Source: Mesorhizobium sp. CA8
GTDB taxonomy: Bacteria; Pseudomonadota; Alphaproteobacteria; Rhizobiales; Rhizobiaceae
Direction: 5' to 3'
Length of the DNA: 64,000 nucleotides
Assembly (NCBI RefSeq): GCF_020164955.1
Contig: NZ_JAIUHG010000016.1
Location: forward strand, 1 to 64,000
Part shown: in pieces, positions 1 to 64,000 of the stretch
Position numbering within the stretch: position 1 is the stretch's first letter
How the letters are laid out: each line of letters starts with the position of its first letter
The notes under the pieces: model-generated
Told to the model about the DNA's origin: nothing
The model's database searches: none
What the model saw: only the letters and a program-made list of their open reading frames with translations
Program-made: the position numbers and the translations under genes

Positions 1-2
1 AT

Positions 3-623
3 CCGAATGCGTTGTCCGGCCAGAACGAAGGCAGGCCGAGGAAGCTGACACGCAAAGATTTGTCGGCAGGCCAGACAGCTGTCGGCCCGAGCGATCAAGG
101 CTCGGACAACGGAGGCGATAGAGGTAAGAAGCTCCGCAAGCTGCCGACCGTCAATGGCGCGCCGGGCGAGAACGGGCAGAACGCTCAGCAGAGGTTCGGG
201 AAGAACAATCCGAATGCGTTGTCCGGCCAGAACGAAGGCAGGCCGAGGAAGCTGACACGCAAAGATTTGTCGGCAGGCCAGACAACTGTCGGCCCGAGCG
301 ATCAAGGCTCGGTCGTCGGAGGCGATAGAGGCAAGAAGTTCCGCAAGCTGCCGACCGTCAACGGCGCGCCGGCCGACAACCGGCCGAGCGTGCAGGAGCG
401 GCTCAGGAGAAACAATCCGAGCGTGTTCTCCGACCAGAATCAGGGCGCGGCCAACGGAAACAGGAAGTTCCGCAGGCTGCCGAACGGCGAAGAGGGCTCC
501 GCCGGCGCAGGCGCCAAGGTCCAGCGCAACTTCAAGCAGGAAAGGCCGGACGTGCAGGTGCTCAGGCCGCAAAGGCCAGAGTTCCAGGCGCAGCCAAGGC
601 CTCAGATGCAAGAGAGACGCCTG
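3..623 (+). repeat. 207-bp in-frame tandem repeat
   Basis: The first two copies (about 1-207 and 208-414) are nearly identical over long stretches. The third (about 415 onward) is recognisable only at its start. Period 207 bp equals 69 codons, so copy-number change keeps the frame. The array continues past the left edge of the window. Confidence 0.8.
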
Positions 624-791
624 CAGCAGTTGAGGCCTGAGCCTCAGATGCAAGAAAGACGCTTGCAGCAGCAGCGGCCTCGGCCTCAGATACAGGAACG
701 GCGCCTGCCGCAGCAGCCCAAGGAGCAGCCGCCGCAGGGAAACAAGAAGCCGACCTGTGGGCGTCCTGGCGAGCCGCCCTGCCAGCAGTAG
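3..791 (+). CDS. Tandem-repeat low-complexity protein, 5' end outside window
   Basis: The reading frame is open from the first complete codon, so the start lies upstream. The visible part is built from a 69-residue (207-bp) unit: the motif NPNALSGQNEGRPRKL begins near position 1 and again near 208, and a degenerate third copy (NPSVFSDQNQG) begins near 415, all exactly 207 bp apart. The C-terminal part holds three 14-residue units (PQMQERRLQQ type) at 600-725 and ends in CGRPGEPPCQQ. It is very rich in Gln, Arg, Pro, Gly and Asn, with no membrane segment or enzyme motif in the visible part, and is probably disordered. I do not recognise a family. An exported or surface role is possible but the N-terminus, which would show a signal peptide, is missing. 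Confidence 0.7.
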   Translation, partial: PNALSGQNEGRPRKLTRKDLSAGQTAVGPSDQGSDNGGDRGKKLRKLPTVNGAPGENGQNAQQRFGKNNPNALSGQNEGRPRKLTRKDLSAGQTTVGPSDQGSVVGGDRGKKFRKLPTVNGAPADNRPSVQERLRRNNPSVFSDQNQGAANGNRKFRRLPNGEEGSAGAGAKVQRNFKQERPDVQVLRPQRPEFQAQPRPQMQERRLQQLRPEPQMQERRLQQQRPRPQIQERRLPQQPKEQPPQGNKKPTCGRPGEPPCQQ

Positions 792-1151
792 GCCAGCAAG
801 GCTTGCCTGGCGGCAATGGCCCGTCCGTAGGCCGGATTTTACGGCCCACGATTTGCGAGGTTGAGAATGTGACGGCCAAATCCGTCAAAAGCAGACCGGA
901 CCGCTCTGGTCGCGCCGGGAGCGATTGCGGGAAAAAGGTGAAAGGGTCGAGCTCGGCGACTTCACCGTAGCCTTCCCCTCCGGAATTGCATCCCAGGGAG
1001 ATAGAGCGGCTCGCCGTTTCCGTGAAACGGCAAAACGCTCTGGCTTTAGTCTAGAGCATGATCCCGAAAAGTGGGAACCGGTTTTCGGAGAAGATCATGC
1101 TCCAACAAAGAGTTAGATCAGGATGGCGATTCAACGAAACGTCATCCTGAT
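792..1151. other. 360-bp intergenic region with mosaic repeats
   Basis: No convincing gene lies here between the repeat protein and the convergent BTLCP gene. The right part (about 965-1153) consists of palindromic repeat modules described separately. The left part (792-960) shows nothing recognisable. Confidence 0.6.
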
Positions 1152-1153
1152 CT
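965..1153. repeat. Composite palindromic intergenic repeat (copy A)
   Basis: Three palindromic modules lie in a row. The first is CCGTTTC-CG-TGAAACGG near 1015-1030. The second is GAGCATGAT...ATCATGCTC around 1054-1102 with the core CGAAAAGTGGGAACCGGTTTTCG. The third is an 11-bp perfect inverted repeat, AGATCAGGATG at 1115-1125 and CATCCTGATCT at 1143-1153. The last arm contains the stop codon of the minus-strand BTLCP gene, so the element can also act as that gene's transcript end. Modules are shared with the copies near 11.5, 50.6 and 53.9 kb. Confidence 0.75.
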
Positions 1154-1823
1154 ACGAGCTTGGAGACAGCCGTTTCGCCGTGCCGCCGCGCTGGTTGAGC
1201 GAAACCCAGACATTCGGGTTCTGCTGCGATTGGCGTTTCAGGAAATAATAGCCGGTGGCGTTCCAGGGCCGGATTTCGTCGACCAGATTGTCCAGCACGA
1301 AATCGCCCTTGTCGGTCTTCACCGTCAGGATGGTGTGGCCCTCATTGTGAAGATCGCGCACCACCGTCATCAGCAGCGCCTGCCGGGGAAATCCCGCGTC
1401 CTGGAGAAGCTTGCGCTTGTAGAGCGCGTAGATCTTGCAATCGCCCTTGCCATCGGTCGGATAGTCCCAATGGTCCATCATCGTGCCCCAGTGGTCGTAA
1501 TTGCTGACCGGCTTGATGGAACGGTTCGCCGTCCGGTTTATCCGTTTGAGGATGTTCATGTTCTGCGCGGTCAGCCTGATGCTCGCGGCGGGCAGCGTAG
1601 GCACCTTGCACTCTTTCGGCCGGCGATGACAGAAATCGAGCCAGCCATATGGAACGCTGGTGCTGCTACCGACGGCGGCGGAGCTTGCAGCAGGTCGTGT
1701 CGACGTTGGCTTGAACAGCGACGACTGCGCCGCTGCAGGGCCGACTTGCAGCGACGAGGCGCCAACTAACGAAACGAGGCCAAGGAGGAAAGAAGAGGTC
1801 AGGACGCCAGGGGAGCGCTGCAT
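1152..1823 (-). CDS. Transglutaminase-like cysteine peptidase (BTLCP family)
   Basis: Predicted periplasmic cysteine peptidase of the bacterial transglutaminase-like family (BTLCP, formerly DUF920), about 223 residues. A signal peptide is visible (SFLLGLVSLVGASSLQVGPAAA). The family triad is present: Cys in GKGDCKIYALYKRKLL, His in NEGHTILTV and Asp in FVLDNLVDE. The ATG at 1823 is preferred over the in-frame GTG at 1835 because it puts a short basic stretch right before the hydrophobic core. Known relatives include LapG-type proteases that cleave surface adhesins, but no LapD or adhesin gene is adjacent, so the substrate is unknown. It is the last of four minus-strand genes and ends inside the palindrome of repeat copy A. 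Confidence 0.85.
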   Translation of the reverse strand: MQRSPGVLTSSFLLGLVSLVGASSLQVGPAAAQSSLFKPTSTRPAASSAAVGSSTSVPYGWLDFCHRRPKECKVPTLPAASIRLTAQNMNILKRINRTANRSIKPVSNYDHWGTMMDHWDYPTDGKGDCKIYALYKRKLLQDAGFPRQALLMTVVRDLHNEGHTILTVKTDKGDFVLDNLVDEIRPWNATGYYFLKRQSQQNPNVWVSLNQRGGTAKRLSPSS

Positions 1824-2011
1824 TGCCGACACCACCGCAACCAGAAGACTGGCGAGAAGCTAATGCGCAAACGCCTGCCCCGCCAATTAAACAATTACTA
1901 ATGTCCTAACACGATTGTGTTCACTTCAAGGTGGAGGATGCATTCAAGCCGGAATCAATCGCCTGGCGCGGGGACTGCTCGGATGGTCGTTCGGGCAGCG
2001 AACGAAAGGCC

Positions 2012-3424
2012 TCAAACCCTGGTGCCGCCCACCGTCATCTGGTTCATCCGCAGATGCGGCTGGCCGACGCCGACAGGCACGCCCTGTCCGGCCTTGCCGC
2101 ACATGCCGATGCCGGTGTCGAGCTGCATGTCGTTGCCGATCATGCTGACGCGGTGCATGGCGTCAGGACCGTTGCCGATCAGCATCGCGCCCTTGATCGG
2201 CTGCGTCACCTTGCCGTCCTCGATCATGTAGGCTTCGGTGCAGCCGAACACGAACTTGCCGGAGGTGATGTCAACCTGGCCGCCGCCGAAGGAAACGGCA
2301 TAGATGCCGTTCTTGACCGAGGCGATGATCTCTTCCGGCTGCATGTCGCCGGAGGTCATGTAGGTGTTGGTCATGCGCGGCATCGGCTGGTGCGCATAAC
2401 CCTCGCGGCGGCCGTTGCCGGTCGCCTTCATGCCCATCAGCCGGGCGTTCTGGCGGTCCTGCATATAGCCGACCAGTATGCCGTCATCGATCAGCACGTT
2501 GCGCGCCGAAGGCGTGCCTTCGTCGTCGACGGTGAGCGATCCGCGCCGCTCGGGGATCGTGCCGTCATCGACCACGGTGACGCCCTTTGCCGCCACCTGC
2601 TGGCCCATCAGGCCGGCGAAGGCCGATGTCTTCTTGCGGTTGAAATCGCCTTCGAGCCCGTGTCCGACCGCCTCGTGCAGCATCACGCCCGGCCAGCCGC
2701 TGGAGAGCACGATGTCGAACGTGCCCGCCGGCGCAGGGACGGCCTCGAGATTGACCAGCGCCTGCCTCAGCGCCTCGCTGGCTGCATGCTTCCAGCTTTC
2801 CTCGCTGACGAATTCGCCAAAACTCTTGCGGCCGCCCATGCCATAGGAGCCGCTCTCCTGCCGGTCGCCGCTGCCGACCACGACCGAAACGTTGATCCGG
2901 ACCAGCGGGCGGATGTCGCGCACGATCTGGCCGTCGCCGCGCATGATCTCGACATGCTGCCAGGAGGCGGCGAGCGAGGCCGTCACCTGGCGCACGCGCG
3001 GATCCTTGGCCCGCAGCCAGCCGTCGATCTCCTGCAGCAGCTTTGCCTTGGCCTCGAAAGACGGCGAGGGGATAGGGTTCTCGTCGCCATAGAGATGGCG
3101 GTTGGTGCGGGCGGGCGCTCCGGCCAATGTGCCGGAATAGCCGCCCTTGACCGCCGAGACGGCATCGGCCGCGCGCAGCAGCGAGGCCTCGGAGAGATCG
3201 CTGGAATGCGCGTAGCCGCTGGCCTCGCCGGCCACGGCGCGCAGGCCAAAACCCTGGTCGGTGTTGAAATTGGCCGTCTTCAGCCGGCCATTGTCGAACA
3301 TCAGCGCTTCGCTTTCGCTGTATTCCAGGAACAGCTCGCCGTCGTCGGCGCCCTTGATGGTCTCGGTGACGATCTCTTTGACGCGATCGTCGGAAATATC
3401 GAATTGGCCGATCAGGCTGTTCAT
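2012..3424 (-). CDS. tldD: Metalloprotease TldD
   Basis: TldD of the TldD/PmbA (U62) family, 470 residues. TldD and TldE/PmbA form a heterodimeric zinc protease that processes modified peptides (for example microcin B17) and acts in CcdA turnover. The metal motif HEAVGH is at residues 250-255, followed by GLEGDFNRKK. The C-terminal half has the usual YMQDRQNA, GNGRREGYAHQPMPRMTNTY and CTEAYMIEDGKVTQPIKGAM-like stretches. The start at 3424 (MNSLIGQFD) fits the family length; the longer frame upstream adds 27 unconserved residues. The TldE partner is not in the window, which is normal since the two are often unlinked. Confidence 0.95.
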   Translation of the reverse strand: MNSLIGQFDISDDRVKEIVTETIKGADDGELFLEYSESEALMFDNGRLKTANFNTDQGFGLRAVAGEASGYAHSSDLSEASLLRAADAVSAVKGGYSGTLAGAPARTNRHLYGDENPIPSPSFEAKAKLLQEIDGWLRAKDPRVRQVTASLAASWQHVEIMRGDGQIVRDIRPLVRINVSVVVGSGDRQESGSYGMGGRKSFGEFVSEESWKHAASEALRQALVNLEAVPAPAGTFDIVLSSGWPGVMLHEAVGHGLEGDFNRKKTSAFAGLMGQQVAAKGVTVVDDGTIPERRGSLTVDDEGTPSARNVLIDDGILVGYMQDRQNARLMGMKATGNGRREGYAHQPMPRMTNTYMTSGDMQPEEIIASVKNGIYAVSFGGGQVDITSGKFVFGCTEAYMIEDGKVTQPIKGAMLIGNGPDAMHRVSMIGNDMQLDTGIGMCGKAGQGVPVGVGQPHLRMNQMTVGGTRV

Positions 3425-3524
3425 GGCAAATCCATTCGTGGAAACAAAATCGTTGCACCGGATGTAGGCGCGAAGCCGCCATTGCACAATCGCCAACAGG
3501 ATCAAGCCGACGATTGCGCCGCCG

Positions 3525-3992
3525 TCACTCGCCGCTCAGGAAGTTCTTGATGTTGGCGGCCATCGCGTTCCAGTTGGAAAACTGTTCCTCGAGATTGGCT
3601 TTGGTGATGCCGCCGGCGAAAGAGACATCCATCTTGAAATTCGAGCCGTCGCCCGAATAGGCCTTCACCCAGCGGTATTTTGCGTTCCAGGCGTTGGCTT
3701 GGTCGGCGGTCAGCGGGTCGGTGTAGCCGGTCGAGAACTGCAGCGACTTGCAGTTCTCGTGGTCTTCGCAGCCATAGAAATAGATCACGTATTTGACGCC
3801 CTCGACCCGCCCGGAAATCATCGGGTCGCCATTATCGTCCCTGCCCATCCTGGCCGAGCCGAAACCCTTGGCGATATCGAGGATCGCCGCCGGTTCCGGC
3901 TTCTGGAGGATTTCGGCCTCCTCGGCCCGCGCGGCCGAAACCGCAACGACCAGCGCCAGACCGGTGACGAAAGTGGATAAATTCGCGCGCAT
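3525..3992 (-). CDS. YbjN-domain periplasmic protein
   Basis: About 155 residues with a cleavable signal peptide (LSTFVTGLALVVAVSAARA). The body fits the YbjN family (putative sensory transduction regulators): AKGFGSARMGRDDNGDPMISGRVEGV followed by KYVIYFYGCEDHENC and the LTADQANAWN pattern are typical of the rhizobial exported version. The start at 3992 is chosen because GGAGG lies six bases upstream; the frame could extend nine codons further. It lies between ialB-like and tldD on the same strand with gaps of about 70-100 bp. Molecular function is unknown. Confidence 0.75.
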   Translation of the reverse strand: MRANLSTFVTGLALVVAVSAARAEEAEILQKPEPAAILDIAKGFGSARMGRDDNGDPMISGRVEGVKYVIYFYGCEDHENCKSLQFSTGYTDPLTADQANAWNAKYRWVKAYSGDGSNFKMDVSFAGGITKANLEEQFSNWNAMAANIKNFLSGE

Positions 3993-4064
3993 TGAGCCTC
4001 CTGGCCGCCAAACGCGCATTCGCCACCGGACCTCGACGTCAGGAGCGGCGCATGGGCAAGAAGA

Positions 4065-4604
4065 TCAAGGTAGGGCGGCGAAACCTTCCGCAAAGCCCTT
4101 GAGGTCGACGGGAATGCCGATGCCTTCCTCGGGCGTCTGGAAGACGATGAAGGTGGCCGAGGTGCCGCTCTTCAACGTGTCGAGCAATGGCTTTTCGAGG
4201 ATCACCTCGGCGTAGCAGCCGTCCTGGAAGCAGCGTACGAAATAGGCGCGGCCGATGTCCTTGCCGTCGACGTTGAGGCCGAGGCCGTTGGGGAGCAGCA
4301 CGCCGAGTGGCGCCAGCACGCGCAGGATCTCGGCCTTGTTGTCGGCAGTGCGCAGCACCACGACCGAAAGGCCCATTTCAGGACGGTCCTCGGCGACGAC
4401 GTTCTGCATCATCACGCATTGTTCGGACGTCGCGCCCGCCGGCGTGTCGCAGATGATCGACCACGCGCCATGCGTCGACTTCACCGTGCCGCTCGGGGGC
4501 GTGGCATTGTTCGGCGAGGCGGCGGCGCCAACGGCTATGCCGACGCCGAGCAAGGCAAGGGCAAGAACGACCTTCGCCAAGGTTCTCGAAAGCCAGGAAG
4601 TCAT
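4065..4604 (-). CDS. Invasion-associated locus B (IalB) family protein
   Basis: Exported protein of about 179 residues. The N-terminal hydrophobic segment (VVLALALLGVGIAVGAAA) is a signal peptide or anchor. The IalB signature is visible: HGAWSIICDTP near the start of the mature part, two Cys pairs (ICDTP/EQCVMM and RCFQDGCYAEVIL), and LPNGLGLNVDGKDIG. IalB was named in Bartonella for erythrocyte invasion, but homologues are widespread in non-pathogenic Rhizobiales and the role there is unknown. The second Met (MTSWLS) is used as start. It is divergent from coxB. Confidence 0.85.
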   Translation of the reverse strand: MTSWLSRTLAKVVLALALLGVGIAVGAAASPNNATPPSGTVKSTHGAWSIICDTPAGATSEQCVMMQNVVAEDRPEMGLSVVVLRTADNKAEILRVLAPLGVLLPNGLGLNVDGKDIGRAYFVRCFQDGCYAEVILEKPLLDTLKSGTSATFIVFQTPEEGIGIPVDLKGFAEGFAALP

Positions 4605-4932
4605 GACGGCTCCATTGCGAATCACGGCACTTTAAGCCGCGCCGGGGCCAAGTAAAGGATGAGACCGTCGCCGGCCCGCCCCGATACCGGCAATTCCATG
4701 CTTTTCCAAAGCAAATTCGCCCGAATTGCGACCGTTGCGCATATAGCGCGGCGGGCGCAGAAGATGTCCCTCGGCCTACGCGCAAAAATGCCGCACGGTT
4801 TCCTCCGCTCCTTTCTTGCGGAGGGAAATAGAGTATGGTTTGAACCACCCTAGGGACAGACCGGGATTCCCGATCCTGGCAGCGTCCGTTATTGGTGCGA
4901 CCAGATCGCGGGAAGTGGGAGACGAGAGGGCG
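4605..4932. other. 328-bp divergent intergenic region, ialB-like / coxB
   Basis: Must hold promoters for both divergent genes, but no convincing -35/-10 pair stands out. The only clear structure is a 7-bp perfect inverted repeat, CCTCCGC at 4802-4808 and GCGGAGG at 4818-4824, about 110 bp before coxB. Its role is unknown. Confidence 0.5.
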
Positions 4933-5817
4933 ATGAGGAAATTCCTGGCAAGCGCTGAATTCTTGGCAGGTGCGGCCGCTTCGGCCGTGCTCTTCTCCAG
5001 TGCGGCGGCCCGCGCCGACCAGCCGCGGGAATGGGAAGTGACCTTCCAGGCGCCGGCGACCGACATGATGCGGCAGATCGAGCGGTTCGGGAACTACACA
5101 ATGTGGTTCATCGTCCCGATCACCATCCTCGTGCTGGTGCTTCTGCTGGTCTGCATCGTCAGGTTCCGCGCCAGCGCCAACCCGGTGCCGTCCAGGACCA
5201 GCCACAACACGCTGATCGAGGTGATCTGGACAGTTGGGCCCGTGATCGTGCTTCTGCTGATCGCCATTCCCTCCTTCCAGTTGCTCACCGCTCAATACAC
5301 CCCGCCGGAAGAAGCCAAGCTCACCGTCAAGGCGACCGGCAACCAGTGGAACTGGGACTACGAGTACCAGGTCGACAAGACCTTCTCCTTCAACTCGGCG
5401 CTTCTCCAGGACGCCGACCGCGCCAAGGCCGGCAAGGAAGATCGCGCCCTCTATCCGCGCCTGCTCGCGGTCGACAATGAGCTGGTCGTGCCGGTCAACA
5501 CCATGACCCGCGTGCTGATCACCGCGGCCGACGTCATCCACTCCTTCGCCGTGCCGTCCTTCGGCATCAAGATGGACGCCGTTCCCGGCCGCACCAACGA
5601 GACCTGGTTCAAGGCGGAGAAAGAAGGCCTCTACTACGGGCAATGCTCGCAGCTCTGCGGCAAGGACCATGCCTTCATGCCGATCGCCGTGCGCGTCGTA
5701 TCCGATGCGCAGTTCAAGACCTGGCTGGAGACGGCCAAGACCGACGTGCCTGCTGCCAACAAGGCGCTGATGGCCGAGATCTATGGTACCAACAAGGTAG
5801 CGGCCGCCGGCAACTGA
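4933..5817 (+). CDS. coxB: Cytochrome c oxidase subunit II
   Basis: Subunit II of the aa3-type oxidase, 294 residues. It takes electrons from cytochrome c through the binuclear CuA centre in its periplasmic domain. A signal peptide (LAGAAASAVLFSSAAARA) and two membrane helices (FIVPITILVLVLLLVCIV and VIVLLLIAIPSFQLL) are followed by the CuA fold: His in VIHSFAVPSFG near residue 203, and CSQLCGKDHAFM near 237-248 supplying Cys, Cys, His and Met. The start ATG at 4933 follows GAGAGGG; the frame is open upstream but without family similarity. It is the first gene of the cox operon. Confidence 0.97.
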   Translation: MRKFLASAEFLAGAAASAVLFSSAAARADQPREWEVTFQAPATDMMRQIERFGNYTMWFIVPITILVLVLLLVCIVRFRASANPVPSRTSHNTLIEVIWTVGPVIVLLLIAIPSFQLLTAQYTPPEEAKLTVKATGNQWNWDYEYQVDKTFSFNSALLQDADRAKAGKEDRALYPRLLAVDNELVVPVNTMTRVLITAADVIHSFAVPSFGIKMDAVPGRTNETWFKAEKEGLYYGQCSQLCGKDHAFMPIAVRVVSDAQFKTWLETAKTDVPAANKALMAEIYGTNKVAAAGN

Positions 5818-5840
5818 TGCCGCGGGTTAGCAAGATTTAG

Positions 5841-7505
<1,665 letters not shown>

Positions 7506-7524
7506 GCGCCCCTACGCATACGAG

Positions 7525-7545
7525 GCCGCCGGCTTGCCCGGCGGT
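7525..7545 (+). terminator. Hairpin between ctaD and ctaB
   Basis: CCGCCGG (7526-7532) and CCGGCGG (7538-7544) form a 7-bp GC stem with a 5-base loop, plus a G-T pair outside. There is no long T run, so it may act as an attenuator or mRNA-stability element separating the highly expressed subunits from the assembly genes. Confidence 0.4.
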
Positions 7546-7578
7546 CTTGGCCAACGGAATGATGGACTTTAAGTGCGC

Positions 7579-8523
7579 ATGGCCCTTGCCGAAGACAGAT
7601 TGATGGAGGAAGCGGGTTTTCGCATGTCGGAAGCGACCGCAGGCGATTTCTTCGCCCTCCTGAAGCCGCGCGTCATGTCGCTGGTCGTCTTCACGGCGTT
7701 TGTCGGCATGATCGCGGCGCCCGTCGCCATCAATCCGCTCATGGCGGTGATCGCCATCCTCGCAATCGCCATTGGCGCCGGTGCTTCCGGCGCGCTCAAC
7801 ATGTGGTACGACGCCGACATCGACGCCGTGATGACCAGGACCGCCGGCCGCCCGGTTCCGTCCGGCCGCGTCACCCCAGGCGAGGCGCTGAGCTTCGGCC
7901 TAGTGCTCTCGGTGCTGTCGGTGATGACGCTCGGCGTGCTGGTTAACTGGCTGTCGGCATCGCTTCTCGCCTTCACCATCTTCTTCTACGCCGTCATTTA
8001 CACCATGTGGCTGAAGCGCTGGACGCCGCAGAACATTGTCATCGGCGGCGCCGCCGGCGCCATCCCGCCGGTGATCGGCTGGGCCGCCGTGACCGGCTCG
8101 GTCAGCCTCGAAAGCGTGATCCTGTTCCTGATCATTTTCCTGTGGACGCCGCCGCATTTCTGGGCGCTGGCTCTCTTCAAGTCCGACGACTACGCCCGCG
8201 CCGGCATCCCGATGATGCCGAATGTCGCCGGCCATGCCTCGACCCGTAGGCAGATCTTTGCCTATGCGCTGATCCTGGCGCCGGTCGGCGTGCTGCCATG
8301 GGCGCTTGGTTACACCACGGCCGGCTATGGCGTCGTCTCGGCGGTCCTCGGCGCGGGCTTCGTCTGGTATGCCTGGAAAGTGCTTGCCATGACTGACGAC
8401 GACCGCGCGATGAAGCCGGCCAAGGCGCTGTTCGGCTATTCGCTGCTCTATCTCTTCGCCATCTTCGCCGCCTATCTCGTCGATTGCGTCGTCGGGCGCG
8501 CGCTCATGATGGGGGGGGTATGA
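7579..8523 (+). CDS. ctaB: Protoheme IX farnesyltransferase (heme O synthase)
   Basis: Membrane prenyltransferase of the UbiA family that adds a farnesyl group to heme B to make heme O, the precursor of heme A. The first Asp-rich motif is in [20 protein letters not shown] and the second conserved loop is [16 protein letters not shown]. About eight or nine helices, 314 residues. ATG at 7579 is taken; 7603 and 7624 are other in-frame ATGs that would still leave the domain whole. The stop overlaps the coxF start (ATGA), directly after an eight-G run. Confidence 0.93.
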
Positions 8524-8711
8524 CCGTGGCCGAAAAGAACCTCGAACTGGTCACGTTGACCGAGCGTCAGCGCAAGGCGCGCCGCAACCGCTCCATCGCC
8601 ATCGGCGTCGCGCTGGCGGCGCTCGTCATCATCTTCTATGCCGCCACCATCGTGCGCTTCGGTCACCATGGCGCGAGCCTCACCGGCTCGGGTCTGCTTG
8701 GGGGCGGCTGA
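8520..8711 (+). CDS. coxF: CoxF-like small membrane protein
   Basis: 63 residues: a charged N-terminus ([13 protein letters not shown]) and one helix ([20 protein letters not shown]). Small single-helix proteins in this exact place, between ctaB and ctaG, are annotated CoxF in rhizobia; the function is not established but an oxidase assembly role is likely. It overlaps ctaB by four bases and ctaG by one (TGATG), so translation is probably coupled at both ends. The ATG sits right behind a run of eight G, which leaves an unusual ribosome-binding region. Confidence 0.8.
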
Positions 8712-9337
8712 TGAGCGGCGACTTGAGCAAGCCCCGCAAGGTCAACAACGGCATCGTCGCCGCTGTGTGCCTCGCCTTCTTCGCCGGTATGATCGGCATG
8801 GCCTATGCGGCGGTGCCGCTCTACAAGATGTTCTGCCAGGTCACCGGCTATGGCGGCACCACGCAACGCGCCGAGAAGCAATATGCCGGCCGTGTGCTCG
8901 AACGCGACATCACCATCCGCTTCGATGCCAACACCAACGGCATTCCCTGGCAGTTCGAGCCGGTCGCCCGTTCGGTGACGATCAAGATCGGCGAGACGAC
9001 CCAGGCGCATTACAGCGCAACCAACAGGTTCGATCGCCCCATCACCGGCCGCGCTTCGTTCAACGTGCAGCCTGAAATGGCCGGCGCGTATTTCAACAAG
9101 GTGGAGTGTTTCTGCTTCACCGACACGACGCTGAGGCCCGGCGAGACGCTGGACATGCCGGTCGTGTTCTACGTCGATCCAGACATCGTCAATGTGCCGG
9201 AACTCAAGGACTTGAAGACGATCACCCTATCCTACACGATGTTCCCGGTCGAAAAGAAACAGCCGGTCGCCTCGTCGGCGCCGGCCGCTGGCAGCAGCAA
9301 CAAAGTTCCAGATTCCGAAGCAAGCCTCGGGGGTTGA
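8711..9337 (+). CDS. ctaG: Cytochrome c oxidase assembly protein CtaG (Cox11)
   Basis: Copper chaperone that delivers copper to the CuB site of subunit I, 208 residues. One N-terminal helix ([24 protein letters not shown]) is followed by a periplasmic immunoglobulin-like domain. The copper-binding Cys pair is in [12 protein letters not shown], and FCQVTGYGG after the helix holds the third conserved Cys. The tail after FPVEKK is Ala/Ser-rich. Starts one base inside the coxF stop codon. Confidence 0.96.
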
Positions 9338-9338
9338 T

Positions 9339-10220
9339 ATGGCAGACGCGCACGCAAAACCACACCACGACTACCATCTCGTCAACCCGAGCCCCTGGCC
9401 TTTCCTGGGCTCGGTCGGTGCGCTGGTCACCGCTGTCGGCGGCGTCTGCCTGATGCAGTATCTGAAGGGCGGCAACTTCCCGGTCTTCGGCCACAACATC
9501 GCCAATCCGTGGCTGTTCTTCATCGGCATGATCATCGTGCTTTACACGATGTTCGCCTGGTGGTCGGACACCATCAAGGAAGCGCATGAGGGCTACCACA
9601 CGCGCGTCGTGTCGCTGCATCTGCGCTACGGCATGATCATGTTCATCGCCTCCGAGGTGATGTTCTTCGTCGCCTGGTTCTGGGCCTTCTTCGATGCAAG
9701 TCTCTTCCCTGGCGAGGCGAACCAGTATGCCCGTACCGCTTTCACCGGCGGTGTCTGGCCGCCGAAGGGGCTTGAAGTCCTCGATCCCTTCCACCTGCCG
9801 CTCTACAACACCATCATCCTGCTTCTGTCGGGCACGACGGTGACCTGGGCGCACCACGCGCTTCTGCATGGCGACCGCAAGGGCCTGATCAACGGCCTGG
9901 TGCTGACCGTCGGCCTCGGCATGCTGTTCACCATGGTGCAGGCCTACGAGTACATGCACGCTCCGTTCGGCTTCAGGGATTCGATCTACGGCGCCACCTT
10001 CTTCATGGCCACCGGCTTCCACGGCTTCCATGTCATCATCGGCACCATTTTCCTGCTCGTTTGCCTGATCCGCGCGTGGCGCGGCGACTTCACCCCGAAG
10101 CAGCATTTCGGCTTCGAGGCGGCCGCCTGGTACTGGCACTTCGTCGACGTGGTCTGGCTGTTCCTGTTCAGCGCCATCTATGTCTGGGCCTCGAACGGCG
10201 CGCTGAGCGAAGGCCATTAA
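9339..10220 (+). CDS. ctaE: Cytochrome c oxidase subunit III
   Basis: Seven-helix subunit III, 293 residues, which stabilises subunit I and supports proton uptake. Family landmarks: [17 protein letters not shown] near the start, [53 protein letters not shown] and the C-terminal [14 protein letters not shown]. It begins one base after the ctaG stop, with GGGGG upstream, and ends before a hairpin. Confidence 0.97.
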
Positions 10221-10241
10221 ACCGACAGGTTTCGGAATCCC

Positions 10242-10275
10242 AAAGGCGGCTGCGGCGACGTGGCCGCCTTATTCT
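10242..10275 (+). terminator. Hairpin after ctaE
   Basis: AAGGCGGC (10243-10250) and GCCGCCTT (10263-10270) form a perfect 8-bp stem followed by ATTCTTT. This could be a weak or partial terminator between the structural subunits and the DUF983/SURF1 pair. Confidence 0.5.
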
Positions 10276-10303
10276 TTGGGGCGAAAAGGTCTACGGTGAG
10301 AAC

Positions 10304-10690
10304 ATGAGCGAAGATAAAGCGGTCTGGCCACCCATCGATCCGATCTCGGCCGGCCTGCACGGCCGCTGCCCGCGCTGCGGCGAAGGCAAGCTGTTCTCGG
10401 GTTTCCTCACCGTCGGCAAGCGCTGCTACAATTGCGGGCTCGATTATTCCTTCGCCGATGCCGGAGACGGACCGGCGGTGTTCGTCATCCTGATCATAGG
10501 CTTCATCGTCGTCGGCCTGGCGCTATGGATGGAGGTGACGCTCAGCCCGCCGCTCTGGCTGCACTTCACTTTGTGGATACCGCTGGCGCTGGTTCTCTGC
10601 CTGACGGCGCTGCGCCTCATCAAGGGCGTGCTGATCACCTTGCAATATTCGAAGAAGGCTGCTGAAGGCAGGCTGGAATCCCAGGAATGA
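10304..10690 (+). CDS. DUF983 zinc-ribbon membrane protein
   Basis: 128 residues. An N-terminal four-Cys ribbon (GRCPRCGEGKLF and KRCYNCGLDYSF) is followed by two helices (VFVILIIGFIVVGLALWM and LHFTLWIPLALVLCLTAL). DUF983 proteins occur in oxidase operons of Alphaproteobacteria and are thought to help assembly; the mechanism is not known. ATG at 10304 is chosen because the ribbon starts soon after it and the upstream frame lies inside ctaE. It overlaps the SURF1 gene by four bases (ATGA). Confidence 0.88.
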   Translation: MSEDKAVWPPIDPISAGLHGRCPRCGEGKLFSGFLTVGKRCYNCGLDYSFADAGDGPAVFVILIIGFIVVGLALWMEVTLSPPLWLHFTLWIPLALVLCLTALRLIKGVLITLQYSKKAAEGRLESQE

Positions 10691-11442
10691 ATGAGACGAC
10701 AGGCTCGGTTGCCGACCGTTCGCGGCCGCGCGCGGCGTTGCTCATCGGTCTCGGCCTCGTGCTGTTCGCCGTGCTGATCGGGCTCGGCACCTGGCAGGTC
10801 CAGCGCTTGCACTGGAAGGAGGACCTGCTCGCGACCATCGACAAGCGCACGCATTCCGCCCCGTTGCCGCTGGCGGAAGTCGAGAGGCAATTCGCCGCTT
10901 CCCACGATGTCGATTACACCCCGGTGACGGTGACCGGCACGTTCCTGCACAAGGGCGAGCGGCACTTCTTTTCCACCTGGCAAGGCGACAGCGGCTTCAA
11001 CGTCTACACGCCCTTGCAGTTGGAGGATGGCCGCTTCGTGCTCGTCAACCGCGGCTTCGTTCCCTACGATCTCAAGGACCCGGCCAAGCGCCAACGGGGC
11101 GAAATCGCCGGCAAGGTGACGGTGACCGGACTTGCCCGCAATCCGCTGCCTGCAAAGCCGTCGATGATGCTTCCCGACAATGACGTCGCCAAGAACATCT
11201 TCTATTGGAAGGACCGCGACGTCATGGCGGCGACCGCCGGCTTGCCTGCCGGCTTCGTGCTGGTGCCGTTCTTCGTCGATGCCGACAAGACGCCGAATCC
11301 CAGCGGCCTGCCGGTCGGTGGCGTCACCATCATCGATCTGCCGAACAACCACCTGCAATACGCCGTCACCTGGTACGGGCTGGCCGCCGCCCTTGCAGCC
11401 GTGCTGATTCTAAGACTGCGCCGCCCGGCGAAGGAGCAGTGA
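10687..11442 (+). CDS. SURF1 family oxidase assembly protein
   Basis: 251 residues with the SURF1 topology: one N-terminal helix (ALLIGLGLVLFAVLIGLGTWQVQRL), a periplasmic domain and one C-terminal helix (LAAALAAVLILRLRR). GTWQVQR and WYGLAAAL are SURF1 signatures, as is VLVNRGFVP in the middle. SURF1 helps insert heme a into subunit I. Translationally coupled to DUF983. It ends the cox operon; repeat copy B follows. Confidence 0.93.
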   Translation: MNETTGSVADRSRPRAALLIGLGLVLFAVLIGLGTWQVQRLHWKEDLLATIDKRTHSAPLPLAEVERQFAASHDVDYTPVTVTGTFLHKGERHFFSTWQGDSGFNVYTPLQLEDGRFVLVNRGFVPYDLKDPAKRQRGEIAGKVTVTGLARNPLPAKPSMMLPDNDVAKNIFYWKDRDVMAATAGLPAGFVLVPFFVDADKTPNPSGLPVGGVTIIDLPNNHLQYAVTWYGLAAALAAVLILRLRRPAKEQ

Positions 11443-11500
11443 GCGCCGCCGCTCTTGACAGGGCAGGGGTGCGCACCTCATTTCGCCTACAACAAAGAGA

Positions 11501-11557
11501 TAGAGCATGATGTGGTCCGAAACCGCTTCACACTTTTCGGCATCATGCTCTTGATTC
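11501..11557. repeat. Palindromic intergenic repeat (copy B)
   Basis: GAGCATGATG near 11504 and CATCATGCTC near 11543 bracket a core with CGAAACCGCTTCACACTTTTCG. Read on the minus strand the core matches copies C and D (GAAAAGTGTGAAGCGGTTT). It lies in the leader of ispH, downstream of a TTGACA hexamer at 11455-11460 that lacks a good -10 partner. Confidence 0.7.
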
Positions 11558-11579
11558 CGACTGAACCGGCTTCGTATTC

Positions 11580-12584
11580 ATGACCGAGAAAAAACCACCG
11601 CTGACGATCAGGCTCTGCCAGCCACGCGGCTTCTGCGCCGGCGTCGACCGCGCCATCCAGATCGTCGTGCTGGCGCTGAAGAAATATGGCGCGCCGGTCT
11701 ATGTCCGCCACGAAATCGTGCACAACCGCTACGTCGTCGAAGGGCTGCAGAGCCTCGGCGCCGTCTTCATCGAGGAACTGTCCGAGATTCCGCCGGAGCA
11801 TCGCCAGTCGCCCGTGGTCTTTTCCGCGCATGGCGTGCCGAAATCGGTGCCGGCGGATGCCGAGGCGCGCAATCTTTTCTATCTCGACGCCACATGCCCG
11901 CTCGTCTCCAAGGTGCACAAACAGGCGATGCGCCACCAGCGGCTCGGGCGCCATGTGCTCCTGATCGGCCATGCCGGGCACCCGGAGGTGATCGGCACGA
12001 TGGGCCAATTGCCGGAAGGCGCCGTTACGCTGATCGAGACCGAGGCCGACGCCGCGCGCTTCGTGCCCGTCGACGCTTCGGCATTGGGCTTCGTCACTCA
12101 GACGACCTTGTCGGTCGAGGACACCGCCGGCATTATCCGGGCGCTCCAGGAGAGGTTTCCCGAACTACACGCGGCCGCGGCCGAATCCATCTGCTACGCC
12201 ACGACCAACCGCCAGGAAGCGGTGAAGGAGACGGCGGCGGGCGCCGATCTTTTCCTTATCGTCGGCGCTCCCAATTCGTCCAATTCGCGCCGCCTTGTCG
12301 AAGTGGCGGAGCGCGCCGGCGCCACGATGTCGCTTCTCGTGCAGCGCGCCGCCGAAATTCCGTGGGATGAGATCGCCGGGATCAGGACGCTCGGCCTGTC
12401 GGCCGGCGCATCGGCGCCGGAAATCATCGTCGATGAGATCATCGACGCGTTCCGGCAGCGCTTCGAAGTCACCATCGATCTGGCCATCACGGCCACGGAA
12501 ACGGAGGATTTTCCGGTGATGCGGGTGCTGCGCGATGTCGAACTGACGGCGGCCGACATGGCCTTCGTCAATGGAGCGGCGTGA
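11580..12584 (+). CDS. ispH: 4-hydroxy-3-methylbut-2-enyl diphosphate reductase
   Basis: Last enzyme of the MEP isoprenoid pathway, an iron-sulfur reductase making IPP and DMAPP, 334 residues. The three cluster Cys are in [25 protein letters not shown] and [13 protein letters not shown]. Other hallmarks are [32 protein letters not shown], the catalytic Glu in [10 protein letters not shown]-like context, and [16 protein letters not shown] at 11580 gives the normal family length. thrB follows after six bases. Confidence 0.97.
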
Positions 12585-12590
12585 AACCGG

Positions 12591-13553
12591 ATGGCCGTCT
12601 ACACCGACGTCAACGAAGGCGAGCTGACCGCATTCCTCAAGGCCTATCCGGTGGGCGAGCTGCTTTCCTACAAGGGCATCGCCGAAGGTACCGAGAATTC
12701 CAATTTCCTGGTCCATGCCTCGACCGGCTCCTACATCCTGACCCTCTACGAGAAGCGCGTCGACAAGGCCGACCTGCCGTTCTTTCTCGGCCTGATGGGC
12801 CATCTCGCCAGGAAGGGCATTTCCTGCCCGCTGCCGGTCACCGCGCATGACGGCACCGTCATCGGCACGCTCGCCGGCCGGCCCGCCGTCATCATCACCT
12901 TCCTCGAAGGCCTATCGCTCAGGCGCCCGACCGCCGCGCATTGTGGCGAGGTCGGCAAGGCGCTCGCCGGCCTGCATCTTGCCGGCCAGGATTTTCAGAT
13001 GCGAAGGCCGAACGCGCTGGCCATCGACGGCTGGCGCAAGCTCTGGGCGGCCTCGCGCGAGCGGGCCGACGAGGTCGAGCCCGGCTTGGCGGCCGAGGTC
13101 GATGCCGATTTCGTCGATTTCGAGCGCAACTGGCCCACCGGCCTGCCGAAGGGCATCATTCATGCCGATCTGTTCCCGGACAATGTCTTCTTCCTCGGCG
13201 AGAAACTGTCGGGGCTGATCGACTTCTATTTCGCCTGCGACGATCTCTATGCCTATGATGTCGCCACCTGCCTCAACGCCTGGTGCTTCGAGAAGGATTT
13301 TTCCTTCAATCTGACCAAGGGCACGGCGCTGCTGGCCGGCTATCAGTCGGTGCGGCCGCTCTCGGGCGACGAGAAGGCGGCGCTGCCGATGCTGGCGCGC
13401 GGCTCGGCGCTGCGCTTCATGCTGACCCGCCTCTATGACTGGCTGACCGTTCCGGATGGCGGGCTGGTGATGAAGCGCGATCCGACCGAATATATCCGCC
13501 GCATGCGCTTCCATCGCGCCATCAAGTCGCCATCCGAATACGGGCTGACATGA
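12591..13553 (+). CDS. thrB: Homoserine kinase (APH-fold type)
   Basis: Phosphorylates homoserine for threonine synthesis; 320 residues. This is the aminoglycoside-phosphotransferase-like form typical of Alphaproteobacteria, not the GHMP form of E. coli. Visible: [16 protein letters not shown] in the N-lobe, the catalytic loop [13 protein letters not shown] and the metal Asp in [11 protein letters not shown]. The next step, thrC, lies about 9 kb away on the other strand. The stop overlaps the rnhA start (ATGA). Confidence 0.93.
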
Positions 13554-14077
13554 ACAAACAGATCGAGATCTTCACCGACGGCGCCTGCTCGGGCAATCCC
13601 GGGCCCGGCGGCTGGGGCGCGGTGCTGCGCTACAACGGCGTCACCAAGGAGTTGTCGGGCGGCGAGGCCGAGACCACCAACAACCGCATGGAGCTGCTCG
13701 CCGCCATCACGGCGCTCAATGCGCTGAAGGAGCCTTGCGCGGTCGACCTCTACACCGACAGCAAATACGTCATGGACGGCATCTCCAAATGGATCCATGG
13801 CTGGAAGAAGAACGGCTGGAAGACCGGCGACAGGAAGCCGGTCAAGAATGGCGAGCTCTGGCAGGCGCTCGACGAGGCCAACCGGCGCCACAAGGTCACG
13901 TGGCATTGGGTGAAAGGCCATGCCGGCCACCCGGAGAACGAGCGTGCCGACGAACTGGCCAGGCAAGGCATGGCGCCGTTCAAGAAAGGCCCGGTGAAGC
14001 CTGTCGTGGCGGCGCAGCCCCTAGCGCAGCCGAAGCGGCCGGCGGTTGCGAAGGCGCGACGTTCGACTCAAAGCTAA
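13550..14077 (+). CDS. rnhA: Ribonuclease HI
   Basis: Degrades RNA in RNA-DNA hybrids. 175 residues, somewhat longer than the E. coli enzyme because of a basic Pro/Ala/Lys tail after residue 150. The acidic catalytic residues are in [28 protein letters not shown] and [13 protein letters not shown], with the final His/Asp in [16 protein letters not shown]. Basic handle region [16 protein letters not shown] is present. Coupled to thrB by a four-base overlap. Confidence 0.97.
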
Positions 14078-14209
14078 TTAGGCCTGCCGGCCTGCCGGTC
14101 GATGGCGGGAGGAGGTGCGATCACAGCATTTGATCGGCTACCGGATCAGCAGTGCCATTGATTCCTGCAAGGGGGTATTATTTTCTACCATAGAGCAAGG
14201 ATAGCTGCC

Positions 14210-14491
14210 ATGGCAAACGTGGAAAAAATCAGCGTGGCGGTCACGACGCAGCAGGCGGCCGTCATGCGTGAGGCCGTGGAAACCGGGGAATACGCGACCA
14301 CGAGCGAAATCGTGCGCGAAGCGGTGCGCGACTGGTTGGCTAAGCGAGAACTGCGCCAAGAGGACCTGCACCGTCTGCAACGGCTCTGGGATGAGGGCAA
14401 GGCGAGCGGGAGACCGGAGCCTTTGGACTTTGACGCCCTCAGAAACGAAGCTCGGCAGAGGCTAAAGGACGCCGCGCCGAATGGCCGTTAA
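14210..14491 (+). CDS. parD: ParD-type antitoxin
   Basis: 93-residue ribbon-helix-helix antitoxin of the ParD/CC2985 group. The N-terminal strand (EKISVAVT) and helices ([24 protein letters not shown]) form the DNA-binding dimer; the C-terminal part ([14 protein letters not shown]) is where such antitoxins bind ParE. AAGGATAG precedes the ATG. Its last codons overlap the first codons of parE by 11 bases, the usual parDE arrangement, but the toxin frame is broken. Confidence 0.88.
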
Positions 14492-14791
14492 GGTAGTCTG
14501 GTTACCGCGGCCAGAGCCGATTTAATCGACATCTATGTAGCCATCGGCAGCGAAAGCATGAGGGCCGCCGATCGCTACTATGACTGGATAGAGGACCGGG
14601 CGCGGCAGTTGGCGGACCAGCCACGTATGGGCGTAAGACGGCCTGACATTCGGGCCGCGGCGCGCATGTTGGTGGCGCCGCCGTTTGTGTTGTTCTTTGA
14701 AACTATACCGGACACCGATAATGGCCCAATAGAGTTGGTGGAGATCGTTCGCGTCGTGGACGGGCGCAGAGACCTGAACCGTCTGTTCTGA
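14481..14791 (+). pseudogene. parE: ParE-type toxin with a one-base deletion near 14509
   Basis: From the ATG at 14481 the frame reads [10 protein letters not shown] and soon stops at TAA. From about 14510 another frame carries the rest of a normal ParE: ARADLIDIYVAIGSES, then RYYDWIEDRARQLADQPRMG and a C-terminus ending GRRDLNRLF. Restoring one base at the CCGCGG/CC junction joins the two into a 103-residue protein with PRARADLIDIY, the ParE consensus. The 311-nt span is one base short of a multiple of three. The only downstream ATG (14558) would drop the first helix, so the toxin is probably inactive unless frameshifting or a sequencing error is involved. Confidence 0.8.
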
Positions 14792-14820
14792 TTTCAGCTC
14801 ATCTGCCGGTGCCGGAATCG

Positions 14821-15297
14821 TCAGCGGATCAGCAGCGCCGTCGAGAACATGCCGAGCGCGAACACCGTGTGCGCCAGGAGGTTGAGCGCGCGCACCTTCG
14901 TCGGGTTGGGGAGCTTGGATGCCGCCCAGCCGGCGCCCATGCCAGGCGCCAGCAGGAACCAGCCCGCCCCGACCGTGACGATGCCGAGGATGAAGGCCGG
15001 CAGGAATGTCGGCGTCGCCAGCCAGCCCGCGCCGGCGAGCACGACAAGGATCACGCCGTAGAGAATGCCGACGAGGTAGTGGAACGCCCAGCCGAGCGCC
15101 TTTTCATGCGCATAGGGCGCCGCCTTGCCGATATCGTCGTGAAAGACCCTCTCCGGCAGATGCCGCACCCAGCGTCCCACCATGCCCCAGTTGGGCAATG
15201 GCTGGCCGATTGCCTTATTGAGGATGATCGCCCAGATGTCCATGAACACCGTGGCGCCGATGCCGATCGCCACTGCGCGCCAGATGGTGTCGAGCAT
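14821..15297 (-). CDS. DUF2938 membrane protein
   Basis: 158 residues with four hydrophobic segments (AVAIGIGATVFMDIWAIIL, FHYLVGILYGVILVVLAGAG, FLPAFILGIVTVGAGWFLL, NLLAHTVFALGMFSTALLI). The pattern LGWAFHYLVGILYG and PGMGAGWAASKLPNP fit DUF2938. Function is unknown. The ATG overlaps the stop of the peroxiredoxin gene by one base (TGATG), so the two are cotranscribed and probably coupled. Confidence 0.82.
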   Translation of the reverse strand: MLDTIWRAVAIGIGATVFMDIWAIILNKAIGQPLPNWGMVGRWVRHLPERVFHDDIGKAAPYAHEKALGWAFHYLVGILYGVILVVLAGAGWLATPTFLPAFILGIVTVGAGWFLLAPGMGAGWAASKLPNPTKVRALNLLAHTVFALGMFSTALLIR

Positions 15298-15779
15298 CAG
15301 AGCTGCTCGAGGATCTTGGCAGCGCCGGACTCGTCGACGCCCGGTTTGGTCTCGACATTGAGCGCCATGACCTTGCCGTCGTCGACGATCATCGAAAAGC
15401 GCTTCGAGCGCAGCCCCATGCCGGCGGCGGAAAGATCGTTGTCCAGCCCCACCGATTTGGCGAAATCACCGCTGCCGTCGGCGAGATAGAGGATCTTGCC
15501 TTCGCCACCGGTGAACCGCGCCCAGGCGCCCATGACATGCACGTCGTTGACCGAGACGACGGCGATCGTGTCGACGCCGCGCGAAAGAATGGCGTCATGG
15601 TTCTCCAGATAGCCCGGCAGGTGGTTGTTGCTGCAAGTCGGCGTGAAGGCGCCGGGAACGCCGAACAGCACCACCTTCTTGCCGGCGAATATCTCATCGC
15701 CGGTGATCGGCTTGGCGCCGTCGGCGGTCATCATTTTGAAGGTTACTTCGGGCAGTTTTTCGCCAACCGAAATGGTCAT
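15297..15779 (-). CDS. Peroxiredoxin, Prx5 type, one-Cys
   Basis: 160-residue thiol peroxidase of the Prx5/AhpE-like redoxin group. The peroxidatic Cys49 lies in FGVPGAFTPTCSNNHLPGY, and the conserved Arg is in the LRSKRFSMIVDDG region. There is no second Cys anywhere in the protein, so the resolving thiol must come from another molecule such as glutathione or glutaredoxin. Family members reduce hydrogen peroxide and alkyl hydroperoxides. First gene of a two-gene unit with DUF2938. Confidence 0.92.
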   Translation of the reverse strand: MTISVGEKLPEVTFKMMTADGAKPITGDEIFAGKKVVLFGVPGAFTPTCSNNHLPGYLENHDAILSRGVDTIAVVSVNDVHVMGAWARFTGGEGKILYLADGSGDFAKSVGLDNDLSAAGMGLRSKRFSMIVDDGKVMALNVETKPGVDESGAAKILEQL

Positions 15780-15864
15780 GGGGAGCCTCGCTTGGGGGAT
15801 GGGAAGGACCGATGTTTTCGATATCGGACTGCGCGGGCTCCGGCAACCTCTTCACAACCCTGGA

Positions 15865-16671
15865 TCAAGGGAAAGGCAGCAACCCGTCGACCGAGCCCTC
15901 GGCGCTGGTCAGCGTGTAATATAGCCCGCCATCGGTCGGCGTCGCCGACGGCCGGTCGAGGATCGGCACGGTGAAGACGAGCTTGCCGTCCCTTTGGCTG
16001 CGCACCGGCGCGCCGAACATGTAGTCGCGCTCGCCGGCGATGAAGAAGTCGACGGATTGCGGATCGCCGGGCGACTGCGCCTGGACGACAAGAGTTTCGT
16101 GATCGCCGGGCAGCACGCTGACGCCGAAATCGGACCGGGCCGGGGAGGGTAGCGTCGCAAGCGCGGTTTTCACCAGTGCGGCGTCGGTCGCGTTATCCGG
16201 ATCGGAGCCGGGATCGACGCTGAGCCGGGTCTGCACCGGAATGCAGATCGTCTCGCAGATGCCGAGGAAGACATGGGCATCGATGGTCGCCGGTTGGCCG
16301 GGCGATGACACCGTAAAGGTCACCGGCAGCGACACCGGACGATCGTAGCCTGCCCATTTGCCGTAGCCGTCGTCATGCCGCTGCGGCGGCGGGAATGACA
16401 ATTGCGCGTCGGCGATGTTGGTGCTGCCGGATATGTCGAGCTGCGGCGGCACGCCGGCATCCCCCGGATCGCGCCAATAGGTCTTCCAGCCGGGCTTCAA
16501 GGCGATGTCGAGCACGCCGTGGATCTTGCCGGCCTCGTCGGGCTTGCCGGTGGTCACCAGCCGTACCTTGCCGCCTTCACTGTTGTACCAGTTCGAGGAG
16601 GAGGTCTCGGCCGGGAGGCTTGCAGCCCACCCGAAAACGATGCCGAGAACCAGTATTTTCATATATCGCAT
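15865..16671 (-). CDS. DsbD N-domain-like exported protein
   Basis: 268 residues, signal peptide at the N-terminus ([16 protein letters not shown]). The body resembles the N-terminal thiol-disulfide interchange domain of Dsb[23 protein letters not shown] and the Cys pair in [14 protein letters not shown], spaced as in nDsbD. There is no transmembrane or thioredoxin part, so it is a stand-alone domain. An electron-relay role in the periplasm is inferred. The second Met, three codons on, is also possible as start. Confidence 0.82.
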
Positions 16672-16797
16672 AGCGGTGATTTGACCGTCCGTTCTTGGCC
16701 GCGCAATGACTTCGTCACCTTCCCGGTATCATATTTGCGTGACATCGGGGACCGGCACCATCTTTTCGGCGCTGCCGAAACGCGTTACGCTCAAGCC

Positions 16798-17406
16798 ATG
16801 GACTTGCTGCGCCACAAGAAGGCGGCCGCCGGCCGCGGCTTCCTCGACGATCAGTTCCTGATTGCCATGCCGGGCATGAAGGACGACCGTTTCGCGCGCT
16901 CCGTCATCTACGTCTGCGCCCATAGCGACGAGGGCGCGATGGGCCTGATCATCAACCAGACGCAGCAGATGCTGTTTCCGGACCTGCTTGTGCAGCTCGG
17001 CATCATGAACGAGCAGGAAGCGATCCGCCTGCCGGCGCATACGCGCGATTTCGTCGTGCGCAATGGCGGGCCGGTCGACCGCAGCCGCGGCTTCGTGCTG
17101 CATTCCGGCGACTATCGCGTGGAATCCTCGCTCAACGTCTCCGACGATATCTGCCTGACGGCAACCGTCGACATATTGCGCGCCATCTCCACGGGACGCG
17201 GCCCGCGCCATGCGCTGATGGCGCTCGGCTATTCCGGCTGGGGCGCCGGCCAGCTCGAAACGGAGATCGCCGAGAATGGCTGGCTCACCTGTCCGGCGAC
17301 GCCCGAGCTTCTCTTCGACACCGACATCGAACGCAAATACGACCGCATCCTCGCCTCGATCGGCATCGACCTCGCCCATCTCAGTGCCGCCGCGGGGCAT
17401 GCCTAG
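16798..17406 (+). CDS. YqgE/AlgH family protein
   Basis: 202 residues. [23 protein letters not shown], the MGLIINQ motif, [15 protein letters not shown] and [22 protein letters not shown] are diagnostic for UPF0301 (YqgE/AlgH). AlgH was named as an alginate regulator in Pseudomonas but the biochemical function is unknown. ATG at 16798 gives the usual length and lies 127 bp from the divergent DsbD-like gene. Confidence 0.93.
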
Positions 17407-17427
17407 CCTGCCGTACCGAGCAGACGC

Positions 17428-17571
17428 AGAGGCCGTTTCGAAACTCGCTCATGCGAGTCATATGGTGGTGATTTCGAGAACCGGAGCGGAGCGTGCTTAA
17501 CGCACGTGGGCACCGGAAGCGCAGAAAGCGCCGCCAGACGGCCGCAGGAGTAGAGTTTCCAAACGGCCTCT
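17428..17571. repeat. 144-bp structured palindromic element
   Basis: Terminal inverted repeats of 19 bp match at 18 positions: AGAGGCCGTTTCGAAACTC (17428-17446) and its complement at 17553-17571. Inside, ACTCGC-TCAT-GCGAGT forms a perfect hairpin (17443-17458). GGTGGTGATTTC (17464-17475) pairs with GAAAGCGCCGCC (17524-17535) in 11 of 12 positions counting G-U, and CGTGC-TTAAC-GCACG (17492-17506) forms an inner hairpin. The right end falls inside the stop codon of the minus-strand GGDEF-EAL gene. It could be a MITE-like repeat, a bidirectional terminator or a structured RNA. Confidence 0.75.
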
Positions 17572-20458
17572 AAGCCTGGGTCAGCGGATACTGCTCCCTC
17601 AGCGTCTTCAGCACCTGGTCGCCGGGCATCGGCGCGCCGAACATGAAGCTCTGGACATATTCGCAGCCCATCTGGCGCAGCTCCAGCGCATCGCTTTCAT
17701 CCGAAATGCCTTCCGCCACGACCGAAAGCCCGAGCTCATGCGCCATATTGACCATGGATTTGAGCAGCACGGCGCGCTTCGGCGTGGAGTCGTCGACGAA
17801 ACTCTTGTCGATCTTGATCGTGTCGAAGGGGAAGCGCGTCAGATAGGAGAGCGAGGAATAGCCGGTGCCGAAATCGTCGAGCGACAGCCCGATGCCAAGC
17901 TGCTTCAGCTTGGTCAGCACATGCGCGGTCTGCTCGGGATTGTCCATCACCAGGGATTCGGTGAGCTCCAGCCGGAAGCAGCGCGGCTTCAGATTCGCGC
18001 GCGCGATGACGGAGCGCACGTCGCTGACCAGGTCGCGGCGGATGAGCTGGCGGCTGGAGAGGTTGACCGAGACCGACAGCGGCGCGTCGCCGATCTGCTT
18101 TTGCCAACCCGCCAGGTCCTCGGCCGCCTGCTGCATGGCGAACAGGCCGAGCTGCACGATCAGCCCGCAATTCTCGGCGACCGGGATGAAGTCCCCCGGC
18201 GGGATCATGCCGCGGCGCGGATGGTCCCATCTCAGCAGCGCCTCGAAGCCGGCGACGCTGCCGTCCTCCAGCCGCACGATCGGCTGGTAGGCTAGCGTGA
18301 ACTCGCGCCGCTCGATGGCTCGGCGAAGGTCGGATTCGAACTGCAGCCGGTCGGTGCCGACGGTGCGGAAGGCGGGCCGGAACGGCTCGATCCGGTCGCC
18401 TCCGAAGCGCTTAGCTTGGTGCATGGCAAGCTCGGCGTCCTTGACCATGTCCTCGGCGGAAGTCTGCGCCGTCGTCCAGGTGATCAGGCCGATCGAGGCG
18501 GTCAGCACGATCTCGCGCTTGGCGAAGGTGATCGGATTGTTGATCGCATGCTTGATGGCGTCGGCGATTGCCGCGATGCGGGCCGGGTCCTGCTCCGAAA
18601 GCAGCATCAGCGCGAACTGGTCGCCGGCAAAGCGCGACAGCGAATCCTTCGGCTTGAGCAGCCGGTGCAGCCGGCGCGCAACAGTGAGCAGAATGGTGTC
18701 GCCGGCGGAAATGCCCAGACCGTCATTGACCTGCTTGAAGCGATCGATATCGATGATGAAGACCGTCGGGCGCACCTTCTCCTCGGTGCGGGCGATCGAG
18801 ATGATCGCCTCCAGCCGGTTCATGAACAATTCGCGGTTCGGCAGGCCGGTCAAATTGTCGTGCACGGCATCGTGCAGCAGCCTTTCCTCGGACTTCTTCT
18901 GTTCGGTAACGTCGACCATGGTGCCGACGCAGCGGATCACCTCGCCGTCGGAGCCGATAACCGGGCGGGCGCGCAGCGAGAACCAATGGTAGTGGCCGTC
19001 GGCGCCGCGCAGGCGGAAATTCTGCGCCACCTTGCCGCGGCGATGCTCCAGCACCACGTCGAGCGTGGTGCGGAACGTGTCGCGGTCGTCGGCATGCAGC
19101 ACCGGCAGCCAGTTGCGGGCAGCACCCCCAAGGCTGTTCGGCGCAAGGCCGAGCTGCAGGCTGATGTCCGGCTTGGTCACCACGCGGTCGCGCAGCACGT
19201 CCCAGTCCCAGACGATGTCGCCCGAGCCCGCCACGGCCAGTGCCTGCCGCTCGAGGTCGGAGAACAGGCCCTGGTGCAGCGCGCCGCCGGCAAAGGCGTG
19301 CTGCATGACCGTGAAGCCGATCAAGAGGATGATCAGGATCAGCCCGCCGCCCAGCGCCGGCTGGGCGATGTCGTTGTCCAGCATGCCCGTGATCGCCATC
19401 CACGACCCGCATAGCCATAGGAGCACCATCACCCAGCTCGGCACCAGCATGATGGCGCGGTCATAGCCGCGAATGCCAAGGAAGATGATGAGGCCGAGAC
19501 CGGTGAGCGCGGTGGCGGCAAAGGAGAGGCGGGCGATGCCGGCGGCGACCGCCGGATCGACGATGGCGACGCCGGCGATCAGAAGCAGACCCAGGATCCA
19601 GACCAGCGCGCCATAGCTGAAATGGCCGTGCCACCGGTTGAGGTTGAGATAGGCGAACAGGAACACCACGAAGGTTGCGGCTAGAGCCACCTCCGTGCCG
19701 GCCCGCCATATCTGCTCGTTGCCGGGCGATATCTCGATGATCTTGTTGAGGAAGCCGAAGTCGACGCAGATATAGGCCAGCACCGCCCAGGCGAGCGCCG
19801 CGGTGGCCGGGAACATCGAGGTTCCCTTGACCACGAACAGGATGGTCAGGAACAGCGCCAGAAGGCCTGAAATGCCGATGACGATGCCGCGGAACAGCGT
19901 GTAGGAATTGACCGAGTCCTTGTAGGAATCCGGCTCCCAGAGATAGACCTGCGGCAGCTTTGGCGAGGCGAGCTCGGCGATGAACGTCACCACCGTTCCG
20001 GGGTTCAGCGTCACCCGGAACACGTCGGCGTCAGGGCTTGTCTGGCGGTCGAGCGCGAAGCCTTCGCTGGGCGTGATCGCGGCGATGCGCGTCGAGCCGA
20101 GGTCGGGCCAGAAGAGACCGGAATTCACCAGGCGGAAATGCGGCGCGACGATCAGCCGGTCGAGCTGCTGGTCGGTGGAGTTGGCGAGCGCGAAGACGGC
20201 CCAGTCGCCGCTCGAGCGCGCGTCATTGGCCTCCACCTCGATGCGCCGCACGATGCCGTCGGGCCCGGGCGCGGTCGAGACCTGGAAATTCTCGCCCTGG
20301 TTCCGGTAGATCTCCACCGCGCCGGAGAGGTCCAGCGCCTTGTCGTCGCGCGCGATCTTGATCGGCTCGACGGCGAAGGCCGGCATGGCCGAAAAAAGCG
20401 TGACGACGACCGTCATGATGAGGGCGAACAGCGACGCTAATCGCGGAGAATTCGTCAC
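17570..20458 (-). CDS. 7TM-PAS-GGDEF-EAL protein with degenerate GGDEF
   Basis: 962 residues. A signal peptide (1-29) precedes a periplasmic sensory domain (30-180), about seven membrane helices (190-395), a PAS/PAC region (405-520), a GGDEF domain (530-695) and an EAL domain (705-955). The GGDEF signature is changed to AGDQF (611-615), which should abolish cyclic-di-GMP synthesis. The EAL part keeps its key residues: E739-A-L, ELTES 831-835, DDFGTGYSS 861-869 and KIDKSF. It is therefore probably a membrane-bound phosphodiesterase, perhaps with the GGDEF acting as a GTP sensor. Last gene of the thrC operon, two bases after the GNAT gene. Confidence 0.92.
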   Translation of the reverse strand: MTNSPRLASLFALIMTVVVTLFSAMPAFAVEPIKIARDDKALDLSGAVEIYRNQGENFQVSTAPGPDGIVRRIEVEANDARSSGDWAVFALANSTDQQLDRLIVAPHFRLVNSGLFWPDLGSTRIAAITPSEGFALDRQTSPDADVFRVTLNPGTVVTFIAELASPKLPQVYLWEPDSYKDSVNSYTLFRGIVIGISGLLALFLTILFVVKGTSMFPATAALAWAVLAYICVDFGFLNKIIEISPGNEQIWRAGTEVALAATFVVFLFAYLNLNRWHGHFSYGALVWILGLLLIAGVAIVDPAVAAGIARLSFAATALTGLGLIIFLGIRGYDRAIMLVPSWVMVLLWLCGSWMAITGMLDNDIAQPALGGGLILIILLIGFTVMQHAFAGGALHQGLFSDLERQALAVAGSGDIVWDWDVLRDRVVTKPDISLQLGLAPNSLGGAARNWLPVLHADDRDTFRTTLDVVLEHRRGKVAQNFRLRGADGHYHWFSLRARPVIGSDGEVIRCVGTMVDVTEQKKSEERLLHDAVHDNLTGLPNRELFMNRLEAIISIARTEEKVRPTVFIIDIDRFKQVNDGLGISAGDTILLTVARRLHRLLKPKDSLSRFAGDQFALMLLSEQDPARIAAIADAIKHAINNPITFAKREIVLTASIGLITWTTAQTSAEDMVKDAELAMHQAKRFGGDRIEPFRPAFRTVGTDRLQFESDLRRAIERREFTLAYQPIVRLEDGSVAGFEALLRWDHPRRGMIPPGDFIPVAENCGLIVQLGLFAMQQAAEDLAGWQKQIGDAPLSVSVNLSSRQLIRRDLVSDVRSVIARANLKPRCFRLELTESLVMDNPEQTAHVLTKLKQLGIGLSLDDFGTGYSSLSYLTRFPFDTIKIDKSFVDDSTPKRAVLLKSMVNMAHELGLSVVAEGISDESDALELRQMGCEYVQSFMFGAPMPGDQVLKTLREQYPLTQA

Positions 20459-20460
20459 AA

Positions 20461-21057
20461 TCAGCCCTTCGTTCCTTCGCCCGGGGGATCGTCCGCGATT
20501 CGGGCGTAGAGGTAGTGATCCTGCCAGATGCCATTGATCCTGAGATAGGATCGCAGAAGTCCTTCGCGCCGGAATCCGGCTTTTTCAAGCACGCGGATCG
20601 ACCGGGCGTTTTCGGGAATACAGGCAGCTTCGATCCGGTGCAACCTGAGCGTATCGAAGGCGAAGCGCGACACCAGCTTGACCGCCTCAGTCATCAGGCC
20701 GCGGCCGCCGAAGCGTTCGCCGATCCAGTAGCCGATATGGCCGCTCTGCGCGACGCCGTGGCGGATGTTGCCGAGCGTGATGCCGCCGGCAAGCTTGCCG
20801 CTCGATTTTTCGAAGATGAAGAAGGCGATGGCCGTGCCTTGCGCGTAGTCCTCGCGGTAGCGGCTGATGCGCAGCCGCCAGGCAGTGCGGTCAAGCTCAT
20901 CCGGCTGCCAGCGCGGCTCCCAAGGTTCGAGGAAAGCACGGCTTTCGCCCCGCACCGCCGACCATTCGCGGTAGTCGTTGGTCAGGGGCACGCGCAGCGT
21001 GACCTTGTCGCCCTTCAGTGCCGGCAGGTCGCGGCGAAAGAAAGGAAGCGCGAACAC
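20461..21057 (-). CDS. GNAT acetyltransferase, RimJ/RimL type
   Basis: 198 residues, GTG start. The GNAT fold shows LAGGITLGNIRHG, the acetyl-CoA loop region IGYWIGERFGGRGLMTEAV, and LRLHRIEAACIPENARSIRVLEKAGFRREG, which is typical of ribosomal-protein-alanine acetyltransferases (RimJ/RimL). The true substrate is not predictable. No strong ribosome-binding site precedes the GTG. It sits 15 bp after the M16 peptidase gene and two bases before the GGDEF-EAL gene. Confidence 0.88.
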   Translation of the reverse strand: MFALPFFRRDLPALKGDKVTLRVPLTNDYREWSAVRGESRAFLEPWEPRWQPDELDRTAWRLRISRYREDYAQGTAIAFFIFEKSSGKLAGGITLGNIRHGVAQSGHIGYWIGERFGGRGLMTEAVKLVSRFAFDTLRLHRIEAACIPENARSIRVLEKAGFRREGLLRSYLRINGIWQDHYLYARIADDPPGEGTKG

Positions 21058-21072
21058 GGTTTTGGTCGAAGA

Positions 21073-22365
21073 TCAGACGGCGAGCCGGCGGGCCGTCGTC
21101 TGCGGGCCCGCAAGCGATTCGAGGATCGCCTCGTAGGGCGCAAGCGTGCCCACAGGGCCGACCGCGGTGAGCGTCGGCTTGGTCGAAAACAGCCGCGAGG
21201 AGAGGTCGGTCAGCCGCTCGATGGTCAGCGCCGAAAGCCGCTCCATCAATTCCTCCTTGGCGATCGGTCGCCCGAACAGAAGCAGCTGCCTGGCGATCTG
21301 CGAGGCGCGGCTGGCCGGGCTCTCGGCCGACATGATGAGGCCGGCGCGATATTGCGCGCGCGCCCGGTCGAGCTCGTCCTGCTGGATGCTCTCGCCAGCC
21401 TTCTGCAATTCGTCGATGATCACCGGCACCAGCTTGGCGATGTCGCTCTGCCCGGTCGCGGCATGCACGCCGAAGATGCCGGTGTCGGAAAATCCCCAAT
21501 GGAAGGCATAGACCGAATAGCAGAGGCCGCGCTTCTCGCGCACCTCCTGGAACAGCCTCGACGACATGCCGCCGCCCAGGATCATCGACAGCACCTGCGA
21601 GGCGTAGAAATCGCGCACATGATAGGCGCGGCCCTCGAAGCCCAGCACGATCTGCGCATCCATCAGGTCGCGGTCCTCGCGGAAGTCGCCGCCGACATAT
21701 TGCGCATATTGCGGGATATTGCCCGCCGCCTTGGAACGAAAGCCGCCGAGCTGTTTTTCGACCTCGCGCACGAAATTGTCATGCTTGACGTCGCCGGCGG
21801 CCACGATGACCATCCGCTCTGCGTCATATTGCCGTTCGATGAAGTTGTGCAGCTGCTTGGAGGTGAAGGATTTGACCGTCTCCGGCGTGCCCAGGATCGA
21901 GCGGCCGATGGTCTGATGGCGGAAGGCCGTTTCGGTGAAGCGGTCGAAGACGATGTCGTCGGGCGTGTCGTGCGCGGCGCCGATCTCCTGCAGGATCACA
22001 TGCTGCTCGCGCTCGAGCTCGTCGGGATCGAATTCGGACTCCTGCAGGATATCGGCCAGGATATCGACCGCGAGCGGCACGTCGTCGGAAAGCACCCTGG
22101 CGTAATATGAGGTCGTCTCGACGCTGGTGGCGGCGTTGATCTCGCCGCCGACATTCTCGATTTCCGAGGCGATCTCGAAGGCGCTGCGGCGCTTGGTGCC
22201 CTTGAACGCCATGTGCTCGAGCAGATGGGCCATGCCATGCTCGTCGTCCCGCTCATTGCGGGCGCCTGACTTGACCCAGGCCCCTAGGGCAACCGATTCG
22301 ATGCTTGGAAGGGTTTCGGTGGCGACTGTCAGGCCGTTCGACAGACGGCTTACCTCAACACCCAT
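21073..22365 (-). CDS. M16 zinc peptidase (mitochondrial processing peptidase-like)
   Basis: 430 residues. The inverted zinc motif HLLEH lies in EHGMAHLLEHMAFKGTKRR and the distal Glu in ELEREQHVILQEIGAAHDTPDD, so it is a catalytic M16 subunit. Rickettsial and rhizobial members are the closest bacterial relatives of mitochondrial processing peptidase beta. No signal peptide is seen, suggesting a cytoplasmic role. The ATG at 22365 has AAGGAG ten bases upstream; a longer frame would overlap thrC. It follows thrC by 14 bp. Confidence 0.93.
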   Translation of the reverse strand: MGVEVSRLSNGLTVATETLPSIESVALGAWVKSGARNERDDEHGMAHLLEHMAFKGTKRRSAFEIASEIENVGGEINAATSVETTSYYARVLSDDVPLAVDILADILQESEFDPDELEREQHVILQEIGAAHDTPDDIVFDRFTETAFRHQTIGRSILGTPETVKSFTSKQLHNFIERQYDAERMVIVAAGDVKHDNFVREVEKQLGGFRSKAAGNIPQYAQYVGGDFREDRDLMDAQIVLGFEGRAYHVRDFYASQVLSMILGGGMSSRLFQEVREKRGLCYSVYAFHWGFSDTGIFGVHAATGQSDIAKLVPVIIDELQKAGESIQQDELDRARAQYRAGLIMSAESPASRASQIARQLLLFGRPIAKEELMERLSALTIERLTDLSSRLFSTKPTLTAVGPVGTLAPYEAILESLAGPQTTARRLAV

Positions 22366-22379
22366 ATGGCAAGTACTCC

Positions 22380-23777
22380 TTAACGCGCCGCCCGCGAGTG
22401 GCGGCTCACGTAATCTTCCATCATTTTCAAGTCGGATGGAAGTATCGTGTATTTTTCGTCGGCTGTCATCAAGCCGCCTAGCCATGCGGGCAGGACAGGG
22501 GCGATGCCGCTCGCGGCCTCCACCGCTGCCGGGAATTTCGCCGGATGGGCGGTGCCGAGCACCACCATGGGCACCGGACCGGAGGCATGGGCGGCCGCGA
22601 CATGGACGGCGGCGGCCGTGTGCGGATCGAGCAGGTAGTTGCTGTTCTCCAGCGTCGTGCGGATGGTGGCGGCGACCTCGTCGACAGTAGCGCGGCCGGC
22701 GTCGAACTCGGCGCGGATGCGCTTGAGCTCGCCTCCCTCGATGGTGAAGGAGCCCGATTGCTTCAGCCCGTTCATGTAGCGCCTGACCGTCTCGGCGTCG
22801 CGGCCGGCCGCCTCGAACAGCAGGCGCTCGAAATTCGACGATACCTGGATATCCATCGACGGCGAGGTCGTGGCGACCACGCCCTTGGTGCGGTATTCGC
22901 CGCTCGCCAGCGTGCGCGCCAGGATGTCGTTGTCGTTGGTGGCGATGATCAGCCGCTCGATCGGCAGCCCCATGCGCTTGGCGGCGTAGCCGGCGAAGAT
23001 ATCGCCGAAATTGCCGGTCGGCACAGTGAAGGAGACCGGCCGGTCGGGCGCGCCGAGCGACAGGGCCGATGAGAAATAATAGACGATCTGGGCCATGATG
23101 CGGGCCCAGTTGATCGAATTGACGCCCGAAAGCGACACCCGGTCGCGAAAGCCGTGGTCGTTGAACATGTCCTTCACCAGGCCCTGGCAGTCGTCGAAAT
23201 TGCCCTCGACCGACAGCGCGTGGACGTTGGCGGCGCTCGACGTCGTCATCTGGCGCTGCTGCACCGGTGAGACCTTGCCGTGCGGGAAGAGAATGAAGAT
23301 GTCGGTGCGGTCGCGGCCGGCGAAGGCGTCGATCGCGGCACCGCCCGTGTCGCCCGAGGTCGCGCCGACGATGGTGGCGCGCTGGCCGCGTTCGGCAAGC
23401 ACATGGTCCATCAGCCGCGCCAGCAACTGCATGGCCACATCCTTGAAGGCCAGCGTCGGCCCGTGGAAGAGCTCGAGGATGAAGGTGTTTTTCCCGGTCT
23501 GCACCAGCGGGCAGACGGCCTCATGCCGGAAAGTCGCATAGGCTTCTCGCACCAGCCGCTCGAAGACCGGCGCCGCGATCTCGCCGCCGAGGAACGGCGT
23601 CAAGACGCGGATGGCAAGGTCCGGATAGGCAAGCCCGCGCATGGCGCGGATGTCGGCGGCCGAAAACTGCGGCCATTCGCGCGGCACGTAAAGCCCGCCG
23701 TCGCGCGCGAGGCCAGCCAGCACCGCGTCCGAAAATCCAAGCGCGGGCGCATCCCCGCGGGTACTCACATATTGCAT
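22380..23777 (-). CDS. thrC: Threonine synthase
   Basis: PLP enzyme converting O-phosphohomoserine to threonine, 465 residues, the longer class typical of Proteobacteria and fungi. The PLP Lys is in HGPTLAFKDVAMQ, with IVGATSGDTGGAAIDAF and VPTGNFGDIFAGYAAKRMG as phosphate and cofactor loops. N-terminal YVSTRGDAPALGFSDAVLAGLARDGGLYVP is characteristic. The ATG at 23777 is family-consistent; the frame extends upstream into the divergent lipoprotein gene. First gene of a four-gene minus-strand run. Confidence 0.96.
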   Translation of the reverse strand: MQYVSTRGDAPALGFSDAVLAGLARDGGLYVPREWPQFSAADIRAMRGLAYPDLAIRVLTPFLGGEIAAPVFERLVREAYATFRHEAVCPLVQTGKNTFILELFHGPTLAFKDVAMQLLARLMDHVLAERGQRATIVGATSGDTGGAAIDAFAGRDRTDIFILFPHGKVSPVQQRQMTTSSAANVHALSVEGNFDDCQGLVKDMFNDHGFRDRVSLSGVNSINWARIMAQIVYYFSSALSLGAPDRPVSFTVPTGNFGDIFAGYAAKRMGLPIERLIIATNDNDILARTLASGEYRTKGVVATTSPSMDIQVSSNFERLLFEAAGRDAETVRRYMNGLKQSGSFTIEGGELKRIRAEFDAGRATVDEVAATIRTTLENSNYLLDPHTAAAVHVAAAHASGPVPMVVLGTAHPAKFPAAVEAASGIAPVLPAWLGGLMTADEKYTILPSDLKMMEDYVSRHSRAAR

Positions 23778-23904
23778 CGTCAAAGGCCCATTGCTGCCGG
23801 TCGCGTCATCCACGGCAATTGCTAATTTTCCGAGCCGGCTCAGTCGCATTTTTGCCGCGCGGTTGCTATACGTCACCGGCTTTGTGAGAGGGAAGTGCAG
23901 TTTC

Positions 23905-24648
23905 ATGGCGTTTTATTCGGTCAACCGTCGATTTGTCGCGGGTCTGGCGCTTACCGGCTTTATGCTTGCCGCCGCCGGCTGCCAATCGGGCGACAGTGGC
24001 ATTCTTAACTTTGGTTTGACCAAGAAGGATCCGACCGCGCCGCCGCCGCCGCAGGATCCCAAGATACTCGCCAGCCAGTTGCGCGCCTATTGCCCGAAAG
24101 TGTCGCTGCGCGACGGCACCGCCTATTTCAACACCTATGCCAAGGGTGCAACGGCGAAGCCCAAGAAAAAGAAGCTTGACCCCGCGGCGCAAGCCGAGGC
24201 CGAGGCAGCAGCCGCGGCCGCCCAGACCGGCCCCAACGGCCAGCCCGTCGATCCCGCTCACGATCCGTCCAAGATCATCTACCAGGCCTCGATCACCGAT
24301 GTGACGCGCGATTGCACCCATGCCAATGGTCAGATGTCGATGAAGATAGCCGTCGCCGGCAAGGTCGTGCCGGGGCCGATGTTCGCGCCCGGCACCATCA
24401 CCATGCCGATCCGCATCGCGGTTCAGCACGGCGACGAGGTGCTTTATTCGCAGCTGCATCCCTACCAGGTGCAGGTTACCGACCCGTCGGCCGCTACCCA
24501 GTTCGTCTTCGTCGACAACAACGTCGTGGTGCCGGAGCCGACCGCACGCGACTACCAGGCCTATGCCGGCTATGACGAGAATACGCCGGCCGCCTCGGCG
24601 GATAAGTCGAAAGGCAAGCGGAAGAAGCGCGCTCCGGCGACGAACTGA
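23905..24648 (+). CDS. Lipoprotein of unknown function
   Basis: 247 residues. A basic N-terminus (VNRRFVAG) and hydrophobic core end in the lipobox LAAAGC with Cys26, so a lipid-anchored envelope protein. It has a Lys/Ala-rich low-complexity stretch (PKKKKLDPAAQAEAEAAAA) in the middle, and a folded-looking C-terminal half (IIYQASITDVTRDCTHANGQ, KIAVAGKVVPGPM, TMPIRIAVQHGDEVLYS). The tail is strongly basic (KGKRKKRAP). Similar lipoproteins are conserved next to thrC in rhizobia but no function is known. Divergent from thrC. Confidence 0.8.
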   Translation: MAFYSVNRRFVAGLALTGFMLAAAGCQSGDSGILNFGLTKKDPTAPPPPQDPKILASQLRAYCPKVSLRDGTAYFNTYAKGATAKPKKKKLDPAAQAEAEAAAAAAQTGPNGQPVDPAHDPSKIIYQASITDVTRDCTHANGQMSMKIAVAGKVVPGPMFAPGTITMPIRIAVQHGDEVLYSQLHPYQVQVTDPSAATQFVFVDNNVVVPEPTARDYQAYAGYDENTPAASADKSKGKRKKRAPATN

Positions 24649-24705
24649 GCAAGGGCAGGAAACAACGGCGTCTCGCTGGCCAACGAAACACGCGCTGTTC
24701 GTCAT

Positions 24706-26268
24706 CTACTCAGGTAATCCGGCTGCCCGTAGTGCGCTGCCAAGAGCCTGCGCGAGCGCGGGCGCGCAATTCACGCCTGCAAACTGGCGGCTGTAGCGAA
24801 AGCCGGGCTGAAGCTCGATCACGCGGGCGGCAGCCGCCCTCGCTTCGTCCAATCGGCCAAGCTTGGCCAGCGCGGCGGCCAATTGCACATAGGTGATGCT
24901 GTGCGCCGGATTGGCTTGGACGGACTTGTAGGCAGCACGGCAAGCCTCTTCGTAACGGCCGCGCAGCAAATGGCTCATCGCCTGCGCATCAAATGCAGCC
25001 CAGGCCCATGAATCGAACGGGCTCAGCCGCACGCCCTGCTCGCTCCACTCTATCGCGCGCTCCGCTTCACCGCTCCATCCAAGCATGACGCTGCCGAGGA
25101 TGTAGGTCAGCGCCGATGACGGGCTGATGGCAAGCGCAGCTTCCAATGCCGCGAACGCACCGGCGCGATCATGCGCATCCATTCCGATGGAAAAGCCCGC
25201 CCATGTGAGGGCGAGCGCATCATCCTGCCCGTGAACGATGGCCGATCGCGCGTGGCGGATCGAAGACGCACGGTTGATCTCCTGCAGGCCGGCGCGGAGG
25301 AACAGGCAATGATGGCACATCGCGGCATTGCCATGCGCCAGCGCATAGGCCGGTTCGAGCGCGAGCGCACGCTCGAGCAGCACCAGCGCCCTAGTCACCT
25401 GCTCCGGCATGCCTGAATCCACGTCGGGCTGGGCCTGCAGCACGAGATCGTAGGCATCGAGACTGTCGGGGCGCTTGCGCCTGACTCGTTCGATTTCGGC
25501 TTTCCGCACGCTTGGCGCAATCGCTCCTACTGCTGCCAGTGCGATCTCGTCTTGGAGCGCGAAGATGTCTTCGGAGCTGCGATCGTAGCGCTCGGCCCAG
25601 ACATGAGCGCCAGTCGAAGCATCGATCATCTGCGCGGTGACACGCACGCTGCCGCCGGCCTTGCGCACACTGCCTTCGAGGACATAGCGAACGCCAAGCT
25701 CGCGGCCGACCTGCTTCACGTCGACGGCGCGACCCTTGTAGCTGAAGGTCGAGTTTCGCGCGATGACGAACAGCCACTTGATGCGCGCCAGACCTGTGAT
25801 GATGTCGTCGACCATCCCATCGGCAAAATATTCCTGCTGCGGGTCGCCGCTCAAATTCGAGAACGGCAGGACCGCGACGGAGGGCTTCTCAGGCAAGCTC
25901 GGCGCCGACGCGGCGCGGGCGGCGGCCGAGGTATCGGGAACATTGGTGACAAGGGCCGGTCCGACATAGCGATAGCCGCGGCGCGGCAGCGTCTCGATCC
26001 AACTCGCGACATTCGCCGCGTCGGCCAGAGTCCGGCGCAAGGCTGCGATCTGAACCGTCAGATTGTTGTCGGCAACCGCCGATCCGCCCCAGCCGGCCTC
26101 GATCAGCGCGTCCTTCGATACGGGTTGGCCCGCATTCTGGATCAGCAGCCGCAGCAGCGCCACGGCGCGCCGCCCGAGCATGGTTGGCTCGGCCCCGTAA
26201 AAGAGAATGCCCACCTCAGGATCGAGGCGGAACGGGCCGAACTGGTAGGCGTCGCCCCTGGCTGTCAT
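24706..26268 (-). CDS. Winged-helix regulator with TolB-like and TPR regions
   Basis: 520 residues. An OmpR/CadC-type winged helix at about 8-105 ([44 protein letters not shown]) is followed by a TolB-like segment ([23 protein letters not shown] to [12 protein letters not shown], about 128-260) and TPR-like helices to the end. There is no adenylate-cyclase catalytic domain and no membrane helix. This architecture is common in rhizobia, where such proteins are often labelled adenylate cyclase-like. It is divergent from the cupin gene across 109 bp, so that gene and itself are the likely targets. Confidence 0.85.
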
Positions 26269-26377
26269 TCGAGTCTTTTAGCAAATTTTTGGCAACGGAT
26301 TCACGACTTTCCGGTGTGAACGGCCGATGTTGCGCGAACGCTTGCCAGAAACAAGCACCCTGTCAGAGGAGGATCAT

Positions 26378-26839
26378 ATGAGCGCTGATGCCGTCATCCG
26401 CATGCCCGACGAGAAGAAGGGCGTCATGTTGCGTGGCCATCCAATGGCTTTCCTCGTTACCGATGAAAATACCAGGCATACGAGCATGTTCGACTGGACG
26501 ATCCCGCCGGAATTCGCCACCGGGCGGCATGTTCACCGGGTGCAGGAAGAGACCTTTTACCTGCTCGAGGGCGAGTGTGAATGGCATGTCGGCGACAGGA
26601 CGATTCGGGCAACGCCCGGCACCTTTCTGTTCATCCCGCCGGGAATACCGCACAACATCACGAATGTCAGCGAGAAGCCGGCGCGCGTGCTGATGACCGT
26701 CTCTCCGCCCGGTCACGAGCATTATTTCGAAGAGCTTGCCGAACTCACGGCGCAGGGTGCGCCGGATCCGAAAGCGCTCGCCGATCTGCGAAACCGCTAC
26801 GACACCGACCAGCTGTCGACGCTGACGACGCGCTCGTAG
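26378..26839 (+). CDS. Cupin-domain protein
   Basis: 153 residues, a single cupin barrel. Motif 1 is GRHVHRVQEETFYLLEGE and motif 2 is PPGIPHNITNVS, giving two His, Glu and His as plausible metal ligands. Closest in style to quercetin-dioxygenase-like or small sensor cupins; the substrate is unknown. GAGGAGGAT lies just upstream of the ATG. Transcribed away from the winged-helix TPR regulator, which probably controls it. Confidence 0.85.
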   Translation: MSADAVIRMPDEKKGVMLRGHPMAFLVTDENTRHTSMFDWTIPPEFATGRHVHRVQEETFYLLEGECEWHVGDRTIRATPGTFLFIPPGIPHNITNVSEKPARVLMTVSPPGHEHYFEELAELTAQGAPDPKALADLRNRYDTDQLSTLTTRS

Positions 26840-26860
26840 CCGGGTCCTTGGGTTTCTAGA

Positions 26861-27550
26861 CTAGGCGTCTTCCGACCACTCCGACAGTGCCGCGATCGTG
26901 CTCTTGAGCTCCGCCCAGCGCCGGATGACCGTTTCGGCGCCGGCGTCGGTCAGCGCATCGGCGTGGCCCGGATAGCTGTGCCCTGCGCCGGTGAAGCCGA
27001 TGACGCGCATGCCGGCCGCCCTGGCGCCGGCAATGCCATGCACGGAATCTTCGATGACGAAGGTGTTCTTCGGGTTGGCGCCGAGTTTTTCGGCAGCGTA
27101 GAGGAACACGTCCGGCGCCGGCTTGGTCTTCTTGCTGGGGATATCAAGTCCTGAAAAGATACGGCCGGCGAAGAACGGCAGCAGCCGCACCTTCTCCAGC
27201 ATGAATTCGACCCGCTCGGTGCGCGAATTGGAGCAGACGGCGCGTGGCGCGGTTACGGCCGCCACCGCCTCGCGGGCGCCGTCGATGATGCGCACGTCTG
27301 CGCGCAGCTTGCGGTCGACGAGTTCTTCCTCGCGGTCGATCAGCGAGGCCTGGAGCGGAATCCGCGACTTCTCCTCGACCCGCAGCATGATGTCCTTGAA
27401 GGTCAGGCCGGCATAGGTCTCGGCAAGCTCCTCGGCCGAAATCTCGAATCCGGCCGACGTCAGAAGCTCGGCATCGACGCGCGCGGCGATGATTTCGGAA
27501 TCGACGAGCACGCCGTCGCAATCGAAGATGACAAGATCTGGCTGGGGCAT
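26861..27550 (-). CDS. HAD-superfamily phosphatase (beta-phosphoglucomutase-like)
   Basis: 229 residues of HAD subfamily IA. Motif I is FDCDGVLVDSE, motif II is in AVCSNSRTERV, motif III Lys in KKTKPAPDVFLYAAE and motif IV in FVIEDSVHGIAGARAAGM. The cap domain is helical (about 17-90). Related proteins hydrolyse small phosphorylated sugars or 6-phosphogluconate; the substrate cannot be fixed here. Start at 27550 (MPQPDLVIFDCDG) chosen because motif I lies eight residues in. Confidence 0.88.
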   Translation of the reverse strand: MPQPDLVIFDCDGVLVDSEIIAARVDAELLTSAGFEISAEELAETYAGLTFKDIMLRVEEKSRIPLQASLIDREEELVDRKLRADVRIIDGAREAVAAVTAPRAVCSNSRTERVEFMLEKVRLLPFFAGRIFSGLDIPSKKTKPAPDVFLYAAEKLGANPKNTFVIEDSVHGIAGARAAGMRVIGFTGAGHSYPGHADALTDAGAETVIRRWAELKSTIAALSEWSEDA

Positions 27551-27676
27551 GGCAATCCGAAGCGTGGGAGGAAATGACCTGGCTGGCTCAAGCGGCGCGG
27601 CATACACCAATGGGCCGGCCTTCGCAAACCGCCGTGGGTCAAACGGCGAGCCTTCACCGAATGTTTACGCTGATCG

Positions 27677-27684
27677 GTAACCAT
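27677..27684 (+). promoter_or_regulatory. Possible CtrA half-site upstream of ccrM
   Basis: GTAACCAT, one mismatch from TTAACCAT, lies 42 bp before the ccrM ATG. CtrA activates ccrM in several Alphaproteobacteria. A single short match by eye is weak evidence. Confidence 0.35.
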
Positions 27685-27704
27685 AACGGAGAGTAAAACC
27701 GTAA

Positions 27705-28859
<1,155 letters not shown>

Positions 28860-28870
28860 TCCACCTGAAC

Positions 28871-28909
28871 CTGAATCAAAACATCAACGGATCGCCGCAA
28901 GCGATTCAG
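28871..28909 (+). terminator. Inverted repeat between ccrM and a convergent HAD gene
   Basis: CTGAATC (28871-28877) and GATTCAG (28903-28909) are perfect inverted arms; each contains a GANTC site, the target of CcrM itself. Position between convergent genes suits a terminator, but the loop is long (25 bases) and there is no T run. Confidence 0.35.
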
Positions 28910-28910
28910 A

Positions 28911-29522
28911 TCAGGCTGTAATCCCGAGCCGTTCAAGGTCTGCTTTAAGCGCCGCGACGTCGGTGAACAGCACGGCCTGCCAGCCCGCCGCCTTGGCGCC
29001 GTCGACATTTTTCTGGCTGTCGTCGATGAACAGCGAAGCTGCGGGATCGAGCCCGAACGAAGCGACGTGATGGTCGTAGATGGCGCGGTCCGGCTTGATC
29101 AGGCCAATATCGCCGGAGACCGTGATGCCGCGCGGCTTTTCAAGGAACGGAAAACGGGCGCGAGCCTCGCGGAATGTGTCCGACGCCCAGTTGGTGAGCA
29201 GCGTCACGTCGCGGCCGTCATCGATCAGGCCCTCGAGCAGCGCGACACTGTCGTCATAGGCATGCGGCACCATATCATGCCAGTGGCGGCGGAAGTTGCG
29301 GATGTTCTCGGCATGGGCGGGATGCTCGGCGATCAGCAACGACTCGGCTTCTTCCCAGGTCCGGCCACGGTCCTGCTCGACGTTCCAGGCGCTGGTGCAG
29401 ACATTGTCGAAGAACCACTTCCGCTCCCCGGCGTCCGGGATAAGCCGGCTGAACGGGATGTCCGGATCGTAGTGGACCAGCACCTTGCCGATGTCGAAGA
29501 CGATGTGGCGTATCTCGGTCAT
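28911..29522 (-). CDS. HAD-superfamily hydrolase, subfamily IA
   Basis: 203 residues. Motif I FDIGKVLVHYD, motif II LLTNWASDTF, motif III GLIKPDRAIYDHHV and motif IV LFIDDSQKNVDGAKAAGW. Note that motif I reads DxGxV with Gly replacing the second Asp of DxDx, a variant found in the haloacid dehalogenase and epoxide-hydrolase-like branch (HAD-IA variant 3), where phosphatase activity is not certain. It lies ten bases after mutY on the same strand and is probably cotranscribed. Confidence 0.85.
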   Translation of the reverse strand: MTEIRHIVFDIGKVLVHYDPDIPFSRLIPDAGERKWFFDNVCTSAWNVEQDRGRTWEEAESLLIAEHPAHAENIRNFRRHWHDMVPHAYDDSVALLEGLIDDGRDVTLLTNWASDTFREARARFPFLEKPRGITVSGDIGLIKPDRAIYDHHVASFGLDPAASLFIDDSQKNVDGAKAAGWQAVLFTDVAALKADLERLGITA

Positions 29523-29532
29523 TGCAGGCCTT

Positions 29533-30654
29533 TCAGCGGGTAGGTTGTTTCTTAGTCGCGCCCGGTATCGCCGCCTCGATCACCTTTTTCATGACGGTAG
29601 GCAGCGCTTCCCCGGAAATTTCATGGGCCACCGACCAGAAGTGCCCCGCCGGCGCATCGCGCTTGATGTGGGCATGGAAGATTTCGAGTTCGAGAGAGAA
29701 ATGGGTGAAGACATGGCCGATCTGCCCGGCGCGCCGCCAATCGGCGGCAAAAGGCGCAGCCTCGGCCGTCGTGGCGCCATCGATCCGCGCCGTCCAGCCG
29801 GTGGTCGGCACCTCCGTCATGCCGCCGAGCAATCCCTTCTCCGGCCGTTTGCGCAGAAGGATGGCGCCGTCGGCGCGCTCGGCGACGAAGGCAGCACCCT
29901 TGCGCAGCGGCTTGTCGTCCTTCGGCAGGCGGACCGGGAAGCGTTCCGGATCGCCGGTGAGGATGGCGCTGCAATCCTCGCGCACTGGGCAGAGCATGCA
30001 GCGCGGCCGCTTCGGCGTGCAGATTGTCGCGCCGAGATCCATCATCGCCTGGGCGAAATCGCCGGGCCGCGTCCGCGGCACCAGCTTTTCGACCAGCGCG
30101 CGGATTTGAGGCTTCGCTTCGCTGAGCGGCGTTTCGATTGAATAGAGCCGGGTCATCACCCGCTCGACATTGCCGTCGACGACCGCCGCCGGCTGGTCGA
30201 AGGCGATCGCCGCGATCGCCGCCGCGGTGTAGGCACCGATGCCGGGCAGTTCGCGCAAGCCCGCCTCGGTGTCGGGAAAGCGGCCGCCCCGCAGCGCCAC
30301 GAGGTCGGCGCAGGCTTTCAGGTTGCGCGCCCTGGAATAATAGCCAAGCCCGGCCCAGGCCTTCATCACGTCCTCGGCTGCCGCCGCCGCCAGCGCCTCG
30401 ACCGTCGGCCATTTCTCGACGAAGTTGCGGAAATAGGCTTTCACCGCCTCGACCGTGGTCTGCTGCAGCATTACCTCGGACATCCAGACGCGATAGGGAT
30501 CGGCCCGCACGCCGCGCGCAAACGCGCCCGGGGCGACGCGCCAGGGCAAGTCGCGATGGTGGGCGTCATACCAGGCAAGCAGGCGGGACGCGATGTCCGT
30601 ATCGCCGGACGCGGCCTGCTGTGATGCCTTGCGGGTCTGGTTCAGTGGTGCCAT
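29533..30654 (-). CDS. mutY: A/G-specific adenine glycosylase MutY
   Basis: Removes adenine mispaired with 8-oxoguanine, preventing GC-to-TA changes; 373 residues. The helix-hairpin-helix part (LRELPGIGAYTAAAIAAIAF) is followed by the catalytic Asp in VVDGNVERVMTRL; the catalytic Glu is in SEVMLQQTTVEAV. Four cluster Cys lie in CTPKRPRCMLCPVREDC, spaced 6-2-5. The C-terminal NUDIX-like domain (about 240-373) recognises 8-oxoguanine. Divergent from the DUF721 gene across only 32 bp. Confidence 0.96.
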   Translation of the reverse strand: MAPLNQTRKASQQAASGDTDIASRLLAWYDAHHRDLPWRVAPGAFARGVRADPYRVWMSEVMLQQTTVEAVKAYFRNFVEKWPTVEALAAAAAEDVMKAWAGLGYYSRARNLKACADLVALRGGRFPDTEAGLRELPGIGAYTAAAIAAIAFDQPAAVVDGNVERVMTRLYSIETPLSEAKPQIRALVEKLVPRTRPGDFAQAMMDLGATICTPKRPRCMLCPVREDCSAILTGDPERFPVRLPKDDKPLRKGAAFVAERADGAILLRKRPEKGLLGGMTEVPTTGWTARIDGATTAEAAPFAADWRRAGQIGHVFTHFSLELEIFHAHIKRDAPAGHFWSVAHEISGEALPTVMKKVIEAAIPGATKKQPTR

Positions 30655-30686
30655 TGATCGGATTAGTTGGGGATTGGAGAACGCAC

Positions 30687-31196
30687 ATGGCAGGGAAAAG
30701 GCCCTTCGGCAATCCCGTTCCGGTGAGCGATCTCGCGACCGAGATCCTCGATCCGGTGCTGAAGAAGCGCGCCGGCATCTCGATCGGGCTGGTGCAGTCC
30801 TGGGAAGAGATCGCCGGGCCTCGGCTCGCCAGCCATTCGCGGCCGGAGAAGATACACTGGCCGCGCCGCCTGCATGAAGACGACCCGTTCGAGCCGGCGA
30901 CGCTGATCATCGCCTGCGAAGGCATGGCCGCGCTGCACCTGCAGCACGAGGCCGGCGAGGTCATCAACCGCGTCAACGCCTTTCTGGGCTTCAACGCGGT
31001 CGGCCGCATCAAAATCCTGCAAAAACCGGTGCTTTCGCAAAAGGCACGGCCGAAGCCGGCGCCGCGGCCTTTGAGCGAGGCCGAGAAATCGAAGCTTTCG
31101 CATCTGGTCGGCAAGATCGAGGATGACGGCTTGCGCGCTTCGCTGGAGCGACTCGGCGCCACAATTATGGGTGAAAGGAAGCCCAAAGGGTCGTAA
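30687..31196 (+). CDS. DUF721 (DciA-like) protein
   Basis: 169 residues. The N-terminal half fits DUF721: GISIGLVQSWEEIAGPRLASHSRPEKI and LIIACEGMAALHLQHEAGEVINRVNAFLG. The C-terminus is a Lys/Pro linker and a helical tail. DUF721 includes DciA, the proposed ancestral loader of the replicative helicase DnaB, which would make this a replication protein; for the alphaproteobacterial branch that role is inferred. Its promoter must sit in or across mutY because the gap is 32 bp. Confidence 0.82.
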   Translation: MAGKRPFGNPVPVSDLATEILDPVLKKRAGISIGLVQSWEEIAGPRLASHSRPEKIHWPRRLHEDDPFEPATLIIACEGMAALHLQHEAGEVINRVNAFLGFNAVGRIKILQKPVLSQKARPKPAPRPLSEAEKSKLSHLVGKIEDDGLRASLERLGATIMGERKPKGS

Positions 31197-31197
31197 G

Positions 31198-31241
31198 AAG
31201 CGTCATGAATGCGTCGCCAATCTCGCGCATTCGTGATGCTT
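31198..31241. terminator. 16-bp stem-loop after the DUF721 gene
   Basis: AAGCGTCATGAATGCG (31198-31213) and CGCATTCGTGATGCTT (31226-31241) are complementary except for two positions, both G-U in RNA. The 12-base loop gives a stable hairpin right after the stop. No T run follows. Confidence 0.5.
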
Positions 31242-31350
31242 ATGATCGAGTTTCGCGATTGGATTGGGGATCGCAATGCCTTAATTCGCGCCAACTCTCG
31301 CCTTTTCTAGCCCTTGCATTGCAAAATCCAACCGATATCAGGTGATTCGC

Positions 31351-32097
31351 ATGAACCGTGCCCCGTTTGGCAAAAGTCTGTCACGCAGAAACCTTCTGAC
31401 CACGCTGGCCGCTGTTCCTGCGGTGGCGCTGCTTGCCGCATGCAGCGACTCGGGCGAGGAGGCGAAGGCGGCCGATGTGAAGCCTGCCAACCCGTCTACG
31501 CCTGCCAAGCCGGCCGCCACGCCGGCGGCGGCCCAGGCGCCCGAGGCGCAAGGCACCGTCGACATGGCGGAATTGCTCAAGCCCGGCGCGCTGCCCGACA
31601 AGCAGCTCGGCAAGGACGACGCCAAGGTCACCATCGTCGAATACGCATCGATGACCTGCCCGCATTGCGCGCATTTCAACGACACCACCTTCCCGCAGTT
31701 GAAGTCGAAATACATCGACACCGGCAAGGTCCGTTACATCCTGCGCGAATTCCCCTTCGACCCGAGCGCCGAGGCCGGCTTCATGCTGGCGCGCTGCTCC
31801 AAGGACAACTACTTCGCCATGGTCGACGTGCTGTTCAAGCAGCAACCGAGCTGGGTCGGCGTCAGCAACACCAAGGAAGCACTGCTGCAGATCTCCAAGC
31901 TGGCCGGTTTTACACAGGAGTCCTTCGAGGCCTGCTTGACGGACCAGAAACTTCTGGACGATGTGAGAGCAGTCCAGAAACGCGGAGCGGACGAGTTCAA
32001 GGTCGACTCGACGCCGACCTTCTTCATCAACGGAAAGACCTACAAAGGGGCGATGTCGATTGAGGAAATGTCGGCCATCATCGACCCTCTGCTCTGA
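31351..32097 (+). CDS. DsbA-family thioredoxin-fold lipoprotein
   Basis: 248 residues. The N-terminus SLSRRNLLTTLAAVPAVALLAAC combines a twin-arginine-like motif with a lipobox (Cys31). An Ala/Pro-rich linker (about 40-80) leads to a thioredoxin fold with CPHC at 103-106 (EYASMTCPHCAHF) and the cis-Pro in VDSTPTFFINGK. CPHC is the classic DsbA active site, so it likely oxidises thiols in envelope proteins, as in the BdbD/DsbA-like group of rhizobia. ATG at 31351 is used. Followed by a hairpin and smc. Confidence 0.92.
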   Translation: MNRAPFGKSLSRRNLLTTLAAVPAVALLAACSDSGEEAKAADVKPANPSTPAKPAATPAAAQAPEAQGTVDMAELLKPGALPDKQLGKDDAKVTIVEYASMTCPHCAHFNDTTFPQLKSKYIDTGKVRYILREFPFDPSAEAGFMLARCSKDNYFAMVDVLFKQQPSWVGVSNTKEALLQISKLAGFTQESFEACLTDQKLLDDVRAVQKRGADEFKVDSTPTFFINGKTYKGAMSIEEMSAIIDPLL

Positions 32098-32106
32098 CAT
32101 CCAGGC

Positions 32107-32134
32107 CGCGCCGAAGCGGTCCGGCTTCGGCGCG
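32107..32134 (+). terminator. GC-rich hairpin between dsbA-like gene and smc
   Basis: An 11-bp perfect stem (CGCGCCGAAGC at 32107-32117 and GCTTCGGCGCG at 32124-32134) with a six-base loop. It ends 26 bp before the smc ATG. Without a T run it may be an attenuator rather than a full terminator. Confidence 0.5.
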
Positions 32135-32160
32135 CACGCCTGTAGTATTGGGCGGCGCGA

Positions 32161-35100
32161 ATGAAGTTTTCGCGCCTTCGCCTCCTCGGTTTCAAGTCCT
32201 TCGTCGAGCCCGGCGAGTTCGTCATCGAACGCGGGTTGACCGGCATTGTCGGGCCGAATGGCTGCGGCAAGTCGAATCTCGTCGAAGCGCTGCGCTGGGT
32301 GATGGGCGAAAGCTCCTACAAGAACATGCGCGCGTCCGGCATGGACGACGTGATCTTCTCCGGCTCCGGCGCGCGGCCGGCGCGCAACACCGCCGAAGTC
32401 ACGCTTTTCCTCGACAATACGGACCGCACCGCGCCAGCCGCCTTCAACGATGCCGATGAATTGCAAGTGTCGCGCCGCATCGAGCGCGAAGCGGGCTCGC
32501 TCTACCGCATCAACGGCAAGGAAGCCCGCGCCAAGGACGTGCAGCTTCTGTTCGCCGACCAGTCGACCGGCGCGCGCTCGCCTTCCATGGTCGGCCAGGG
32601 CCGCATCGGCGAGCTCATCCAGGCGAAACCCCAAGCCCGCCGCGCGCTGCTTGAAGAAGCCGCCGGCATCTCCGGCCTGCACACGCGCCGCCATGAGGCG
32701 GAACTGAGGCTGAAAGGCGCCGAACAGAACCTCGAGCGGCTGGACGACGTCGTCGGCGAGTTGGAAGGCCAGATCGACAGCCTGAAGCGCCAGGCGCGCC
32801 AGGCTTCGCGCTTCAAGAACCTGTCGGCCGACATCCGCAAGGCGGAAGCGACGCTTCTGCATCTGCGCTGGACCTTGGCCAAGACCCAGGAAGGCGAGGC
32901 GCGCTCGGCGCTCGCCGTCGCCACAACGCTGGTCGGCGACCGCGCCGCGGCCCAGATGGCGGCAGCCAGGGAGCAGGGCATCGCCGCCCACCGGCTGCCG
33001 GACCTGCGCGACGCCGAAGCAGCCGCGGCCGCCGCCTTCCAGCGCCTGTCTATCGCCAAGACGCAGATCGAGGAAGAGGCCGGCCGCATCCGCTCGCGCC
33101 AGGCCGAGCTCGAACGCCGGCTGCAGCAGCTCGACGCCGACATCGCCCGTGAGGAGCGGATGGTGCGCGACAATGCCGATATCCTCGAGCGCCTGCGCTC
33201 CGAGGAGGCTGAGCTCAACTCGGACAATGCGGGCGCCGCCGAGCGCGAGGCGACCACGCGTGTCGCCTTCGAGCAGGCCGGCGCGACGCTGTCGCAGAGC
33301 GAGGCAAAACTTGCCGCGCTGACCGCCGAACGCGCCGAGGCCGCCGCCTCGCGCCACCAGATCGAGCGCAGTTTGCGCGAGACCGCCGAGCGCCGCGACC
33401 GCTTCGCCCGTCAGCTGGCCGAGGTCGACCGCGAGCTTTCCGATATCGCCGCACGCATTTCCGGCTTGCCCGATCCGGCCGAAAAGCGGCTTCTGGTCGA
33501 GGATGCGCTTGCCCGGCTGGAAGAGAGCGAGGCCGGCGCCATCGCCGCCGAGCAGGCCGTCGCCGAGGCGCGCGCAGCCGAAAACGCCGCCCGCCCGCCG
33601 CTGCAGGACGCCAGGGCGGAACTGGCGCGCATCGAGACCGAGGCGCGCACGCTGGCGAAGATCCTCAACGCCACCAGCGGCGGCGATCTTTTCCCTTCTG
33701 TGCTTGAGCAGATCAGCGTCGAGCGCGGCTATGAGACGGCGCTGGGTGCGGCGTTGGGCGAGGACCTTGATGTCCCGCTCGACCGCAGCGCACCGGTGCA
33801 TTGGGGCGAAAGCGCGATCCAGCCGGGCGACGCGTCACTGCCCGAAGGCGTGAAAAGCCTTGCCAGCGTCGTGCGCGCACCGGCGCAACTCGCCCGCCGT
33901 TTGGCGCAGATCGGCATCGTCGATACCTCGGACGGGCGCCGCCTCCAGGCGCAGCTTTCGCCCGGCCAGCGGCTGGTCAGCCGCGACGGCGCGCTCTGGC
34001 GCTGGGACGGCTTGACCGCGAGCGCCGATGCCCCGACCGCCGCCGCGCTGCGGCTGGCGCAGAAGAACCGTCTGGCCGAGCTCGATGCCGAAGCCGTGCA
34101 GGCGACGCGCGTCGTGCGCGAGGCCGAGGAAGCGCTGGCGCGCGCCGAGCAGACGATGCGCCAGGCAAGCGAGGCCGAACGCAATGCGCGCCAGGCCGGC
34201 CGCGACGCCCAACATGCGCTGGATGCCGCCCGCAACGTCCTGGCCGAGGCCGAGAAGGCCGGCGGCGAGCTGGTGAGCCGGCGCGCTGCCCTGGACGAAG
34301 CCCGTGCCCGCATCGTCGACAGCCACGAGGAGACGCAGGCCGCCTTCGTCGAGGCCGAGGAGATGCTGAAGGACGCGCCTGATCTGGGCGATCTCCAGCT
34401 GCAGCTCGAACAGGCTTCCGCCAACGTCTCGCGCGACCGCGCCACGCTTGCCGATGCGCGTGCCGTGCATGAAGGGCTGCGGCGCGAGGCCGAGGCGCGC
34501 ATGCGCCGGCTGGATGCCATCGGCGCCGAGCGCAAGAACTGGCTGGAGCGCGCCGAAAATGCTTCGACGCAGATCGCCGCGCTTGGCGAGCGCAAGGCGG
34601 AGGCCGAAGCCGAGCGCGAGCGGTTGGCCGATGCGCCCGACGAGATCGACGCCAAGCGTCGCGCGCTCCTGACGCAGCTTTCCGAGGCGGAGGCGCTGCG
34701 CCAGGCGGCGAGCGACCGCTTGCAGGAGGCGGAAAACAAGCAGGCCGAGCTCGACAAGGCGGCGACCGCCGCCATCCAGTCGCTCGCCGAGGCGCGCGAG
34801 ACCCGCGTCCGCGCCGAGGAGCGGCTCACCGCCGCCGACGAGCGGCGCGCCGAGATCGAGGCGCGCATCCAGGAAGCGCTGAACACGCCGCCGCATCTGG
34901 TCATCAAGCACACCGGCCTCGAAGCCGACGATCCGATGCCCGACATGGCCGAGATCGAACGCCAGCTTGACCGGCTGAAGATTGAGCGCGAGCGGCTCGG
35001 CGCCGTCAACCTGCGCGCCGAGGAAGAGCAGAAGGAGCTGTCCGACAGGCTCGAGACCATCGTCTCCGAGCGCGAAGACATCATCGAGGCGATCCGCAAG

Positions 35101-35622
35101 TTGAGGCAGGCGATCCAGAGTCTCAACCGCGAAGGGCGCGAACGGCTGCTGTCGGCCTTCGAGATCGTCAACGGCCATTTCCAGCGGCTGTTCTCGCACC
35201 TGTTCGGCGGCGGCACGGCCGAATTGCAGCTGATCGAGTCGGAAGATCCCCTGGAAGCGGGGCTGGAAATCCTCGCCCGCCCGCCCGGCAAGAAGCCACA
35301 GACCATGACGCTGCTTTCCGGCGGCGAGCAGGCGCTGACGGCGATGTCGCTGATCTTCGCCGTGTTCCTCACCAACCCCGCGCCGATTTGCGTGCTCGAC
35401 GAGGTCGACGCGCCGCTCGACGATCACAATGTCGAGCGCTTCTGCAATTTGATGGACGAGATGTCGAAGACCACCGAGACGCGCTTCGTCATCATCACCC
35501 ACAACCCCATCACCATGGCGCGCATGGACCGGCTGTTCGGCGTTACCATGGCCGAGCAGGGCGTCAGCCAGCTGGTCTCGGTCGATCTGCAGGCTGCCGA
35601 AGCGATGCGCGAGGCGAGCTGA
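32161..35622 (+). CDS. smc: Chromosome segregation protein SMC
   Basis: 1153 residues. Walker A GPNGCGKSN at 31-39 in the N-terminal ATPase lobe, long coiled coils at about 170-500 and 650-980 rich in Ala, Glu and Arg, a hinge near 505-640, then the ABC signature TLLSGGEQALTAMSL near 1050 and Walker B ICVLDEVDAPLDDHNVERF near 1078 in the C-lobe. With ScpA and ScpB it forms the condensin that organises and separates chromosomes. scpA/scpB are not nearby. The ATG at 32161 starts the canonical MKFSRLRLLGFKSFV. Confidence 0.97.
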   Translation: MKFSRLRLLGFKSFVEPGEFVIERGLTGIVGPNGCGKSNLVEALRWVMGESSYKNMRASGMDDVIFSGSGARPARNTAEVTLFLDNTDRTAPAAFNDADELQVSRRIEREAGSLYRINGKEARAKDVQLLFADQSTGARSPSMVGQGRIGELIQAKPQARRALLEEAAGISGLHTRRHEAELRLKGAEQNLERLDDVVGELEGQIDSLKRQARQASRFKNLSADIRKAEATLLHLRWTLAKTQEGEARSALAVATTLVGDRAAAQMAAAREQGIAAHRLPDLRDAEAAAAAAFQRLSIAKTQIEEEAGRIRSRQAELERRLQQLDADIAREERMVRDNADILERLRSEEAELNSDNAGAAEREATTRVAFEQAGATLSQSEAKLAALTAERAEAAASRHQIERSLRETAERRDRFARQLAEVDRELSDIAARISGLPDPAEKRLLVEDALARLEESEAGAIAAEQAVAEARAAENAARPPLQDARAELARIETEARTLAKILNATSGGDLFPSVLEQISVERGYETALGAALGEDLDVPLDRSAPVHWGESAIQPGDASLPEGVKSLASVVRAPAQLARRLAQIGIVDTSDGRRLQAQLSPGQRLVSRDGALWRWDGLTASADAPTAAALRLAQKNRLAELDAEAVQATRVVREAEEALARAEQTMRQASEAERNARQAGRDAQHALDAARNVLAEAEKAGGELVSRRAALDEARARIVDSHEETQAAFVEAEEMLKDAPDLGDLQLQLEQASANVSRDRATLADARAVHEGLRREAEARMRRLDAIGAERKNWLERAENASTQIAALGERKAEAEAERERLADAPDEIDAKRRALLTQLSEAEALRQAASDRLQEAENKQAELDKAATAAIQSLAEARETRVRAEERLTAADERRAEIEARIQEALNTPPHLVIKHTGLEADDPMPDMAEIERQLDRLKIERERLGAVNLRAEEEQKELSDRLETIVSEREDIIEAIRKLRQAIQSLNREGRERLLSAFEIVNGHFQRLFSHLFGGGTAELQLIESEDPLEAGLEILARPPGKKPQTMTLLSGGEQALTAMSLIFAVFLTNPAPICVLDEVDAPLDDHNVERFCNLMDEMSKTTETRFVIITHNPITMARMDRLFGVTMAEQGVSQLVSVDLQAAEAMREAS

Positions 35623-35653
35623 GAGCTAGGCCGGTTCAGGCTGGCGAGCCGAT

Positions 35654-37366
35654 CTACTTCTCCGCAGCCGTGGCAGGCGCCGTGTAGCGCCGCCGCACGG
35701 CGTCGATCACCAGCTTGCGGCTCTCGTCGGCCGACAATGCCTTGTTCTTCTCCGCCTCAGCCGTTTCTCGGGCGAGGTCCTTGTCCCTGATCTGTTGGCG
35801 GAACCATTTGGAATAGTCGCCGGCGCGCAGATGGTACTCCCATGTCTTGTCGTCGATGCCTTCCGCCATCTGCGCGAAGATGATGAGATTGTGGGCCCTG
35901 AGGTTCATCGCCTTCCTCGGACCGGTGAAGTAGAAGCTGCCTGCCTCGTCGAGCTCGCCTTCGGCATATTTGCGGCTGTGGCGCTTCAGCGACTGGTCCG
36001 GCTCGATTGCCTTTACCGTGAACGGCTTCTTGCCGTCGTGCGGCCGCCAGAACAGTACCCGGTCGCCTTTGGGCAACGGAATGCTCTTTGGAGCCTGGAG
36101 CCCCGTTTCCTTGCAGAAGGTCTTGATCACGCCCTTCGCCTTGGGCCCAAGCGCAATCACCGCCGTCACCAGGCCGAGCGCATCGGTCGAGATTGCTTCC
36201 GGATGGACAGTAATCAGCACCGTGCCGGGCAGCTCGATCGAAAGCACGGATCGCGTATCCCCGCGTCGCTTGGGCATCAAATGATGCGCCTCGTCGATGA
36301 TCAGCCAGTGCGGCCTTGCCGTGCGATAGCGGACATTGCCGAGGCCGGGCAGCAATTCAGCGAAGAAATCGGGCCTCTCATCGACCTTCAACGCCAGGCC
36401 GTTGACCACGATATTGGTCTGCGGTTTCTCGATTAATTCCAGCAACTGTTCCTTGTTCGGTGCAGTCGAGCCGTTGCCGAGCGGCACCGCGCCTTTCAGT
36501 CCGTCATAGTCGCCCTCGGGGTCGAAAATGCAGAATTGCAAACCCTTTTCGACCAGCCGCTCGGTGAGCGCTGTGGCCAAGGTCGATTTGCCGATGCCCG
36601 AGCTGCCGGCGATCAGCACCGTCTCCATCGGCGACAAGTAAATGTCCTTGCCGCGTGAGGTCCCGAGCAGCACGCCGCGCAAGCGTTTTTTAGCCAGCAG
36701 ATGATCGTGCTTGACCAGCCTGCGGATCAGCTCCTCGACGCCCTTGCCGCGCGTTTCCTTGGTGACGAGGTCGGCGGTTTCCTTGACGGCGGGCAGCGCG
36801 TTGGCCACCGCGACGCTGCAGCCCGAAGCCCTGAGGAAGGCGTGGTCGTTTTCCGCGTCGCCAACGGCCACGACATTGTGCGGCGACAGCTTCAGGTCGT
36901 CGAGCGCTGCCGCCAACCCGGTCGCCTTGTTGATGCCGGAAGGCAGGATCATCACCGCGCCCTTGTTGAAGATGATCTCCAGCTCCAGCCCAAGCTGCTT
37001 GATGACGTCGAGCACGGTGGCTTGGTGCGGCTCCCAGGTGGCGACGATCGAGCGGCCGACGGACAGCGGCTTCACGCCGCGCTTCTTGAGCCTGTCGACA
37101 AGATCCGCGGAAGGCGAGGGGGCGATCGTGCGCTCTTCCTCGCTGGCCGGCGTGTAGACCAGCGCGCCGTTTTCGGCGACCACCTTGTCGAACAGGGAAA
37201 GTTCGGGAAACACCTCCTTGAGATCGGGCAGTTCCCGTCCGGTGACCAGGATCAGCTTGCGCCCGGATTTCTTCAGCTTCTCCAGCGCCGAGACCGTGCT
37301 GGCCGCGACCAGGCCGTCATGCGCCAGCGTGCCGTCATAGTCGGTGGCCAATGCCATGAAATACAT
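35654..37366 (-). CDS. HAD phosphatase fused to a P-loop ATPase
   Basis: 570 residues in two enzyme-like parts. Residues 1-215 are a Cof/HAD-IIB-type phosphatase: motif I DYDGTLA (9-15), ILVTGRE near 39-45 and motif IV GDAENDHAF (169-177). Residues 230-450 are a P-loop ATPase: Walker A AGSSGIGKST (253-262) and Walker B LIIDEAHH (355-362), with the helicase-like wording of HerA/DUF87-type ATPases. The C-terminal 120 residues are charged and helical. HAD-IIB enzymes usually act on phosphosugars. How an ATPase would serve such an enzyme is unknown. It converges with smc and stands alone. Confidence 0.85.
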   Translation of the reverse strand: MYFMALATDYDGTLAHDGLVAASTVSALEKLKKSGRKLILVTGRELPDLKEVFPELSLFDKVVAENGALVYTPASEEERTIAPSPSADLVDRLKKRGVKPLSVGRSIVATWEPHQATVLDVIKQLGLELEIIFNKGAVMILPSGINKATGLAAALDDLKLSPHNVVAVGDAENDHAFLRASGCSVAVANALPAVKETADLVTKETRGKGVEELIRRLVKHDHLLAKKRLRGVLLGTSRGKDIYLSPMETVLIAGSSGIGKSTLATALTERLVEKGLQFCIFDPEGDYDGLKGAVPLGNGSTAPNKEQLLELIEKPQTNIVVNGLALKVDERPDFFAELLPGLGNVRYRTARPHWLIIDEAHHLMPKRRGDTRSVLSIELPGTVLITVHPEAISTDALGLVTAVIALGPKAKGVIKTFCKETGLQAPKSIPLPKGDRVLFWRPHDGKKPFTVKAIEPDQSLKRHSRKYAEGELDEAGSFYFTGPRKAMNLRAHNLIIFAQMAEGIDDKTWEYHLRAGDYSKWFRQQIRDKDLARETAEAEKNKALSADESRKLVIDAVRRRYTAPATAAEK

Positions 37367-37591
37367 CGGTTGAACGTCTCCGAAGGCTGTTTGCCCACCC
37401 GCCAGGAGAACCCGGCCGCGTGGACCACAACGCCTGGCGGCACAAAAGGTTTAGGTCGAGCACTGGATTTGTCAGGCCGGTGCCAGGCCGTCATCGCAGC
37501 GGGGGACTCGCCCATGCAAACGAAACGGTCGCACGCCCCGGAGCCCGATCTGCCACTTGCCGCGCCACAACGTCTTCGCTACTGCCATTCC

Positions 37592-38515
37592 ATGGCAACG
37601 CACAGGCTCATCAACACCACGTGGCACAATGTCCTCGGTATGGTTGCGCCGGCGCTCACAATTGCATCCGGCGATGTGGTGACGACGGAAACGCTCGACG
37701 CTCGGGGCTTCGATAAGAACGATGTGCAACGGGCACGGGGACCAAACCCAATGAACGGCCCGATCTTCGTGACTGGGGCCGAACCTGGCGACGCCCTCCG
37801 CGTGGACATCCTGCGCATGGACCCGATCCGCTCCACCGGGTGGACGATCTCGTCACTGGCCCCAAACGTCGTCGATCCGGAGGCTGCTCGCGGGTTGCCG
37901 GCACGGGACAAAGTCACCTGGCGGATCGACCCGGAATCGCGAACTGTGGCGTTGCAGGAGCCGCCGCCGGGCCTTGAAAGCTTCATTTTGCCGGTCGAGC
38001 CTATGATTGGCTGCTTTGGCGTGGCGCCATCGATGGGCCAGGCTTTCTCTACTGCGACCAGTGCAGAAAATGGCGGCAACATGGATTACCGCGGGTTTCG
38101 GCCTGGTGCGACCGTCTGGTTCCCCGTTGCCGTGGAGGGTGCGCTCTTCTTCGCCGGCGATTGCCATGCGGCGCAGGGCGATGGCGAGATTGTCGGAACC
38201 GGGATCGAAACCTGTTTTCAAATCGAGCTTCGCTTAACCGTTGAAAAGGATAGGCGGCTAGTATGGCCTCGCGGTGAGAACGAGACTCATATTTTCTCTA
38301 TTGGCAACGCGCGCCCGCTTGATCAGGCCCTGCAGCACGCGACCACGGATATGCTTAACTGGCTGACCGGCGACTACGGCTTGTCCGCCGAAGCCGCATC
38401 CCATCTGATGGGACAGGTTGTCCGATATCACGTCGGAAACGTTTTTGACCCTGCCTACACGATGGTTTGCCTTATCGAAAAGCGATGGCTTCCGAAGCCG
38501 GCCTCCGTAGGCTGA
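37592..38515 (+). CDS. Acetamidase/formamidase family protein
   Basis: 307 residues. Family features: MNGPIFVTGAEPGDALRVDI, the PMIGCFGVAP loop, ENGGNMDYRGFRPGATVWFPV, and GALFFAGDCHAAQGDGEIVGTGIE. The last two carry the Asn, Asp and His residues of the zinc-type FmdA/AmdA hydrolases, which release ammonia from formamide or acetamide. The start MATHRLINTTWHN is used; an ATG 26 codons earlier (37514) is possible. Its neighbours (HAD-ATPase fusion, tRNA-Gln) give no metabolic context. Confidence 0.85.
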   Translation: MATHRLINTTWHNVLGMVAPALTIASGDVVTTETLDARGFDKNDVQRARGPNPMNGPIFVTGAEPGDALRVDILRMDPIRSTGWTISSLAPNVVDPEAARGLPARDKVTWRIDPESRTVALQEPPPGLESFILPVEPMIGCFGVAPSMGQAFSTATSAENGGNMDYRGFRPGATVWFPVAVEGALFFAGDCHAAQGDGEIVGTGIETCFQIELRLTVEKDRRLVWPRGENETHIFSIGNARPLDQALQHATTDMLNWLTGDYGLSAEAASHLMGQVVRYHVGNVFDPAYTMVCLIEKRWLPKPASVG

Positions 38516-38589
38516 CCGGGCGATCGCAGGAAAGAGCGGTTTTCTGTTCGGAATAGGGTCGAAAATGGCCGGATCTGCTTGATGGCAGT

Positions 38590-38664
38590 TGGCTGGGGCG
38601 CCAGGATTCGAACCTGGGAATGTCGGTACCAAAAACCGATGCCTTACCGCTTGGCGACGCCCCA
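38590..38664 (-). tRNA. tRNA-Gln (TTG)
   Basis: On the minus strand the 5' end is TGGGGCGTCGCCAAGC and the 3' end CGCCCCAGCCA with the CCA encoded. The anticodon arm TCGGT-TTTTGGT-ACCGA carries TTG, and GGTTCGAATCC forms the T loop. A 7-bp acceptor stem pairs perfectly. It is 75 nt with CCA and lacks introns. Confidence 0.97.
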
Positions 38665-38740
38665 GCAGGCGGGGCATGCCGCGCTGCGCGCGGCCTTATA
38701 GGACGAGGCGGAGCAAAGCTCAATGCCGGAAAATCAACTA

Positions 38741-39785
38741 GAGTCTTTCATGTTTTGACGGAAGCGTATCCGGCGTTTTCGAAGTAGTTCTTGCATTCGG
38801 TTGCCTCGATGGTTGCGACGAGGTGGCCGATGTGGCGCCAAGTGTCCTCGACGGTGCGTTTCTGAGCCTGGCGCATCCAGTGCTTGATCTTGGCGAAGGC
38901 CTGCTCGATCGGATTGAGGGTCCGGTGAGTAGGGCGGCAGGTACCAGAGCCTGGCGCCAGCGGCCCTGATCATCTGCCTGATGGCAGCGGACTTATGGCT
39001 TCCCAGATTGTCCATGACGACGATATCGCCGGGTTCAGCACGGTGATGAGCTGCTGTTCGACATAGGCGGAAGCATTGGCCGTTGATCGGTCCGTCGAAG
39101 ACGCAAGGTGCCGCGAGCCGATCACAGCGCAGCGCGCCGAGGAAAGTCAGCGTGCGCCAGTGGCCATGTGGAGCCAGGCCGCGCAGCCGCTTGCCCTTCG
39201 GCCCCCAGCCGCGCAGGGGAGCCATGTTGGTCTTGATCCAGGTCTCATCGATGAAGACCAAGCACTGCGGATCGAGGCCGGCCTGCCAGGATCGCCATCG
39301 CTGGCGCCTGCGGGCAATATCGGCGCGTGCCTGCTCAAGGGCGAACAGCGTTTTTTTTAAAGCTCAGGCCTTCGCGGCGCAGGAACTGCCACACTGCGTT
39401 GTGCGAGACCTTGACCCCACGAGCGGCCAACTCGTCCTTCAGCCGATGCAGAGTCAATTCACAGGTCTGATTGATCCGCTCCACGATGAAGGCACGGTGC
39501 GGCTCCAGCACCCTCTTGCGACGCCCGCCCATTTTGCCAGGCGCTATCGAGCCGGTCGCCTGATGACGCTGCAACAACTTCACCGCCGCCGAAACCGAAA
39601 TGCCGAACCGCTTGGCGGCCGACCGGCGGCTCTCGCCGCTCAAAACTGCCGCTACAACCCGCTCGCGAAGATCATCGGAAAGAGGTCGAACCATCTGATG
39701 CTGGCCTCCAATCCAGCCAGCATCTTGAATCACAAATCCAACCGAGCGGGAATCCCTTCCGATTCTGTCGAGCGGTGAAACGCTC
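38741..39785 (-). mobile_element. IS630-family insertion sequence, degenerate
   Basis: 1045 bp flanked on both sides by TA (38739-38740 and 39786-39787), as expected for IS630/Tc1-mariner insertion. The imperfect ends compare as GAGTCTTTCATG on the left and GAGCGTTTCACC on the right read inward, with further matches (GAC-GAA) inside. It carries one transposase gene in three frame segments. It lies between tRNA-Gln and the GDP-deoxyhexose genes. Confidence 0.82.
38748..39694 (-). pseudogene. IS630 transposase, two frame breaks
   Basis: Starts MVRPLSDDLRERVVAAVLSG (helix-turn-helix part, RRSAAKRFGISVSAAVKLL). Break 1 is a run of eight A on the coding strand (39351-39358): seven A would read [12 protein letters not shown] straight through. 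The middle part holds [23 protein letters not shown] and [10 protein letters not shown], the first two Asp of the DDE triad. Break 2 is an extra base in the GGG at 38918-38920, after YLPPYSPD; correcting it restores [19 protein letters not shown] with the catalytic Glu and the end [13 protein letters not shown]. The 947-nt span minus two bases equals 315 codons. Poly-A frameshifting is known in this family, but the second break removes the Glu. Confidence 0.88.
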
Positions 39786-39859
39786 TAAAGCGATAGCGAC
39801 GCGGGGCCACGGCAGCGGTTCAGCCTACGCTCTCCGGGAAACAGGCGATGCATCCCTGC

Positions 39860-40816
39860 CTACGCCTGGGCCACACGCACGCGGCAATCCTCCAGGACGG
39901 CCGCAAGCGTATCTTCGAAGGAATGCTCGGGCGCCCAGCCAAGCAAGGTCCGGGCACGGGTCGCATCGCCAACGATGCATGGCAGATCGCTCGGTCGCAA
40001 CCGCAGGGGATCCTGCTCCGTGACGATCCTGGCGCTGCTTTGCGCGAGCAGCAGATCGAGGATGTCTCCCATCCGCCAGGAAACGCCGGATGCAATGTTG
40101 AAAATGGTGTTCGGGGCAAGGTCGCGGCTGGTCAAGACCGCGCGGGCATAGGCATTGGCGATGTCGCGCACATCCAGGAAATCGCGCCTCGCATCGAGAT
40201 TGCCGACGCGGATGACCGGCTGAGCCAGGCCTGCTTCGATCCGTGCGATCTGCATGGCGAAGGCCGGGACCGCAAAGGCTTCCGTCTGGCCCGGGCCTGT
40301 ATGGTTGAAGGGACGCATCCGGACGCACTTCAATCCCTGGCGTGAAAGTGCGCCGAGCGCGAGGTCGGCCGCGGCCTTGGTCACGGCGTAGTCGTCGATC
40401 GGAGCAAGCAGCGTGTTTTCGTCGAGCGGTCGTCCGGTTTTCGCGCTTTCGCCATAGACCAGGCCGGATCCGATATGGATCAGCCAGCAGTCCGGAGCCT
40501 TGTCGAGGATGGCATTGGCCAGGTTGAGTGCGCCGTCCACATGAATGCGCCACGTGTTTCGGGGGTCGGCCTGGGCGGCACCCAGTGCCGCGACCGCCGC
40601 CAGGTGAACGACATGGGTGGGCCGGTGACGGGCCACGGCGTCCTGCACGGCAGTCGCGTCTGTCACGTCCAACTCCTCGACCTGGCCGAAAGCGGGATGC
40701 GGACCACCGTCCTTTGAGGTCGCGGCAACGGCAATTTCGTGGCCGCAAATCCTGCGCAGCGCGTCGAGCACATAGGGACCGACGAAACCGTTGGTGCCGG
40801 TTATCAAAACCCGCAT
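39860..40816 (-). CDS. rmd: NAD-dependent epimerase, GDP-6-deoxyhexose reductase type
   Basis: 318 residues, short-chain dehydrogenase with Rossmann motif ITGTNGFVGPYV and catalytic YAVTKAAADL, with Ser in IHIGSGLVYGES. It follows gmd, and the family pattern MRPFNHTGPGQTEAFAVPAFAMQIA matches GDP-4-keto-6-deoxy-D-mannose reductase (Rmd, making GDP-D-rhamnose or GDP-6-deoxytalose). NolK-like fucose synthase is the alternative. Start at 40816 (MRVLITG) fits the fold. Last of the three minus-strand sugar genes; IS630 lies just beyond. Confidence 0.82.
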   Translation of the reverse strand: MRVLITGTNGFVGPYVLDALRRICGHEIAVAATSKDGGPHPAFGQVEELDVTDATAVQDAVARHRPTHVVHLAAVAALGAAQADPRNTWRIHVDGALNLANAILDKAPDCWLIHIGSGLVYGESAKTGRPLDENTLLAPIDDYAVTKAAADLALGALSRQGLKCVRMRPFNHTGPGQTEAFAVPAFAMQIARIEAGLAQPVIRVGNLDARRDFLDVRDIANAYARAVLTSRDLAPNTIFNIASGVSWRMGDILDLLLAQSSARIVTEQDPLRLRPSDLPCIVGDATRARTLLGWAPEHSFEDTLAAVLEDCRVRVAQA

Positions 40817-40911
40817 GCCGGCCTCACGAACCACGACGTATCGTCCGCATGTCGATGCGTGGCGAAAGACGGTGCGTCAAGTCATCGACCCGTAAATGCA
40901 AGGGCTTCCTT

Positions 40912-43408
<2,497 letters not shown>

Positions 43409-43500
43409 CAGTCTGCTTTTTGAAGGTTGCCGCCGTTCATTGGAATGAGCCCGGCTGCCCCCCGGCTGTCAACAGCAAAACAACTCGAAATTGCGACTCC

Positions 43501-43845
43501 CTAATGTCCCCAAACGGCCAGTTCGTTGCCGGCCGGATCGGTGAAGTGGAACCGCCTGCCGCCCGGGAAGGAAAAGATCGGCTTGACGATGGTGCCGCCG
43601 GCACTCTCGACCGCGTCCAGCGTTTCCTCGAGATTTTCGGAGTAGATGACCGGAAGCGGCTTGGCCGGCGCTTCGTCGGCATCTGCCTGGAAGCCGCCGT
43701 CGAGGCCTTCGGCAAAGGCGGAATAGGTCGGGCCGTAGTCGGCGAACGACCATGAAAACGCTGCGCTGTAGAAGGATTTGACGCTGTCCAGCGTGCCGCC
43801 CGTCGCCGGCAGTTCAAGATAGTCGAGTTTTCCGTTGAGTTTCAT
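43501..43845 (-). CDS. VOC (glyoxalase/bleomycin-resistance) family protein
   Basis: 114 residues, one VOC half. DYLELPATGGTLDSVKSFYSAAFSWSFADYG opens the fold and RRFHFTDPAGNELAVWGH closes it. Such small proteins dimerise to form the full metal site and range from lyases to antibiotic binding; the substrate is unknown. The ATG at 43845 with GGAG seven bases before is preferred to the GTG just ahead. Same strand as the manB-gmd-rmd group but 92 bp away. Confidence 0.85.
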   Translation of the reverse strand: MKLNGKLDYLELPATGGTLDSVKSFYSAAFSWSFADYGPTYSAFAEGLDGGFQADADEAPAKPLPVIYSENLEETLDAVESAGGTIVKPIFSFPGGRRFHFTDPAGNELAVWGH

Positions 43846-44060
43846 CACGCTACTCCACTACGTTCTTGTTATGTTCTATATCGCGCCATGCCCTCCGGCA
43901 AGTCTTTTTGACGCAGCTTTTGCTTAATCGATTGTAGTCGCGACAGTGCCCGGACCGGTGCTTGCCTTTCGCACTGCAGCATCCTATCGCTCGGATCGCG
44001 AAGGCGGGGAACCGGGCCGTGGTCCGGCTGTTTCTATCTTCCACGAACTGGAGGGCAAGC

Positions 44061-46745
<2,685 letters not shown>

Positions 46746-46883
46746 CGGGCTTCGGCTAGCGGCGTCCCGATGCCTTACGGTTTTGTATGCAATGTCACGC
46801 GAACGTGCGCGTGACGGCCCTGAATCTCGACATCGTTTCAGGGGAGGTTCCGACACCGAATTCATTGGTGACGGAAGCCCATA

Positions 46884-47984
46884 TTGCAGATTTCCTCGTC
46901 CGCCTGCCGCTCCATCCTGATCCTGCAGACCAAAGTCATCGGCGACATCGTGCTGGCCTCGGCGCTGGCGAAGAACCTGCAACTTCAATATCCGGGCGTC
47001 AGGATCGTGTTTCTCTGCGAAGCGCATTTCGCCGGCTTCCTGACGGCGCACGGCATTGCCACCGAGGTCGTCCCCTTCAGCCGCGCCAAGATGCGCGGCT
47101 CGCCGCTCCAGCGGGGACGCGAGCTCTTCCGCATGGTACGGACTTTGCGGCAGCACCGCTTCGACGTGACCATCGACATCACAGACTCCAAGACCTCACG
47201 GATCATTTCCGGATTGGTCAACGCCCGGGTCAGGGTCGGCTATTTTCCGACGGAGCGGCCTTTGCGCTGGCACGAACGTCAACCCGCCAATGTCAGGATG
47301 AAGCCCTTCGGATTCGGCAAAAAGCACTATCTCTATCGCTACTTGTCTCCGTTGGAGGCACTTGGCATCGCGCTGCGCGTCAGGGCTCCGGCGATTCGGC
47401 CGCCGCCCTTCGAGACGACGCGCGCCCTGGCGCTGCTTGCCAGGCACAGAATTCAGCCAAACGCCTTCATTGCCGTTCATGCCGGGGCAAGCTTCGCGGG
47501 TCGGCGCTGGCAGCCGAAGCGCTTCGCCGAAGCAATCGACAGGATCGTGCGGCAAACCGGCCTGCGGGTGGTTCTAGTCGGCGGTCCGGACGAGAGCGAG
47601 GCGACCGACAGGATCATCGCGGCGGCGAAGACGCGTGTCGTCAACCTGGCGGGCATGCTGGAGTTGGAAACTCTGCTGGCGCTGCTCAAGGAGGCGCGGC
47701 TGTTTCTCGGCAATGAAAGCGGGCCTATGCATATAGCGGCCGCGGCAGGCACGCCTGTGGTGGGCCTGTTCGGCCTGACCAACCCGGTCCGTTGGGCGCC
47801 GGTCGGCGTGCCGAGCATCTCGCTCAGGCCTTCCATGCCTTGCGATTGCGTCGGCGGCGACCTGTGCCGCCGGACCGATCCGAGCAAGGCATGCTGTGTC
47901 TGGCGCCTGGAGGTCGATCCGGTCGTCGAGGCCGCGCTGGAACTCCTGGCACGGACGGAGATGTCCCTGGAGGCCGCAGTCTGA
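46884..47984 (+). CDS. Glycosyltransferase family 9 (heptosyltransferase-like), copy 1
   Basis: 366 residues from a TTG start; an in-frame TGA at 46869 leaves no ATG, and GGAAG lies nearby. GT9 features: SILILQTKVIGDIVLASALAKNLQ, AVHAGASFAGRRWQPKRFAEAI, LGNESGPMHIAAAAGTPVVGLFG. It should transfer heptose or a similar sugar to lipid A core or another glycolipid. The C-terminus has a Cys cluster (MPCDCVGGDLC and ACCVWRLE). It is about two-thirds identical by eye to the next gene, so a tandem duplication. Confidence 0.88.
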   Translation: MQISSSACRSILILQTKVIGDIVLASALAKNLQLQYPGVRIVFLCEAHFAGFLTAHGIATEVVPFSRAKMRGSPLQRGRELFRMVRTLRQHRFDVTIDITDSKTSRIISGLVNARVRVGYFPTERPLRWHERQPANVRMKPFGFGKKHYLYRYLSPLEALGIALRVRAPAIRPPPFETTRALALLARHRIQPNAFIAVHAGASFAGRRWQPKRFAEAIDRIVRQTGLRVVLVGGPDESEATDRIIAAAKTRVVNLAGMLELETLLALLKEARLFLGNESGPMHIAAAAGTPVVGLFGLTNPVRWAPVGVPSISLRPSMPCDCVGGDLCRRTDPSKACCVWRLEVDPVVEAALELLARTEMSLEAAV

Positions 47985-48027
47985 CATCCGCGGGAAAGCC
48001 CCGCATCGGTTGCGTCGCGCCTCCTGG

Positions 48028-48045
48028 AGCAATTCCAGGAAAGGC
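48028..48045. repeat. Fragment of the palindromic repeat family (copy E)
   Basis: CCTGGA-GCAAT-TCCAGG, identical to the first palindrome of copy C at 50629-50645. Only this short module is present, in the 179-bp gap between the GT9 genes. Confidence 0.5.
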
Positions 48046-48163
48046 CGGAAACGCCGGACTCGGCGCCTCCGTCTTTCGTGCCTATGGGCGCGCGAGTCAC
48101 TCTGGTCCACAACCTTGCCGTCTTGTATGAGAGCCACGTGAAACACACGCATGGCGGCTCCAC

Positions 48164-49321
48164 ATGTCTACGTCTCAGCCCAGCTTCGTGGACTCCGATC
48201 CGTCCGGCGCCCGGACACGGATGTCGCGGCTTCGCTCCGGCCCGCTACGGTCGATCCTGATCCTGCAAACGAAGCACATTGGCGATCTCGTTCTTTCCTC
48301 CGCGCTTGCGAGGAATCTGCAACTGGAATATCCCGGCGTGCGTATCTTCCTCTGCGATGGCCGCTTCGCCGGCTTCCTCACGGCCAACGACGTCGCCTCG
48401 GAGGTCGTGACATTTCGCCGTTCCCATATGCGTGGCACGCCGCTGCGGCGCGCGCAGGAGCTTATTCTCACGCTCCTTAGGTTGCGCCGGAGCCATTTCG
48501 ATATGGTCGTCGACATCACAGATACGAGGACGTCGCGGTTCATCTCGGGGCTGATTGGTGCACCGGTTCGCGTCGGATATCATCCATCCGAAAGGCCGCC
48601 GAGTCGGCTAGAGCGCCAACCTGCCAACGTCAAGGCAAAGCCGTTCGGCTATGGCGGGCAGCACTTTCTTTATCGTTATCTTTCGCCGCTGGAGGCGCTT
48701 GGCATAGAGTTGCGCGTGCGGGATCCCGACATCCGGCCGCTGCCGCTGGAGACGACGAAAACCTTGGCGCTGCTGGACAAGTTCCACCTTCGGCCGAACG
48801 CCTTCGTCGCGGTGCATGTCGGGGCAAGCTTCCCCGGGCGCCGCTGGCAGCCCGAGCGCTTTGCCGCCGCAATCGACCGGATATCGGCCGAAACCGATCT
48901 GGACGTCGCTCTAGTCGGTAGCCCGGACGAGAACGAAGTGGTCGAAAAGGTCTTGGCGGCTGCGAAGGCTCGGATCGTCAACCTTGTCGGAGCGCTCCCG
49001 CTTGAGACCTTGCCAGCGTTGTTCAAACAGGCGCGGCTGTTTCTCGGCAACGACAGCGGCCCCATGCACATGGCTGCCGCGGTCGGCACTCCCGTCGTCG
49101 GCCTTTTCGGCCTGCAGAGCCCGGTCCACTGGGGACCGGTCGGCGTGCCGAGCATCGCGGTGCGCCCGGCCATGCCTTGCGACTGCGTCGGCGGCGACCT
49201 GTGCCAACGGCCTGACCCCAACAAGGCGTGTTGCGTCTGGCGCCTGGAGGCCGACACGGTCGTCGATGCCGTGCTCCAACTGCTGGCGCGAACGGAGATG
49301 GCCCCGGAGGCCGTGGTGTAA
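48164..49321 (+). CDS. Glycosyltransferase family 9 (heptosyltransferase-like), copy 2
   Basis: 385 residues. Parallel to copy 1 along its length: SILILQTKHIGDLVLSSALARNLQ, AVHVGASFPGRRWQPERFAAAI, LGNDSGPMHMAAAVGTPVVGLFG, and the same C-terminal Cys cluster (MPCDCVGGDLC, ACCVWRLEAD). It has an N-terminal extension of about 25 residues; an internal ATG at 48221 would give a start like copy 1. The two copies may add successive sugars or use different acceptors. Confidence 0.88.
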   Translation: MSTSQPSFVDSDPSGARTRMSRLRSGPLRSILILQTKHIGDLVLSSALARNLQLEYPGVRIFLCDGRFAGFLTANDVASEVVTFRRSHMRGTPLRRAQELILTLLRLRRSHFDMVVDITDTRTSRFISGLIGAPVRVGYHPSERPPSRLERQPANVKAKPFGYGGQHFLYRYLSPLEALGIELRVRDPDIRPLPLETTKTLALLDKFHLRPNAFVAVHVGASFPGRRWQPERFAAAIDRISAETDLDVALVGSPDENEVVEKVLAAAKARIVNLVGALPLETLPALFKQARLFLGNDSGPMHMAAAVGTPVVGLFGLQSPVHWGPVGVPSIAVRPAMPCDCVGGDLCQRPDPNKACCVWRLEADTVVDAVLQLLARTEMAPEAVV

Positions 49322-49454
49322 GGCGAAAGCAAATTTGCGCGACTGCTGCTTTTTGCGCTGTTTGCCGTTCCCATTTTCGCCTAGATGCCGGTTTTGTAGG
49401 GACAAGCTTTTTGGCGCGGCGCGGGGAATGCCCGGGCGTGCCGGTTTGGAACGA

Positions 49455-50204
49455 ATGATGAGCCTGTTTCGAAACTCCCTTTGCGCGATGGCGCTGTCGC
49501 TGTTCGCGGGGTCGGCGGGCAATGCCGCGACGCTGCTCGAGCCGACGCTGCATCTGAAGCCGCAGGGCGTTGAAGGCGGCGGCGGTCGCGTCGCCCTGAC
49601 GCTCGATGCCTGCGGCGGCAAGACCGACACAAGGATACTTTCGGCGCTTGTCGACAACAGGATACCGGCAACGATCTTCGTTACAGGCATCTGGCTGAAA
49701 CGCAATGCCGAAGCCGTCGGGATCATGCGGGCACATCCCGACCTGTTCGAATTGGAGAACCATGGCGGCCGCCACATTCCGGCGGTCGATACGCCGCAGA
49801 AGATCTACGGCATCCGCAGCGCCGGCAGCCCGGACGCCGTGCAGGCCGAGGTTGAATCCGGCGCCGCCGCCCTTGCCGGGGCAGGCGGGCCGGCGCCGAG
49901 ATGGTTCCGCGGCGCCACCGCCGAATACAGTCCCTCGGCGATCGGCATGATCCGCAGGCTGGGCTTTAAGATCGCAGGCTTCTCGGTCAACGGCGACGGC
50001 GGCTCACTGCTCGGCGCCAAGGAAACGGCGCGCCGTATCGGCGCCGCCAAGGACGGCGACGTCATCATAGCCCACATCAACCAGCCGACCCATGCCGCCG
50101 GCGAGGGTGTGGTTCAGGGCCTGCTCGCCTTGAAGCAAAAGGGCATGACCTTCGTACGCCTCGACGATGCCGAGGGTATAGGCAACGACGGCACGACCGA
50201 CTGA
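49455..50204 (+). CDS. Exported polysaccharide deacetylase-like protein
   Basis: 249 residues with a signal peptide (SLCAMALSLFAGSAGNAA). NodB-fold features: RVALTLDACGGKTDTRIL at motif 1, ATIFVTGIWLKRN, ENHGGRHIP at motif 2 with two His, APRWFRGATAEYS at motif 3 and DVIIAHINQPTHAAGEG at the end. Motif 1 has a single Asp followed by Ala, Cys in place of the usual TFDDG. It probably de-N-acetylates a cell-envelope glycan. It follows the GT9 pair on the same strand by 133 bp. Confidence 0.85.
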   Translation: MMSLFRNSLCAMALSLFAGSAGNAATLLEPTLHLKPQGVEGGGGRVALTLDACGGKTDTRILSALVDNRIPATIFVTGIWLKRNAEAVGIMRAHPDLFELENHGGRHIPAVDTPQKIYGIRSAGSPDAVQAEVESGAAALAGAGGPAPRWFRGATAEYSPSAIGMIRRLGFKIAGFSVNGDGGSLLGAKETARRIGAAKDGDVIIAHINQPTHAAGEGVVQGLLALKQKGMTFVRLDDAEGIGNDGTTD

Positions 50205-50229
50205 GGTGCCGTGGCGCGCCAACGAAGGC

Positions 50230-50619
50230 TCAGCCCGGTTCGGCTTCAACCGTCACCTTGTTCGTATAGAACGCGCCGTGATTACGGATTTCGGCCATTT
50301 CGTCGAATGGCGTCTCATAAGCCCACATCGCATTCTTGCCTGCCTCGCCGGCCGGCTGGACGCTCCAGTAGCTGGCATCGCCCTTGTACGGGCAATGCGT
50401 CGAGTGCTCGGTGCCGGCGAGCTTGCTGAAGTCGATGTTGTCGAAGGGGATGTAGAAGGCGGCCGGATAGGGCGGTTCCGAAAGCACCTTGGCCCTGGTC
50501 GATCGGGCGATGACGGTGTCGCCCGCGCGCACGGTGACGCTGCCGCGATAGGGTTCGACCCTGATCACCTTGTCGGGATTGCGCTGAAAGCCGGGAGCTG
50601 GGTTGGCGGGCTTGTCCAT
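50230..50619 (-). CDS. DUF427 protein
   Basis: 129 residues. The DUF427 core is clear: VTVRAGDTVIARSTRAKVL, EPPYPAAFYIPFDNID, HCPYKGDASYWSV and the ending EIRNHGAFYTNKVTVEAE. Small cytoplasmic proteins of unknown function, common in rhizobia. The ribosome-binding AGGAG on the minus strand lies inside the palindrome of repeat copy C, so the repeat supplies its translation signal. Confidence 0.88.
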   Translation of the reverse strand: MDKPANPAPGFQRNPDKVIRVEPYRGSVTVRAGDTVIARSTRAKVLSEPPYPAAFYIPFDNIDFSKLAGTEHSTHCPYKGDASYWSVQPAGEAGKNAMWAYETPFDEMAEIRNHGAFYTNKVTVEAEPG

Positions 50620-50628
50620 GAATGGTCT

Positions 50629-50735
50629 CCTGGAGCAATTCCAGGAAAAGTGCGAAGCGGTTTTCCGTCCGGAATTGCGTCAAAACAGAGAGAGCGTTTC
50701 GTCGTTTCCGTGAAACGGTGAGACGTTCTCGGGGA
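50629..50735. repeat. Palindromic intergenic repeat (copy C)
   Basis: Modules in order: CCTGGA-GCAAT-TCCAGG, then AAAAGTGCGAAGCGGTTTTCC, GGAATTGCGTCAAAA, AGAGCGTTTC and CCGTTTC-like palindrome GTTTCCGTGAAACGG. Nearly the same order and sequence as copy D, with small changes. Confidence 0.78.
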
Positions 50736-50823
50736 AGACTTACATGTGTCCGCCAGCCGCATCGCGCAAGCGCGCGTTCCGCTTGGTGTCATCACCATTC
50801 ATTGAACGTCTGTTTTCCAGTCG

Positions 50824-51180
50824 TCAGGCGGCCGTCTTGAAGGCATCCATAAGGCCGGCATAGGCGGCGGCAATGCCTGCGACCGGATTGGTGCTCCGCG
50901 CTGCGGCTTCGACTTTGAGCGCGCCGCCGCTGGTCGGCAGCGTCAGCAGCAGGAACTGGCGGTTGCCGGCGTCGCCGATGCAGGCGGCGGCGACATGCTC
51001 GCCCTCCGCGCCGTTTTCGACCCGCATCTTGAACAGTAACGTTCCGCCGACGGCCTCCAGCGCGCCGCCGACGACTTCGGCAAATTCATCTTCGGAAACG
51101 GTTTTGATGTCCGGCGTCAGATCGTCTAGACTTTCGGCAAGCGTGCTTTCGAGGGCTTTTTCATCAAGCTGCGCACCCAT
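50824..51180 (-). CDS. Hypothetical protein, 118 residues
   Basis: No recognised family. A small acidic protein (MGAQLDEKALESTLAESLDD) with a beta-rich middle (TLLFKMRVENGAEGEHVAAACIGD, QFLLLTLPTSGG) and an Ala-rich C-terminal helix. No signal peptide or membrane helix. GGAGAG precedes the ATG at 51180; the longer frame (start 51207) lacks such a site. Confidence 0.65.
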   Translation of the reverse strand: MGAQLDEKALESTLAESLDDLTPDIKTVSEDEFAEVVGGALEAVGGTLLFKMRVENGAEGEHVAAACIGDAGNRQFLLLTLPTSGGALKVEAAARSTNPVAGIAAAYAGLMDAFKTAA

Positions 51181-51369
51181 GCGAATCTCTCCATTCGCCA
51201 ATCTCACCCAGCCCGTTAATGAAGCTTAACGGCGACGATGGCCGGATTATGGCGGTTTTCCCGGTCCTTCGATCCATCCACCGGCTTCGACTTATGGCGG
51301 CTGGACAAACCGCCGGTTCGTTTCACAATGCGTGAAACAAATGACGCGAATGCGCAAAGGGAGGAATTA

Positions 51370-52998
<1,629 letters not shown>

Positions 52999-53067
52999 CG
53001 AAAAATGTTCGATCTTCGGCTTCAAGCCCGCGCTAAAAACCTCTAAGTCTCGGTTCGGACTGGGGTA

Positions 53068-53865
53068 ATGCGGCAGACAATGGCTACAATTCCTGAACGG
53101 CAGACGTCGAGGGCGGCCGGCTGGTCGCGGCGGATCGGCGCATTTTCGCTCGTCCTTCTGCTGACCGTCGTGGCCGGCTATCGGCTCGATCTCATCGAGA
53201 CGCCGCCTTTCCTGTGGGTGCTGGCGGTCGTAGCACTATTGGCGGCGCTTGCCCTGTTGCTGGCAGGCCTCGCCCTGTCGCGGGTCTGGAGCTTCGGCGA
53301 TCGCGGCGGCCGCGATCTCTCCATCGGCGCGCTGTTGGCGCTTCTGGTGTTGGCACCCTACGGCGTCGCGGTCTATTGGGCCACGATCTATCCGCCGCTG
53401 CGTGACATCTCGACCGATCTCGACGATCCGCCGGCGTTGGACATCAGCGACCGCACCGCCGACATGAACGAGCTGTCGCCGCCGACGCCGGGCGAACAGG
53501 CCCTGCAGGCGGAGGCCTATCCGCTGGTAAGCGGGCGCAGCTACAATCTGCCTTTCGAAACCGTCGTCGACGCTGTCGAAACCGTGCTCGACCGCCGCGA
53601 CTGGCAGTTGACGGCGCCTTATCCCGACATCAACGGCCAAAGCGAAGCGACGATCAACGCGCTGGCCAAGGGCTTCGTGCTCGGATTGCCGGCCGACGTC
53701 GCCATCCGCATCACCGACGACGGCGAGCAGGTCATCGTCGACATGCGCTCGGCCTCGCGCTACGGCCGCTACGACCTCGGCGACAACGCCGCCCGCATCA
53801 CGGCTTTCCTTGGCGAGCTCGACCAGGAGGTCGCCGGGCAGGTCGGCGCGGCGCCAGCCGAGTAG
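53068..53865 (+). CDS. DUF1499 membrane protein
   Basis: 265 residues. Three N-terminal helices (IGAFSLVLLLTVVAGYRL, FLWVLAVVALLAALALLLAGLAL, LLALLVLAPYGVAVYWATIY) and a soluble DUF1499 domain starting at PPLRDISTDLDDPPAL, with IRITDDGEQVIVDMRSASRYGRYDLGDNAARI at its end. Function unknown. It ends 5 bp before repeat copy D. Confidence 0.85.
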   Translation: MRQTMATIPERQTSRAAGWSRRIGAFSLVLLLTVVAGYRLDLIETPPFLWVLAVVALLAALALLLAGLALSRVWSFGDRGGRDLSIGALLALLVLAPYGVAVYWATIYPPLRDISTDLDDPPALDISDRTADMNELSPPTPGEQALQAEAYPLVSGRSYNLPFETVVDAVETVLDRRDWQLTAPYPDINGQSEATINALAKGFVLGLPADVAIRITDDGEQVIVDMRSASRYGRYDLGDNAARITAFLGELDQEVAGQVGAAPAE

Positions 53866-53967
53866 AGCAATTCCAGGAAAAGTGTGAAGCGGTTTTCCGT
53901 CAGGAATTTGCGTCAAAAAGGAAGAGGGAGCGCTTCGCCGTTTCCGTGAAACGGTAAGGCACTCCGG
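53866..53967. repeat. Palindromic intergenic repeat (copy D)
   Basis: Order of modules as in copy C: AGAGCAATTCCAGGAAAAG, GTGAAGCGGTTTTCC, GGAATTTGCGTCAAAAA, and CCGTTTCCGTGAAACGG. Sits between the convergent DUF1499 and MBL genes and starts right after the DUF1499 stop. Confidence 0.78.
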
Positions 53968-53969
53968 AC

Positions 53970-54878
53970 CTACGCGGCGGGCGCGAAAACGCCGTCTATG
54001 GCCGGATCGCCGTCGGTGACGACCAGTCCGCGCGCGACCAGATCCTCGAGATGGGCAAGCACCGACAGGCCGGCTGCGCCGTGCAGCCGCGGGTCGGTGT
54101 CGCGATAGATCGCCGCGACCATTTCCGTGATCGTCCGATCTCCGGCGCGGATGCGTTCCAGGATCGCCCTTTCGCGCATCTTGCGATGCGTCTTCAGGCC
54201 GCGCATGAAGCTTTGGGGCGCGGCCACAGCTCCGCCATGGCCAGGCAAAAGCAAGCGATCGTCGCGCGCCAAAAGCTTGTCGAGTGAGCTCATATAGTCG
54301 GCCATGGCGCCGTCGGGCGGCGCGACGATCGAGGTCGACCAGGCCATGACATGGTCGGCTGAAAACAGGGTTCCGGTTCCCTCGAGCGCAAACACGGCGT
54401 GGTTTGCGGTGTGGCCGGGCGTCAGCACGGTGCGGATGGCCCAGCCGTCGCCCTCGGTCAGCGCATTGTCGGCCAGCACGACATCGGGAACGAAGTCCAG
54501 GTCGGCGCTGGCGTCGAGCGGATTGACCTCGCCGATGCGCAAGGCGCGGGCCGGCCGATGCGAGCCTTCGGCAAGCGTCGGGGCGCCGGTCAGCTCCTTC
54601 AATCGCGCCGCGAGCGGCGAATGGTCGCGATGGGTGTGGCTGACGAAAATGTGGCTGACAGGACGGCCAGCGATCGCCGCAAGCAGCGTTTCGAGATGGG
54701 CATCGTCGTCCGGCCCTGGATCGATCACCGCCAGTGTGTCGCGGCCGACGAGATAGCTGTTGGTGCCGTGGAAAGTGAACGGGCTTGGATTTCTGGAGGT
54801 GACGCGCAGCACACCCGGCGCAACCGCAACCGCCCGGCCATAGGCGGGATCGAAGCTGGTGTCGAATTCAAGGGCCAT
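53970..54878 (-). CDS. MBL-fold metallo-hydrolase
   Basis: 302 residues. Metal ligands in FVSHTHRDHSPLAARLK (HxHxDH), GHTANHAVFALEGTGTLFSADHVM and LPGHGGAV. The C-terminal winged-helix-like tail (HRKMRERAILERIRAGDRTITEMVAAIY) matches the LACTB2/glyoxalase II-like group. Probably an esterase, thioesterase or ribonuclease-like hydrolase; no closer assignment. Start is the ATG at 54878. Confidence 0.88.
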   Translation of the reverse strand: MALEFDTSFDPAYGRAVAVAPGVLRVTSRNPSPFTFHGTNSYLVGRDTLAVIDPGPDDDAHLETLLAAIAGRPVSHIFVSHTHRDHSPLAARLKELTGAPTLAEGSHRPARALRIGEVNPLDASADLDFVPDVVLADNALTEGDGWAIRTVLTPGHTANHAVFALEGTGTLFSADHVMAWSTSIVAPPDGAMADYMSSLDKLLARDDRLLLPGHGGAVAAPQSFMRGLKTHRKMRERAILERIRAGDRTITEMVAAIYRDTDPRLHGAAGLSVLAHLEDLVARGLVVTDGDPAIDGVFAPAA

Positions 54879-55098
54879 GCCGGCGTGCTCCGTTGCAATG
54901 CGGCAAAATGATTGCCGTCCGATACGGAAGCCAATATAGGAAAATCAATGCATGTTGCCCAAAACTGCGCCGCGGTTTGGGAGAACGACATACACCAAGA
55001 CGAATTTTTAAAGCGCGCCGCCTGAATCCGTTTTTGCGCGATGCGCTTTAAAGCCAGCAACTCAGCCACCCGGCAAATCAGCCAGAACGGGGAAGACC

Positions 55099-55689
55099 AT
55101 GGCAACTGCAACCACGATGCGCCCGCTTGTTTCTCTCACACTGCCGGATCGCGGCGCTGCCCGGCTCGCGACCCAGCTCTTCCTGGCGCTTGCCGGAACC
55201 CTGCTGCTGACGCTTTCGGCCAAGACCAAAATGGTGCTCGGCCCGGTCGACATTTCGCTGCAGACGCTGGCCGTGCTGTTGATTGCCTCTGCCTTCGGCC
55301 TGCGCCTTGCCGTCGCGACGCTCCTTCTCTACCTCGCCGAGGGCGCTTTTGGCTTGCCGGTCTTCCAGGGCACGCCGGAAAAGGGCATCGGCGTCGCCTA
55401 TATGCTGGGCTCGACCGGCGGCTACCTCGCGGGCTTCGTGGTCATGGCCGCGATCGCCGGCTGGGCCGCCGATCGCGGCTGGGACCGCAATCCCTTCAAG
55501 CTGTTCAGCGCCATGCTGACGGCGGAGGTGGTCATGATGGCCATGGGCTTTGCCTGGCTGGCGATCCTCATCGGACCGGAAAAGTCCTGGCAGTTCGGCG
55601 TCCTGCCCTTCATCGTCGGCGACCTGATCAAGGTGGCTTTGGCGGCCAGCCTTGTGCCGGCCGTGTGGACGTTGCTCAAGCGCGGCTGA
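55099..55689 (+). CDS. bioY: Biotin transporter BioY
   Basis: S-component of the ECF biotin uptake system, 196 residues with about six helices. MVLGPVDISLQTLAVLLIASAFGLRLAVA, EGAFGLPVFQG and GYLAGFVVMAAIAGW are BioY signatures. No bioM or bioN genes are adjacent; solitary BioY can work with a shared energizer or, as shown for some species, alone. The following hairpin is a strong terminator. Confidence 0.94.
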   Translation: MATATTMRPLVSLTLPDRGAARLATQLFLALAGTLLLTLSAKTKMVLGPVDISLQTLAVLLIASAFGLRLAVATLLLYLAEGAFGLPVFQGTPEKGIGVAYMLGSTGGYLAGFVVMAAIAGWAADRGWDRNPFKLFSAMLTAEVVMMAMGFAWLAILIGPEKSWQFGVLPFIVGDLIKVALAASLVPAVWTLLKRG

Positions 55690-55701
55690 GCCAGAGCGAC
55701 G

Positions 55702-55746
55702 AAAAAAGGGGCCGGCGGGCGACAAGCGCCCGCCGGCCCTTTTTCA
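55702..55746 (+). terminator. Rho-independent terminator after bioY
   Basis: GGGCCGGCGGGCG and CGCCCGCCGGCCC form a 13-bp GC stem with a short loop, preceded by A and followed by five T. This is the clearest intrinsic terminator in the window. Confidence 0.92.
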
Positions 55747-55832
55747 TTGTGTAGTCGGATTTCGCTCGAAACCACCGCATGCCGGATGGTAGAAAGGGGT
55801 GAAGTAACGTCGGGAAGCAGTCAAAGCCGACA

Positions 55833-55861
55833 TTGACAAGCAAGCGCCCGAAACCTAAGCA
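55833..55861 (+). promoter_or_regulatory. Candidate sigma-70 promoter of the rfb operon
   Basis: A perfect TTGACA (55833-55838), 17-bp spacer and TAAGCA (55856-55861). The -35 is strong but the -10 is poor. The transcript would begin near 55868, about 44 bases before the rfbA start. Confidence 0.4.
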
Positions 55862-55911
55862 CGGGCAACTTGGCGTCGAGGCGGGGGCCGCGGTAGTTCA
55901 AGGAGAGCTTG

Positions 55912-56802
55912 TTGAAAGGAATTATCCTTGCGGGTGGGAGCGGGACACGCCTTTATCCACTTACATTAGCGGTTTCTAAGCAGATACTGCCGATCTACGA
56001 CAAGCCGATGATCTACTACCCGCTGAGCGTGCTGATGCTCGCTGGGATTCGCCAGATTCTGGTCATTTCAACTCCGCGCGACTTGCCGGTTTTCCAGGCG
56101 TTGCTGGGCGACGGTTCCGAATTCGGGCTGGAACTGTCCTATGCCGAGCAGGCGCAGCCCAACGGCCTCGCCGAGGCTTTCATCATCGGCCGCGACTTCA
56201 TCGGCAAGGACAGCGTGTCGATGATTCTCGGCGACAACATCTATTTCGGCGGCGGCCTGTCGCAGCTCTGCCGCGAGGCGGCGACGCGCGATGGCGGCGC
56301 CTCGGTCTTCGCCTACTATGTCGACGATCCCGAGCGTTATGGCGTGGTCTCCTTCGACAAGGCCACCGGGAAGGCGCTGACGATCGAGGAGAAGCCGCAA
56401 AAGCCGAAGTCCAATTGGGCCGTGACGGGTCTTTATTTCTACGACAACGATGTGGTCGACATCGCCTCGACCATCCGGCCTTCGGCGCGCGGCGAGCTCG
56501 AGATCACGACGGTCAACAATGTCTATCTCGAGCGAGGCGAATTGCATGTCCACCGCCTCGGCCGCGGCTATGCCTGGCTGGATACCGGCACGCATGACAG
56601 CCTGCTCGAGGCATCGTCTTTCGTGCGCACGATCGAGCATCGCCAGGGCATCAAGATCGCGTGCCCGGAAGAGATTGCGCTGGAGCAGCACTGGATCAGC
56701 GCCGACAAGGTTCTGGATCGCGCCGCGCAGCTCGGCAAGAACGAATATGCCGCCTATCTGCGCCGGCGGGTGGCCGATCTGATGGAGGAACGGGGTGCTT
56801 GA
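55912..56802 (+). CDS. rfbA: Glucose-1-phosphate thymidylyltransferase
   Basis: Makes dTDP-glucose, the first step to dTDP-L-rhamnose; 296 residues. [15 protein letters not shown]-type loop ([22 protein letters not shown]), [13 protein letters not shown], and [21 protein letters not shown] are family hallmarks. The start is a TTG: two TTG codons follow AGGAGAG, and the second (55912) gives the usual KGIILAGG beginning with better spacing. It overlaps rfbC by eight bases. Confidence 0.95.
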
Positions 56803-57349
56803 TGTCAGGCCGCTCGGCCTCGACGGCGTGCTGGAGATCGTGCCGAAGCGGCATGGCGACGCGCGCGGTTTCTTCAGCGAGACCTGGAATGCCGAGCGCT
56901 TCGCTGAAGCCGGCATCGATCTCGCCTTCGTGCAGGACAACCATTCCTATTCCGCCGCGGCCGGCGTGCTGCGCGGCCTACATTACCAGCTGCCGCCGCG
57001 CGCGCAGGACAAGCTGCTGCGCGTCATCAGGGGCAGCGTGCTCGATGTGGCGGTCGACATCCGCCGTTCTTCGCCCACTTTCGGCAAATGGGAAGCGCTG
57101 GAGATATCGGCCGACAAGGGCAACCAGGTCCTGGTGCCGAAAGGCTTCGCCCATGGTTTCGTCACGCTCGTGCCGAATACCGAGGTGCTCTACAAGGTGA
57201 CCGACACCTACTCGCCCGGGCACGACCGCTCGATCCGCTTCGACGACCCGGCGATCGGCATCAAATGGCCCGAGATCGCGGGCGGCTTCCAGCTGTCGGA
57301 TAAGGATCGCAACGCGCCGCTGCTGACCGCGGCGGAGGTGTTCGCGTGA
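56795..57349 (+). CDS. rfbC: dTDP-4-dehydrorhamnose 3,5-epimerase
   Basis: 184 residues, cupin-fold epimerase; third enzyme of dTDP-L-rhamnose synthesis. [35 protein letters not shown] (catalytic His) and [14 protein letters not shown] are characteristic, with [19 protein letters not shown] near the end. GTG start inside the end of rfbA, with GAGGAACG upstream, implying translational coupling. Confidence 0.95.
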
Positions 57350-57363
57350 GGAGGGACGGCGGC

Positions 57364-58497
57364 ATGAATTTTCTGGTCACCGGCGGCGCCGGCTTCATCG
57401 GTTCGGCCGTGTGCCGGCATCTGTGCGCCAATCCAGCCTACCGCGTCACCAATCTCGACAAGCTCACCTATGCCGGCAACCTCGCTTCGCTGAGGCCGAT
57501 CGAGAACGCCCATAATTACCGCTTCGAGCAGGCCGACATCCGCGACGAGCGCGCGGTGCTGGCGATCTTGCGCCGCGACGACATCGACGTCGTCATGAAC
57601 CTCGCCGCCGAGAGCCATGTCGACCGCTCGATCGATGGGCCGGGCGCCTTCATCGAGACCAACATTGTCGGCACCTACCGCATCCTGAACGCCGCGCTGG
57701 AATATTGGCGCGGCCTGTCCGAGGAGCGCAAAGCGGGCTTCCGCTTCCACCATGTCTCGACCGACGAGGTGTTCGGCGACCTGCCTTTCGACGGCGGCAT
57801 GTTCGTGGAGGAGACGCCCTATGCGCCGTCCTCGCCCTATTCGGCCTCGAAGGCGGCCTCCGACCATCTGGTGCGGGCCTGGCACGAGACCTATGGCCTG
57901 CCTGTGGTGCTTTCCAACTGTTCCAACAATTACGGCCCCTACCATTTTCCGGAGAAGCTGATCCCGCTGGTCATCCTCAACGCGCTCGACGAGAAGCCGC
58001 TGCCGGTCTACGGCGCCGGCGCCAATGTGCGCGACTGGCTGTTCGTCGAGGATCACGCGCGCGCCCTTGAACTGGTGGCCACCAGGGGGCGGCCGGGCGA
58101 GAGCTACAATGTCGGCGGCAATTCCGAGCGCACCAATCTCGGCGTGGTCGAGGCGATCTGCGCTCTTCTCGACCTCAGGCGGCCGCGCGCCGGCGGCAAG
58201 CGTTACCGCGAGCTGATCGGCTTCGTCACCGACCGCCCCGGCCATGACCGCCGCTATGCGATCGACGCCTCCAAGATCGCGCGCGAGCTGGGCTGGACGC
58301 CCAAGGAGAATTTCGACAGCGGCCTGGCAAGGACCGTCGACTGGTATCTCGACAACAAATGGTGGTGGGGGCCGATCCGTGAGCAGCGCTACGCCGGCGA
58401 GCGGCTGGGCCACGGTTCGGTCGCAAAGAGCCGACCCAGTCCGATCGAAAGCAGCCCGGCCGGGTACGCGGCCGAGAGCAGGAAGGCAACCACGTGA
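57364..58497 (+). CDS. rfbB: dTDP-glucose 4,6-dehydratase
   Basis: 377 residues. [20 protein letters not shown] is the NAD site, [14 protein letters not shown] the first active-site loop, [13 protein letters not shown] supplies the catalytic Thr-Asp-Glu, and [18 protein letters not shown] the Tyr-Lys pair. The ATG at 57364 has AGGAGGGA before it; the frame could begin at a GTG six codons earlier. The tail after DNKWWWGP is somewhat longer than in E. coli. The end overlaps rfbD by four bases. Confidence 0.96.
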
Positions 58498-59402
58498 GGC
58501 TTGCCGTCACCGGACGCGAGGGCCAGGTTGCCGCGAGCCTGGTCGAGGCGGCGCGGGGCCGCGATGATGTCGAGGTCGTGGCCGTCGGCCGGCCGGCGCT
58601 CGACCTTGCGCGGCCCGACACGGTGTTCGCAGCCCTGGAAGCGGCAAGGCCCGACCTCGTCGTGTCGGCCGCCGCCTACACCGCCGTCGACCAGGCGGAG
58701 AACGAGAAGGACTTGGCTTTCACGGTGAACGCAACCGGCGCCGGCAAGGTGGCCGAAGCCGCGGCAAGGCTCGGCGTCCCCGTCATCCATCTGTCGACCG
58801 ACTATGTCTTCGACGGCACCAAGGACGGCGCCTATGTCGAGACCGACCCGACCGCCCCGCTCGGCGTATACGGCGCCTCCAAGCTCGCCGGCGAGGAGGC
58901 TGTGGCCGCGGCCAACCCGCGCCATATCATCCTGCGCACGGCCTGGGTCTACAGCCCCTTCGGCAGGAACTTCGTCAAGACCATGCTGAGGCTGGCCGCA
59001 GACCGCGACGAGATATCGGTCGTCGCCGACCAGTGGGGCAATCCGACCTCGGCGCTCGACATCGCCGACGCGATCCTGCATGCGGCGCCGAAGCTGGTCG
59101 ACGACAGCAATTTCGCCGCCTTCGGCATCTATCACCTGGCGGGCGAGGGCGACACCAACTGGAGCGGCTTTGCCCGTCACATCCTCGACACAAGCCGGGC
59201 GTTTGGTGGCCCGCACGCGAAAGTGCGCGAGATCGCGACGAGCGATTATCCGACCAAGGCACGGCGTCCGCAAAACTCGCGGCTGTCGAGTGCGAAGTTT
59301 GCAGGGGCGTTTGGGTGCCAGGCGCCGGGGTGGCGGGTGTCGAGCGAAAATGTGGTTCGGCGGCTGGGGGGCGGCGAGACGAAACAGGCATTGAGTGCAT
59401 GA
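58494..59402 (+). CDS. rfbD: dTDP-4-dehydrorhamnose reductase
   Basis: Final step, giving dTDP-L-rhamnose; 302 residues from a GTG start with AGGAAGG upstream. [33 protein letters not shown] and [14 protein letters not shown] are the RmlD pattern. The C-terminal [21 protein letters not shown] motif is typical. The stop codon overlaps the ATG of the giant glycosyltransferase gene, so the five genes look like one operon. Confidence 0.95.
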
Positions 59403-62400
59403 ACAAGCATCCAGCACCGGAGCAACTGCGCGATGCGAGCGCGCAGTCGGCCGATCAAGCGGCGCCGAAGAAGGGCGCGAAGGCTAAGTCACCGAAGACC
59501 AAGCCCGCGAAGCGCACCTGCATCATGGTGCTAGGCATGCACCGCTCGGGGACGAGCGCTCTGACGAGGGTGCTCAACCTGCTTGGTGCCGAGCTGCCGA
59601 AGAACTTAATTTCAAAAGACAGCAACAATGCGACTGGTTACTGGGAACCGGCAGCATTGAACGCTCTCAATGATCAGATGCTTGCGGAAGCCGGTAGTCG
59701 CTGGGACGATTGGCGCGTCTTCGACGCGGCCAACCTTGGCAAGCCTCGTGCCCAATTCTACCGCGCGGAGATCGCTCGCATCCTAGAGGAAGAATACGGC
59801 GAAGCTCCGCTTTTCGTACTGAAGGAACCGCGGATATCTCGTTTTGTGCCGTTCTATGCTGACATCCTGAAGTCGATGAAGATCGATGTTCGCTATGTCT
59901 TGACTGGGCGTAACCCGCTTTCGGTCCTTGCCTCGCTCGACAAGCGAGACGGCTTTACGCCGGGTTTTGCGGCACTTCTATGGTTGCGCCACGAGTTGGA
60001 GGCTGAGTCCGCCACACGCGGCAAGCCGCGTGTCTTCCTCTCCTACGAAGCGCTTATGCTGGACTGGCGTCATGAAATCCAGAATGTAGCGGCGGTGCTG
60101 GCCATCGGCCAACCGCGGACTGTGGACGACATCGCGGCCCATGTGGATGCTCACCTCTCGCGAGAATATCAGCATCATACTGCAGGCGGTGCGCAACTAC
60201 TGGCCGACGAACGCATCGCCGACTGGGTCAAGGAAACCCATGCCGCCTTGACCGTGCTTCGTAACGACGGACAGGATGCTGAGGCGCTTGCCACGCTCGA
60301 TAGGGTGAAGGCTGAATTCGACGCAGTATCGCCGATCTTCGGTGACGCGTTCTTTCCTGAGCTCGAGGCACGACAGCGGATCTCGGCACAGGCGCAGGCC
60401 GAGCTGCGAATGGTCGCAAACGACAGTGCTGAACTGGCCCGGCAACGTGCTGCCGAAATTGAGACTTTGACCGCTCTGGAGCGGCAAAGACACGCCGACT
60501 GGGGTGAACGCGAGGCAGAGTTCGCTAGAGAGAAGGCTGAACTTCATCGCTTAATCGGCGAGCGTGACGTCGAGGTCACGCGGCTCGTGCGAGAGGCCGA
60601 GCAAAGCATGACCGAGATTGAAAGGCTCGGGGCGCAAACCGGGTTGCAGGAATATCAGACAACCTTTGCCAAGGAATTGGCGGATCTGAAATCCTTGGCT
60701 GATCAACGCGCGGTCCAGATCGACCAACTGCAGGCCGAGTACGACGGACTGCGTCGGCAGGCTCACGAGAGCACAGGCAGATACGAGGAGCTTGAGCGCG
60801 AGAACGCCGCTCTTCGCGCCTACGCAACCGGGCTGGAGATGGAACGCGACCACGCCCGTGCCGAGGAAAAGCGGCTGCATGAGGTCCTTGACGCGGTGTA
60901 TAGCAGCACATCTTGGCGAACGACGCAGCCAGTTCGTGCTATCGGATACGGTATCGCCGCGGTTGCGCGTGTTCCTGCGTCGTGTCGTAAGCGTTTGAGC
61001 CGGGTTGCCTACGCCTCTTGGCATCAACTTCCTGTGCCGACGGGCACGAAGCAGAAGTTCAAAGGCGTTGTTTTCCGTTTCTTGCCGTTTTTTTTCAAAA
61101 ATACCACTGCCTATAAGGCTTGGCGGAGTTCCAACTCTTATGTTGGTGGGTTACCGGCAATTGCCGGCACCGCAGCTGTCGGCTCAGGCGTGCCGAAGCC
61201 CGTACACGTTCCGCTGCTGGATGCCGAGCCATTGGCGAATAAGCCGGTGCGCGTAATTGCTTTTTATCTTCCGCAGTTCCATCCAATCCCGGAAAACGAC
61301 GAGTGGTGGGGTACGGGTTTTACGGAATGGGTCAATGTCAAACCCGCGCAGCCACAGTTTTTGGGGCATAGTCAGCCCCATGTGCCGGGCGAGCTTGGTT
61401 ACTACGATCTCAGAGACAAAGCGGTACAACGCCGCCAGATCGAATTGGCGAAGCTATACGGAATTGAGGGCTTCTGCTTCTATTTCTATTGGTTTGCAGG
61501 AAAAAGGCTACTCGAAAAGCCGTTGGAGAACTGGCTCAATGACAGGGATTTGGATCTTCCATTCTGTTTATGCTGGGCCAACGAGAACTGGTCCCGTCGG
61601 TGGGACGGGCTCGACAGCGAAATCCTCATAGCGCAGAACCATTCGCCAGCGGACGATCTTGCATTTATCAAAGAGGTCGCGCCCTATCTGCGCGATCCCC
61701 GATATATCCGAATTGACGGTAAGCCGGTGCTTTTGGTTTACCGACCGAGTTTGCTCCCGGACGCCAGTGAAACGGCTTCGCGCTGGCGCCAATGGTGTCG
61801 TGAGAACGGCCTCGGCGAGATCTATCTCGCGTACACTCAATCGTTCGAAAAGAACGATCCGAGACTATACGGCTTCGATGCCGCTGTCGAATTTCCGCCG
61901 AACAACTCCGCGCCTCCGAACGTGACCGATCAAGTCATGCCCCTGGCAGACGACTTCGGAACGACTGTTTATGACTGGTCGATTTTTCCGAAGCGCAGCG
62001 AACAATATCCTCTCCGCGAGTATAAGCTGTTCCGCTCCGTCTGCCCAGGTTGGGACAATACCGCTCGTCGCAAGAACAATGGAACGGCTTTCATCAACAA
62101 TACGCCGGATCTCTACAGGCGGTGGCTCGAAAACGCCGCCAAGGACACCATCAATTACATCGACGAGCCAAGTGAAAGACTAGTCTTCGTCAATGCCTGG
62201 AACGAATGGGCAGAAGGGGCGCATCTGGAACCGGATGCGCAGACTGGCTATGCGTACCTCCAGGCGACCCGCGATGCATTGGAGGCAGTACGTCATGAAG
62301 GGAAAAGCATCGTTGTAGTCTCACACGACGCACATCCACACGGCGCGCAAATGCTTGCCATGAACATGGCACGAGGTTTCGGTGAGCTTGGCTTCAAGTC

Positions 62401-64000
62401 CGAGTTGATCGTCCTGGGCCACGGCAATCTGCTACGTCGCTTCGCGGAAGTGGCCAATGTACATCTGATCGACCTTGCGGCGGACCCCAAGGCAAAGGTG
62501 TTGGAGCGCCTTAAGGCTATCCGACGCGGCGGGGCCGAGATAGCGGTGGTCAATACAACGGCGTCCGGGCTTCTCGTTCCGTTGCTGAAGGCAGCAGGCT
62601 TTTGCGCCGTCTCGCTTGTTCACGAAATGCCGGGCGTTTTGAAATCCGTCGGGCTTAAGCGGCATGCTGCCGCGATCGCGAAACACGCCGACGTTTTGGT
62701 CTTTCCCGCGGAAATTGTTCGATCCGGATTTGAGAATTTCGTAGGCAGGTCAACCGGGCGGGCGGTGACCCGTCCGCAAGGCTCCTATTTTCGCACGCCA
62801 TTTCGGGAAGAGGATCGCGTTGCGGTGCGGGATCGGGTGCGCAAGAGACTCGGCCTGCGTGAGGACGCCCGCATAGTTCTCACGGTCGGATACGGGGATC
62901 ACCGTAAAGGGCTGGATCTTTTCGTTGACGCCGGACTCAAGGTAATAAGGGCTAATCCGGATGCGATTGCTGTCTGGGTAGGTCATGTCGATCATGCTCT
63001 GCACGCATTTCAAATGCAGCGAATAAAGAATGCTGGGCTTGAGAATCGTTTTGTCTTTGTCGGCTTGGTGGAGGATCCCAGAGAGTACTATTTCTCGGCT
63101 GATATATATGTCTTGACGTCGCGTGAAGATCCATTTCCTTCAGTAGTGCTTGAAGCGTTCGATGCGGCAATTCCGGTAGTCGCTTTCGAAGGTGCCGGCG
63201 GCTTCCAGGATCTGCTAAAGCGCGATTGTGGTCTCCTTGTTCCCAAGTTCGACACTGATGCGATGGCCAGTGCCGTTTTCAGCCTTCTCGACGATCCGGA
63301 AAAAGCTGGACGTCTGGCTAAGATCGGCCGTGAAATTGTCCGGCAGGAGTTTGGCTTCAGCCACTATCTCCATGACCTGCTGGCCTATGCCGGAAGGCCT
63401 TTGCCGCGGATATCCGTCGTGGTGCCGAACTACAACTACGATCGATATCTCACCGGGCGCCTCGATTCGATCGTGAGGCAGACGGTACGACCTTATGAGT
63501 TGATTGTGCTTGACGATGCCTCGACGGATGACAGCGTCAAAACCATCGAGCAGTTTTTGGCCACCTGCGATATTCCAGCCAGATTGATCAGGAACGAGCG
63601 GAATTCAGGCTCGGTATTCCGTCAATGGATGCGCGGCGTTGAAGCTGCGCGCGGCGATTTCGTTTGGATCGCCGAAGCGGATGATCTCGCCGATCCCGAC
63701 CTTCTGGAAAAACTTCTGCCCGCCTTCGAACGACGCGATGTAGTCATGAGCTACTGCCAGTCGCGGCAGATGGATGGCGATGGGCGCATCTTGAGCGAAC
63801 ATTACCTCGATTATGTCTCCGATATCGACCGGTCCCGCTGGGCTAAACCCTACGTCGTGGACGGACGTCAGGAGATAGGCGAGGCGCTATACCTGAAAAA
63901 CACCATTCCGAATGTCAGCGCGGTTCTCTTTCGTCGAGAAACATTGCTCGAGGCTCTCGGCGCGGGGCTCGAAGAGATCGCTTCCTACAGGGATGCCGGC
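59399..64000 (+). CDS. Giant multidomain glycosyltransferase, 3' end outside window
   Basis: Open for all 1534 codons to the window edge. Domains in order: a basic low-complexity start (1-40); a sulfotransferase-like P-loop domain (MVLGMHRSGTS, GMHRSGTS 46-53, to about 290); a Glu/Arg/Ala-rich coiled coil (about 325-500); a basic linker; a WbsX-like (GH99-type) domain from AFYLPQFHPIPEN at 621 to WNEWAEGAHLEPD at 934; a GT4 domain (about 970-1330, LTVGYGDHRKGLD and REDPFPSVVLEAFD); and a GT2 domain starting ISVVVPNYNYD at 1338 with WIAEADDLADPD. It starts inside the rfbD stop. Third codon positions are richer in A and T than in the neighbours, suggesting transfer. Likely role: assembly of a rhamnose-containing surface polymer. 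Confidence 0.9.
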   Translation, partial: MNKHPAPEQLRDASAQSADQAAPKKGAKAKSPKTKPAKRTCIMVLGMHRSGTSALTRVLNLLGAELPKNLISKDSNNATGYWEPAALNALNDQMLAEAGSRWDDWRVFDAANLGKPRAQFYRAEIARILEEEYGEAPLFVLKEPRISRFVPFYADILKSMKIDVRYVLTGRNPLSVLASLDKRDGFTPGFAALLWLRHELEAESATRGKPRVFLSYEALMLDWRHEIQNVAAVLAIGQPRTVDDIAAHVDAHLSREYQHHTAGGAQLLADERIADWVKETHAALTVLRNDGQDAEALATLDRVKAEFDAVSPIFGDAFFPELEARQRISAQAQAELRMVANDSAELARQRAAEIETLTALERQRHADWGEREAEFAREKAELHRLIGERDVEVTRLVREAEQSMTEIERLGAQTGLQEYQTTFAKELADLKSLADQRAVQIDQLQAEYDGLRRQAHESTGRYEELERENAALRAYATGLEMERDHARAEEKRLHEVLDAVYSSTSWRTTQPVRAIGYGIAAVARVPASCRKRLSRVAYASWHQLPVPTGTKQKFKGVVFRFLPFFFKNTTAYKAWRSSNSYVGGLPAIAGTAAVGSGVPKPVHVPLLDAEPLANKPVRVIAFYLPQFHPIPENDEWWGTGFTEWVNVKPAQPQFLGHSQPHVPGELGYYDLRDKAVQRRQIELAKLYGIEGFCFYFYWFAGKRLLEKPLENWLNDRDLDLPFCLCWANENWSRRWDGLDSEILIAQNHSPADDLAFIKEVAPYLRDPRYIRIDGKPVLLVYRPSLLPDASETASRWRQWCRENGLGEIYLAYTQSFEKNDPRLYGFDAAVEFPPNNSAPPNVTDQVMPLADDFGTTVYDWSIFPKRSEQYPLREYKLFRSVCPGWDNTARRKNNGTAFINNTPDLYRRWLENAAKDTINYIDEPSERLVFVNAWNEWAEGAHLEPDAQTGYAYLQATRDALEAVRHEGKSIVVVSHDAHPHGAQMLAMNMARGFGELGFKSELIVLGHGNLLRRFAEVANVHLIDLAADPKAKVLERLKAIRRGGAEIAVVNTTASGLLVPLLKAAGFCAVSLVHEMPGVLKSVGLKRHAAAIAKHADVLVFPAEIVRSGFENFVGRSTGRAVTRPQGSYFRTPFREEDRVAVRDRVRKRLGLREDARIVLTVGYGDHRKGLDLFVDAGLKVIRANPDAIAVWVGHVDHALHAFQMQRIKNAGLENRFVFVGLVEDPREYYFSADIYVLTSREDPFPSVVLEAFDAAIPVVAFEGAGGFQDLLKRDCGLLVPKFDTDAMASAVFSLLDDPEKAGRLAKIGREIVRQEFGFSHYLHDLLAYAGRPLPRISVVVPNYNYDRYLTGRLDSIVRQTVRPYELIVLDDASTDDSVKTIEQFLATCDIPARLIRNERNSGSVFRQWMRGVEAARGDFVWIAEADDLADPDLLEKLLPAFERRDVVMSYCQSRQMDGDGRILSEHYLDYVSDIDRSRWAKPYVVDGRQEIGEALYLKNTIPNVSAVLFRRETLLEALGAGLEEIASYRDAG

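Follow-up and report, generated by a model that had tools for sequence, protein, structure and literature searches.

A HAD-type phosphatase fused to a HerA-like ATPase and a DUF5752-like domain across many bacterial phyla: a candidate trehalose enzyme

Described relatives of the fusion

The protein analysed here is encoded in a 64,000-nucleotide stretch of DNA from Mesorhizobium sp. CA8 (the window). It joins a HAD-IIB phosphatase domain, a HerA/FtsK/VirB4-type ATPase domain and a C-terminal domain that resembles DUF5752. OtsB (PF02358) is also a member of the HAD superfamily and, on genome comparison, likely has the same role as one clade of the family, which contains another fusion subtype (sub2, with 57-59% identity to the window protein) and relatives that consist of the HAD part alone (HAD-only). 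However, the window gene, which belongs to subtype 1, is not matched by PF02358 and has added ATPase and C-terminal domains. Saci_0016 of Sulfolobus acidocaldarius is a HAD protein outside the known trehalose-6-phosphate (T6P) phosphatases, and the purified protein is described as having T6P phosphatase activity (PMC7688234). Compared by its description only, it is similar to the proposed function of the family in being a non-canonical HAD that acts as a T6P phosphatase, but it is described as a 27 kDa monomer and is thus too small to contain the ATPase (PMC7688234).

The HerA/FtsK/VirB4-type ATPases, including those of SIR2-HerA and DUF4297-HerA, share the P-loop core, the Walker motifs and the fold with the window ATPase. 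They differ in that the window family has a HAD domain at the N-terminus, and a nuclease or defence partner was not seen. The C-terminal domain can be aligned to repeat two of DUF5752 (PF19027), but in the window protein it scores below the Pfam cut-off, and it is fused rather than stand-alone. In T. tenax, the synthase activity of a TPS-TPP fusion is described as requiring a glycosyltransferase partner, which gives a precedent for the control of a fused trehalose enzyme through assembly into a complex (PMC3634074). There it is the synthase and not the phosphatase that depends on the partner, and the accessible part of that paper describes no HerA-type ATPase (PMC3634074).

No paper on a fusion of HAD, HerA-type ATPase and DUF5752-like domains was found in the open literature searched. 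The fusion has the look of a trehalose enzyme that has gone unrecognised and is possibly controlled by energy state, and it occurs across many bacterial phyla. OtsA without OtsB leaves a gap in the pathway, and the family is a candidate to fill this gap in at least one genus. The solved structures that matched the ATPase fold here come from DNA translocases, conjugation ATPases and anti-phage complexes, and a small-molecule phosphatase is a puzzling passenger on such an ATPase. If the ATP level or the binding of a glycosyltransferase controls the phosphatase, it would be a new tie between compatible-solute synthesis and energy state.

Architecture, conservation and spread

The fusion is a single open reading frame (ORF) of 570 aa on the minus strand, with its ATG at 37366 and no internal stops (Table 1); the first plus-strand frame across the same positions is interrupted by stops. 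The HAD-IIB domain was matched above the cut-offs by Pfam Hydrolase_3 (E 7.5e-32) and NCBIfam HAD-SF-IIB, and the ATPase by Pfam DUF87, the HerA central domain (residues 250-331, E 9.3e-9, 36.1 bits vs a cut-off of 23.2). These matches bore out the sequence-only reading of a HAD-IIB phosphatase fused to a HerA/DUF87-like ATPase in one protein, and the motifs of both enzymes are intact as it had claimed. A DPEGDY motif is situated between Walker A and Walker B. That reading was right about the HAD and ATPase parts, but its two-part protein left out the minus strand and a third conserved domain at the C-terminus.

Table 1. Features of the fusion gene in the window (coordinates in the window; residues of the 570-aa protein)
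Feature	Coordinates	Strand	Residues	Basis
HAD-IIB / HerA-like ATPase / DUF5752-like protein (window copy, subtype 1)	35654..37366	-		570 aa
HAD-IIB phosphatase domain	36701..37366	-	about 1-222	Hydrolase_3, HAD-SF-IIB, Foldseek 1wr8
HAD motif I DYDGT	37328-37342	-	9-13	sequence motif
HAD motif IV GDAEND	36845-36862	-	169-174	sequence motif
HerA/FtsK/VirB4-type ATPase domain	36002..36700	-	about 223-455	DUF87, Foldseek and VIA HerA matches
Walker A GSSGIGKST	36581-36607	-	254-262	sequence motif
Walker B LIIDEAHH	36281-36304	-	355-362	sequence motif
DUF5752-second-repeat-like C-terminal domain	35657..36001	-	about 456-570	PF19027, hhalign, weak 4cso

The gene looks to stand alone, and it is outside any trehalose operon. 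Its convergent neighbour is a 1153-aa ORF that ends at 35622 and that we take, by eye, to be SMC. On the other flank, a plus-strand ORF listed at 36701-38515 runs in the opposite direction. In the records of six annotated relatives the gene is labelled only as a HAD-type hydrolase, and thus the ATPase is invisible to users of the annotation. Two minus-strand frames at 38734-39733 of the window resemble one split transposase gene by eye, and a tRNA-Gln lies near them at 38590-38664.

The whole protein was modelled by AlphaFold2 from 49 sequences with a pLDDT of 88.7 and a pTM of 0.76. Foldseek matched this model to HAD phosphatases (1wr8_B, E 8.9e-18, TMt 0.84). Since the top 50 matches were almost all HAD-type, the tail was folded separately (pLDDT 88.7, pTM 0.72). 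The Foldseek matches of the tail model included HerA, VirB4, TcpA and the STIV B204 packaging ATPase. HerA was at the top in VIA, with 9x1m (Z 20.9, rmsd 3.0 over 225 residues) and 4d2i (Z 20.5, rmsd 3.2 over 224 residues); the VIA matches span residues 1-247 of the tail model and thus say nothing about the C-terminal domain. By structure prediction the Walker motifs are within a HerA-type P-loop fold, and therefore the check on whether they might fall outside such a fold did not refute the fusion. HerA itself has a HAS-barrel at its N-terminus. In the window protein the HAD domain occupies this position: it fills residues 1-218 in the Pfam, NCBIfam and fold matches, and thus, as judged indirectly from these extents, no room for a HAS-barrel was found before the P-loop at residue 254.

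The C-terminal domain has a conserved stretch at residues about 456-565 (SFYFxGP...NLRAxNL...HLRxGDYSxWFR). PF19027 matched it weakly in the window protein (14.9-15 bits, cut-off 23), and matched 32 of the 36 C-terminal domains of the family at E <= 1 (window included; best 2.4e-5). A profile-to-profile comparison in hhalign paired the domain with repeat two of six DUF5752 proteins (probability 90.8, E 1.2e-6). Two structures matched its profile below 0.01. One is 4cso, named 'OrfY, transcription factor', a weak match (E 4e-4 for the whole chain, 0.045 for the best stretch) which we presume comes from Thermoproteus tenax. The other, 7rdr, is a repeat protein whose match is a sum of small matches.

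In 49 aligned fusions, the HAD residues D9, D11, K147, D170, N173 and D174 and the ATPase residues G254, G259, K260, D282 and D358 were invariant. In a separate set of 20 relatives, L064 had E at D358. Motifs were counted in 107 full-length rows from 119 loci, with L095 (frame break) and L144 (contig end) dropped. HAD motifs I and IV and Walker A were present in all 107, and the DPE-G/S-D/E-Y/F motif was present in 105. The strict Walker B pattern was found in 101, the six misses being five DETH and one DQAH (L103), and on reading 106 have a Walker B. Random loss of one part's key residues, which had been named as evidence against the fusion, was therefore not what the homologues show, with a single degenerate ATPase (L103) among the 107. 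L103 (Ensifer sp. IC4062, match 7001-8698) has IIDQAH at Walker B and DAKGDY at the DPEGDY motif, while its HAD motifs are intact, and it is possibly a natural ATPase-dead fusion. L224 (G755) and L225 (G691), both Mesorhizobium-type, have a frame change near the HAD/ATPase linker that gives two overlapping, near-complete frames; this may be a real split, a pseudogene or a sequencing error.

A scan of one genome per species (84,980 species) gave at least 595 stretches, and at least 518 of them encode a relative at E <= 1e-3, though not necessarily a fusion. From the species-scan matches listed, 80 loci were retained, of which 78 run full-length in a single frame; the other two are L095 and L144. 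The relatives include those from Mesorhizobium, Sinorhizobium, Aminobacter, Cyanobacteria, Planctomycetes, Acidobacteria, Nitrospira, Nitrosomonas, Actinomycetes and Melainabacteria. The survey of breadth that the sequence-only reading had proposed thus places the fusion in many bacterial phyla, with a patchy presence. In the order sample, 26 of 249 genomes had a relative at E <= 1e-20: 21 have the fusion (G269 has a HAD-only gene as well), two have HAD-only genes alone, and three have a distant HAD of 39% identity. These 39%-identical HADs (L045-L047) were rejected as family members, being on a separate long branch and from genomes with OtsB. The phylum sample contained a relative in 11 of 398 genomes. 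In the plasmid collection, 11 of 28 matching records cover at least 80% of the window protein at 43-58% identity; they come from Sinorhizobium, Aminobacter, Agrobacterium, Synechococcus, Nonomuraea, Paraburkholderia and Caballeronia. The fusion is neither a product of chance nor a local artefact, and it represents a widespread, unnamed three-domain family.

The HAD-only relatives are 59-62% identical to the HAD part of the fusion. In a HAD tree of 93 rows from 119 loci (window included, near-identical Mesorhizobium rows thinned, L095 and L144 omitted, and L101 and L168, one locus with an identical HAD, counted once), they fell in three places. Four Mesorhizobium HAD-only genes adjoin the Aminobacter fusions (100/92), a Nostoc plasmid gene is nested in the cyanobacterial fusions (100/91), and the pair from G122 and G110 is on a branch without resolved placement. 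Therefore, there were at least two losses of the tail, each as a unit, and perhaps a third. Sub2, Aminobacter and the Mesorhizobium HAD-only genes grouped together (99/83). No full-length tail without a HAD was found in the 249 order genomes (eight best candidates scored per genome): all 21 full-length tail matches sit in HAD-containing frames, and the remaining matches are incomplete, most of them within frames some 500 aa long. A separate gene for the ATPase tail was thus rejected. As for whether the two parts are ever separate neighbours, the full-length tail was seen only fused to a HAD, and HAD-only copies exist. The HAD domain is the core of the family, to which the ATPase is a dispensable addition.

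Trehalose genes and stress-type promoters

The window genome has a GT4-GDE-OtsA-OtsB operon. PF02358 did not match the window gene in a six-frame search at E <= 0.001, and its sole match in the window genome is on another contig. In all four Mesorhizobium genomes with a HAD-only gene, this gene heads an operon of GT4, GDE (amylo-1,6-glucosidase-like) and OtsA. The Aminobacter fusion is divergent to GT4-GDE-OtsA genes, with no OtsB within the operon region. The Mesorhizobium sub2 fusions are not beside the trehalose operon. Among 35 chosen genomes, PF02358 was undetected in exactly the five HAD-only genomes.

In a genus sample of 146 genomes, OtsB (PF02358) was undetected in 24, of which G788, G789, G790 and G793 were identified by difference and the other 20 named directly. 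It was undetected in 4/4 HAD-only genomes, 9/11 sub2 genomes and 11/50 genomes with neither, and in none of the 81 genomes with subtype 1 only (these include the broken frames G691, G755 and G760 and the fragment G773). Sub2-or-HAD-only genomes thus had no detectable OtsB in 13 of 15 cases (Fisher p 1.8e-10, which ignores kinship), and OtsA is kept in all 13. The other 11 OtsB-less genomes are 10 without OtsA and G694, which has a 181-residue piece only. The six OtsB-less genomes that have the window subtype all carry sub2 or HAD-only as well (G269, G706, G751, G758, G790 and G793); the sub2 copy of G790 was assembled from two contig ends. All nine OtsB-less sub2 genomes have the GT4-GDE-OtsA block, with no OtsB at E <= 1e-3 in the 14-17 kb of sequence fetched, and GDE is incomplete or interrupted in L211, L212 and L217. 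OtsB is directly after OtsA in all seven chosen OtsB-containing genomes (L177-L179, L219-L222); since these were picked for having OtsB, they are position controls and not an independent test.

In an OtsA tree of 33 rows, the OtsB-less label required four changes, two of them forced by well-supported branches, and Aminobacter, the HAD-only group and the sub2 group were separate. Independent OtsB losses are few. Two sub2 genomes (G749 and G767) retain OtsB, and G749 is nested in the OtsB-less sub2 group. G110 and G122, which carry HAD-only genes, lack both OtsB and OtsA, and thus HAD-only as a universal OtsB substitute was rejected. In the order sample, OtsA is present in 21/21 fusion genomes vs 112/228 others (p 9e-7), a link that may partly reflect genome size and kinship. 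Nine genomes of this sample have OtsA without OtsB, and only G269 carries the family, so in the eight with no relative at E <= 1e-20 OtsB is missing for other reasons or has other replacements. These eight are G141, G170, G196 and G260 (one genus) and G047, G190, G225 and G245; they may have another T6P (or related) phosphatase, or an OtsA-like gene with a different product. A relative of GT4, TreT, GDE or OtsA was found in the fetched flanks of 5/55 representative fusion loci (L061, L065, L116, L138 and L140). No single conserved operon partner stood out in these 55 loci with a composition-based caller and inspection, and clustering of neighbour ORFs was dominated by shadow ORFs.

Stand-alone DUF5752 genes give another connection to trehalose. 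Among 36 fusion genomes, five have six such genes and 31 have none, and in 5/6 loci (L160-L164) the gene adjoins a TreT-type trehalose synthase gene. One of these neighbours is from Nitrospira and the other four are 50-54% identical to it; the Nitrospira one matches a solved 'trehalose phosphorylase/synthase' (E 1e-122) and TreT (1e-106). At one DUF5752-TreT locus, OtsA is on the opposite side. This arrangement suggests a role in trehalose metabolism for the uncharacterised DUF5752 family, and makes trehalose-linked docking or control by the C-terminal domain of the fusion plausible. In a Nitrospira locus, DUF5752 and TreT genes (L138 958-2854) precede the fusion by about 4 kb.

For R. etli, GGAAC-N16-CGTT has been given as the EcfG motif (PMC3892343). 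Trehalose synthesis is described as being under EcfG control in B. diazoefficiens, and in Bradyrhizobium trehalose made by the T6P route is controlled by the general stress response and is required for withstanding osmotic stress and infecting soybean (PMC8092242). A strict motif (GGAAC-N15-18-CGTT, <300 bp upstream) was found at 10/10 sub2 loci, which are near-identical copies, and at 8/8 Sinorhizobium/Ensifer fusions, with a spacing of N16/17 at both. A loose motif (GGAAC..GTT) was upstream of 4/4 Mesorhizobium HAD-only genes and 2/2 Aminobacter fusions. The motif was absent upstream of the window copy, and upstream of the operon GT4 genes there were no strict matches and one loose match in 28 rows. 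Overall, 130 distinct upstream regions had 18 strict and 35 loose matches; in the control, random segments of the same loci with coding sequence included, the rates were 1.1% strict and 3.0% loose.

Proposed function and alternatives

Our best reading is that the family is a non-canonical phosphatase for T6P or a similar substrate, in which the ATPase and the C-terminal domain would regulate or scaffold the enzyme. We hold it to be narrowly probable that this is a HAD-IIB sugar-phosphate phosphatase family which acts on T6P in one clade, where it replaces OtsB, with the ATPase as a switch or for oligomerisation and the C-terminal domain for docking. The HAD domain would perform the chemistry. 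In the clade of sub2, Aminobacter and Mesorhizobium HAD-only genes the substrate is most likely T6P, and judged from the genomes the phosphatase core probably took over T6P dephosphorylation there. Of the substrate types that the sequence-only reading had offered, a phosphorylated metabolite is thus supported by the OtsB/OtsA comparison and the operons, with T6P as the best candidate. The ATPase is most likely an ATP-dependent switch or oligomerisation module, a role that we favour over a DNA motor, and it may gate the phosphatase; the HAD-only relatives retain the phosphatase without it. The C-terminal domain most likely docks or regulates a trehalose glycosyltransferase, because stand-alone DUF5752 is encoded beside TreT. 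Where subtype 1 is alone, OtsB is always present, and therefore subtype 1 is not the needed T6P phosphatase in those genomes. For this reason we infer the substrate of the window subtype from kinship only, as the same as or closely related to that of its sister clade. More tentatively, these proteins might be pan-bacterial ATP-gated T6P phosphatases that form a HerA-type ring with HAD in place of the HAS-barrel and recruit a trehalose glycosyltransferase through the DUF5752-like domain, having displaced OtsB more than once and shed the ATPase on entering the trehalose operon.

The family might instead be a phosphatase of broad or other sugar-phosphate specificity (phosphoglycolate, sucrose-phosphate or glucosylglycerol-phosphate), often stress-induced, with T6P as the specialisation of one clade and a different substrate for the window protein, which is possible but somewhat doubtful. 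The window sequence is closer to phosphoglycolate-type HADs than to OtsB. Its best NCBIfam models are of phosphoglycolate and sucrose-phosphate types, both under their curated cut-offs (TIGR01487, phosphoglycolate phosphatase of archaeal type, 108.9 bits vs an equivalog cut-off of 122.75), and 1wr8, the best fold match, is named phosphoglycolate phosphatase. The coexistence of subtype 1 with OtsB (81/81) also fits this explanation, as do 14/42 wide-scan fusion genomes without OtsA, which include 6/6 cyanobacteria and several MAGs. However, OtsA in every fusion genome of the order sample and a C-terminal domain whose stand-alone relatives adjoin TreT argue for the trehalose connection. A link to phosphoglycolate through an Anabaenopsis neighbour (L117), which we take to resemble a glycerate kinase, was dropped because its NCBIfam kinase matches were all below the cut-offs.

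It is very improbable that the ATPase and C-terminal parts form a HerA-type translocase that works on nucleic acid or defends against phages, with HAD as the effector, as in SIR2-HerA or DUF4297-HerA. Anti-phage HerA complexes are among the fold matches and PADLOC gave four matches (best mad8, E 8.9e-12), but all four span no more than residues 240-302, around the P-loop, and a defence system was rejected. The nearest neighbours contain no defence genes by eye, stress-type promoter motifs are present, and the HAD part persists without the ATPase in a sugar-metabolism operon. A nucleic-acid end as the substrate, another early suggestion, found no support, since the adjacent genes, judged by eye, have to do with sugars or stress or are unrelated, and the defence matches are through the P-loop region only. 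Three viral-contig stretches matched a pattern and none was confirmed as a relative, with a single-protein query that reaches close relatives only; a viral origin was rejected. Similarly, we see little chance that the window carries a redundant or drifting paralogue alongside OtsB, one without a distinct function. This would fit the 50/146 same-genus genomes with no match at E <= 1e-40 and the 4/96 matched genomes with only broken frames or a fragment (G691, G755, G760 and G773), but it is at odds with the conservation of the HAD motifs and Walker A in every full-length relative examined and of Walker B in all but one.
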